A DNA stretch of 64,000 nt. It comes from Thuidium tamariscinum. Taxonomy: Eukaryota; Streptophyta; Bryopsida; Hypnales; Thuidiaceae. The translations under genes were made by a program, and so were the position numbers. The stretch covers positions 23,330,501-23,394,500 of the forward strand of contig OX344754.2 of assembly GCA_947034885.2 (NCBI GenBank), in the 5' to 3' direction. Shown in pieces: positions 1 through 64,000 of the stretch; position 1 is the first letter of the stretch; every line of letters begins with the position of its first letter. The notes below the pieces were generated by a model, which worked only from the letters and a program-made list of their open reading frames with translations, ran no database searches and had not been told where the DNA came from.

Positions 1-1714
1 GACTTTAAGAAGTCACTTCATACAGTGATTTACATTAAAAAAGTTGAATGATCCTATTAGGGTCATGAATCACTCCATTAGTATTAGGTAAGACATTGAT
101 TGTGACCTAAAAAAACATTATAGGGTCACTAGATATCCAACATGGGTCATTTGACCACAATGCATCGTTCTACAAGAAGTTAGTGTAAGGACAACAATGA
201 AAACCTATAAATTTCTCCTTCGACCACAGACATTGTGTCATTTCCTCTTCAAAAATGTGTTGACCAAAACACATGTGGGATATTCCCTAATTAGCCATTT
301 CGTTGCAGAAAATATTTGTTAATCTGATAAGCTTTAAAATGTGCAACCAAAGGATCGACAATGGGTCATCCTCCCTCAATGGAATCTCAGAAGACAAAAA
401 CTACTTACTCATGTTGACAAGTGGTATCAGGCATGTAAACCTCTCGCCTTCCTTGATGCAGTAATTCACAATCTCAGGTGGCACACCTTGTACTCACTAT
501 GAATGCCCAACGAGTTAGTACATTGGAGATCCAACTTCGACTTCTCTGTTGACACTGTTCGTAGATTGTGAGAAGTATGAAAAACACATTACATGATCCA
601 AGGCAGAACCTCACTATAACCCAAATGCTCCATCCGGTCTGCAAGTATGAACAGAGCCAAAATCAAAAGCATAAAATTAATTCACCTCACCCAATACGTA
701 AAATGAGAGCGTCTCATAAGTTGGACACTGGCACCAGAAAGCAACATGAGTAACAGAAAGCTCGCCCGTCTCCAGAAAAGGATTCAGGATTCGACAATCA
801 TCGTTAGAAAATACAGCACAAGAATCCTCTCATCTGGAAGACTCATCCTAAAGCAGACAGAGGGAAAAATATTGCCTGACACGACAGACACCTAACAAGA
901 ACTAGAAATTGGAATTACAAGTGTGCTTTCCTCCTGTACAAAGTACCTGTGTCTAATAGTACATACGTTCAATGGTCTATTGTCAATCTGGGATCGCGGA
1001 AACAAAAAGTGGTCAGAGCAATGAACGAAGAAGTGCTCAAGAATCTGTACAAGGACAACTAGCAATTCACTGATCCGAAGTCACACGTAATTACACCTAA
1101 GCCCTATTGTAATCTTACTAGGTGAACCTCTTAAAAGCAGGAACATGAAAAGCCTTCGTCAACTCTAAATGATCACAATGGCACAACTGCAACGGGATAC
1201 TCTCCTGAAATGGCCTCATTTTGTAAGCAAGCAGGCAAGAACCATAACAAATAATTCGCAGAAAACACCAAGAATATAGGGCTCACAATCAACTCACCGG
1301 AAAAGGAATACCGCTTCTCCGTCAGAAGCATCCAACTCTGCACATTCCACCGACTAATATCTCATGGCAATATAAGCTCAGGGGAATTCAACAAAGACAA
1401 TCAAACCATCTTCCGTGTGACGTTTGAAATTCAAATCGCATGCGAGCCACAAAAATGAAAGAAGGGACGAAATGTCAACTAATCCCGCAGAAAGAGAAAT
1501 CTGACGAAATTGACAAAAACAATCGCCAGAAGAATCCAACGCTGCCACAAAGGATGCAGTTTCAAATTTTGTATATACAGTTGCAGTAATAAAGTTTAAT
1601 ACAAGAATAAGAAGAATATGCTGTACAAATTTTTCTTATGGTCACAATTAGTTTCTAAATATACAGTCGACTGAGCGCCTAATTAATGACGGTGCTCTGG
1701 AGCCATCTCTGCAA
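1..1714. other. Intergenic, no gene recognised
   Basis: I see no convincing reading frame here; the only open stretch (568-753) is short and featureless. Base composition is less AT-rich than the deep intergenic parts of the window, so this may be an old, decayed repeat. The last 150 bases before 1715 should include the 3' untranslated region of the minus-strand phosphatase gene that follows. No polyadenylation signal was pinned down. Confidence 0.5.
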
Positions 1715-2926
1715 CTACCAATCTTTAGTGGCAACTTGGGGAAGAATTCGTTCTTCTTCCACCTCCAGCTCCAGCTCAGGCTCCGGAATCTGAAACTCCG
1801 GTGAATCCAAATCCGAGAGGTTCTTCAAATCAATCACGGACAATTCGTCCAACCTCCGAACAACCAAGTCTCCAGCACTTAACTCATAAACAGGGTGTTT
1901 CCCTGCAACGGCCACACACTTCATGCGTCCGTCATGAGCGGCCTCCACACTCGAGTTCGAATTCCCAAACACCATGCAACGCTCCGGCACGCTCCCAAAT
2001 CCCAGTCGCTCAGCTGCATACAAATACATCTCAGGATCGGGTTTACCCCGATGCGCATCCTCCGCAGCAAGAACAAGGTTGAAAAAACCCTCCATGCCAA
2101 CTGCTTCAATGGCTCTCTCCAGATACTTCATTGGCCTGGTAGAAGCTACAGCAATTGGAATCTTGTGCATTTTCAGCGTTTGTACAAACTCTTTCGATCC
2201 TGGCCGCAACCTATACACGCCCCCTTGCATTTCCTCATACAACTCCTCTTTCCGAATAGCCAAGCGCCTCATTTGTTTGTAGTCCCTACTCCAGCAGAAA
2301 ACCTCCGAAATCGCCTGCTCGTTCTTCATTCCCTCCGCTCGTTTCAGCATATACGCCGGCGGTGGTCTCTTACTCTCTTCCTCAGCGAGCGCAGTCCACG
2401 CCTTCCGTTCTAATTCCGAGTCGTCTTCCACAATTACACCTTCCCATTCCAAAACCACAGCGAACCATCCGCATCCTAACCGGTGCTGCCGCAGCAGAGG
2501 ATTATTCAAAGACGGATCATCCGCCCTGTCCTTCCGTATCGACGGGCTCGTTTCGCTAAAATACGTCACCTCTAACGATCGCCTATCCTGCTCAATTGGA
2601 AAAGGCGCCTCCTCCAACCCCGACTGCGACCGCACATGTTCCACACGCCACAACCTCCCGGAGCTTCCCCCCCGCTTCGGTACCTCCACAACCCCCGCAA
2701 ACGAGCTTCGCAAAGTGGCCACCGAACTCGCCACAACGCCGGATGGAATACTACTCAAATTCTTCCCAAACCCGGGCGAAAGCCTCACAAACCCGGGCGA
2801 CGAGGGGGAGCAAGAGCCATCCAAACCCCGGGAAGTTGTTGTCACAGTCTGCGGCAACCCTAAACACCCCTGGCAAACCTCCCCTGCACCCGCTTGCAGT
2901 CGTAACACAAACCCCAGGGTTGCCAT
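1715..2926 (-). CDS. PYRP2: Chloroplast HAD-superfamily phosphatase, PyrP2-like (5-amino-6-(5-phospho-D-ribitylamino)uracil phosphatase)
   Basis: Single-exon frame of 403 aa. Residues 1 to about 90 are rich in Ser, Gly and Val with few acidic residues, as in a chloroplast transit peptide. The HAD fold follows from about residue 150 to 370. Family members remove phosphate from the pyrimidine intermediate of riboflavin synthesis in plastids. From memory, the blocks around GMKNEQAISEV (199-209), GKPDPEMYLYAAERL (294-308) and AAHDGRMKCVAVAGKHP (329-345) match Arabidopsis At4g11570. HAD motif II is S262/T263 and motif III is K295. Two catalytic positions are unusual: motif I reads E160-W-E-G instead of D-x-D-G, and motif IV reads G-N-S (321-323) instead of an acidic E/D-D-S type. 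I believe the Arabidopsis protein shares these changes. The C-terminal tail from about 375 is acidic and poorly conserved. The start is the first Met of the open frame and gives a complete transit peptide. Confidence 0.88.
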   Translation of the reverse strand: MATLGFVLRLQAGAGEVCQGCLGLPQTVTTTSRGLDGSCSPSSPGFVRLSPGFGKNLSSIPSGVVASSVATLRSSFAGVVEVPKRGGSSGRLWRVEHVRSQSGLEEAPFPIEQDRRSLEVTYFSETSPSIRKDRADDPSLNNPLLRQHRLGCGWFAVVLEWEGVIVEDDSELERKAWTALAEEESKRPPPAYMLKRAEGMKNEQAISEVFCWSRDYKQMRRLAIRKEELYEEMQGGVYRLRPGSKEFVQTLKMHKIPIAVASTRPMKYLERAIEAVGMEGFFNLVLAAEDAHRGKPDPEMYLYAAERLGFGSVPERCMVFGNSNSSVEAAHDGRMKCVAVAGKHPVYELSAGDLVVRRLDELSVIDLKNLSDLDSPEFQIPEPELELEVEEERILPQVATKDW

Positions 2927-3531
2927 ATCTCAGTCCACAAGACTTCAAACCTTCTACAGTATTCCTCTAGCGATCTACAATACACCAACCTTGTGTGTAA
3001 TCCTCTGCTCCACCAAATCCCCTGCTTCGAAGTTCAAAATTCCGGCAAGAGCAAAGGACGCAAATGGGGTCTCGATGCGCGTATCCTGAATCGAAGACGA
3101 CAACAACAGCAATGAGCGAGTGTAGTCACGCAACCCTGGATATGAAGTCACCAGTGATCAAGTCTTCGGGGCGGGTGTGTGGTTTCGTTCTAGGGTGCCA
3201 GCCGTTGGGTTGCGAGAGGGCCAGCCCCCCGGGAGGTGGCGTGCGAGGAAAGGCGAGGAAGGCTGCGGAGAAGCCGGCAACGCAGACAGTCGCATTTGGT
3301 GGGGAGGCAAACTGAGTGGAGCCACGGAAACGCGGAACATGACTACGCTATGGCGGAAGCGAGGGCCACGTAAAAGCGTCCATGGCCATGGCGGTGCTGG
3401 CGGGCGGGTGGAAGGAGACGGGGCAGGGACAAGGGAGGACTAGGGGACGGGCGCTTAAGTAGGAAACGCGCAAATTTTACTTTTACTTTTACTTTCGTGG
3501 GGGCCCAAACCAAGGGGGCCCAAGCCAAGGG
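2927..3531 (-). promoter_or_regulatory. GC-rich upstream region of the PyrP2-like gene
   Basis: This stretch lies directly upstream of the minus-strand phosphatase start and is far richer in G+C than the intergenic DNA beyond about 3600. It very probably holds the 5' untranslated region and promoter. A short CTTTTA-type tandem run sits at about 3474-3494. Several open frames occur on both strands, but they are a by-product of high GC and show no domain. I did not identify a TATA box. Confidence 0.4.
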
Positions 3532-3598
3532 GCGGGCCCCCACTCCAAGTAATCTCAAGGGTGCAAGTAAAACAAAAAGCCCCCTAGTTTGCACTTAA
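3532..3598 (+). repeat. Left member of an inverted repeat pair (partner 7537-7604)
   Basis: About 60 bases here match the reverse complement of 7537-7604. The shared core is TGCAAGTAAAACAAAAA on this strand, flanked by C-rich runs. The right copy carries about 9 extra bases. The two could be the ends of one larger element of about 4.07 kb, or two independent copies of a short repeat in opposite orientation. Confidence 0.55.
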
Positions 3599-3710
3599 TT
3601 AACCCAAGAGTGTCCCGAATCATGTCCAGAATTGACGATTTGGGAAAATTCATTATAAAGTACTATTTGGAAGAATATTTAGGAATTGTAATACAAACAA
3701 AAGTTGTAAA

Positions 3711-3927
3711 CACTAGAAGAAATTCCTATTTATTTAAACAGAACACATCAGGTAGATTGTGTTGAAACTACGTTGCTGAAAACGTGGAAAAAACACAAAA
3801 AACACAAAAAAACACGTTTTCTGTGTTTTTCCTATGTTTTCTGCGTTTTTAGCAACGCAGTCTCAACACAATCTACCTGACGTGTTTTGTTGAAGTAAGC
3901 AGGGATTTCTGCATTTTTTTTCTAGTG
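3711..3927. mobile_element. CACTA-type (En/Spm) miniature element with 3-bp target duplication
   Basis: The element starts CACTAGAA and ends TTCTAGTG, the diagnostic termini of the CACTA superfamily. Both sides carry AAA (3708-3710 and 3928-3930), matching the 3-bp target duplication of that superfamily. Almost the whole 217 bp is an imperfect inverted repeat: the left arm includes CAGGTAGATTGTGTTGA and the right arm its complement, with arms of roughly 95-100 bp and a centre rich in AAAAACAC repeats. It is non-coding and would need a transposase in trans. A related copy at about 8310 shows the same flanking sequence joined without the element. Confidence 0.85.
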
Positions 3928-4252
3928 AAATTTTGAATTTTACATTCCATCCGTACGGTTAGATTCCCCAATGTTTTCACCAATATTTTTCTATAAATTC
4001 TGAAAGAAAAATTTCAAAATTCCTTCAAAATTCAATTACAAGCAAAATATTATCATTTTTCAAGTAAAACTTGTTGGAGTGGGTTTGAAATGAGCTTTTC
4101 TTCACACGGTGATTTTTTGAAATTTTTTTGTTCTTTAATTCTATAACCTCATTTTTGCAAATTTGATTTTGAACTACAGTCAACGCAAGTCAACCACTTG
4201 ACATACTTCCACATTTGTAATTTTAGAGAATTATGTACTTTAGAAATGGGTG

Positions 4253-4973
4253 ATTGCAAGAAACACTTGTCCTATTTGTTGCGTTTTACTACAATACTCG
4301 TGACTTTTTCTAGAGTACTTTAAAATTTGAAAACCAATTTGAAAAAAATTTGAAAAATATGAATAATGTATACACCCCTAAAATGAAGGTTTTCACCAAA
4401 GGAAAATGATAGAAAAAATCTCTAAGTAGGAGAACTTAAAAAGCGCCAAATCTCAAGAAAATACATACCTTCATGTTTTTATTCGGGAAAATTAGTAAAA
4501 TAAGTAAATACAAAAAAAAAAGTGTCCATTTGCAACAACTTTATGGAGATGGTCATTCATAAAAAAAATCACTAAAATAATACTTTATATGTTTCAAAAT
4601 GCAACCAGAAGGAAGCTCACTTTGTAGACTTCTACACGTCATAAAAATAACTTTTCTCAAAATCCCTCAAGTGGAGAGCTATAAGTCTATTAGGAGACCA
4701 TCTCATATAAATTTCATCTCAAAATCATTAAAAAAAGGTACTCCTTAGTGACTAAAAACCCCTAAATTGTCAAGTGTGACATTCAATCACTAGTACTATT
4801 TTGAAATCAAACTATTTTTGAAAATTATGAAAAAATTAGAGAATGTGTATGGTACCTATGAGTATCTTCTCTATAAATCTTGAGTCATTTGGAGCCAAAA
4901 CATAGAAGTTATGGCCAAAAAACAAATCAGCACATGAGGTGTGACAAAAAATAGGACAAGTGTTTCTTGCAAT
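4253..4973. mobile_element. 721-bp element with 25-bp perfect terminal inverted repeats
   Basis: The outermost 25 bases at each end are perfect inverted repeats, beginning ATTGCAAGAAACACTTGTCC at 4253 and ending with its complement at 4973. It lies inside the TTAA-bounded element 3599-5130, and the related copy at 8206-8796 lacks it, running straight from the TGTACT block into the CCAAATCCAA block. The interior is AT-rich with no open frame of note. A 2-bp TG flank on each side may be the target duplication; superfamily is undetermined. Confidence 0.75.
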
Positions 4974-5130
4974 TGCTCAAATACCAAATCCAACCCTTGG
5001 ATAGAACAAAAACTTCATAAAGAATTTATCAAAATTAGGATGACTTCCATCCAAGCAGGAACGAGACAGAAAAAAAATTTCGAATCTATTCATCGTCCAG
5101 AAATTGGACATCGACGCGCTCTAGGGTTAA

Positions 5131-7319
5131 TTTTCCTCTTACACCCCCAAGGTAGGACCGCCTATTTCCAACCAAAGCCACATCAACAACCAATAGGGTG
5201 GCAAAATTGCAATAGATGGTAGGACTTATTTTCGATTTTAAATAATTTATAGTATTCTGACACTACTGAGAGCTCTAGTATTCTTGTAACAAGTGTCCTT
5301 TTTTTATGCACGATGGACTAAATACAAACCAAGCCATGGCTAGTCAATTTTGCAAGACCCTATATAGAGTTTTGCAAGACCCTATATGGCAAGCATGGGT
5401 CAGTCACAACTTTTGGCTTTGAAAACTTTCTATTAATTCATTTTGTTCACAAAAATTACCAGACTTGCTGCAATCTACATCATTTCTATTGTTGCACCCT
5501 TGAAAATTTTGCTTGCCTTCATATTGCTCCACAACATGCCTCCACCAACTTATTCAGTCAGTTATGGGTGCCTCCACCTTAGCTACTATGAGGCTTGTGA
5601 TTGCAAATATGAATTCAAATTTTTCAAAAGAAATTATTTGCAAAAAATAAAAAATTACTGCATTTTTTCAAGTGGGTGAGTGAGGGATCAGCTTACCCCG
5701 GCCAAGCCAAAAGAGGGCCGGGATGAACTGTCCCAACACATAACATTCAGTAGCACTTGCTGGCTCTGCCTTTCCTTGTTGTAGAGTTCCTACGATGGAA
5801 ATCATCCGTCTTCAGAATCCGGGTCAGTGCCCGCCCGGAAAAGCTCTGATCCGCCTGTCACACATGAAACTGGGATTTCAGTTGGATTCGTGATGTGGCC
5901 CCTTTCAATGGCCCCATTCGTGATGATGACCTGGCTGGGTGGGCTGGGTGGGGTGGGCATGGTGGGGTGGGTGGGCTAGGTGGAAATTTTTGAAATTTTT
6001 GGAAATGTACATTTAAATTTCTATTTGATTTAATTTACAATTTTAAAATTTAAATAATAATTGATTAAAATTAAAATTTAATATATAACAAAAAATCTGA
6101 ATAAATTTTTTCTTTTCGATTGATTCAACTATTTCTTGACATATGAAATTTGACAGTCTAGAGACAAAAAGAAAGAATTGGTAGGGTGAATTGTGCCAAG
6201 AGTCATAAAAGGTGATTTTGAACTTCAAAAAATTTGCTTTACATAGATATAAGCATTTATATTATTTCAATACTCTAGACTTCAATATCTTTTACACTCT
6301 TCTCAATGATTACAATTGTTTGAAATTAAAAAATCTCACCTAGAAAGTAAAAAAATTTGAATTTAAAAAGATTCAAAATTCTCAAATAATTATTGACCTC
6401 TAAATTATAAACTTAATGATTTATAAATCAATTGTACATAATTAATTTGGAAGACACATATGATTATTGTTTTTGATATCTTGTTAAATTTAAGGAATTC
6501 AAATTTGTAGATGTCACATCCCTTTTTTTCAAAATGAACTATTTCTTTTTCTATTGAATAATTTGTACTTTACTAAGCTTACATTCATACCAAGGATCAT
6601 TTCAAGGTCACTAAAAATTAGCATGGATAAAAAAGAGAACTAGTCTTCTTCCATTGGGTCTCATTTTTGCTCTCCTTATTAACAATTAATCAACTAATAA
6701 TTATTCAACTTCAAATTGTTAAAAGTTTTCAAATCTACAATTCTATATGTTTTTGGATTTTCGAATACTGAAATTTTAATTTATAATATTAAATTGATCA
6801 AGTTAGTAATTTATAAATTCTTCAATTGTAATTTTGAATATTTGAACTTCTTAAATTAAAAAAAATTAAATTCAGAAATTCAGAAATTCATCAATGAACC
6901 AAATTATTTATTAAAATTTTAAACAACAAAGTATTTTCATTCAAATGTTTCTCTCAACTAATCCATTGACTCAAGTTTGTTGTTTGAGTCAGTGAGCAAA
7001 ATTTAAATTTAAATTTTTCAATAAAAAAAACAAAACAAAAAACTTACCTTCCCAGCCGGCCACAGCTAGCTGATCTTCTGGCCGCTTCTGGCCGACCAGC
7101 CAACTACCTTCCACATTTATTTTCCAAATGAAAAATTAAAAAAAATAAAATAAACTTCACCCTTCCCAGCCACACCCAACAGAGACTTGCCATCCATGAA
7201 ACACAAGGAGGTCACCTAACTTACTCCACCTTAACTTCCATTGTTTTTCATGTTCAGGCCTGCTGACAGACTGGCGGGCTGCCCACGAATGAGAAGCAAA
7301 ATCAGTAACTACTGATTTC
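5131..7319. other. Intergenic, AT-rich, no gene recognised
   Basis: Mostly AT-rich sequence with short open frames of biased composition that I do not accept as genes. A direct duplication of about 18 bases (core TTGCAAGACCCTATAT) occurs at 5348 and 5370. A GC-richer island at about 5690-5980 ends in a run of GGGTGGGCTGGGTGG-like units and may be a repeat fragment. Confidence 0.5.
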
Positions 7320-7357
7320 GGATGAAATGGTGTGGAATATTCCACACCATTTCATCC
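7320..7357. repeat. Perfect 38-bp palindrome
   Basis: Two 19-base arms meet without any loop. The left arm is GGATGAAATGGTGTGGAAT and the right arm is its exact complement. Nothing adjacent extends the symmetry. It could be a remnant of a foldback insertion or a dimeric protein-binding site; there is no gene close by to favour the latter. Confidence 0.85.
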
Positions 7358-7536
7358 ACGGGAAGGCAGCTCTTCTCACTGCTACTAAATGTTATGCATA
7401 CGGCCACTTATTTACGAACTGAAACTTTTTATTTTGAATGCATGATAAAATTTTCAAATTTTGAACTTGTATTGCTTGCAATCGGAGGCCTTAAATTAGC
7501 TACAAAGAGTGTATAAGGTGTATTATTTAGTCACGC

Positions 7537-7604
7537 AAATAATAGGGGGATTTTTGTTTTACTTGCACCATTGGAATTACTCGGAGTAGCCAAGTGAGGG
7601 GGCC
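7537..7604 (-). repeat. Right member of the inverted repeat pair with 3532-3598
   Basis: Contains TTTTTGTTTTACTTGCA, the reverse complement of the core at 3532-3598, flanked by G-rich runs on both sides. About 9 extra bases lie between the ACTCGGAG block and the outer G run compared with the left copy. Confidence 0.55.
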
Positions 7605-8205
7605 ATTTCACTTTGACCCAAAAGAGTGCCTTCCAAAGAAAATGGTCATTATAATAATCTTGAAAAGACGAGACTTGTCACTAAGATATTTTGCCAACAA
7701 AAATTATCTGATTTATAACCTAAGTACTAAGACCAACATTTTATTAGTGATTAAGCTTTTTCTAAGTACTAGCAATAAGTTTTGATGAACTTTCAATGAA
7801 ATGGCTATTTTTATTCATTGTAGGGAGAAAACAATTTTGCTACATAGATGAACATTAGTGAATTTTGGCTATACATAGGTTTTGAAGAGAAAGTAAAAGT
7901 GACAATATATCCATCTTTGTAGTAGATGCATACTAGCGAGAACTAAAAATGTGATCTAATGACTAAGATTTGGCAATTTTGATTGGAATGTATGGACATA
8001 TTGAGAGTAGTATAAGCATATATAAACTTGTGCTTATAAAAACTGGAGCAATGATATATTTCGACACAATGCTAGATGGCTAAATACAATTAGTGGATAG
8101 TGAAATTAGGTGAAAAAAATACAATTTCTATTCCTTAAATTCTTATAGTAGAATCAAAGTATATGTATAGTGGGTGATGTTTGGTGATTTTTAGCCAATA
8201 AAAAA

Positions 8206-8796
8206 ACATTGGTTGAGATTCATCTCCAGGATTGATGATTTCAAAAAAATTATCATAGAATACTATTTTAGAATACTATTTTGGAAGTGAAATGCAAATT
8301 AAAGTTGTAGATAGTTTAAGTTTTAAATTCTATCCATAAAATTAGATTCACCAATGCTATCACAAATATTTTTCTTTAAATTTCAAAAGAAAAAATTCAA
8401 AATTCCTTCAAAATTCAATTGCAAGCAAAATATTGTCATTTTTTAATAAACTTTTGTTGGAATGGATTTAAAATGAAGCTATCTTGATATGGTGATTTTT
8501 AAATTTTATGGTGTTCTTTGAATCTATAGCCTCATTTTTGCAATTCTAGGTTTGAAATAGAATCAATGCAATTTTAGCTTAGTCAACCACTTGACATACT
8601 TCTATAGTGGTAGTTTAAAAAAATGTGTACTCTTATAACACCAAATCCAATCTTAGGATAGGACAACAATTTTATAAGGTATCTTTAAAATTAGAATGAC
8701 TTCATCCAAACTATTATAAGAAAGATATTTGATTGTCAATCTGTTCATTGTCTCCTTTTTGAACTTTGACACACTTAAGGGTTATAGATCAATAGG
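8206..8796. mobile_element. Second, insertion-free copy of the TTAA-bounded element at 3599
   Basis: Long collinear similarity with 3618-5130 in the same orientation, including ATTCCTTCAAAATTCAATTG, CCTCATTTTTGCAA and AACCACTTGACATACTTC. The copy lacks both insertions present in the first copy, so it acts as a natural empty-site reference. Its own ends are worn: the right end reads AAGGGTTAT rather than GGGTTAA, and the left TTAA is no longer recognisable. Non-coding. Confidence 0.7.
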
Positions 8797-10389
8797 TACA
8801 TGCATTCTTCATTTCTAAATACAATTCTTTCAGTTCCAAAGTGATTACTTGCATTAGAACCTTATATTTTTCTTATACCTATTTCATTGATCATATTATA
8901 ATTTATTGAATGAATAATTCACAAGGATTCAAATTCTATATCACGACAATCAATGAAGAACATTGTTTGTGGTCAATTCTATTAAAATAAAAATGAGACT
9001 TGAACAAGATTCTATACAATCTAATCAAAACTATTGACAAAAACATGAATTTATAGTGTGGACACTTGTTTTGAAATGGAGGGACTATGACTTATGCTCG
9101 AAAATCCAAATATCCAAATATCAAATTTCTTTAGTACTAATTGTGTAACTTCTAATCATTTGTTGAGACCATTAGGGACATTGATATTGATACTATATCA
9201 TGTTATATTAAGTTGGTAAATTTAAGGGTCTAAAATCATTAAAGGATACATGGTAGAGTATGCCAAGCCCCTATATTGTTGTCACTGACCTTTTTTCACC
9301 CCTTCTTGCATTTGCCTCTTCTTTCACTTCAAAGTAGAAATGAGCTTGTTCCCCATTGCTTATTCTTGCTCAAGGCTCATGGAAATATGAACAAAATCAT
9401 TTTTTAAGTAAGTCCTTTGAAAATCCAATATAACTATTGATGAAGGCACCTAATTAAAGGAGTTTTTTTTGTAATGCACATTCAAATAATTGTTTTTTAC
9501 AATTACATATCTACCAAATTTTAGAGATAGAGAAGAATTTCAAACATGTTGCATGAAGTTGCATGTCTTTCTCAATAAACTTTGGACAATATAACTCTTA
9601 AAATGGACACCTAATCATTGAAAAAATTCAAATTTTTCAATAAGGTATTACTTGTTTGCACCTTGAGTCAAAAATTTTGTGAAAAATCTATTCAAATTTG
9701 ACTTTGTAGAAACCTAATCAAATTTTCAATTGGTCATTCAACAACCATTGATCTTTTAGGAGTTAAATTTTTTTGACACAAATGAAACAGACTTTCATTA
9801 CAATAAGGTAAAAATACAAATTTGCTAGCCACACAACAAAATTAGTTTGACTATACTTTTAATAAAACTTTAAGAAAATTTGGAATGCTTTCAAATTCAT
9901 AAAATCTTTTAAAATTTAATACAAAAAATTTAATTCATATTTATATACAAAATAGAAACTTACAGAAAGAGGAACTTTCAAGCTTGAAAAAGTGGTCATA
10001 GTCTTGTCTTTTAGGGCTCATAGATGGAACTCTCATGGAAGTTAATTGTAAAATTATCCACCACAATATAGTTAGAAAATAAATCCAATCATGCTATGAC
10101 TCCATTTGTCTATTTTTGTTTTTTAATGAAAGAAATGATTTGAAAAAAAAAAAAAAAAAAATGGTATTAATGACCAATGTGTGATGAAATGTCAATATAT
10201 TCTAATTGCAACAAAGCTAACATATGAGTGTGAAGTGGGAGCATGGAATTAGAACATGGAGTATGGATTTAGTGCCTTTTTCTAATTTTTGGTGCGGTTT
10301 TAATTACTAAAGGACCAGCTTGCTATATTTGGCAATATAGAGATTTGGGGCAAGTATTGTAATTGGAGATTTTGATATTTTAGGTGGTT
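8797..10389. other. Intergenic, AT-rich, no gene recognised
   Basis: Low-complexity AT-rich sequence with no frame I can support. A homopolymer A run of about 20 lies at 10144-10162. I found no clear end sequences of a transposon here. Confidence 0.5.
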
Positions 10390-10915
10390 GGGCTCAAATT
10401 TTAATAGAAGGTGGGGATGAAGAATATCTTTTATGTATACTAAATATCAAGACATTTGGAAACATGAATAAAAAGTTATGGCCGTTTTTTTGTAACAGGG
10501 TAGTTTGGGTAGATTGGAAAAAATCACTATTCTCATAAACAAAATTTAAAATTAGTTTTCTTCATTTATGTATGCATGAAAAGCTTATTATCATTCCATT
10601 TTGATCAATGAGCCAAAAGTTATGAGGATTTTTTTTGTTTCAGGCAATTATGGATTCTCTGATCTAAAATAAACTTTGAAGTCCTTTAGTTTACACAATT
10701 TTCAATATTTTTTGAAAAAAATTGAATCATAGGATGTAGATTTTCTTATCACAACATTCCAACCATTGGAATTGGCATTTTACAATCTCATAAATATATT
10801 TTTAACAATTTTGTATTTTCAATTTTTTGCTACTTTTTTTATTCTCACATTTTTCTTATATGTTGTACAATTCTAAACAATTTGAAATCTTTTAGGCAAG
10901 TACCCTACTTGGCCA
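10390..10915 (-). mobile_element. Decayed reverse-orientation relative of the TTAA element at 29659-30613
   Basis: The reverse complement of 29990-30470 matches this stretch in order: AAAAAGTTATGGC, GATCAATGAG followed by CAAAAGTTATGA, CAACATT..AACCATTGG, and CTTATATGTTGTA. The match covers only the middle of the other element, and no TTAA ends could be located, so boundaries are approximate. Non-coding. Confidence 0.5.
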
Positions 10916-11499
10916 TAACAATGTACGAAAAATTAGCAACTAGCCTTGATCCTACTTGCCACCCCAACTAAAAAATCCCCTCACCGTTGATGTGAATATA
11001 GAAAAATAAAAACCCCTCATGAGCCATTGATAATGTGACATGGTTTCACAATGTGCAAGTAGCTTCAACTATCCAACTGACTAGCTCATTTAACTCCTCA
11101 ATTTCCTTTAGAGTGTAGTCATTTTGTGACGTAGTTGTCCTCTCATCTTTTGTTCTAAGTGCATAAGTGTGAATGATTCTAACTCCACCCTTGAGCTAAA
11201 ACCTAACACACGGGTTCTATGTCTAATCAAGTACTTTCTCTTAATTGGGTGTTTAAAGAGTGCCTTCTAAGCAATGAACTCTTTTAATTAGATTTTTTTT
11301 ATCCTAAGAAATTACTAATTTTACTAATATGGGGTAATGGTTAATAGTTTAAGGATTTTTGTGAACTTCCTAAATCTAAAATCTAATACTTCAACTACTA
11401 TACTCTAGTTAATTCCAAGTTTTCTAACATAAAAATCTAACTAATCACCAATTCTAAGCATTTGGCAAAATAAAGTTGAATTATCCTTATAGAGAATAT

Positions 11500-12016
11500 T
11501 AGCTAATTCTTACTTTTTATTTTATATGCAAATTTGAGCCATAAAAATTATGTTTTTTGAATTTGAGGATTCACTCGTAAAATGAAGTCTATAAATTTTA
11601 GTTTATATTTCAATTAAAATTTTTGAAAACATATTAAAACAGAATTTTTTAATTTACAAATTGGATTTTGCTTCTAATAATATTGTTTGTTGATTTTCTT
11701 GATTATAAAAATGACAATGTAACTTTGGTTTACATTGTGATGTTGTGCATTACAAAATACACCTATATTAAAAATTTCAAATTTTTGAGCATATTTTTCT
11801 ATTTCATATCAATTTTCATCACTTTTTTTCCTAAATAACTTCAAAATAACTTCAAATTTTCAAAAAATACTAAAATTTTAGCATTCATCTACTTGAATTG
11901 GGATTTTATCTTTAAAAAGTAAATGTTTAAAATTTCATTCAGGTTTATTTTCAAAATGGCATTTTATAGAAAAAATGATTGAATCCTTGGATATAGGCTA
12001 GTCCTTTAAGGGTTAA
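11500..12016 (+). mobile_element. Decayed member of the TTAA element family seen at 25107 and 54315
   Basis: Shares in order with 25340-25832 the blocks around AAAATGAAG, TTTGTTGATTTTC, AACTTTGGTTTAC and AACTTCAAATTTTC, and ends CCTTTAAGGGTTAA at 12016, like the right ends of its relatives. The left TTAA end was not found, so the true start may lie up to about 200 bp further left. Confidence 0.5.
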
Positions 12017-12496
12017 ATAAGTTCTGTACTAAATTACAACAAAATAAAACAAATATCAAGTCTATTTTGACATAAACTATCCAACCATGACCTTCTCTAT
12101 TTGCAAGTAAATTATGAACACCAATTATTAATATAATTGACTTCTTTCTAGATTTTGATCCTTCTTATATGATTCTCTATCATGCCGACTTGCCTTTTAT
12201 TTCTATATTAATGTAAAATTACATGAAGACCTAAAGCCTTGAAGCACAACTTTGGTCATTTTGAAACTTGGAGTAAATCCTTCCTTATGCAATATTTGTT
12301 GGATTTTTGTAAAAAAATTCTCAATATGTGCTTCACTATTAGCTTAATGCCTAAAAAAATTCCATTAATTCAAGTTGTCATTAAAAAAGATGCCTCAAAA
12401 GGACTTTTAAGAAAATAAAGAATAATCCAAATAGCCATGATAGCCAAAAATAGACTTATGGTATCCCCCTTAATATTCATTTATTGAACCAAAAGT

Positions 12497-12800
12497 CTAA
12501 TTTGGTGTTGTTAGACAGGTCCAATTGGTCTAAACTTTTTTATATATACTCTCATCAAGCTTAGCAATATAATGTCAAAAATTGAAAGGCATAAAAGGAT
12601 ATGGATTTGACTTACAAGCCTTTGAAATAATTTTTTCCTTTAGGGTAATATTTAAAACCTAAATAGCCTAATTTTAAAGGCTTGTAAGTCAAAACCATGC
12701 GGTTAACTTTTAAGATTATGTTACTAAGCTTAATGAAAGTATGTATGAAAAACTTCAGACCAATTGAACCTATCCATGACAAATGGCTACTTGAATTGCC
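12497..12800. mobile_element. Foldback element, arms of about 120 bp
   Basis: The left arm (about 12513-12630) contains GGTCCAATTGGTCTAAAC, AAGCTTAGCAATATAATG and TTGACTTACAAGCCTTTGAA in order. The right arm (about 12673-12790) contains their near-complements in reverse order. The loop is about 40 bases. Arm identity is high at the inner 20 bases and looser outward, as in an old foldback MITE. A long near-perfect hairpin such as this could also feed small-RNA production. No clear target duplication was found. Confidence 0.7.
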
Positions 12801-15747
12801 CATCCCTATTTCAATTTTTTGATATGGCTTAACTTTTTAACTACAACTTGAGTTGTAATAAAAATATATATATCATAGACATCAAGATAGTATTGAAATA
12901 CACCTTTAATAAAAATTTCACAAGAATCCAAAAAATATTGTACTAGAAAGGACTTGTTCTAAAGCATGAAACCATACTTCAAAGCTTTAGGGGTTGATGA
13001 AAAAAACATTCACTTTATTTTGTTTTGTATATGGAAATTTCTATAGTGGATTAGAAATTTTTATTTTATTCTGAATATTTACCATTATTGCCCACGTTAG
13101 ACCAATCTTGGCCACTAACCCTTTTTAGGTTATTATAGCATCATAATGCTAAGAAAAAAATACCTCCAATCATTTTGAGTAGTTGGTGTGTATGAAGAAT
13201 TTGTTTGTTTAGGGTTCTACATTGGGCTTCAAATGGATAGTACAAGTGAATCTTAGACTACAATGTTCTCGTAAAAGGAGACTTTCTATATTCACACCTA
13301 ATTTTAATTCAAGATCAATTGAAATAGAGGTTGAGACTTAGGTAGTTTATTGGCCTTGTCCTTTTGGATAGAGACCATGGCATTGACTATGGTTATGAGC
13401 TCTTTATTTCAAAATCTTATTTGTAATCCTATTCACACTACATTACAATGATATGAACAAACATTTGCTTGCTGGGGGGTTGAAGAAGGACGCCTATGCA
13501 AACCTATTCGAGTCCACTATTTATTTCATTTTAATAATTTTGTTAAATTTTCCTTTGTTTAATAATTTTTAGCAATAAAAATAATATTGTTGTTCACCTA
13601 AGATAGAGCCTCATAGTCACACCATTCTTGTTAGAATTGCAAAAAGGTGTGTGATGAACTTAATGTTTGAATAGGTAGGATAATTTTTTCAAAAAAATTT
13701 GAACTAAAAAAAAGTAATAAATAAAATTGAAATGCACCTCCAAAAATCTATTTGAGATTTGAAGTCTCCAATTGAAAGTTATCAACAAATTTCAAAGATG
13801 GGGTGGAAGGATTATTTTCTTTGACAATTTAAAACTTTCTCTTTGAAATTTGTCCATAACTTTTGATTGGAAGCAATTTTGAAATGTCAGATAGATATTT
13901 GAAGATGAATTTTATTTGACTTCATACTATTCTTTAGTTCAAAGTTTTAAAAAAAATGTTATTCTAATATTTATAAATGAGGTTTGAAATTTTACTTTAA
14001 CCGCAATTCCTAGTAATGATTGAACTATGAATAGTTGAACTTCTAATCATCCTAATTTATATATTCCATATGGTTATTTCTACCTCCTACCATGCTATTT
14101 GTATAAAGAAGTTATCTTCTCCCCTCTTCAAACACCAAGGCATGTAGCACTCAAAGTTTGATTCTTAAAAGTACATTGAATTACTTTGAATATTGTGCAA
14201 GAAAATTCTAAGAATAAAATAGAATTGAATTCTAAATCCCTATCAATATGGAGAGTTTATTGATATATATGGCAACCCCTACTTTTGTAGTACTCTATAA
14301 TATTTTAATCAAGATGTCCTATTTAGTAGAAATAATCAACATATATCAATTTATTTTCATGTCAAGTAAGACACTATTTTATTCTTGCAATGCAAATTAC
14401 TACACATGACATGTCTATTTGTATTCACAGCCTCAATGTAATAACACTAATTCACATTTATTTGAAAATTTAATGAAATTGAGAAGCCACTACTATAGAG
14501 GTTCATTCTTGTAGATAGAATAAAATACAACGTGGCCTTAATTATTCTCAAATTTATTCAACTAATGTCATTGTCATCTAACTTTCATCCATTGTCATTT
14601 ATAACATTCCTACCTCAAATGTACATTATAGTTGGACACTAAAATCTGAGAACACATACTATACTTGTAGCACTCACATTCTAATTTTTTTAGTGGACAA
14701 GCAATTTCAAGAAAAATCCAACCCAAGTTGTTCACAATTTTATACCAATTGGAAAAAAAAATTGAAAGCAAAATTGAAAAGTAGAGATTTTCAAAGTTGA
14801 AAGCATAGGGTTCTTATATATGCAAGTAAACTCTCCTTAAACAAACAATCTTAAAAATGAAAATACTTCCTCATTGATTGCTCTTGATAATGAATGATAT
14901 TTGGTAATAGTAAGTGGGAATTCAAGGTCAAAAACTAGGTGGCCCATATTAGAACAAAATTTGGTGCAACATGGATATGCATACTTAGAACAGTGAGAAG
15001 AATTAGATCTAGATTCCTTGATTCATTCATTTTGATAAGTTCAATGATGAATTACACATCAATATCATAATAATCTTTAAACATCTAGCTTGTGATTGTT
15101 GAAATCATCCCTCTCAACACTACATAACATCATTTACATTAGTAAAAACAAATGTGCTCATTGGAGGTCAAACTAGTTTGCATGATCTCCACTTTTTGCA
15201 CAAAATTTCAAAGATGAGCAATTGCAGTTTGAACATCCATTTAAACTACAATGTCATTTAAGGGTTAAATATTTAGGTACATGCAGGACATCTTTCAAAT
15301 TCCTATTTGATTATTTACATAGGTCACGTGCATCAGAACCCTTTTCGCTCAAATTTGGAAGACAATTCTCGGATCCAATATGCAAATTTAGAAAACCTGA
15401 AGCTATGAACCTGCAGAGAGACAGAATCCTGACTTCGATGCATTCAAGCAAAGGTTCGGGACGCTAGTTCAAAAGCATCGGAAGAATTCTCAAAGAAGAG
15501 GAGAAGAAGATGCAGTTGAAATTTGCAAGGGATTGAAGACTTTGATGCCTGTACATTACCAAGTACATTACCAAAATTTGGAAAAATTAGAGAGACAACG
15601 ATAAGCGAGTCGCAGTCGCTTCATCCAGGAATACCTGGGACTGCAACACTCGCATCCTTGAAGTCAATTTGGTTAGCCCAGGACCTGTGGCAGTCACCGT
15701 AATTCCTAATTCTAAGAAACGAAGCATTCAGCTGCGCGTTTCAAACC
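12801..15747. other. Intergenic, no gene recognised
   Basis: AT-rich sequence without supportable frames. A motif TTTAAGGGTTAAAT at about 15256 resembles the right end of the TTAA-bounded family, but no partner end or internal similarity was found. The last few hundred bases (from about 15480) rise in G+C and should include the 3' untranslated region of the ribosomal protein gene that follows on the minus strand. Confidence 0.45.
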
Positions 15748-16659
15748 CTAACTCTCAGGTGCAGCTGTCTCTTCACTGACTTCCTCCCCCTCTCCGTCTC
15801 CAACAATAAATTCAAATGGCGTCGAGGCGCCATACTGTTGTTCTAAGTACTCCACCGACGACTTAGTGAGGATCAATTTATCAGCCCTCAAGACATCATA
15901 GAGATTCAGACTCCGGGGCGTCAAGAGTTTAAACGTACTTACATTCCTGCTAGACTTCACGAGCGTCTCCGACGCGTTCAAGGAAAACAGCAAGGAGTTC
16001 TCCCCTTCTTTAATCCCCCATCTCTTCAACGCCGCAACAAACTCCTTCGTCTTCGGCACGGCGAATTGCTCATCAAGATCCTCCACGACGACGGTATTCA
16101 CAGAAGCCGACTGTAAGGCCGTACTAATGGCTAACCGCTTCTCCTTCTTATTGATCTTAATCGACCAATCCTTTGGTTTCGGACCAAACACCACTCCTCC
16201 CCCGGGACGAAGAGGAGTCCGAAGGGAGCCCTGGCGAGCTCTTCCCGTTCCTTTCTGCTTGTAAGGCTTGCGACCTCCGCCTCGCACCTCGCTTCTGGTC
16301 AATGTCGATGCCGTTCCCCTGCGACGATTCTGCAACTCGCAAATTACGCCTCGGTGCACAACAGACTTCGCGGTCTCAGGGCGAGCGGTCCTCAAATCCA
16401 AGTCGACCTCCCCCGCAGATTCCCCCTGGAACGTCAACACGGGCAGCGTCACGGCCATAGCCACCACCTTCTTCCCACGCGAGCTACATTGCAATTTCGT
16501 CGCGGTGGTGCGTTTGCCCAACGACGGCACCATCTTCAAACCTGAGAATGACACATTAGTGGCATTGTGGGATAGCGGCGAAGCGAAGGAAGAATTCGAC
16601 GAAGTCAGGGAGCACGCCACGCTCGCAGTCGCCGACGCCATAGCTCCGCAGCTTGGCAA
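15748..16659 (-). CDS. RPL4: Plastid 50S ribosomal protein L4 (uL4c), nuclear-encoded precursor
   Basis: Single-exon frame of 303 aa. Residues 1 to about 65 are Ser/Ala/Thr-rich with basic residues near the end, a chloroplast transit peptide; a second Met at residue 7 (MASATASVA) is an equally good start. The mature part begins near LPVLTFQGE (72-80). The basic extended loop of L4 that lines the peptide exit tunnel is plain: RGGGRKPYKQKGTGRARQGS at 126-145, followed by LRTPLRPGGGVVFGP. The globular part ends near DKLILTKSSVEYLEQQYG (260-277), after which comes an acidic tail typical of plastid L4 proteins. It assembles into the large subunit of the chloroplast ribosome by binding 23S rRNA. 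The length is close to the Arabidopsis plastid protein (about 280 aa). No intron is needed. Confidence 0.95.
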   Translation of the reverse strand: MPSCGAMASATASVACSLTSSNSSFASPLSHNATNVSFSGLKMVPSLGKRTTATKLQCSSRGKKVVAMAVTLPVLTFQGESAGEVDLDLRTARPETAKSVVHRGVICELQNRRRGTASTLTRSEVRGGGRKPYKQKGTGRARQGSLRTPLRPGGGVVFGPKPKDWSIKINKKEKRLAISTALQSASVNTVVVEDLDEQFAVPKTKEFVAALKRWGIKEGENSLLFSLNASETLVKSSRNVSTFKLLTPRSLNLYDVLRADKLILTKSSVEYLEQQYGASTPFEFIVGDGEGEEVSEETAAPES

Positions 16660-19199
16660 ATTGGAACGATGAATTGAAACGAAGGCGTCGGCGAAGGAGG
16701 AAGACGACCGGATAAGGCCCTTTGTCGACCCTAGCTCCGAACCTCCCTAATTGCACACTCCTTGTGAGCATGTTAGAGATAAGATCGAGCTTGTGCAATT
16801 AAACCTTCAAGGACGGACTTATAACCACTCCTTACAGGCCTCATTGCCACCGCTCATCACTCAGTTTGTTACCATTTTGGAACTATATATAAGAAAATTA
16901 TTATATTTATTTTTCAGAGATGAAATTACATGTCTTCTATGTTTCACAACCAAAAAATAATATTTTCGTTTGAGAAAAAAATGATTTGTTTGACGATTTT
17001 TTACGAAAAAGTGAAGAAAAAACCACATCAAATAAAAATGATTGTGTCCCTCTATAATTGGAATACAATGAACATTGAAAATACATCCAAAGTTCAAAAT
17101 ACAATAAAATATTCAATATGACAAATTTTTTTCCAAAATTTCAATTAGAGTAGAAACTAGATTAAATGACCTTCATTACGTGAGTTGGACTCAAACTCAA
17201 AAAACTTCATTTTCAAGGAAATCTTTTAATTTAGAGCAAGGAACAAAATACAGTGAAATAGCAAATTTTACCATTTATTTTTTTACTTACTTCTCATTCA
17301 CTTGAAGACAAACACTAGTAAGACTACAAATGGAATTAGGTACTCTTCATAATCCTCTATGAAAGGTCAATAAGCAAAAATCGGATGAAAAAAAGATTTT
17401 AGCCTCTCTAGATTACTTTTCAGTCATCCAAATGCTATAAATTGGTATTGGGGGCGTTTAGGGGTTACTTTTTTTTATTTTCATTTGACTATTTACACTT
17501 GAATTTTATAACTAAACTTGTTATCAAGTTTTGGTTAACATATGATGTGAACAACATTTCATTTCTAAGCAAAATTTTGCTCGGCTTAATAGATTCTAGC
17601 CTCTTTATATCTCTCCTTCCAAATTTCAACTTATACAACACAGCCAACAAGCTAACAAACAAACAAAAAAATTCATTAGATATAGGGACTATAAACCAAC
17701 CAAATTTTAAATGTGTCCCACATCTGAAAATGAGTGACATATTCATTGAGATATTTATTGTCATTGACGAGGTAGATAGCCTTGAAGGGACATTTTACAA
17801 ACTTCCTATCTTAGCACAAAGTTGATGTTTATTCTAGTTTTGACATTTTTCTGCTATGACTATGAGGATGAAATTATGATAGTTTTCATAGATTTATAGT
17901 ATGACTTATAGAATTAATGCATCTTATAGAACTATGTTGAAATGCATCAACTAGTAGAAAAGTAGATTGCAAATAATCTTTAGAAGAATGAAAAGGCTTA
18001 ATTGAGAACTAAAAAAACTTTTAAAGTAGGTCATATAGAGAATGGATAATTGTTTGATTTTGTTTGATTTTTAGATGAACTTTTACAATATTTGATTAGT
18101 ATATATAATAATCTTTTATTAGATTGATATAGTCAATTCCATTCATCTTTGTTATCGATTGATTTAATTTTTAATTAGCACATTTGACACTTCTTTTCTA
18201 AAGTTGCACTATTTTAATTAAGTAATATTTAAAAATATGATTGTATTGAATTAATTTTCTACATAAATAAGTTTTATAATAACATTGATTTTGATAAAGA
18301 TGCCAATTTATCTCTGTCACATTGTTTAGTGATTTGTGTTATTGGTGAAGGTGCAAAATTCGAGTCACCTACAAAGTTTTATCTTTGAAGGAATTGGAAG
18401 AATAACAAAGAATAATTTAGCCTAAATAAATATACATGTTTTTCAAATAATGTGACTTTGGTAAAATAATTAATGTTACATGCATTAATAGGATTAATCA
18501 TAGTTTAGTGAGATTATCACAAGTGTGGGCCAAATTTGACAAGGAAATGCTTACATTGGCTTTCTATGATGCATTTTGATAAGTTCATGTCACTTGTAAC
18601 CAACACAAAATGACACGTGGCACTTTTTAGGGTGAAGGAAAAGAAACTAGATTATGCCAAATGCAACCTTCTTATAGGATACTAGTATTGGATTGAAATG
18701 CATGTGAGTGACCAAAGAAATAATCATTTGAGTAGGAGACTTGAGCAAATTTTTGCTAAAAAACAATATAATATTTTTTATGAGGAATCTTTGGCAAAAC
18801 ATTCTTTATTTTTTAGTGGATGAAATTACAAAATGCTACCAAACCTGAAGATAGTATTGCTCTATTTTGCACAAATGTACACTCTTTTGGATTGCCTAAA
18901 ATAGTAAAATGTTAAATCCAACCATCAAAGGTAGGCCCAATAGGTGAATTTACCTCAGGGAAAAATGCAGAAATTTTTTATTTTTGCAAATTTTGAATTC
19001 ATATCTGCAAATCAGAGACCCCAAATTAGTTGGGACAAATTTAGGATGTTCCCTAGACACGACCCAAAATAGGGGGCTTTTTTTCACTTTTACATGGAGA
19101 ACCCAAAATTGACCCTGCTGGGCCCACCTTCAATGGTAGGATTTAACCTCCAGCCCTAAAATACAGTAAATGGAAGAAAAAAAACTGCACGTGGGAAGT
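16660..19199. other. Intergenic; upstream region of the L4 gene at left, AT-rich beyond
   Basis: 16660-16760 keeps the G+C of a gene start and probably holds the L4 leader and promoter. Beyond about 16900 the sequence is AT-rich. The longest frame there (17442-17825, 127 codons) overlaps an equally open frame on the other strand and shows no domain, so I do not call it. A stretch at 19050-19140 mentions C- and G-rich blocks similar to those near 3560 but too weakly to classify. Confidence 0.45.
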
Positions 19200-20341
19200 C
19201 AAACGGAAGAGCTCGCCACCTGACATTTGAACTCCAACCAAGTTGGGAGAGTTTCGTAACAACTCCGAACTCCTGCTCCCGACCAATGGCGTTTCCTTGC
19301 CAAATGTCGTCTCCCCACTGGCCCCCCGAACCAATGCCAGCGTGCCACTGGCTTCCCTAAACCCAATGACGCGACTCTTGCGACTGTTCCGCCCGGTCCC
19401 AGCGACCATTCCTCCCTCCCCTAAGCCCGTTCCAAACCACACCACGACCATTCCTCGACCCCCCTATGACCAATCCACTGTCCCCTCCGACCGTTCCGTC
19501 ATCTTCCTCGGAGCTCTCCCTCACCTTCCTTTCAAAGACAGCATACTTTTTCCTGGCGAGTTTTCTGCGCCAGTGTGCTTGGTTTGTTGAATCCGCGGTC
19601 TTTTGGAGCTCAGACACCGCGACGGCGATGTGTGGTCCTATCACTCTTGTGTAGTCGCCTGGGAAGAAGAAGCGAAGTCAATCCATTTGGTTCTGCGGGT
19701 ATTTAGGTTAAGTGAATGGGAGTGAATCCTGTCGAAGGGAGGGCTGACTTTGGTGCGGGGAGGTTTATTCGAGGCGAATTCTGCCTCGGTTGAGGTGTCA
19801 GGGCTTGGATTGAGCGGAATTGTGGAGGGATTAGGGTTTGGGGAAGAATTCATCACGTGTGGATGTAAATTTTTGTCGGTGAATGAATTTCTTATGGCGA
19901 GTGTATTTTGATGGACGCCGTGAAGCTGTGTTTGTGTTGACTTGAACGTCTTGGTGTGGTTTGAGATGATGTTTTTGGTTGAGTAGTGCGTAGTTTGGTT
20001 TTGAATGTGAGGGCGTATTTGACGGTGATCTTTTGGATCTGAGCGGGATGTGGTTAGGGTTCGAGGAGTGATGTAAATTTGAATTTAGTGATGAGAAGGC
20101 TTAAGAGGAATGGCGAGGGTGGAGACTGGGGATGTGACCAGTGTATGGCCGCGAGAGTAGATTTTCAGGTGTGGAAACCGATGCGGTAGTGGGAGTGGAT
20201 GACAAATGTCGCGCTGAAGGAGTTTGTTTTTAGCAATTAGCATGTTTTTAAGGGAGGCAAATTTTGGTTCTAGTTAGACGTGGAGAGAATTCGGAGGTTT
20301 AGGGTGACGATTTTGCCAAGCGAAGTGAAGGAATTGCGACT
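19200..20341 (+). promoter_or_regulatory. GC-rich leader and promoter region of the HRD1 gene
   Basis: G+C rises sharply at about 19200 and stays high to the HRD1 start at 20342. Long overlapping frames on both strands (19143-19856) follow from the composition and lack domain signatures. Stop codons occur in all frames just upstream of 20342, which supports that start. The transcription start could not be located. Confidence 0.4.
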
Positions 20342-23300
20342 ATGGTGCAATTAGGGCGGTATGCAGCGCTTAGCGCTGCGAGTGCGTTGGCCATCATCTT
20401 TCATGCGTTTCGGAGTAGAGAGCAGTTCTACCCCGCAATGTTGTACCTGGCGACTTCGAAGATCAGCCTAGTTCTTCTTCTCAACATGGCGCTTGTGTTA
20501 ATGTGCATACTCTGGCAAGCAGTCAAGACTGTGTTCCTGGGAAGCTTGCGAGAGGCGGAGGTGGAGCGCTTGAATGAACAGTCGTGGCGTGAGGTTATGG
20601 AGATTCTGTTTGCAATGACGATTTTCAGGGAGGAATTCAATGTCACCTTTGTGGCGATGATCACTGTCCTTCTGTTCATCAAGGCTTTCCACTGGCTCTC
20701 ACAGAAGCGAGTGGAGTATATTGAAACCACCCCGTCTGTATCGAGGCTTTCTCATTTTCGAATAATCACGTTCATGGCACTCCTGCTAGCTCTCGATATT
20801 TTGTTTCTCCAGGTTTCGGTTGCGCACCTTCTGCGGACAAAAAAAGCATCAGTGTCTCTCTTCTTTGCATTTGAGTAAGTATCTAACTGTCTTTTGTTAT
20901 GGATGTGAATGTGGTTTCCCTTACATTTTTGACCTCATATTTACACTCTTAGCTGAGCCCTAAATCCGTGCTTGGCAGAAGAATTGCCAGAATACTTTTT
21001 CTGAATATCTGAATTACAGATTAATGATTCTATTGGAAACTGTTGCACATATGTTCTCCTGAATAGATCTTAAAGAGAACGAGGATTTTAGTAATGCATC
21101 AATCATCTGGAGACCATATATGATTACATAATAACGTTGGATTAAGGATTATCACAGGCGTTTCGGTCTCCTTAGTAGTGATATTACTATCCGCTACACG
21201 TATTGGTCAGGCATAGATGTCCATACACCAGATCAGAAAGTAAACTTTGGTGAAGCGAGTATGAGAGCATTCTTTGACGGAATTCTCCGTTTACGAGCTG
21301 CACTTTTTTGGCAGGTACATGATTTTGGCAACATCTACGGTAGCAACTTTTTTGAAATATGTACTATACGTGGGAGATATGGTGATGGAGGGACAGTGGG
21401 ACAATAAAGCTGTATACATCTTCTACCTTGAGCTTGTCCGAGACCTGCTGCACCTATCTCTATATTTGTTCTTCTTTCTTGTGATATTTATGTAAGTTAA
21501 CGCTATCCTTATGAAATGTTCGATCTGTGTTTTCTGGTGTTATACCTAGTTTGTTTTGTTTGATGTTAAGTTTTTCCATTTTTGGTGTCTTCGAAAGTTA
21601 TATATTTGAAATGCATGGAGTAGGGCCAATTCTCTCCTACGAATAATTGATCATGAATATTATTAGAAGTTACAATCCGCTGACTGGTTATTCATTATTT
21701 GGTAAATGATCATGGAAATATTGTTGTCAAAAGTTGTCTCTGCTTCTTAGTGAAAGGTTGGTTGATCCTAGAACACTTTTTATTGGTTTCTGGTTACATC
21801 CAAGCATTTTCATGACCCATATTATTCTCATATTGCTGCCGCTTGTTTGTGATTGTAGTCACTATGGACTTCCTCTGCACCTTGTACGGGAGCTTTACGA
21901 AACCTTTAGGAATTTCAAAGCTCGAGTTGCTGATTTCATAAGATACCGTAAGGTTACCTCCAATATGAACGATCGATTCCCTGATGCGACTGAGGAAGAA
22001 CTTGGACGGTATGGTTCCTGGTTTTGACTTCATGTTTGAAACCTTCTCATTCTGAATTTATGAACTTGGTTTCAATGCAAGTGATTCTCTGGAGGATGTT
22101 AGAAGTTGTGACTCTTTAGCTTACTGTATTCTTTGTTGTATTTCTTCAGCAATTTCTAGCACTAGGACCAAGAACAGGCACCTTTGTCGCTGTTCATTGC
22201 AGCAAGATCATCTTCGCTTTTACTGACTAATCCTGGATGAAATTGTGGTCTGTACAGTAGTGATGCGACTTGCATTATTTGTCGAGAGGAGATGTCTGCC
22301 GCTAAAAAACTACCATGTGGACACTTCTTTCATGTCCATTGTTTGCGATCCTGGCTTGAGCGGCAGCAAACTTGCCCCACGTGTCGAGCTCCTGTTTCTG
22401 CCTCTGAAACTCCTCCGCCAAGTGCGACGGAAGCTCCAGCCGCTCATCAGCACGGTCTTCAGCACGACCAGCCACCAGTCGAAGGTTTGTTAAAACATTG
22501 TTGCTGGTTTGATATGTCCATGTGCTATTTTGAGAGTAGCTATAGGATTGTTCTCCAACCAGAATAAGTTAGAAATCACTAATTTTGTCCGGTGCCGTAC
22601 CTGTTGTCATGATGCTTCATTTTTTCTGCATTCCACATACTTCGGAGAATTTCCTGCGTTAATTATCTTCAAACGTGATGTGCAGGACAAGGTGGCGTTC
22701 CTGAAAGGCCGGTACTTGTTCAATGGCCAGGAACTGGTCCATCTTTTTACATGCAACAGCTACCCTATATGCAAGCTGCTGTAGCTCCTAATAATCAGGC
22801 TCGCCCTGCAGCTACTGGTCATGCTTTGCAGCCTGGCGCTATGGCATGGTATGTCATTTCTCATTATTCCAGACACCTAGGCAATCGCGAGCATCTTGTA
22901 GCGCGTCTTTCTACTCAATGATAACAATGGCTTGGCAACACATGAAAGTCACATTTAGGGCTCAAATTCAGGAATGGATCAATAATTGTTTACTTGCAGA
23001 AAACGTTGCACAAGAATTCCTCGATTCATCCAGAGAACGTTCATAGTGTTCCTTGAACAACTCTGCGGTGTTGATTCGCTCGGAGACTTTGTGCAGACAA
23101 TGGATGTCTTAAAGCAGTCCACTTGCATTAGATTTCGCTTCATTTTCACATCTGAAAGTTCAGTTTAAGAGGTGTTTTTGGGTGACGATGCTTGCTGCAT
23201 ATTGTCACTTTCAGGTCCTAGTGTGCCAAATTATATGCTTATCGCAGTGCTGATTAGATTAACGACAGCAGTGTGAAAGTCAGAAGATTAATATTTTACA

Positions 23301-24347
23301 TGAATCGTATATTTAACATGGAGGATTGAGATGCTTCAGTTTTCATTTCTTGTCTTCAAACAAAGATGGTCTCTTTGTCAAGAGGCAAGGAGCATCCGTT
23401 AGTTTTTACCAAGTCCGCTCTGTTTACGATTCTGCAATCATGATCACGGTGTCTCTTGGTTTGTGTACAGGTGTCCTGTTTACATACCCATGATTCCTCA
23501 GGCGCACATGGTAGTTCAAGGTGGTGCTTCTCAAGCCGGACACGCTAGTACTTCTTCAGCGCCTGGTAATGAAGCAGGGCAAAGTGGTACCTCAGATGGG
23601 CAAGCAAATTCAAACCAACAGCACCACCAGAGCCACTCTGCTGCTGCAGCACTGAAGTCAAATACTTCAGTTCAGTATTGTCAAATGTACATGCAAGGGT
23701 ATGTTCCTGTGGCTGCGTTTGCTCCCCAGCAACAAGTTCCACCTGCCAATGCAGATTCAGAACCTCAGACTGGACCAAGCACGAGAACCTCCACCCCTCC
23801 ATCCTTGCTTCAGATGCAACTGAGTCAATTGGACCAGTACATTGAGGTACTTCTTTCTACCCAGGATATGGTGAAGTCCCATGGTTGTGGAGGCAGTTCA
23901 GGGTCGTTTTGTTGCGTTGTCAATTGAAATAGTAGTGATCTTTTCTCAACTCTCTGAAAATTTCCCTATCACATCTTGCAGGCTATGCAGAAGCAGTTGC
24001 AAGCGTCTTTACTACTGCAACGTCAATTAAGCAGCATCCCTCCAGAAACGGCCTCGGAATCTTCGCAGGAGGAGACCGTTGAGACTTCACCCACAACCAC
24101 CGGGGACACGGTTGATCTCAAGGGGAAGTCGCCTGTTGACATTAAGGATGAAGATATTAGACCATCATCTTCTGATGGAGCTCCCTCGATTACACCGATG
24201 CATGACTTGGCTTCGCTTCTGACTCTGCAAGAACAAGGAATGGTCACCTCACCTCCTCTACCTGAAGAGATTGACATCACCCACAGGAATGACTCCTCGA
24301 GTGATGAGAAGGATGATGGAAGGCAAGTCGGTCATGGTAACTCATGA
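20342..24347 (+). CDS. HRD1: HRD1-type ERAD E3 ubiquitin ligase, multi-pass membrane RING-H2 protein, 7 exons
   Basis: Exons by GT-AG borders and matching phases: 20342-20874, 21315-21491, 21859-22008, 22258-22484, 22686-22848, 23471-23846, 23982-24347. They sum to 1992 nt, coding 663 aa. The N-terminal ~270 residues hold several membrane helices in the ER membrane, with family blocks such as MEGQWDNKAVYIFYLELVRD and ELYETFRNFK. The cytosolic RING-H2 follows: C292, C295, C307, H309, H312, C315, C326, C329, within CIICREEM..LPCGHFFHVHCLRSWLERQQ. This RING recruits an E2 enzyme and ubiquitinates misfolded ER proteins during retrotranslocation. The tail from about 335 is rich in Gln, Pro, Ser and Ala, ends in a Gln-rich coiled-coil-like segment (LQMQLSQLDQYIE, AMQKQLQ) and an acidic Ser-rich end. 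It is longer than the roughly 460-490 aa Arabidopsis proteins, mostly through this tail. Intron 5 (22849-23470) is the largest. Confidence 0.93.
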
Positions 24348-25106
24348 TTTTCGAGTGAGTTGTCTGTACGTTGTTCCACTGGACAGCCACAGTTCCCTCA
24401 ATATTTATTCTTTATCCACTATCAGGCACTTGCCACGTGGTGATAAAACGTACCCTTGATCAGCGGTTTCATTTAGCGTACCTTAGTACATATTTCTCAA
24501 GAGTAGTCTCATGTTACTGGTGGTTTTCCCGCAGTTTAGTTTTATCAAATATATGGAAGTTGCTGCTCGTTTGTTTGCTTGCTTATGCATTTAGTCTCAT
24601 TTACCCTCTTTACTGGAGGTCCTCTCGTTCCAGTGTCTGTTATTGTCGGAAGCTTATTGCTGTTTCATTATGTCATTTTCCTTGCAGCTTGAGGCCTTAG
24701 ATTTAGATATGTAAGTGATCGCTTCTCTGTTATTCACTTCAGGAAGAGTTGATTGGTCATCATTTGGCAATGGAGCTTGGCATGGTCCGAGTCCTTCAAG
24801 TGATTGTAGTGATTGGATGTTTGAAGATTAGTTAGTTTGTTTTGTTTTTTGTTTTTTGATAACAAACGGGAAGAACCCATTGCATAACGTTTGAAGATTA
24901 GTTTGAGGTTAAGTTACAATCTCAAACTTAAGTTTTACTTGGTGAAAAGATTACGTCATTGATTTGCAAACATTAATTACAGTATCTGACTTTACTCGGC
25001 AGAGTCGCAGTGAACTCCAGCTGATTCTCCAGCTTAAATTGTACGCAATTTGATCATGAGAGCCTCGGGCTGATTTGGGGTCAGGATCTGAATTTCTTAG
25101 TTAAGC
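24348..25106. other. 3' flank of HRD1 and intergenic sequence
   Basis: The first few hundred bases should be the 3' untranslated region of HRD1. No further coding exon is indicated: the open frames here are short and lack domains. From about 24840 the sequence is ordinary AT-rich intergenic DNA. Confidence 0.45.
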
Positions 25107-25832
25107 TTAACCCTTAAAAGAATGCTGGGGACGTTTTTTTTGCCCAATGACGATTGTAGGACGGAAAAAATCGCTTTTTCATCCTTCTTTTTTTTGAAGT
25201 TGCTTGAATACATATTTATGAATAGTATTGCAAATCTCATAAAAGTTTCATAATCATGATATTATTGACTTTTCAAAAGAAGAAGATGCTTAATTTGCAA
25301 ACTACATTTGCAATCATGTATTGTGGCCATTTCTTGATCTTCACTCTAGACATGAATTTTAGCCATGAAAAGGATTGTTTTTAGATTTGAGTCTAACTAA
25401 TGAAATGAAGCTAATCAAACAAAGTTTTTATACCAATTGAAAATTTTGTAAATTTTGTAAATTTAAATATTCAGTTGTAGCATTATGCACTTTGGACATG
25501 TAACTATGGTTTGTTGATTTCCTAATTTTAGAGTGACACAATAACTTTGGTTTCTACCTTGATTTTATATACAAGAATATACATATTTGATGAAAATTTC
25601 ATATTTTTGAATATGTTGTGTAATTGATATAAATTTTCTTCAATTTTTCTTAATAAATTCACAATAATTTCAAGTTTTCAAAAAAATTGAAAATTTTCTA
25701 GCTTATAGTAGACACATAAATTTATTTTTTAAATATAAATACAATGTTTTTCATCCATATTTAATTGAAAAATTACAATAAATAAAGTGATGGATAAATA
25801 AACTTGAAATCATTGGTCCCTATAAGGATTAA
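25107..25832. mobile_element. TTAA-bounded element, 726 bp
   Basis: Left end TTAACCCTTAAAAG at 25107 and right end, reverse-complemented, TTAATCCTTATAGG from 25832. Internal order of blocks (AACTAATGAAATGAAG, CAATTGAAAATTTTGTAAA, GCACTTTGGACATG, TTTTCTTCAATTTTTCTTAA) is shared with the element at 54315-55049 and in decayed form with 11500-12016. The interior is non-coding. TTAA target with C-rich ends is the piggyBac-type arrangement. Confidence 0.6.
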
Positions 25833-27524
25833 ATCATTTATCATCTTAAAACATGTTAGGATGTGTAGATTGTGGTTGGGTGTTTGAATTCACAATGGCT
25901 AATGTACCTATTCGTAATTGTACTAGACATGGTATCCTATATGGAAACAATATATTTTAGGCAAGATTTTATGGAATCAAGTTTACATGTGCAATTTATA
26001 CTATAACTATGAGGTCAATTTTTGTTGTTTTTGCATACCAATATCATTTGTGTATTGATTTCTCGTTAAAATACTAGGTGCTTGTATTGAAAAAGATTAA
26101 ACATTGGTTTGAAGGTAGATTATGGACTTCAAAATTTCATAAAATAGACTAGGTAATGTGAAAGCAAAGCCTTATTGTGGTAAAAAAAAATGTCAAATTA
26201 TGGGAGAAGGGCTATTTTTTTCCATGACAAGTCCTACTTTCACATTATTGGGCCTAAAGTATATCCATGTTTTGAAAAAGAACATGGCTCTTTTTATTCA
26301 ATGAGAGATTGTTGTCTACAAGGGCGTCTATTGAAGTTGTAAGATTTGTAAATTAGTGATACTTGACACTAATAATAAAATATGCACAATACAAGGTGTG
26401 TACAAATTTGGGCATTAGAAATTATCATTCATATGTTCAAGTACTATTGATACATTGATTTGTCTTATTATTTGTGTGTGTTAGATACAAAAGTTACATA
26501 TGGTTATAATTTTCACCAAAGAAGAGTATTTTCATCAATGATCTTTGTACAGACTCTTCAATATCAATAGACTAGCACTAGAACACTTACATTGTATCAA
26601 AATATTCCCCCCCATATAAAAAAACTATAACCATATGCAAGTTAATTCTGCAACAATCACAAATATATATGTATTCCAATGCTTATGGCCTACATCCCAC
26701 TTAGATTAGTATACATCATACTACAATTGAGCTTATTCAAAATATTTTTGCAAATGAATGACAAGTTAAGATTCTTGTAGAAATGATAAATGTATTTATT
26801 CATCTAATGTTTTTGGTTTACTTCTTTAGTAACAGGCCCTATCTATATCATTACGATCCCTTATTTTTGTTTTTTTGGAGTTAGACCAAGTGGCTATAGA
26901 TAGTTTTATGGTGGTGACAAACTCACCCCATTCTGTCTTTATGGATGAACAGGTTTGGAGATTGTAGTAGCTTCATTAAAGAATTCTAGCTACTTTGTTT
27001 AAAGTTTTATAGGTAATTTAAGTGAAGGCAAATTTTGCATTGTGACTAATGTAGCAACCTCTACATGGTGTTGGACATTTCTTGGGAAGCCCTACCTTTG
27101 AAGTTAGGAGTAATTGGACTACATGTTTTTTTAATATTTTTATTTTAAATATAGCTTCGACGACTAAAATGACTTAGAAATTTTGGAGACCCAAAACTAT
27201 ACAATAAGTAAACATACAAATACCCCAACAATGAATAAAGCCAATATGAATTTCATGATATTTTTCATAAGGACAAGTAAATAGATGATGACTACCAAAT
27301 TATTTTGTACACAACTTTTGTAGTTATGATACAAGGAATTTTGAAAGCATTTCAATAAATAATGTATGAACCAATCCATCCCTAAACTTAGAATCAAAAT
27401 AATTAGCGCTAAGTAATATCTACAATGGTATAAGCGTAGCAAACATCTAGATGAAGTGCAAATAATAGTCAATGTCATATAAACAACATTCCCAACTACT
27501 ACACATGTAAAGACAACATATATG
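25833..27524. other. Intergenic, AT-rich, no gene recognised
   Basis: No supportable frame. The minus-strand frame 27197-27571 is partly an artefact of the microsatellite that follows, whose repeat translates as His-Thr-rich residues. No end sequences of a mobile element were found. Confidence 0.5.
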
Positions 27525-27568
27525 TATGTGTTTGTGTGTGTGTGTCTCTCTCTCTCTATATATATATT
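27525..27568. repeat. Compound microsatellite (TG)n-(TC)n-(TA)n
   Basis: Consecutive runs of TG, then TC/CT, then TA dinucleotides. It directly abuts the left arm of the long inverted-repeat element that follows. Confidence 0.85.
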
Positions 27569-28475
27569 CATTTATTTACTTTCTCTTACATTTACATTCT
27601 TAGATTCTCCTTTTGTAGAGTGAAAGATAGCTTGCCTTGCATGTGTTAAGATCTTGTAGCTAATTACTTTAGCCATAATTTCTTCTTCATTCTTGGACTT
27701 TAAAGTTTGATTTTGATCCTTTGTAAACCTTGGACATTGTGGGTCTTCCTTGGTATAATCATCTTCACTACAATGCCAATACTATACAAAGCAATCAAAT
27801 GTAGTATTAACCAAACTATAAGAGACTAAAGGAAGCTTTTTGGACTTCAAAGTATCAATCATCCATGAAACCATGTCCACAACATTGTATTGACAAAGGG
27901 CTTGATCACACCTCTCCACCACTAAAAAAATTTGGGCCAAAGTACTCCACCTTTATAGTCTAAAATAATCCATGTTTAAGTCAAATCAAGTAGATGTTTA
28001 TCAATCTTAGAATAAAAGATCTTCATTAACTAATTCTTAGAAAATATTTCTCTATATTCCACAACAAAGCAAGCCAAACAAGTGTATATAGTACTAGAAG
28101 TATCATAGTGAACTAAAATGATTGTCCTCCATGTTGTCAAATGTGCCTATATTCAACGTTCAAAGTCTCTTGGTGATATCCAACAACAAATTAGGCTAAA
28201 AAACCTCGTTGGTATTTACCACTCATCCAAAGTCTCTAGTGCACTATAGAGATGAGAATCAAGAATACAAACTCTTAGTGTGACCATAGAAAGACTACTT
28301 GATTTCAAATTAGCCTCAATTTCAAAATTTACTAAACTACAAATCTTGAAGAAGAAGATTCTTTGCTAAGTGATTAGATACAAGATCTTAATACATGCAA
28401 TGCAAGCTATTTTTCACTCTACAAAAGGAGAGTCTAAAAGTGTAAATGTAGGAGAAAGTGAATATACATGCATGT
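27569..28475. mobile_element. Element with about 100-bp imperfect terminal inverted repeats
   Basis: The left arm contains CTCCTTTTGTAGAGTGAAAG, ATAGCTTGC, TTGCATGT and TTAAGATCTTGTA in order (about 27603-27660). The right arm (about 28377-28465) contains their complements in reverse order. The two arms are about 800 bp apart, giving an element near 0.9 kb. The interior is AT-rich without a convincing frame. The outer boundary at the left merges with the TA run, so a target duplication cannot be read. Confidence 0.6.
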
Positions 28476-29658
28476 GCTAATTGCTAAGTGTTACTCACCA
28501 ATATTATAATATCAAACATTGTATCATCAACAATGCACTACAATTGCACCCCATTAGCATTGTTCCTCTTCAACTTCAAATTATTGGAAATGGTGGTGCT
28601 TTCACCCTACGCTCTTCTAAATTCTCTTGCTTTTCTAGTTGCACCAACTTTTTATGAGATGAGATCATCCATAAGAGGATTTTCAGCTGCTGTACAAGAC
28701 TGCAAGTTCCCAAACGCTGGGAACACATTGGGAACTCTGGGAACGCGATGCTGATGTGGTCGAGTGACTGCCACGTCAGAAAATATTAATTTTTTATACA
28801 TTTTGAAGTTTTTTGAAAAAAAAAATTTATTTTTATTTTTCAAAATTCAAAAATTCAGACCAGCAGGGGGCTGGTCTGCAGCAATGGGAACAATTTCGGG
28901 GAACACCCCTGAAACGGTCTTCTGAGGGCCCAGAAATCCTCTTATGCATCACAAAAAAAGTGTTTTCAAAACATGGTACACAAAATACACATCAATGAAT
29001 AGAACTTTGACATTTGCAATTTTCAAACATATTCAAGCTTGATAATAAATACATTCACCACATTATAGAACTTAAAACCACTCACAAAACCACAACATCT
29101 AATAGCATCCTTCATCCCAAATTCCAATAGTAAAATTGTAAAAAGCAATTTCTAGCAATCCCTATGGCAAATTTGGTGATAAACAAAAATAACAACAAAG
29201 TGGCTAGCATAATGACAAAAGAATGGTAGTGAATGCCTCTCATGTGGGTGAGAGAGTGGAAATGAATGAAGTTGTTAATAATGATGAACACCAAATCCTA
29301 GAAGTCTAATAGACTCCTTATTCCTACTCAGCTCTTCTTAGCTACAATTGAAATTCAAGTGTCAAAATTCAAATACACCTAGTAGCTACAAGGCCTTGCA
29401 ATTATGGCGCCCCTTGACAACCTACACCCAAGTAGCAAGAGACCAGCTAGCGAATTTTAAGAAAAAAATTTGTCCTATTTATTGCAAAGTTAATTTCTTT
29501 TGGTACAATTTGGTCTTAAAAAAAAGAGTTGATCATTACATACCCAAATATCATTCGAGTAAAGATCTCAATGTCAAAGAAATATTCTTTCCTAAAGAAA
29601 TCTAAGAAACACTTTAGTTGAATTGGAGTCTTTGACTTAATAAGATCTATTTCATCAC
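28476..29658. other. Intergenic, no gene recognised
   Basis: Contains a GC-richer patch at 28690-28930 that includes tandem CTGGGAAC-like words and a short inverted pair around CAGACCAGC at 28857 and 28872. It looks like a repeat fragment. No frame is supportable. Confidence 0.45.
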
Positions 29659-30613
29659 TTAACCCCTAAACCCCTAACAGCGTTTTCACCAAAAAAAACT
29701 GCTCCCAAACTGCCATTTCTAATACAAGAGCAATGTTTTTTTTAAAACACATTTTTGACTCATATAACCGTAGGATCTTGTAGTAAGGTGGTTTGTAAAC
29801 ATGTGGAAAAAATTTCAGAAATTTCCACCATGTAGACTGCAAGATATAAGCATTTGAATTGACAAAAACTGTTTTTTTATCCCTGCGAAAATCCGGGCAG
29901 CTGCACTTCACAAGGTCACATTTGTGTGAAAAAAAATTCAAAATGGTGGTTACTCTTTGAATTCATACTTCAATGCAAGTTGGCTACATTCTCAAAAAAT
30001 TTCAAACCATTTGGAATTATACAACATATAGGAAAAAATAAGTAAGTAGAAAGAAGTAAAAAATGAGCCAAAATACTAAATTGTGAACATTTTATTCATG
30101 GAATTGAAAATTTTCAATCCCAATGGTTAAAATGTTGAAATAAACAATCTACACTTTTTGTTTTTATTTTTTTTCAAAAATATGAAAAATTGAATTAAAT
30201 GAAGAATTTCAAACTTTTTTTGTGCTGTGCAGATTCTGTAACTGGCTGCAAACTACCCCAAACTCAAAATCTTCATAACTTTTGACTCATTGATCGGAAT
30301 GGATTGATTCAAAGCTTCACATGTCTGTATAAACCTAAAGAACCAATTTGAAATTTTACTTTTCAAAAAAAAGTTTTTTTGAAAAAGTTTTTTCAGCTGC
30401 CCGGTCTGCCCGCCGAGCAAACAAAGTGACATATCATGCCATAACTTTTTATCCACAAAGTCAAAAGTTATGAAAATTGTCGGGCCTTAAAGCTACTCCT
30501 CGGACACACATTGTGTCAAAATTTCAAAGAGAAAAAATGAAAAATCCATCTGTAGTGAGCTGCCCAAAAAATCTATAATCTCAAAAAACGTTGTTTAGGG
30601 GTTTAGGGGTTAA
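29659..30613. mobile_element. TTAA-bounded element, 955 bp, with telomere-like C-rich ends
   Basis: Both ends read TTAACCCCTAAACCCCTAA inward (19 bases identical, including TTAA), then continue as near matches (CAGCGTTTT against ACAACGTTTT). The interior carries repeated CATAACTTTTGACT-type words and no usable frame. A decayed relative in opposite orientation lies at 10390-10915. The C-rich ends also resemble plant telomere units with an extra C, but two facing copies 955 bp apart fit terminal inverted repeats better than interstitial telomere sequence. Confidence 0.7.
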
Positions 30614-32069
30614 ATCCTATGTTTTGGGGTAAGAAATTCCCTTCTAACAAATAGTATTAAAGATAAATCCTGTCAATGTTAATCTTGTATAGAAAATTAT
30701 AGGATTGTAAACTTTTGGTATAATAACAAATTTCACCTAATAATACATAAAAAGAAGTATATAATTGGATTCAATATATGAAAAGACAATGCATACCTAT
30801 GGTCATAATCAAACCATTTTTTCTATTTTAGTTCATTTGTAATTAAATGTGCTATCCATATAGAAGGCCTTATAAAAATTGAATATTTTCTATCAAATAA
30901 CGTACTCTATTTTTGCCTTAAGATCCCTATTAATAATTGGAAAAAAAAAATCACATGAATAGTTGTCAATCAACAAGTAGCCAATACAACTAATGAACTT
31001 TGGATTAATGGCCAACTTAAAGCTGTTATAATTTTATCCATCCAAAGATATACCAACAAATATTTCTTTAAATAGACAATACAAGCAAATGAATGAAATT
31101 TGATTTGGTGTCGTAATTTATATACTCTACATAACAATTAACAATTTAACTACGATGAAATTCTTTACAGTAAAAAATAAGTAATATTTACTCAACTATT
31201 CTTGTTACCATCAACAATAGTGAAAAGCATGGGTGATCAATAGTTCTTAAATGATGGCTATATTTAATTGAGTGCATTTAGACAAATTTGTATTTATATA
31301 TGAAATTACAAAGATTAAATAAATTGTATACAAATTTTGACTTATCCATTAAATAATGAAAATATAGTGCAAGGATTGTATAACCAAAAGTATACACAAA
31401 TTAAATACTTGACCATTTTGTAAGACATTTATTGAAATATATGGAGGTCTAATTTTCATGTGTTCCTAGTGATGGTGGGTCTCATAAAATATTTTGTATA
31501 AAAATTATACAAGTATCTTGCTTAAAGATATTCTAAGATATATGGATGTTTTTGTAGCATTGAAAAAATATATATAAGAATTTTTTAGCACTTTTAGAAT
31601 AGAGGTTTAAGATTGAATTTATCATTGAACTTTGCTTTGAATTTTTGTAGAAGTGTGTAGAAGTTCTTCATTTTACTTCACATCCGACAATTCTTGTATT
31701 CATATTTTTGCAATTAAATTTCTACTTTCTTTCTTGTATTATGGTATTTTAAATATTAATGTCTCTAATAGTGACTCAATTTTAATAGCCTTTATATTTA
31801 GCTTGAATGTAGTAATTGACTTAAACATCATGACTAATGGTATTTTGAGTACAAGAAATAAGATTCAATTGAGAGTTTTTTACCCTAGTCTTTATTTGTA
31901 CACTAAAAGAAAAAGATGTTCGCTACAACCAATTAAAGGACAACTAAATGACTTATGTAAACAATTGACCTACAATAGTAGACCTTATTTTTAGCACCAA
32001 ATCTTACATGAATATTATTGTAGTTGCTAAGTACTTAATTGTCAAATGAAAGGTATGGTTAAGGGAGTA
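30614..32069. other. Intergenic, AT-rich, no gene recognised
   Basis: No frame here has coding character. The longest (31653-31994) is AT-rich, without domain or conserved block, and runs into the MITE region. Nothing else was recognised. Confidence 0.5.
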
Positions 32070-32346
32070 TAAGGTAGGTACACCCAAAAGCGCATTGTTC
32101 CTGAAAGCGCCATCTATAGTGCACATACATTTCCGAAATCAGTCATGTTCACAAACTGTAGATGGCACATTCAGAAACAAACTTTGACTGTTAATAACTT
32201 TTCCATACTGTATCCAAATCCTGCGTTCTTTGGTGTGTTGGAACATACTTTCACTTGCCAACAAGACTATATAAAAATTTGAACTAATTAATAGCAAGAA
32301 CTAGGCTTAGTATGAATAAGTGGTACTTTTGGGTGTACCTACCTTA
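32070..32346. mobile_element. MITE, TAAGGTAGGTACACCC family, copy 1
   Basis: 277 bp with terminal inverted repeats TAAGGTAGGTACACCCAAAA and its complement. Closely similar over its length to 58087-58362, including CTTTGACTGTTAATAACTTT and TATCCAAATCCTG. Flanks are GTA on the left and ATA on the right, a possible 3-bp target duplication with one change. Non-coding. Confidence 0.85.
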
Positions 32347-35300
32347 ATAGAGAGCTAATTCAAAATGAATGTGAGCTATTCAACATTCAATATTCATTAT
32401 AGTTATCAATGTGGACAAACCAATGGTCTATGGAATCCACTTTGTTGATTTGTAGTCACTAAAAGAACTAAATTCAACTAGAAAGCTTCTACAATTCAAT
32501 TAGAAAACGATTGTAATTGTATAGTGATTGTAATATTCTTGATTGTCTTATATCAATTGTTCCATATCAATTGCCAAGCGTATCATTAAGTTAGGCATAT
32601 AATATTTGTTTAAGAAAAAATTTAATTAATAGATTTCTACAACCATAGAAATCTAAAAATACATTAAAATCTAAGAAATTTGAAAACCTACAAATTGGTA
32701 TGTTCTCTAAAAAAGCGAATCTATAGCTTTCTCTGTCCTAAAATAATCTTTTTTCTAGACAAAGTATTCTAAATTGAAGCTAAAAACATCAATTTGAAGT
32801 CTATTCATGTTGTAAGTAGAATTTGGTGCATTCCTATCAACCTCATAACTATTGAATTTAAGAGGACTAAAAAGTGCAATTTGGGGGGCATTTTCAAAAA
32901 GCACCAATGGACACTTAATTATTAAGTTTGAAATTGTTATTTTGTAGGTAGGTAGTATGGGCCAAAAACCATATGTAGACTTCTGCTCTACCTCCTAGAA
33001 CTTCATTTGCTTCAAAAGGGAAACACTAAAAAAATGCAAAATATAAAAATGAATAGTGTTGATTGACCTTTTCAATCATTTCACTTGTCTTTTCATTGAT
33101 GATTGTATGGATGGAGGGGGAACTACTACTCAAAGGTGTTTAGTTTGTCTCAATTAGTAACAAAATCTAATGGATTTGCAATGTCACAAAGTATTATACA
33201 AAGAACATTTGGAGATAGAATATTAAAGCTTGCAAGATCATTTGAAGACAAAGAGATATATACTAATATTTACACTTTTAAAATCTTAGAAAGCTAGATC
33301 TAAGCTATTTTGAATCCTACAAATCATTGCCATGTAAATTTACAAATTTACAAATTTGTAAAATGTATAAAACCTATGTGGAAATAAATGCCACATAGGC
33401 AACTATATTAGAAGAATACATCAACCAAGACCCAACTAGGCTATTGGATTAAAAACAACTCCATTGTCCTTTGCAATTATATTTCAAAGAATAGCTTGTC
33501 TTCAAGAATTGCAGATCCCTAAATTAGTGTAAGTTGCAAATGTCCTATGCAACTAAAACTAGTTGTTTATTATAATTGCAAAACCTTTATTTTTTCTAAA
33601 TAGTAATAATTTCTACTTATTTTTTGTGTAGAAGTCTCAAATTAATTGAATTTCTTGGTAATTCTTAGTAATATATTTCTATTTTTTGTTATGAAACTAT
33701 ACCAATGACAATCCCTCAAAAAACTAATAAAGGTTCTTACATTGATAAATAATTGGACAAATCATAGTCTCATGTAACAAAAAAATAAGATGAAAATTTC
33801 AATATAAATTTATCAAATAAATCTAAATCAAAAAAATGTTTGGCTATATGAAAATGGAGCTCGTAATTTATGGATTAAAATGGATTGCATGAAAGTAGCC
33901 CTATATATTGTTATGCATTTTCTTAAGCATTCAAAATTTTTTTGTTTAATTTTTAAATATTTTATTATAATATGATATGAATGTAGTGAATAAAATAAAA
34001 TTTTGTGATTCACATAGAATCAAAATTATCAATTGACTAAAAATTCAAATTTGATTTTCTAATCCAATTGATGTTCTAATGCAACTGAAAAGGAATTCAA
34101 GCCTAATTTAAAAATCATGAGAACTTTCTTGAAATTATGCACTCTATGTCTAATTGCATTATGCACAAACTTCAAGGTGAAGAATATTTAGAAAATAAAT
34201 TATGATAAATTTGTTTGAAATCTAATTAATGCAAATAGTATATCTAGTTTATACACATGAAGATTTGTTGAAAAAATATAATATGCATGTATTATTTTCA
34301 AATAGACACCAAAAAATATACAAAAGTGACCACATTGCAATCACTTGATATGAATTATTTTATTTCTATATCAAATATATTTTTCAAGTTGTGAGAATCA
34401 TGATTTTCATTTTGAATTTTTCAAAAGGTTTTCAAATTTTTTTTGTTTTTGTTGCCATTGACATCAAGTTTCACTTTGAAATATTTGACAAGAAATATTC
34501 ATTTATAGATCTTTTTAATTTGATAGCACTTAAAAAACAAGTTAAATACTTTTTTGCAAACTTACAATATTGATCTACATCTCTTATTGATTTTATAAGT
34601 ACCAATATACGTGATTAGAAATGTAAATACACCATGTGATTTTGTATGAAATAAAAAATGGATGAAACTATTTATTTGAATTTTCAATATTTTTTCCAGA
34701 TTCTTGTCTACTTTGAAAAGCAAAGCAAAATATTAAAAAAGTCATGATAAAAATCAAAGACTTATCTTGTTTTCTTTTCAAAGGCTTACTTTTACCTAAT
34801 CCCATTAATGCCATTTTGAATGATATACATAAAATTTTAAATACTAACATATGTCATTTCTAAAAGCTATGAGTTATACATTATTTCCTAAAATTATTTT
34901 AAATATACCTCCTTTCTTTAAAATCATTGTTGCGGTAATAATATATTTCAATAAAGATAAGTAGAGTTTAAAGATCATCAATATTATTATATAATATACA
35001 TGTTGGATTGATTAAAATAATCTTCTTTTTCATTTCCAATATCCATCTTTAAACTTGATTTACTCTAAAAAAAAGATACTTCAAAAATCATTGTTAAATA
35101 TTCTAGAATTTGGTGCTATGAATATGATAGACTTGTGTGATTTCATTTGTAAATAGGGTTAAATTTTTATAGTAAGATTGAATCAACTTTCTTTGTAATG
35201 AAATAAGAAAATAATTACTACATATAATATTCATGAATATGAATTCCTAACATATTTGAGATCATTAAGATATGATTTTCTTATAAATATGAAAACAATC

Positions 35301-37390
35301 AATTGTATATATTCAAGTGACAACCATTAGGTCATTAATTAGTTTAGCCAATGTTAGATGATCTAGATCTTTGTACTAACAAATATAAATGGAATAGGTG
35401 TAAAGAGTCGCTTAGGTCCAAGTTTACTATGGAATCATGAAGCCAAATGACTAACATGATGAAATGAAGTTGTTACATGCCCATTAAATCATGATGCCAA
35501 ACCAATAAGACATAAATAAAGCCCAATGAGCAATTGACTAATGCTTTACATGATTTTCATGTCTTTTGACTATAATTGTAATATTTCCATATATATATTT
35601 TTGACTTCTAACAGTTAAAGGGTTATTTTAGGACCAAATTTATTTACATTCATTAAAAATATTATATATTGTGTTTGATCATTGCCAATGATAAGAATAA
35701 GAACATTTTATTCAATAGGGATTAGATAATTACTAAGTCAAAGAATTCAAGATAGTCTCTTTAAAAAATGCCTCTAACTATCTTCAACATCACTTTAGTT
35801 GGGTAATGGATTCCGTAGGTCTATAAAATTATGCTTGACAAATTTCCTTGAATTTGATCTTGTACATAACCATTCAAGCAATTTTCAATTTCATTTAGCT
35901 TGTAATCTATTTTGCATACTATACTTCATTTTTGTTGCTTCCAATACATTTTTTGTTGGATTCCGTGTTCAAAGTGCTTCTACATGTGTTTTAAATTTTG
36001 GTCATGATTCAATAGACAACATTGATTAGTAAAATAACCACAATGTATTTAAATCATTTTCTTTTAAGAAATGGTGAATGCATCAAAGAGATTGAAAAGG
36101 TTGAAATTTAGGTGAATTTGTTTTAGAAAAAAGAGGTTTGGAATAGAGTGAGTAGTTTACTAAATAGCCATCAATGTTATATAGATTTTTTTATTGCTTA
36201 AAAAAATCTTGAGTTATTTTTCTTCAACTCTGAAAATTTCATTAGAAAACGTATCCATTATGTTATATTTCAAAGTAGATGCCATAACTTGCCTATAAAA
36301 TAAGATGTTTTTTAACTTCCATTATACTAATCTATTAGAAACAAATCAATCATTTTATATATAGGCAAAATACACAATCTACAAGGAAAAAATTTAAATT
36401 AAAAAAAAATTACGCTATTTTTTTTGCTCTTTGAATTTGATTCTTTCAAACTTTAAGTGGATTAACTTTTGCTCCTAGCCATTGATTTAAGAAAAAAGTC
36501 AATCTATTTTTCTATTTAAATTTTTTTAAATGCAACAAAAATTGATATCTTATTAATAAACCAAACCAAACTTAACCAAACCTTCAATCATCTTTTAAGG
36601 AGATATTTGAGACCTTAGGGATTATGAGGTTAATTAATTTCTAAACTCCCATTGCCCCTTCAAAGGACACAATGAAATAATGGATTTAAAATAGGCTTGT
36701 ATGGTCTCAATTTTAAATAATGAAAACCAAGAATAATTACTCTGAGTTCTTGGGATGTTCTTAGAGCTATTGCCAATAATAGTACAAAAGCTCATCTTTA
36801 CAATATACATAGTTACTATTTCATTGCAAGAAATTGTTGTTTGTTGAACTTGTTGAACTTGCTATTTTGCCATTCCACTAACTACAAGGTTGTGAGTATC
36901 CCACAACAAAAACAATCTCCATCATTGCTAATTCAATGAACTATTTAAAGAAGAAAATTTAATATTGATTAGAATTAGTATTACTTATTTTAGAAAAGTG
37001 TGTTCAATCTTCATAAATCCTTTATTGTCCTTCAAATTTGCAATGCTGTCAAATTGATAGCCCTATAATTTTTTTTTTAGGCATGCAATGAACCCAACAA
37101 TGAATTAAAAACAATAGAAAAAATTAAAGTATTAAAATGAAGAATTCCATAAAAAAAATCACACATAGAATAAAACTTTGTTGAAATCCAATACACCTAT
37201 TACTACAAGAGAACTTAGTAATAATTTACATGAAATCTCTTAAAAAGTCATTACTTTCAGGACTATACTACTAGGACTGCACTTAAAGTACCCTTTTTCT
37301 TGTACTAAATAAAATATGTTTGAAATTCAATTCAATAGTAGTGATTCAAATTAGGCCAAAGTCCATAGTTGATTCACTTACCTTAACAAC
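32347..37390. other. Long AT-rich intergenic stretch, no gene recognised
   Basis: About 5 kb with only short frames (33103-33297, 34391-34573, 35799-36029 among the longer). None shows a domain or codon bias unlike its surroundings. I saw no paired transposon ends. Short runs such as TACAAATTTACAAATTTGTA near 33340 are simple-sequence palindromes. Confidence 0.5.
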
Positions 37391-37653
37391 TAGTGTGCCT
37401 TGTACTATTGCCACAAATCCCACAATCAAAATCAAAATCAAAGTAATTTTCTACAGAGTATTTTCTTAGAACCAAAAATAATTCAAAAATTCATAACTTT
37501 CCCACCAGAGGTCAAAACGCTATGAAACCAAGCCCGTGCACCCTTCCTCACCTACATCTTTCCCATAGTACCAAACACATGACCATGGGATGTGTTGTTT
37601 GGGAGATCACCACATAAATAATTTAGATTTTCTTCTCCTAAAACTTTGAACCC
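37391..37653 (+). repeat. Interspersed repeat, copy A
   Basis: Begins TAGTGTGCCTTGTACTATTG and contains AATTCATAACTTTCC, GAAACCAAGCCCGTGCA-like and GGGAGATC words in order. A second copy in the same orientation lies at 38590-38845 and a third in reverse at 59108-59330. No terminal inverted repeats were found, so it may be part of a larger element or a SINE-like unit. Confidence 0.65.
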
Positions 37654-37852
37654 TTATAACTTTGGCACATAATATCCAAGTAATGCACTCTTTGTTCCTT
37701 AGCAATTTTCTTTACTTTGCAGCATAGAATATTCAAAACCTATTACATTTTACCAATGCAAATTATATTCAATACAAAAATGTCACAACAAAGTTAAGGT
37801 AGACCAACCTATTACATGTGACGAAACCTGGCGTACCACCCAGGTCAATTAA

Positions 37853-38200
37853 TTAGCCCCCCCTCCTCTCTCAAAAAACTTACAAGCCATTGATTTAACA
37901 AAAACAAAAACTTACCTTTGTAATCACCGTTGATTTCTCAAAAATTCCCAAGCCATTGATCATGTAAGATTTAATTTGAACCATTCAGATACGGATATGG
38001 ATATTCTACATGTATTATATGTATTATATGGATACGGTCCAGACACAAATACAAATACAGGTATAGATACGAATATAGATACGAATACAAATACAGGATC
38101 ACTTGTCCCATAATGTTTGTCAATAAGTTGATTTCAAAAAATTACAAGAAGAGAGGGGGGGAGGGAAATGAAGATTTAAAATTTAACTTTTAAATTTTAA
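37853..38200 (+). repeat. Repeat with GATACGAATACAAATAC-like minisatellite core, left copy
   Basis: A C-rich block, then ACAAGCCATTGAT words, then a degenerate tandem run of short units such as ATAGATACGAATA and ACAAATACA (about 37990-38095), then a G-rich GAGAGGGGGGGAGGG block. The same order in reverse orientation occurs at 40355-40710. Confidence 0.6.
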
Positions 38201-38265
38201 ATTCTTTGGCTTGTAAGAACATGCCAAGTGTATTAAACCCAAATTAAAATTAATAATTTTTTAGA

Positions 38266-38335
38266 ATTGGTAGTTATTGCCACTTTTTGGTACATTGTTC
38301 ATACAATGTACCAAAAAGTGGCAGTAACTGCCAAT
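38266..38335. repeat. Near-perfect 70-nt hairpin
   Basis: Arms of 33 bases separated by a 4-base loop (TCAT). The inner 20 bases include CCACTTTTTGGTACATTGT and its exact complement; only a few mismatches occur outward. The size and pairing would suit a small foldback insertion or a short hairpin RNA, but no transcription evidence is available. Confidence 0.8.
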
Positions 38336-38589
38336 CCACTATACCATCTCAATTCTATCTTTATATATTTAAGGGATACATTTGTGATAAAAAAAATGTA
38401 TACCACATGAACATGAAGGCCAAATTCTAATTTTGGTGATAATAGGCTAGTCAACCTTTTATCACCATTAATTCCCAATGCTCCAAATAGAGCAAAATAA
38501 AATAGACTTAAAATTAGTGTACACAATAGAGAGGACTTTCACCATAGTGAAGTAGAAAGCTCACTGTCTCTGTAGCTATATAATGTTAT

Positions 38590-38845
38590 TAGTGTGCCTT
38601 GTGCTGTTGCCACAGTCAAAATCAAAAGATGAAGTATTTTTTAACTTTTTATAACCAAAAATCACTCAAAAATTTATAACTTTTCCATTGTAGATCAAAA
38701 TGCTCCAAATTAAGCCCATACATCCCTCCTTGCCAAGAGCTTTCTGATGGTACCAAAAATGCGAATGGGGGACATACAAGTTGGGAGATCTCAATGTGAC
38801 AAACAAACAAAACAATCCTTTTCTAGAACATCGATCCCTAGATAG
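38590..38845 (+). repeat. Interspersed repeat, copy B
   Basis: Direct repeat of 37391-37653: begins TAGTGTGCCTTGTGCTGTTG and continues with AAATTTATAACTTTTCC, ATCAAAATGCTC, AAGCCCATACATCCCTCC and GGGAGATCTCA in the same order. Divergence from copy A is moderate with small indels. Confidence 0.65.
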
Positions 38846-40354
38846 AACACTCATTTGAATTTTTCTAAGTAGTTACAAAGTTCAATCTACCAACAACTTT
38901 TTCATTGAAGGTTTGTTTTTTTAATCCATGTAAGCTTGTGACAGTCACTAGCTAAGACTAAGAGTGCATCAAAAAAGACTTATCTAAACTCAATCAAACT
39001 ATATGCAATATACTTGAGTGTTCAATTTGAACACTTAATTATTCAATAGTAAACTAGTTCACATTAAAGAGCTAGGTATTTGCAAGAACTTTCTAAACAG
39101 TGCAAAGTTTTTCCTAGAAGGAAAATAGCATATGTTGGAATCAAATATTTTCAAATTGCTCCAAGAAATTTCTAGAGGATGTGAGCTTCACCTATGCCTA
39201 TTCCAAAAATGCCATACAAAATCGGATTAGTGAGGATGCATGAGGTGTATACACTTATAATCGAGCCCATAATGGTGTAGTGCCTTAAAGCGCACCCTAT
39301 TTGAAACAATTAAATGGTGCAGTTATGTCTTGAAAATTGTCAATTAAAGAAGCATTAGGAAAATTTGGCTCCTCAACAGCCTGTTTCAAGCTAGTTTTCT
39401 TTGTTCCCGCAGCAGCGAGGGAATGGCTGACAATAGTTAGTTGACATAAATACGAAAATAAATAAATAAATTTGGACCAATGAAATTGAAAAAAAATATA
39501 ACATGGTTGTCACTTGACCACATCAAAGTACTACTGATCTACAGTCAGTCTTGCAAATTTGGATTGCATGGGAACTTGCAGTCTTCTTTGGGCTGAAATC
39601 TCCTCTAATGTATGGAACTTTTTCATACAAGCATGGCCATTTTGGTTTTGATGCCAGGCTTTTAAGGTCACATCACATGATGGTTTATCTCTTTGACAAG
39701 CTTTTCTTTCTTTTACTGTTTTCAAAACACATGGAGAATTTTCATTGATTTCTGACAAATTTTTCTTTTCCTTGTTGGTTTAAGAACCATTATGTTTTTT
39801 CAATGTTAAGAATTCAATTGCAACTCCTTTTCTTTTCTTTCTAACATTGTAGGAGAGGGGATTTGTATATGTCACTGCTAATTTTCATTACTACCTATGA
39901 GCACTTTTAAATATCCTACTTCCAAAACTTTGTATGCCTACTAAGGTCTTATATAAGTCAAAATCTGAAAATTTACCATGCATTCCTTTGTTTTCTACAC
40001 ATCTCAACACATTCCTGTATTCACTATTATCTACTTGGCCTTCCAATTTTCCACAACCCAATAAGTGGTGCTTTTAGGTGTATCTACCTTAGAAATCAAA
40101 AGAATCTACCTAAAAAAGGATACTTGTGAGGTAGCCATTCTTCACAACACCCTCTCCTGAGTGTAAGCTTCAATTTCAATCTAGTACTTGCTAAAACCTA
40201 CAGCACTCCACAATGAAAAACACTCTTGTGATTGAAACTTTTGAATAAATCAACAAGGAAGCTAAGTTACAAGCTGGTTGGCTGTTACAGCCACTTCATA
40301 GTGCATAGCATAGTGAGAAACATCTATGCACCATGGAAAAAAAAATTAATTTTA
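38846..40354. other. Intergenic, AT-rich, no gene recognised
   Basis: Short frames on both strands at 39531-39758 overlap each other and carry no domain. The only recognisable item is the MITE fragment at 40061-40092, listed separately. Confidence 0.5.
40061..40092 (+). mobile_element. Terminal fragment of the TAAGGTAGGTACACCC MITE family
   Basis: About 30 bases match the right ends of the copies at 32070 and 58087: ATAAGTGGTGCTTTTAGGTG followed by TATCTACCTTAG. The rest of the element is not recognisable to the left, so this is a truncated copy or a strongly decayed one. Confidence 0.55.
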
Positions 40355-40710
40355 ATTTTAAATTTTTTGGGAGGGGGAGGGGTGAATTATAAATTATAAA
40401 TTATAAAATTAAATTTTTTTTTCATTCCTCACCCCACCCTCTACCCCCTCTTCCCTCCCCTCTTGTAATTTTCAAGGGTGGATAGGAGTGCAAACAATAT
40501 GGGATGTATCCCATATTGCACTTGTATTTATATTCTGATTTATATTTGTTCATATTCGTATTCTAATTCGTATTTTGATTTGTATTCGTATTAAGATCCA
40601 ACAACTCTTGATTTTTCTTCGAGGGGAGGTGAAATTTCCCCCCCCCCCATCCAATGGCTCCTGATTTTTGGTGAGGGAGGGGGGTATTGGAAACCAAGGG
40701 TGAACGCAAG
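40355..40710 (-). repeat. Repeat with minisatellite core, right copy in reverse orientation
   Basis: Reverse-orientation counterpart of 37853-38200: G-rich block, then short TATTCGTATTC-like units at about 40530-40600, then C-rich runs including a run of about 10 C at 40638-40648. A short palindrome AATATGGGATGTATCCCATATT is interrupted in the middle at about 40497. Confidence 0.6.
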
Positions 40711-41531
40711 TCACCCTAGATAGTTAGTGGTTTGTGACTACGTGAAATGAATTGGGCATTAAGTATCCCTCAACTCATAGATATCAGAAGGTTGCTTTAG
40801 ACAAGTTTGAAGACTTGTCATTATAATCTTACCATAAGTCATCATAATGATGATGTACATCCATCCTTGAGACTTAATTACACGGAAATCAATATGCCAT
40901 GGAGCTAGAGCCTCTATATCTCATCTTCTAACTAAGCATATTAAGTAGATGTTAGAGCATCCCCACGAGTTGTGCATTTGCAAGGCATGGGCAAGGTTGG
41001 CTTGTGGAGCTCAAAACTTGTGGATGGCTAGTGGGTGCTTCTCCGGCCCACAAAGAGATGGGCAAAACACACAAGAAAGTAAACACGGCACACAAATGAA
41101 TAATGTGAATACACCACCTAGTCTTGGAAAGGTAGAGTGGGGGTAGCCATTATCAAGCTTGTTTCGTGGAAGCCATGCTAGTGGGCCTCGGCTTCCTCTA
41201 GGCTCTCTATGAGAACGGAAGACTTGCTGAATTCTTTGTGAATTGTATTGCTTTAATAGTTTATTCTTTGTTCCATACCTAGAAGACTTTGCCTTCAATT
41301 GTGCCCCCTTACATACCGCACGATGGGTTGCGTCTACCATTTGTCCATCTATTGGCCGTAGTCCGCCATTTCCTTCACTATGCATTGCCTCTCATGGGGC
41401 AAGCATTGTCACCAAGCACTACCATTCGCCAAGTTTGCATCGCTCCCTAAGCCCCCATAGGGATACTCTTAGACTTTAGTATGCTGAAATTACAACATCA
41501 ACCCTTAATCATTTCTCTCACAAATAATTAA

Positions 41532-41533
<2 letters not shown>

Positions 41534-41565
<32 letters not shown>
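41534..41565. repeat. (TA)n microsatellite
   Basis: Uninterrupted TA dinucleotide run of about 32 bases. Confidence 0.9.
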
Positions 41566-41569
<4 letters not shown>

Positions 41570-41940
41570 CTAAGAGATATTGGTACAATTGAATTAATCA
41601 TGGTATGTGGTTGTATCTACCATTCAAATTATCTTAAGAGATAATTTAGCACTGATTTATATGTGTTAGAATTAGTATCTTCAAGGCTTCAATCTAAATA
41701 AAGTTATGGATAGCCTTCAAAAAATATATATCATAGCTATTGATGGGACAATATAGGGTTTTATTCTTAAAAAAATAAAATAAATTATGATTTATAGTCT
41801 TCTTCTAATCTTAGGTAAGAGATCATATTAAATAGCTTTGCAATGAATCAGACCATGTCAAGGTATCATGGCTTGTTTCTATAAATTTTTGTATCTTTTC
41901 AAGCAAGTACCTAGGAGTACAGCTTGAATAAATTGTCTAT

Positions 41941-42010
41941 AAAAACCAAACCAAACCAACTTGAAACCGAACCGAAACCAAACCGAAACCAAACCGAACC
42001 AAACCAAACA
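41941..42010. repeat. AACC-type minisatellite
   Basis: Irregular tandem of AAACC, AAACCGAACC and close variants over about 70 bases, strongly purine/C-biased. Confidence 0.8.
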
Positions 42011-42322
42011 GCCTGCCTGAAGTATAAGTTAGCCATATTGTAGGATCCCACAATACAGTATGCAATTTTTGCTGTGCCAAAGACAATATTTTGGCACCTG
42101 GTCAAGCTTTTACTGCGCATTTTTCATCCCTAAAAAATGTAGGATGGGCTTGACTAAATGGGTTTACTTAGCGTACTGTACAGTTCTGCTGCAGCTTCTC
42201 TCATTCTTATCTCCGTCCGTGTAACCCATTCCTCAAGAAATTGCAAATTGTTCCGTGCCTGATTGCCCTTTTGTTTGTGGATTGCAAGCTCGCCCGCGAG
42301 CCCGATCTCACAATTTCAGAAA

Positions 42323-47548
<5,226 letters not shown>

Positions 47549-49510
47549 AACTTCATGATGAATTTGGGCGAACAAGCTGCAAGAGGAAGCGGCAGTTGGA
47601 TTTCGCTTCCAATGCAAGCGCCTTGGAATTGCTGAATAAACTTCAGGTATTGCTTCATTCAGGAAAAAATCAACAAAGAACCAGGGTCTCCAGAGTGAAT
47701 CATATGTACATATATACTCGAAGTTTTTTCGCTTTTCAGATCCTTCTTCGTAGTTGCAATAAGCTGACTATCGGTATTCGACATGCAGTTTGTTCGTGGA
47801 AGTGATTAGACTTCCCTGTACCCACAGATGCTCAGTAAAGGAATAATTGTACAGATTTTATTGCATTGTTTCTTCCTGGCAGATACTGGGTTTCCTTGGA
47901 TGTTATCGACATGTTGAATTCCTCATGCTCAATCTCTTTAATCTGTTTCGTGTGGTTCCTTGATGTTATCGGAGACAAGGTACAACCATGAAGTCGAGAA
48001 AACGGAGGTTGATTTTCTGGGTTAGAGCATAAGTTGGCGTTCACTCTTTTCGTCTACACTAGTTGTGCTCTTCCTGTCATTAGCAAATTTGATGGGCGCT
48101 TTCACCTTCCTACCGTTAGTGGTATCAAACTATGCTCTTAATTTGACTTGCAACATATTTAGACGTGTTTCCATCTGGTCCTCTTGTAATGTTTCATTAG
48201 AATTGTATACTTTGGTTAATTCTCAGAAATTTAACTCCTCTGAACATAACATAATTGAACATGAAGCGCGGGTGCTCCTTCTCCAGTGGCACTGTAGGTG
48301 GAATTCCATCTATAGTGCCTCTGGGATTCAAGTGGAGACATCAATTCAGCAACTTTCAGCAAAACAAAGGAGCCACAATTTGTAAGAGGCAAAGTGACGA
48401 ACCCTTGAAGTTCAAGAATTTTATGAAATATACACCTCAACCTCAACTTTTGCATTGTCTTTAACCTTGAAAGGACAAGCCTGTGACCATGGATTCAAGT
48501 CTCACAATCCTTCACTCTGTTGTTGCTAGTTTGCAACCATGTATGAAAGAAAAAATTTATAATTATCTTTCAAAGATAGAATCACATGTCTTTTGTGAGT
48601 TATATATATATTTATATATTTATTTATTTATTTGAAATCTGGAATTATTGTTATTCCTTTAAGGAACAAGTGAAGAAAATTCATTTCAAATGCATTTTAT
48701 ACTCAATCTGAAATTTTCACAAAAGACATATATTACAAGCATTATAAAATATCATGGTACAAATCAAAGTTACCATAGCATTAGAATTAAAAAAATCAAC
48801 AAACTATGGTCATAGCCAAAAGTCTTAAATTGCAATGAAATATCAAATTTTCAAATTGGAATAGAAAGTACACTTCATTCCACTAGTATGTTTCAAATTC
48901 AAAAAAATATCATTTCAAGGCTAAAATTCACATTAAATGTATACAATGTAGCCAAAATATACTACTGAGATGATTAGAGCAAGAATCTTTCTTCTTTTGA
49001 AAGTCAACCATACAATAGTGAAGGAATATTCAATACTATTCACATACAATGTACTAAAGCAATTCTCCCTCTGTTCGGGATGAAACATTCTTTTTTTCAC
49101 CATCCTATAATTCCTTGTAAAATCATTCAAAGAAGACAAAACATCCTCAATCATTTCAGATTTCACCATAAACTTCTCCATAAAACTAAAAATATCCCAT
49201 AGATGGCTCTAAGTGAAATTATAGAAAGAAAAAAATGTAGCTATTCATCCATCAAGATTCTTGTCATCTTTGGCTGAAAATCTCATGAATATACCTTATT
49301 CCTCTACATGATCTTATCAACCCTTGTCACATGTGTTCAGAGCTTGTTACAAATAAGTCATCAATCAAATATTCCCTTTGTCCGACTAAAAGCTTCCTAA
49401 TTAGGCTAATTTATAGTCTTTGCAAGAAGAATTTGGGTGGGATAGAGGGAGTACTACAATATAAGTTATCTCCAACATAACAAATTCTTAGGATGTATAA
49501 TAGAACCTCT
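47549..49510. other. 3' flank of dihydropyrimidinase and intergenic sequence
   Basis: The first few hundred bases are GC-richer and should include the 3' untranslated region. A short imperfect palindrome centred on GGTGGAATTCCATC lies at 48284-48316. Simple TATATATTTATATATTTATT sequence occurs at 48602-48632. No further gene is supported. Confidence 0.45.
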
Positions 49511-50479
49511 TTAACCCCTCACCGCCCAAGAGGACTAAAAGTGTCCATCAAGTCAGACTCAAAGTGCTGTAACTTTTGCATCCAATGTCCAAATTCATTG
49601 AAACTTGTTGGAAAAGTTGCGCATTCTAATCTAGTTCTTATAGAACAAATTTCAAATCAATATAAGACATATTGAGTTTTTGAGAGCCATTCAAAGTTCA
49701 TAGGTTCATTTGGATGTAGCACACTGCATTGTGACTGCTGCAACTTTGGGGGATTGTATCTTTTTCATAAAATCTTTTTTTTTGATAAAATTTGTTGTTA
49801 TTTGTTCCCCTCAAGGTCTAGTTATTGTGCTAAAATTTTCATGCCAATCCAAGTTGTTTTGAATGTTTGGGAGCAATTCGAAGTTCAAAATCTAGACATT
49901 TTTGCATTTCAGTCAACTTTGGCGGCTCATAACTTCTTCATACACGATTGCTTTTCAATAATATTTGTTGTAAAAGTTTCACTTACTAATCTATTTTGTG
50001 TGGCTAAAATTTCAGATCCATCGAAGACGTTTTGAGTGACTGAGAAGCATTTTGGTAGAAGGAGCTTCAGCCACAATTGTGATTTTTTCATCTTTTTTCA
50101 CTGTTTTTTGACATTTCAAATCCATTTTTCAAACAAAATGAGTGATTTTTATGAATTTTTTTTCCACCTCAGTGTTTATATTATGGTTTTCAATCACTTT
50201 GTAGTTTAATGTTTTTTCATTTGAGTTGGTTTAGAAATCCAATTTCACCTCCAAATGTGTTTTTAAGAAAATTTCAGCACCTTTTTTGAACACTAAAACA
50301 TTATAATCTTTCAATCTATACGGTCAAATGACCCCAAATTTGTTCCACACCATCTAAAACATGCACACTACAAAATTGTACGGTTGAGATCTTCATACCT
50401 TACTCTAATTTTGACTTTTCAGACTTGCAAAGGCAAGCAGTTTTTAAGCATGGTTGGACCTTGGGCGGTGAGGGGTTAA
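49511..50479. mobile_element. TTAA-bounded element, 969 bp, perfect 16-bp inverted ends
   Basis: Left end TTAACCCCTCACCGCCCAAG at 49511-49530; the right end at 50460-50479 is its exact complement. TTAA at each outer edge is the presumed target duplication, leaving 16-bp perfect terminal inverted repeats starting CCCC. The perfect ends make this the youngest-looking of the TTAA-bounded elements here. The interior (CATAACTTCTTCAT, TTGTAAAAGTTTCA words) has only short frames. It is non-autonomous and of a different sequence family from 25107 and 29659. Confidence 0.82.
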
Positions 50480-51683
50480 CTCAATTGGTCCTGGCCCAAT
50501 CTTCCATGTTGATTTATAAACGTTTATTCACTTTGGAAAAGGTCAGATTTACTTACATTCCTTGTAATTTGGCTCAATCCAAAACCGGTATGACACATTG
50601 AATTACAGAAGTTTATCAGCCTCGAGAAAGCTTAATAAGAGAGGTTCCACTGTACATGGAATGTGCAATTAGAGAGGGTTGAATGTTCCATCAAACCACA
50701 AAATCAACGACCAACTCTGCACCACATTTTGACCCATTTCACAAAACCGACAGCCATGTCAAAACAGGACACGTGCTAGCAAGGTAGGCCCCCACTCATC
50801 TGTGATTTTTTAACCTTTAAAACTTTTCCACAGATGACTGAATCCAAGGAAAAGCGCTTCCTTCAACACATTCAGTTCAGCTGGACGTCCGGAATCTGAA
50901 GGTACCCACCCAGTCAAAAAATCATGCCTGGAAAAGCTCCCATTCTGTGGGATCCAAGTCGGATTTTTGTCTACAATTCGGTATCTACTGTAGTGAAATC
51001 TTAAAATTTGTACGAATCCCTTGAAGAGAGAATCCCATGGACTATCAAAATTTGGAAGAGGACTGAGCATTGCTTGCACCTTTTTTTCTGTTTCGAAGCA
51101 GCTTCACAGGGCCTTGGTTCTTGGTAGAAAGCCATTGACAGACCGACTTCCAAATTCTGACAAGTTTGACGCTTTTGATTGAGGTGAAGCTTGTTTGTGA
51201 TGATTGCTATAGTGTTCAGGTACTAATTAGAAATTGGGTTTTGGATTTCCGGCGCTGGGATTCGAGTTCTGCAGTTTAGGATTTGCCAGGAGTTGATAGG
51301 AAGCAATTCTATTGAAACTAGCCATAGCCAAATCAGAATCAGACAGGGAAGAAATTCTTTCAAAGGTTCGTGGTAGCGGTTCTTGAAACCACACAAATTG
51401 CGTTCACGCCTTCGCAATGATCGACTTGCCTTTCAGTTTGTCATCCTCGGAATTAGTGAATGGTTTTGAATTTTTGTGAATTTGAAACCAAGGTTCTTTT
51501 TCTTTCGCTTCTCTTATAGTCTTTTGAGAGAAGAAAGGGATGATTGTCCGCTCCTGAGCTCATTTTTAAGGTTAGAATGGCCTCCAGGATTCTCAGTTCG
51601 TAGCCGCTGAAACATGGACTGCCTCTTTGTGAGGTGGCGGATTCCGTTTTGACATCGAGGGTTTCAAGACTGGCGATTTGATC
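50480..51683 (+). promoter_or_regulatory. Upstream region of the Kir-like channel gene
   Basis: Spans from the end of the TTAA element to the presumed channel start. The stretch from about 50690 has G+C near that of transcribed sequence, so it likely holds the promoter and 5' untranslated region. No TATA box was assigned. Stops occur in frame ahead of 51684. Confidence 0.35.
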
Positions 51684-54600
51684 ATGGCGTCAGGTAAGTT
51701 TTGTCGGAATTTTTAGAAATGTGAGGGAACCGGTGCATGAATGAGCTTTCTTTTGATAGGGTTATGAATTTGGAGGTGTAGCATGTTCAAGGTCTCCATC
51801 TTTCTAGCAGTTAAGTGAGAACTTGATCACTCTTCTCCATTGTCGATAGCAACTGCGAAATCAAAGTCCCAAATGTCTTACTAACATTTATGTGTATGTT
51901 TCTGGACAGCGAAGAAAACATTTGTAGCAGAGTGTGAGAATGTTGGACCTCGAGGAAAAGCCGCAATTAAAGCAGTGGAGGTATGAGTTAAAATTAGCCA
52001 AGATGGATCCCAAGGTTGTCATTGAAAATGGGGACTACAGTTTCTCAGGAATTGATGCGTCAAGCCTTGAATTGGAAGTTTAGAATTCATTTTATCGACT
52101 CTCATGCTCTAAAAATTCTTTGTGTTGTGTCTGTATTCTTGACTTGCAAGGGAACTTCCTTCCAGTGGTTAGTAATTTTATGTGAAGACAATGGATTGAT
52201 TCACATTAGTGGAGAGAATGAATCATGCTATGTTATGGGCAGGGAAGAGAGTATTCATTCAACTGGCTCGATCTAGTCATGAGATGCCTCAAAAATCATG
52301 CTGCTTTTCAAAGAAGTTTAGGATCAATTTGACCAACAAACCAGAAGTAGAAGAAGAAATTTTAACCGAAAGTTGATGGGTATGAATGCAGGTTTGCCAG
52401 AAGGAGAGTCTTCTAAGCAAAGCCTACGACATCTATATTTATGCTTTGAAGCTCCCTCTTTACATGTTCGTGCTCATAATATTTTCCAGTCCCGTTGTAT
52501 TGAGCGTCCTTTTCACAGGTGGGTTACTTACATCAATTTAGATGCCCTTTCAGGTCTATTGCTTGCCGATCCCAGTACTGCAAAAATGTTTAACACTTGT
52601 AGATTAGGGCATGTTAAGGAACTCAGTTAGTTCATGGAGCCCCGCCTTTGCCAAATGTTCTAGAATTTGGGTGCATTTGATGTGAACATCTATCAATGTT
52701 TGATAATCCTGCAATTTTTCTCATTTTCATGTCTATCTTTTTTTACTCATATTTCAATCAAAATTTGTATTTGAGCTAACAATTTTAATCCATATTGCAA
52801 CTCTCAGGGTTCTACTTGGTGGACATGGAAGGGCTCCACGTGCTCAAGGGAATAGATCCCTGGTGGGACGCTGGAGACGGACCAGGGTTTTTTGAGAAGA
52901 GCATTCGCATTTTCATCTTCAGTTTCTCCTTGTCGACAACTTTCGGAGGGGCGAAAATTGAGGCCATGTCGCCATATGCCTTACTTCTGGCCAATCTCAA
53001 TACGCTCCTTGCCCAGCTCATGTTTGTGTTCTTCAGTGGCGCAGGTATGATTGAGCCTCTAACTCCATTGTAAAATTCTTGATCTGCTTAAATTTTTTTC
53101 TTAAAAACATCTCTACTGTTTAAACAATTCTAATGAATCCCTTCGCTTTAGACTAATTGTTAGACCTCGCTAGTGAGGAGTTAGTGGACACTGTAAGCCA
53201 AATCTCTCCTAAAGAATACAAAGAGGTATATTTTCCAGCTTGGCACCAAAACCATATTTCAAATTCGGAAGGAGCACACTTACACAAGTAAAGTTTACCC
53301 AAATTACAAATGTAAGTACAGCCAAGTTAGACTTTACAATCTATTTGCAGTTGTAGGATGCTGGATTGATAGCTTGTGTTATATTTACCAAGGTTCGGGG
53401 AGATATTTGAGCCCAACCAGCTCATTTCCGTAGTAATTTAATACGAATCTATTTTTTTCCATTGATAATCTTTAGCTATTCACAGCAGTTTTACTTGAAA
53501 TAAAATAGAAAATTTTCTAAGATAGAGACAGGTTATTTGCCTGAAGTTTTGATTTTCAACCGACAATTGGGGCCGATGAACCAGCTCATAAATAATTCAC
53601 TATTTACCGATCCTCTCCATTCTTTGGTATTTCCATGCAGTGTTTCACCGGCTCTCTCAACCTGTGGAACCGGTGCGTTGGTCCATGGTGGCCCTCATCA
53701 CAGATGATCAATATGCAGAGGCCGAATCTCACCTTCCTGGACATGAAGCGCAGAAAACATACAAGTACAACTTCCTAACCCTTTCTCATGATTTTTCTTT
53801 CCAACAACTTGGTGTAGGAAGAGGCAAACTTCCATGTTGTGTCAGAATTTGAAATGAATTTTTGAGTTTCTTAAGAGTCATAGTCGCCTTTGTCAAGTTT
53901 TATTGATGCATTTTTCACTTCTATATGAGTAGGGAGAAACTACGTTGTAGGAACCTTGTTTTCAAACTAAAAGCAACCCAAACATTCAAGTTCAATCAAT
54001 ATAAGAATGGTTTTGTAGAAGTTGGAAACCTGCTTCCCTTGATTTCCATGAGCCACTTGCGGAAATTTTGTTGACCAACAATTCCCAGTTTCCTCTTGCA
54101 ACTTCTGCACATTTTTATGTAGAATTTTGATTTTCGGGGGTTCTTTTATGTAAAGTTTAACTGATTCGAGGTGCATAGAGTCTATTCAAAGTGGCAGTCC
54201 CTCCTAATTGAGTTCCATTTAGTTCCATGGTCTTCGCATTAGACTATGGTGGAAGAAAAGAAAGCACAATCCTTCTCTTTCAACTATGAATGTTTGTTCC
54301 TTTTGCACCTATTTTTAACCCCTAAGCGCCGCCGGCGCCAATTTTTGGCGTTCGGCAGGCTTCAGAGGGGCCCAATATGACTTGAACAGTAGTTTTTTCT
54401 CTTCATTTTATTTTAGTGACCTTTCATGTTGAGTTGTAAAGAGTCTCCAATTGAGTTTTTAGTTTAACTAATGTTTGTTTTTATGTAGTTGAGAAGTAAC
54501 TAGAGAAAACGGATGACAAAATTTGCCATTTTAGTGTATTTTGAGAAATTGACAAAATTTGAAATTTCTCCTTGAAAATGACATTTTCTGAGTTTGAGTC

Positions 54601-57581
54601 CAACTAATGAAATGAAGGTCCTCTACTCGAGTTTCTACTCCAATTGAAATTTTGTAAAAATTTGTTAAAATGAATATTTTATTGCAGTTTGCACTTTGGC
54701 TGTATTTTTAATGTCCATTACATTCTAATTATAGATGGACACGGTAAATTAGTTTACACCATAATGATTTTCACTGTAATTTTTGCACATGGTGAAATTT
54801 TCAGATTTTTTGAGATTATTTTCTATTTGATATGATTTTTTCTTCATTTTTACTTCAGAAAATTTCAGAAAATATAACTTTCCTTAAAAAAATCTGAAAT
54901 TTCTGTGAAGTACAGAGGACATGCAGTTTCATCTATGAAAAATAAAAATAAATTTTTTCATACGCATCTGATTACAAAATGGCAACTAACTGAGCGACAA
55001 AGAGTGCGGCCTGAAACCAGTGGTCATAGGCCCGGCGTTTCAGGGTTAAAGACATCTTGCTTTAGTGTTCATCCCAATTTTTCTTTGTGGGGCTAGCATA
55101 GCTGATGTTAACTTTGATGTTTAATGTTACATGATGCTTTTTTTTGCAGGTCATTTTTGATACGGCTGAACTTGGTGGACCCTAAGCAACTGATCATGAT
55201 AGAATGCCACTTTGAGCTTGTTTGTCAACGTTTTATAACTTTGCCTGACCACCCGGCCCCCTTCATTACTGGAGTGAGCTTGAAGCTTGTCCGACCCCAT
55301 GTCGCATATCTCAAGTATGGACTCATTATTCGCCATATAATTGACGAAAAGAGTCCTCTCTACAACATGGATGTTGAGGTACACCTTACTCTTAAACGTC
55401 TCAATCCTTTTTTGAATCTTTGCACATTTTGTTGATATCTTTGTATAGAAATATCATATACCAAAATTTCATGAAATTGGTCAATAAGGAAGGTTGTACA
55501 TACATCTTTTCAAGATTCAAGTTTTACATTAGATGAATGAGAAGTTAGTTGGACTAAATAACACTTGCAAAAACCTCTATTCATTGTCTAAAATGTGGAT
55601 GTTGGAATGTTTAAGGATAAACACATGTTTTTTTGGTTTCTTGAGGGTTTTTTACATGAATATGAATATGTTGGTTCATAAAACATCAAACATATTGCAA
55701 CATCTTTCAAATTATAGCAATATTATTTTTAATTCCTAAACTCTTTTTTTTCCAAAACCTATGGTCTTCCACATGTTCTTGTGAAAATTTATTTCATTGA
55801 AGTTGGAATTAGTTAGGGGCTTTCTAGTGAAATAGGTCATGATTTTTACTAAAGTAAGTACACCTAATTGCTACAATATTGCTAAGTTTGGTCCTAGAGA
55901 TTCTTACATAAAATGTACATTTGATTATGAAAGGCTAGGAATACCCATAATCAACATTAAGAAAAATCAATACTTTTATATGGTTTTCAAGAAAGATTTC
56001 CCTAAACAAATCTAGATTCTTCTTTCACCTGCCAATAAAAACCAATAAAACAAAGTCAAATTAATAATATTAATCATGGTCAAATGCTTCATCAAATGCT
56101 TGTAAGTTTGTACTTGAATATCCAATGAAGTGACACCCACATCTTGACAAGAAAGTTTTCATTCACATCACCTTCACATCTACTAAGGTAAACGATCCCA
56201 TTATAGACAAAATGAGAGCAAGCCTATTGTGGGCAAAATTATAATGGTGGTGTACATTTGAGAGCTTGAATGTACACCATCATTACAATCAGTATTTTTT
56301 TTCTAGCGATTTGGTACAAAATTGCACCAAATTTTTTGACTTGATACCAAGCCTACAGGAAAAAAAACAGTAAAATTTTGGATGAAATCACCAATGAACT
56401 TCAATTTGTTTTTAAATATTGAATGAAATCTCAAAAAAATGGATGAAAATCAAATGATAGATTTATATTGTGTGCTAATATAATATTTTTTATTCAATAT
56501 ATAGATGAATGTTGAGATTTGGAGCTCCACAATAAAATGAAATATCGCCACTTTGGCACTTTGTAAGAAATGAAAAAAAAAATTGATTACAATTTTACCC
56601 ATGATGGACTTGCTCCCATTCTGCTGATAATGGAGTAGTTTACCTTATATAAGGTACACCATGTCACAACCCTTGTCACAAACTCCAATCATAATATCTA
56701 TCTTGTTTTCATCCCAGAAAAATATCATCCAATTATATCCAATTATTTCATTTGATGTTCTCAATGAAAGCCCAAGAGTGCAACGAGTGAACATTCTAAG
56801 GTAGAAGGCTCTTAAATGGAGCGGGTTCTAAAATGGTGCCCTATCTTAAATGTACAGTACTTGTACATGTTGCTTTTTCATAGCCTTTAGCAGTGTACCG
56901 ATAGTGTACATTTTAGCTAGGGCACCATTTTAGAGCCCTATGTCCTTTCAACTTCAAAATTTGATATCTAATTCAAAAAAGCTCATAAAAATATGAAACG
57001 ACTTGGGTTAAATGTCAATTCTACTTGTCTTTCAAGGAAAATTTACTGAAAAATATTTTTAGAAGTTTTACCTCCCTGCAATTCTGTTTCAGCCCTTAGA
57101 TGGTCCATTATAGGACCTCTTACCTTACCTCAACACGAGTCCAAGTCATTGCAATTTTGAGTTGCTAATCTCCAATTATGCACACAATCTCCAAAACGGT
57201 GTCAGAGTTTGTTTCTCAATTTTCACGGTGCTCGACTGCCAGGCCATGATCCGTCAAGACGTGAGCTTTCTAGCCACCGTGTCGGCTCTGGAGAAGTCCT
57301 CGATGCAGCCCGTGTTCAGTGAGAGGGTGTACGCGGTGACGGATGGGGACATTGTGTGGGATCATCAATTCGACGACCAGGTGAGGACCGATGATTCAGG
57401 CCACCTGGTGTTTGATTTCAAGGCTCTCAACAAACTGAGACCCGTCACCAAAAAGAAAAACAATGGACATGGTGGTGGAGAGAAGGGACCTGAGGAAGGA
57501 TCGAAACCAAGGACGACGAAAAGCCAGGGGGGGAAATGGGGGAAACTGAAGCAGGCCGTTGTTTCGGGTGGCAGAGACTGA
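51684..57581 (+). CDS. Inward-rectifier (Kir/KirBac-type) channel-like protein with non-canonical pore filter, 7 exons
   Basis: Exons: 51684-51693, 51910-51980, 52392-52518, 52808-53044, 53641-53764, 55150-55378, 57243-57581. All introns are GT-AG, every phase closes, and the sum is 1137 nt (378 aa), near KirBac length plus a tail. Residues 33-66 match the slide helix and first membrane helix (YDIYIYALKLPLYMFVLIIF). Pore helix and filter lie at about 102-118, the second helix at 126-149, ending HRLSQP. The cytoplasmic Kir domain follows, with H252-I-I-D-E-K-S-P-L-Y261 and DIVWDHQFDD (302-311), blocks I recall from KirBac proteins. The filter reads T114-F-G-G-A118 where K+ channels have T-I/V-G-Y/F-G. 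The rectification-controlling acid of helix 2 aligns with N134. Residues 337-378 form a basic Gly/Lys-rich tail. Introns 5 and 6 are enlarged by transposons. The 10-nt first exon is the weakest part. Membrane location is expected; ion selectivity cannot be inferred. Confidence 0.83.
54315..55049. mobile_element. TTAA-bounded element, 735 bp, within channel intron 5
   Basis: Left end TTAACCCCTAAGCGCC at 54315; right end, reverse-complemented, TTAACCCTGAAACGCC from 55049. Internal blocks GTCCAACTAATGAAATGAAG and CCAATTGAAATTTTGTAAA are shared in order with 25107-25832. It sits 100 bases before the acceptor of exon 6, so the intron splices around it. The left end also has a GCGCCGCCGGCGC palindrome. 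Non-coding. Confidence 0.65.
56184..56647. mobile_element. Element with about 60-bp terminal inverted repeats in channel intron 6
   Basis: The left arm runs from TAAGGTAAAC at 56184 through CCCATTATAGACAAAATGAG and ends near AAAATTATAAT at 56243. The right arm (56585-56647) is its imperfect complement. A second inverted pair is nested just inside the left arm: GGTGGTGTACATT and AATGTACACCATC with a short loop at 56247-56282. The ends share TAAGGTA with the MITE family at 32070, which may mean related transposases. No clear target duplication. Confidence 0.7.
56823..56938. mobile_element. Small foldback (116 bp) in channel intron 6
   Basis: The left arm TCTAAAATGGTGCCCTA plus TTAAATGTACA and the right arm TGTACATTTTAGCTAGGGCA plus CCATTTTAGAGCC are imperfect complements of about 34 bases. 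The loop is about 48 bases and includes a second small palindrome GTACAGTACTTGTAC. Compatible with a MITE or a decayed element pair. Confidence 0.65.
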
Positions 57582-57992
57582 GGGGTACGAGCTTCGAGTC
57601 TCTGCAGAGCATTAATTTTGCACAGAATTGGAGGTGACAAATTGCAAGAAGCAGCTTCGGTAGCCTGTCTGTTTCGGGTTGCAGAGATTGAGGGTTACGA
57701 GCTTTGATTCTGTGCAGATCATTCGGCAAAGAATTGGAGGTAACAAATCACAAGAAGCAGCTTCGGAAGCCTGTCTATTTTGGGTTGCAGAGACTGAGGG
57801 ATACGAGCTTCGAGTCTGTGCAGATCGTCTTGAACAGAATTGGAGGTAACAAATTGCAAGAAGCAGCTTCGGCAGCCTGTTGTTTTGGGTTGCAGGGACT
57901 GAGGGTTACGAGCTTCGATTCTGTGCAGATAATTAATTTTGCAAAGAATTGGACAAATTGCAAGAAGCAGCTTCGGTAGCAGAGGTTTTGGG
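57561..57992 (+). repeat. Tandem repeat of about 106-115 bp, four units, starting inside the channel stop region
   Basis: Units begin GTTTCGGGTGGCAGAGACTG (57561), GTTTCGGGTTGCAGAGATTG (57671), ATTTTGGGTTGCAGAGACTG (57777) and GTTTTGGGTTGCAGGGACTG (57892); a fifth is cut off at 57985. Each ends with GCAAGAAGCAGCTTCGG or a close variant. The first unit contains the last codons and the TGA of the channel gene, and each later unit keeps a version of those codons and stop. The array therefore lies in the 3' untranslated region. Confidence 0.9.
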
Positions 57993-58086
57993 TCTATTGC
58001 ATAGTTTGTTTTTCGAGTACCGTCATTCTCAAACTTCCTTATACTCATGTAGCTTTTGTGTATGCAAGGCCCCTCCTCTTTGGGTC

Positions 58087-58362
58087 TAAGGTAGGTACAC
58101 CCAAAATGGCACCTGACCTTAAAGCGCCCTGTACAATGTGCATACATTTTCAAAATCAGTCTTGTATCCAGACTGTAGATGGTGCTTTCAGAAACACACT
58201 TTGACTGTTAATAACTTTTGCATACGGTATCCAAATCCTGTGTTCTTTGGTGCGTTGGAACATGCTTTCACTCACCAACAAGACTGTAAAAAATCTGAAC
58301 AACATATTAATAGGAACTAGGCACAGTATGAAAAACTGGCGCTTTTGGGTGTACCTACCTTA
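58087..58362. mobile_element. MITE, TAAGGTAGGTACACCC family, copy 2, with 3-bp target duplication
   Basis: 276 bp with ends TAAGGTAGGTACACCCAAAA and CTTTTGGGTGTACCTACCTTA (shown in two parts: CTTTTGGGTG, TACCTACCTTA). GTC flanks both sides (58084-58086 and 58363-58365), a likely 3-bp target duplication. Highly similar to 32070-32346 across the interior. Non-coding. Confidence 0.88.
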
Positions 58363-58730
58363 GTCCCAATAATTTGGAAGATTTGCCGTTTGAGGTCCAT
58401 GCAACCATAAATCAGTTGCTGTTTGGACCATTTTATGGAGGTCACATTATGGACCTTGAAGGGTTAATATGAATTGAGCTCTCTTGAATAGTAGTGGAAA
58501 TTGTAAAAAGAGATTTTCAAAGTTTTTGTTGAGAGTTTAGGGTAGAACCTCTCTCTTAGCACATGGTACCAAGATTATGCACTAAGAGAGGTTTGTGCAT
58601 TGAGAGTTGTAATAATGGTCATCCAACTTATGACAATTGTAACTACTCTACTTTAATATTCCAAATGCACAATCAATATACATTCAAGAATTGGATCAAT
58701 TGAATGAAATTCCAATGCACTTGCTATTGA

Positions 58731-59030
58731 TTGAATCCATCCATGTTGTCAATGTAGGGTGTGAATATTTAGGTACAATCTAGGTTGATAAGCAACATCC
58801 CCCAATTGAATTCATCCATGCTGCCAATTTAGGGTGTGAACATCTAAGGACAATCTAGGTTGATGAACAACATCGTCCAATTGAATTCATCCATGTTGCC
58901 AATGTAGGGTGTGAACATTTAAGAACAATTCAGGTTGATAAGTAACATCGTCCAATTGAATTCATCCATTTTGTCAATGTAGGGTGTAAACATCTAAGGA
59001 CAATTTAGATTAATAAGCAACATTCTCCAA
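58731..59030 (+). repeat. Tandem array, 4 units of exactly 75 bp
   Basis: Units start at 58731, 58806, 58881 and 58956, each beginning TTGAATCCATCCATG or TTGAATTCATCCAT and containing GTAGGGTGTGAA and AGGTTGAT. No indels between units; divergence is by substitution only. No coding frame runs through all units. Confidence 0.92.
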
Positions 59031-59107
59031 TAGAGCATATGGATTGAGTTGCCTTCTCAAACAATCCATACCTTAAGATAGGTAGTTTGTTTTATTTTGT
59101 TTTGTTT

Positions 59108-59330
59108 TGTTTGTTTGTCACATTGAGATCTCCCGACTTGTGCGTCCCTTGGTCAAGTGTTTAATACTGTCGAAACGTTCTCGGCGAGGAAAGGTACACT
59201 AGCTTGGTTTCTTGGCCTTCCAACTCACAGCAAGAAAGTTATGAATTTTTGGGTTATTTTTGGTTTTGAAAAATTAGAAAATTACTTTTAATTTAGTTTT
59301 GGTTGCGGCAATGGTACAGAGTACACTAAT
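59108..59330 (-). repeat. Interspersed repeat, copy C, reverse orientation
   Basis: Reverse complement matches 37391-37653 and 38590-38845: here ACATTGAGATCTCCC, AAAGTTATGAATTTTTGGGT, and GGCAATGGTACAGAGTACAC occur in the opposite order. The segment GTTTTGTTTTGTTTGTTTGT precedes it. Confidence 0.6.
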
Positions 59331-59771
59331 ATTTTTCTATATGAGATATATTGAATAGATTGAACTCATGTGTACTACCACACTATCTTACATCATAATT
59401 TAAATAGTGGTATACTACATTTTGCAATAATATTAAATAAAATCCTTTTCAATAGTAATAATCTACTATATGCTCTTTAGGGATAATTTATGATTGGAAT
59501 ACACCACAAGAATTTTCCAGGTATAAATGTTTGTCCTAAATGACTACAAAACTATCATTTCAAACACAAATGACTAAGAAATGACTTTTGGAAGAAATGA
59601 TGGAAAAATGACTCAAGCAATCATTGTAATGACGTCATTCTTAATGACTATAGCCTATGTATTATCACCATCCATTTGGCCTTGGATGAAAAAAAGATGA
59701 AAATGTCAAGTAAATTTTTAAGAAAGGTTGGGCAGTTGCCCATTTTCAAAGGAAATTTTCCTATGTGGACG

Positions 59772-59972
59772 TCCATGTCAACCAATTATGTAGTCATTTT
59801 ATAGTCATGATATAGTCAAAGTTTTGTTAACATGAACATCCACGTCAACCAATTATGTAGTCATTTTATAGTTGTGATACAGTCAAAGTTTTGTTGACGT
59901 GGATGTCCACATCGGGCAAATATGTAGTCATTTTATAGTCGTGATATAGTCAAAGTTATTTTTCAGAGTCAC
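59772..59972 (+). repeat. Tandem array, 3 units of 67 bp
   Basis: Units start at 59772, 59839 and 59906, each with a TCCAYRTCAACC-like start (third unit changed), then TATGTAGTCATTTTATAGT and ATAGTCAAAGTT. Related words (GTCATTTTATAGT, AGTCATTGTAAAGTCATT) continue in decayed form to about 60080. Confidence 0.88.
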
Positions 59973-60080
59973 ATAGAAGTCATTGTAAAGTCATTATACA
60001 ATCATTTAGAAGTTGTGATAGAATCCAGATAGATTGACACATGGCAAGTCATTTTATAGTCATTCTATAGTAACAAGAAT

Positions 60081-61352
60081 TTAAAGTTTAGATCACTCTT
60101 GAAAGTTGCGGAAAGTCATGTAGGCAATGTGTATAAAGAAGATTGTTATGACATTTACATATGGAGTAATCATTTTCTAGTCATACATTAATACATTCCA
60201 AATTACACAACAATATACCATTTTCCATACATCATATATAAAATTTTATATACAATATACTATATGCCATACATAATGTGTCATATACAATACACAATAC
60301 ATCATATTTGGTACATGACTCAAATGGTTTCCAAAGCCACTTAAAATGTGAGTATAGAGAAGTAAAATGACAAGCCTTTTATACTAGTGGAGTGGTAGGA
60401 GGCAAGACAAACCATGTGGGATATATAAAACACAAGAATTGTGTTATAAGTAAAAATTTTAGACTTCATTAAGACATAGTAGCTTAATTTTTTTTCAAAA
60501 AACTTTGAACTAATAAAAACTAATACATGAATCCTACTTTCACTACGATAGGAGATGTGGTTTAATTGACAGAAAGTTGAGTTATTCCTGTCAATTGCGG
60601 TCTCAATTAGGAGGGGCTGATTCGGACGATTAGTTAACACGGTTCTGTTAGTTATCTTGTCAATTCGGACACTGATCCACGTCACATAACGAACACCTGC
60701 TCCACGTTGGCACTGCTTTTTTGGGTGATCCTAGTCATGGAGGACTCCCATTATTCCCTGAAACTTTTAGCCTGAGGTAGTAAATTCTTGAATCACTTTC
60801 ACTTTACTGTTTTTAGAACCTGACGTCTAAATTTACGTGCCTCACAATTTTGGCCACCGCTGTGATTATACGAGGACAAACGAAATGGTGACACGTTTTT
60901 AACAGACGGTGAATTTTATCGTATCATAGCAAGGCTTCCATACATGCACTGATTTACTTATTCTGGTATCGCACTACATCTTGTAGAAAAAATCGTCATT
61001 CATGCATTCAAATATAGCCTCCTAAGAATGGACGCATTCATACTACGCCTGAAGTTGAAAGTCACTGTTATGCATTTTAGCAGATGTTCACAATGAATAT
61101 ACTTTAACAATGTCTATGTTCTTCAACTGAACTTAATAAGCACTTGTAAGCAAACATGTGTACACTCTGCCCTATATGATAGTTCAACCGTGCACCAATA
61201 CTAGTACTCCGTGAGAATTCTATTCACAGTCATATTTATTTCACTACCCTATGTAAGTCACACAAAATTCCTCCTAATCCTAATTGTGTAACTGCTCTCC
61301 TTGACATGCACTGCTGACCAACCCACTTCCATAGGGTAGTCCTCATTTCCCT
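60081..61352. other. Intergenic; 3' flank of the transposase-related gene
   Basis: An AT-rich section to about 60520, then moderately GC sequence. The minus-strand frame 60341-60685 shows no domain. The last few hundred bases are downstream of the minus-strand gene that ends at 61353. Confidence 0.45.
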
Positions 61353-64000
61353 TTAAATCTGTTTTCCTTTTTTCTTGGGGCGGCCAGGTCTCCGACGAAC
61401 TTTAGTTGCTTCCGTATGTAACCTACCTCCAACTTCCTGAAACGCCTTATTCACATCCATCAGCTACTTCAATGACAATAACAAATCACATATTTAACAA
61501 CCTATAATCTCTACAAAAATTATATGACGTTCACAAGGTTCAAGAACACTACGGCAGCAAACACCGTGAACAACATGAAGTCGCTTTGAGGCAGACATAC
61601 TTGGATTTTCTGGACATCAGTTTCTTCGACTGCATCTTCAATTGGTTCACTTTCTTCTTGAACTTGAACTTCTTCTACAACGCTTGTGTTCATAGGCACT
61701 GTACTTTGTTGGCCCTCCAGAGCTTCAAGACGCTGCATCAAACTCCTTACCAACGGATGCTGTGCTATGACTTCCTCCGACAACATGGATACATGACCTC
61801 CCCCTACAGCCCCGTTTACTTCAACACCTGCGTCACCTGCATTATCATCTGCATCAAAATCATCAATATACTCATCGACTGTATTTCCAGCTCTTGGAGT
61901 CCTCTGTAATACATCCAATAGCAGTCCTCCAGCACCTTCTCTGTCGAACATTGAATTACTGTTTTTCTTCTTCTGTCTTGACCGACCCCCATAACCCTTG
62001 TCACAAGCCATTTCCACTCTTATTTCCTCCAGCTCTGGCGACCTCCTCAGCCTTTTCCTTAATCTTTCTCGTACTCCCACCTCCCCTGAAGGCCCAGTTC
62101 TTCCGAAATTGACCCGGCTTGCATTCGCTCTCCTACAATTTTCTGATTTCCTCATTGACGCAGGGTTGTCCAATTGTCTCTCCAGCATTTTCCAAGACCG
62201 ATCTGATAAGAGCTCAGGTTTCTTCTCATTATTCCGTAATTTTTTCCACAACTCCACTCTCCTCAAAGTCAGACCGCATGCTATAACCTCTTTCACGTAA
62301 GCAAACTTCATGGGTGCACTATACTCCCATGTTTCTTGAATCCGGATGCCTAGCTCAACCACAGCACCCTCAGGCTGCTGGTTTATGTTTCCTATAGCGG
62401 GATCTAGCTCTCTAGACAGTAACATCAGCTCCTTCCTCCAATCCCCGACGCCCACACCATATGGCTTCATTGTGAATTCATCCACCAAAAGATAGTTTCG
62501 ATGCAAACCTTCTTGTCGACGCCTGTTCCCTTATCTTTCTCTCGCCGCTTGCGCTTGTCTCCTTTCTCGCCTTTTACTTGACTCGTCATCATAAACATAT
62601 TCCTGCACCGCCATCCCCTCGTCCTCTTCTTCCATGCCCGCATCCTCCAATTCATCACGTGATCCTCCTTCTTCGTTGTCTGCACTAACATTGTCACTGG
62701 GATCGTCATTGAAGGAAGTGAATCCTCCTCCAACTGGCTCTAATGCTTGCCCGAGGAATTCGTCTCCGTCTTGTCTGTCTTCTTCCTCTCCTTCTTCATA
62801 CACTTGTCAAAAAACACACGGCCTGTGCTTCATTAAATATTTAAATATGAAACTCTTCACATCCAATTTCTAATTGAAATACTTTCACACACTACCAATG
62901 ACTGAACTACTTTCGGAATCCCAACAGAACATACAGAATTATGCATGCACTGTCCTTTTCCTTTTACACTTAATGAAAAAACAGAATTATGAAACTGGCT
63001 CACTTCTTCATTCTCCATAGCTCCAGCTACTCCACGATGTAGACTATGTGATTCTGATTCCCTGGTACTATTTCGAGTACATTCATGAACCACTCCAGGT
63101 CTTGGTTCACGATAAGCTTCTGGGGATGCAATTCCATTATGCCGGCGTCCAATACCGCTGGGCACATTCTGTGAATCGGGCGAAACATCTTCATGAACTT
63201 CAGGACGGTTTAGGGAAAGCCCACCTGCTGATCTTCGGACAAGTAACCCTCTCCCTGTAGAGGCCATTCCACTACCCCGTTGCAGATGTGTCTGTGCAGA
63301 GACGTCCTGCATCATTGATGCATCCCCTTCGGGCACGTCTGAAAGACGGGACGAGTTCATCACTGCAACTGGATAAATTAAAGTCAATTCTTACTCAATT
63401 CATCCGGACAAGAGAATTCACTATCTTCTACGGTTTAAGATTTGTATAAAAAAACATTGGTTATACTGTACTACATGTAAGAAGATCACTGACTACAAGT
63501 GCACCACAATTCTAGCACTTCGTCACAATTCAGTACATCATTTTGAAACAGAGGAAAGGACAGAATCTCACTTCCTCTTCTTGCAGTGTTCTCTCCTTCA
63601 ATACCTGAATTTCTTCTATCCATTTGCGCACGAAGACTTTCACTTGAAGACAATGAAGCCCTTCTTGAAAACTCTCCCTCTATTGACTGACTACCGTGTC
63701 CTCCTTGAACTTACTTGGAGACGGACGCGATAGTAGTACCACCTCTTGACTGTGCTCTAACACTCTGTGGTGGCTTGAAATGATGGGAACTAGTACTTGA
63801 AATATGTGGATTTCGCGACGACGAGGCCAGATTTTCGACTCCTGGAGACTTGGTTCGAGTTCCTGTGGTAGGGATTTGACTTCTGATGGAGACTTCTGTA
63901 GATTCACTTTGCACAGATTTTCTATGGTTCATGGTTACCTGCTTCCTGCTCGCAGCATGCAAATCTGTAGCCTCCCTTACACCATTTCCTCCTTGTGATC
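61353..64000 (-). CDS. Plant En/Spm (Ptta)-type transposase-related protein, 5' partial, possibly decayed
   Basis: Main segment 62530-61601: residues such as ELWKKLRNNEKKPELLSDRS, then RKSENCRRANASRV and GPSGEVGVRERLRKR, resemble from memory the plant Transposase_24 (Ptta/En/Spm) family. An acidic stretch and a coiled-coil-like LVRSLMQRLEALEGQQ follow. A strong donor (GTATGT) after 61601 and acceptor before 61463 add a final exon 61463-61353 ending in an AT-hook (RRRPGRPKKKGKQI). Upstream segments: 62785-62531 (acidic), 63362-63004 joined in phase across a 209-nt intron to a segment ending at 63572, and an open frame 64000-63714 that runs off the window. Single in-frame TAA codons interrupt the frame at 62531-62533 and 63711-63713; a mini-intron from the GTAAAA at about 62570 to 62513 could bypass the first. 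It could be a domesticated gene, an active CACTA accessory protein, or a pseudogene. Confidence 0.48.

Follow-up and report, generated by a model that had tools for sequence, protein, structure and literature searches.

A four-gene family of KirBac-type channel proteins with a reworked selectivity filter in a moss nuclear genome

Does the nuclear genome of a moss encode a channel of the Kir/KirBac type and, if so, would it be a K+ channel? The question is raised by a locus of Thuidium tamariscinum (assembly GCA_947034885.2, contig OX344754.2), where a 64,000-nucleotide stretch, hereafter the window, holds at positions 51684-57581 what a sequence-only reading had described as a spliced nuclear gene for a KirBac-like channel, a type with which plants are not usually described. 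The latter claim agrees with the excerpts of the published inventory consulted here, according to which TM-P-TM K+ channels are apparently lacking in Selaginella moellendorffii and Physcomitrella patens, with the S. moellendorffii inventory backed by a six-frame check for G-Y-G (PMC3410407). Among the papers listed by our searches of the open-access PMC library, none dealt, judged by title and the start of the abstract, with a Kir/KirBac-type channel in a bryophyte or a KirBac-type channel in another plant, which does not prove that no such report has been published.

The gene itself is confirmed as genuine. Seven exons splice to a product of 378 aa followed by a stop, each of the six introns runs GT...AG, and the exons were rebuilt where the sequence-only reading had placed them, with HIIDEKSPLY at residues 252-261 and DIVWDHQFDD at residues 302-311 as it had stated. 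Borders were assessed with a purpose-written spliced aligner that laid bacterial KirBac proteins against window positions 50501-58800, using ten Markov-resampled sequences and the reverse complement as controls. Four of the six bacterial proteins (L003, L004, L005, and L014) independently recovered internal borders, all four sharing 53044, 53641, 55378, and 57243, to which L003 and L014 added 52518 and L004 and L005 added 53764; their scores of 131-164 stood at 2.8-3.8 times the best resampled score (at most 53 for the ten resampled sequences and at most 46 for the reverse complement). The fifth protein, L041 (score 108), took a partly different path, as did the animal-type Kir6.2 (score 84), and the sixth, L070 (score 90), found the last two exons only, while P0001, a second Kir of this genome described below, did not rise above background when aligned to the window (45 versus a resampled maximum of 60). 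The three paralogues of the window protein, named C6b, C7, and C8 after their contigs, also return the same borders, for exons 3-7 in each case and, with C8 and C6b, for part of exon 2 as well; this support is not independent, since the window protein had guided the building of their models.

All seven exons lie on the forward strand. The 10-nt exon 1 (51684-51693) supplies the start codon, an ATG with the donor CAG/gtaagt, and is placed by sequence signals alone, as is the acceptor of exon 2 (51910-51980), which encodes the cytoplasmic N-terminus and whose 3′ part was picked up by C8 (starting at 51930) and C6b (starting at 51951); the intron that follows has its position and phase in common with C8 and C6b. 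Exon 3 (52392-52518) covers the slide helix and most of TM1, its 3′ part and donor being recovered by L003 and L014. Exon 4 (52808-53044), supported by the spliced alignment and the KirBac alignment, encodes the end of TM1, the turret, the pore helix, an altered filter, and most of TM2, and intron 3, which precedes it, is absent from all three paralogue models. The spliced alignment likewise supports exon 5 (53641-53764; end of TM2 and C-linker), flanked by introns whose positions and phases are common to the three paralogues (for C8 in the corrected model), exon 6 (55150-55378; first part of the Kir cytoplasmic domain, with HIIDEKSPLY), and, together with Pfam, exon 7 (57243-57581; second part of that domain, with DIVWDHQFDD, a basic tail, and the stop).

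Repeats accompany the gene. Intron 6, the intron examined for them, carries an element of ~331 bp (56797-57127, no strand assigned) with an internal inverted stretch and 39 further copies, 94-97% identical, among the 40 scored of 6508 candidates, i.e., a young high-copy repeat with at least 39 copies elsewhere; the earlier mention of local transposons in the introns thus stands for intron 6. Four 106-bp tandem copies (57560-57980) start in the last codons of the gene and continue through its 3′ flank, which places the stop codon and the last residues within the repeat, and further tandem arrays lie downstream at 58730-59031 (75 bp x 4.0) and 59772-59957 (67 bp x 2.8). Elsewhere in the window, a ribosomal protein L4 is encoded at 15748-16659 (reverse strand), its first 87 residues looking like a plastid transit extension by our reading, which points to a plant genome. 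Positions 20342-20878 (forward strand) encode the N-terminal portion of a synoviolin-like membrane E3 ligase.

To which family does the product belong? The profile check of the 378-aa protein was divided in its outcome. PF17655, the Kir cytoplasmic domain, matched residues 246-336 (E 4.7e-9, 36.6 bits against a cut-off of 22.5), and also C8 (34.4 bits) and C6b (26.2) above the cut-off and C7 (17.8) below it, whereas PF01007, the IRK transmembrane domain, gave no match even at E 1 in any of the four paralogues, the window protein included. PF07885, the ion-channel domain, likewise had no match at E 1 in the window protein. Profile-profile comparison of the transmembrane part (residues 38-158) of the four plant proteins with 75 bacterial KirBacs gave E 5.2e-10, against 0.025-0.53 for one reversed and eight column-shuffled controls; the whole proteins gave E 6.5e-34 over residues 35-357 and the cytoplasmic part alone 1.3e-23. 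Comparison with the bacterial proteins does recover a predicted two-helix pore, and of the "complete two-helix pore" claimed earlier, the architecture was borne out and the K+ filter was not, T-F-G-G-A standing in its place.

Other searches point to the same family. Each of the 44 distinct chains that a search of PDB sequences yielded at E <= 10 is called an inward rectifier, a Kir/KirBac, or simply a potassium channel; the best match of the window protein is 7swj (E 2.5e-6), which we take to be KirBac1.1, and KirBac3.1 follows at 5.9e-6 over residues 55-326. Two peptide patterns scanned through the genomes of 84,980 prokaryote species, one genome per species, returned 223 stretches, of which 201 were borne out as relatives (best E 9e-20, spanning residues 38-337); among the best 80 of these 201, best-segment identity was 21-26% and every frame carried the Kir motif. 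Five of the 80 were shorter than 280 aa (L025, L029, L035, L045, and L065) and were left out, giving the 75 bacterial rows of the alignment and tree. The window protein is 25-27% identical to KirBac versus 17-20% to animal-type Kirs.

It is at the filter that the plant proteins depart from this family. The ungapped alignment places T-F-G-G-A (residues 114-118; codons at 52939-52953, forward strand, from reading and alignment) on TxGYG, where 74 of the 75 bacterial rows carry G-Y/F-G (72 GYG and two GFG) and the remaining row, L019, reads I-N-Y-S; four of the five dropped rows have IGYG, and the frame of the fifth, L025, starts downstream of the filter. The four plant paralogues read TFGGA, TFGGA, SFGGT, and TFGGS: none has the K+ signature TxG(Y/F)G, and all keep F-G-G in a conserved block, S-L-x-T-x-F-G-G, at the signature's place. 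Bacterially fixed or nearly fixed columns that are changed in all four include T111->L, Y117->G, G118->A/A/T/S, P122->A, and E134->N. Its position within exon 4, clear of the exon borders, means that the altered filter is not a splicing artefact. A K+ channel of the usual sort is not supported, the filter being non-canonical in all four paralogues and PF01007 being matched by none. Residue 142 in TM2, which we take to be the usual TM2 blocker site, equivalent to Kir2.1 D172 and KirBac1.1 I138, is phenylalanine in all four. The weak point is the filter register, which is uncertain: one HMMER alignment, to Kir6.1, opens a gap and pairs F-G-G with the canonical G-F-G-G, so some of the filter chemistry may be retained, while the ungapped register holds against the 75 bacterial KirBacs, KirBac1.1, and KirBac3.1, none of the 75 rows being gapped in columns 112-120.

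The paralogues come from a search of the moss genome with the window protein. At E <= 10 it gave 19 matches at exon level, distributed over four genes: the window gene (six matches), C8 (C8:9305557-9307255, reverse strand; four), C6b (C6:9850800-9853604; four), and C7 (C7:13111425-13113310; five, three of them weak at E 0.25 to 3.7). Their models are spliced alignments guided by the window protein. The fifth intron of C8 was corrected by eye, and the corrected version served in the bacterial profile searches, while the identity and pN/pS values, alignment, tree, Pfam, profile-profile, and spliced-alignment results all carry the C8 model with the wrong fifth intron. Intron positions and phases are common to the window gene, C8, and C6b at alignment columns 28, 158, 199, and 276 (column 199 of C8 after correction), and C7 has only columns 158 and 199 of these. 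At the C7 locus (L104, ~1150-2000), a long, charged, low-complexity open stretch lies upstream and may be an alternative N-terminus or a neighbouring gene. Identity to the window protein is 40-51%, and C8 and C6b are 71% identical to each other. Across all six pairs, pN (0.17-0.42) lies far under pS (0.64-0.85); dN/dS is 0.13 for C8-C6b, and the other five pairs are saturated at synonymous sites and give no ratio.

Conservation among the four is uneven along the protein. Residues identical in all number 5/33 in the N-terminus and slide helix, 8/26 in TM1, 3/27 in the turret, 10/22 (45%) in the pore helix and filter, 20/31 in TM2, 10/74 in the first cytoplasmic part, 15/32 (47%) in the HxIDxxSP block, and 18/72 in the rest. 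The best-conserved piece is TM2, with pore helix and filter on a par with the HxIDxxSP block. Taken jointly (30/53), pore loop and TM2 are the best-conserved stretch, which favours a working pore and would argue against a purely silent subunit, though conservation could also mark a pore kept for assembly alone.

The same genome holds another Kir. Searched exon by exon with PF17655, it gave one match (C4:1447487-1447975), in a 526-codon open frame; the split window gene gives no signal in this search. The protein, P0001 (L001:955-2529, contig C4), has 524 aa in a single intronless open frame with the filter T-I-G-Y-G-G and a long C-terminal extension, and matches PF17655 at 1.3e-24, PF01007 at 3.5e-16, and, as best PDB hit, Kir6.2 at 6.5e-39. 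No second full copy was found in the genome, where a C-terminal piece lies on C10. Of the two, it is this gene, overlooked in the earlier note, to which the phrase "Kir in a plant" applies more literally. In a midpoint-rooted tree of 81 rows (75 bacterial, the four plant proteins, P0001, and Kir6.2 as the one animal sequence), P0001 and Kir6.2 form a 100/100 group apart from the four-gene family, which is itself united at 100/100, its stem 3.57 changes per column long; the letter composition of the window protein was flagged as deviant. No donor can be named because the branches are long. A cyanobacterial origin was sought and not seen, as the plant family is not nested in the 28-row cyanobacterial group, with placement in any case unsafe given the long stem.

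The plant type of filter was sought in bacteria as well. A profile of the four plant proteins (corrected C8) was run at E <= 1e-5 against genomes in the phyla of L041, L014, L005, and L003, centre genomes included, and matched 6/288, 80/329, 48/292, and 13/398 genomes, respectively (best E 3.2e-19). Filters were examined in 69 returned loci (L107-L175), five of them in the already-sampled genomes of L003, L005, L014, L019, and L041. A frame with the Kir motif was present in 62 of the 69 and missing in seven. Among the 62 frames, xxGYG was found in 48 by script and in eight more by eye, L111 (from the genome of L019) reads INYS, three (L120, L128, and L138) are evidently frames other than the channel's, and two (L125 and L146) start after the filter. 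None of the 57 judgeable loci among the 69 examined has a TFGG-type filter and 56 are canonical; L168 has F-G-G elsewhere in the protein and a filter that is canonical by script. The KirBac relative L019/L111, from an alphaproteobacterial MAG, with INYS in place of xxGYG, is possibly a further non-canonical bacterial Kir-domain channel. The viral contigs scanned held no relatives, and plasmids gave no match to the exon 7 peptide.

What, then, would such a protein do? Our best explanation, with a probability of roughly one half, is a four-gene eukaryotic subfamily of KirBac-type channels that probably conduct cations without K+ selectivity. The subfamily would descend from the KirBac/Kir lineage, whose slide helix, TM1, pore loop, TM2, and Kir cytoplasmic domain it appears to retain, and, judging from the family, its proteins would assemble as (homo)tetramers that still form a pore. 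Since the filter tyrosine and second glycine are missing, this pore may treat K+ no differently from other monovalent cations, like the pore of NirBac. The cytoplasmic domain would still gate it, probably by a lipid or another ligand, and rectification would be weak or none because of phenylalanine 142 at the usual TM2 blocker site. A plausible role is a ligand-gated leak or depolarising pathway, putatively in the plasma membrane or an endomembrane. The function suggested for the window channel, which is known here from its sequence, is an analogy with NirBac as described in print. At even odds too, we would regard the family as a class of Kir-domain channels that is eukaryotic, comprises several genes, and has a filter of its own, T/S-F-G-G-A/T/S. 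Such a class would have arisen within the plant lineage, from an ancestor resembling KirBac; its channels would be ligand-gated and non-K+, whether non-selective or with some other selectivity, and invisible to GYG-based inventories.

The main rival, appreciably less probable, is a non-conducting, channel-like subunit that has lost filter function and assembles with itself or with the canonical Kir of this genome as a regulator or receptor. It would account for the replacement of the filter tyrosine, second glycine, following proline, and pore-helix threonine in all four proteins, and the canonical Kir on contig C4 offers a possible partner; set against this, pore loop and TM2 are conserved rather than drifting, the same replacement is common to four members, and the sole canonical Kir found sits in a distant clade. 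That the channels are still K+-selective, with F-G-G a re-registered G-F-G through residues lost before it and gained after it, seems unlikely. The Kir6.1 alignment and the retention of F-G-G in all four speak for it, and the ungapped register against the bacterial KirBacs, KirBac1.1, and KirBac3.1, unbroken in columns 112-120, speaks against it.

Two further readings would deny the family its function or its host. A decaying pseudogene whose frame is open by coincidence might be suspected from the 10-nt exon 1 and the tandem repeat over the stop codon, and is very improbable given a frame and splice sites intact over seven exons, pN far under pS against every paralogue, and shared intron positions. 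Bacterial contamination or recent bacterial transfer, which we reject as scarcely credible, has in its favour the greater closeness to KirBac than to animal-type Kirs, yet that similarity is at background level only (best-segment identity just 21-26% in the best 80 of the 201 bacterial relatives), and the gene lies within a 29.1-Mb contig, with introns, a high-copy host repeat in intron 6, and spliced paralogues on three contigs, C6, C7, and C8. On this point the sequence-only reading was right, and its spliced nuclear gene of KirBac type is upheld by the Kir/KirBac ancestry, the introns, and the three spliced paralogues.

One moss genome combines a canonical animal-type Kir with a four-gene family of reworked filter, against a published inventory in which a moss and a lycophyte apparently lack TM-P-TM K+ channels; having a filter without G-Y-G, the family would escape a G-Y-G screen. 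Its members may be seen as natural K+-filter variants on an intact Kir scaffold under selection, and as test material for the roles of filter residues, and they raise the question of what use these plants make of the Kir cytoplasmic gate.

Among known systems, the KirBacs (KirBac1.1, KirBac3.1, and bacterial relatives) are homologous to the plant proteins across slide helix, TM1, pore loop, TM2, and the cytoplasmic Kir domain, have these elements in the same order, and share the motif H-x-I-D-x-x-S-P. The plant proteins differ in replacing, in all four paralogues, the filter, the pore-helix threonine, the proline after the filter, and the TM2 glutamate, and in their introns, their long stem, and an insert that follows the C-linker and measures ~15 residues, fewer in C7. 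Eukaryotic Kir6.2 and P0001 belong to the same superfamily with the same domain order, but at 17-20% identity, with filters of TIGYGG or TIGFGG and, in P0001, no introns. The one-pore plant channel KCO3 is sometimes called "Kir-like" (PMC8619664); in the excerpts consulted, one source derives it from TPK2 duplication with partial deletion (PMC3410407) and another argues for a different origin and gives its filter as GFGD (PMC8619664). Unlike KCO3/TPK, the window gene has PF17655, lacks PF07885, and carries TFGGA rather than GxG(D). The closest precedent, by description, is NirBac of Anaeromyxobacter and Gemmatimonas, a Kir/KirBac scaffold with a non-canonical filter. In the portions of the NirBac report available here, NirBac1.1 and NirBac1.2 are oligomeric and POPG-activated, have the entire loop replaced by non-canonical loops that are mutually dissimilar, and let Na+, K+, and Rb+ pass with little discrimination (little among monovalents in NirBac1.1, some in NirBac1.2), while NirBac2.1, with the loop TTGTD, is functionally uncharacterised there (PMC4607889). 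NirBac is bacterial, whereas in the moss one altered loop is conserved over four eukaryotic paralogues.
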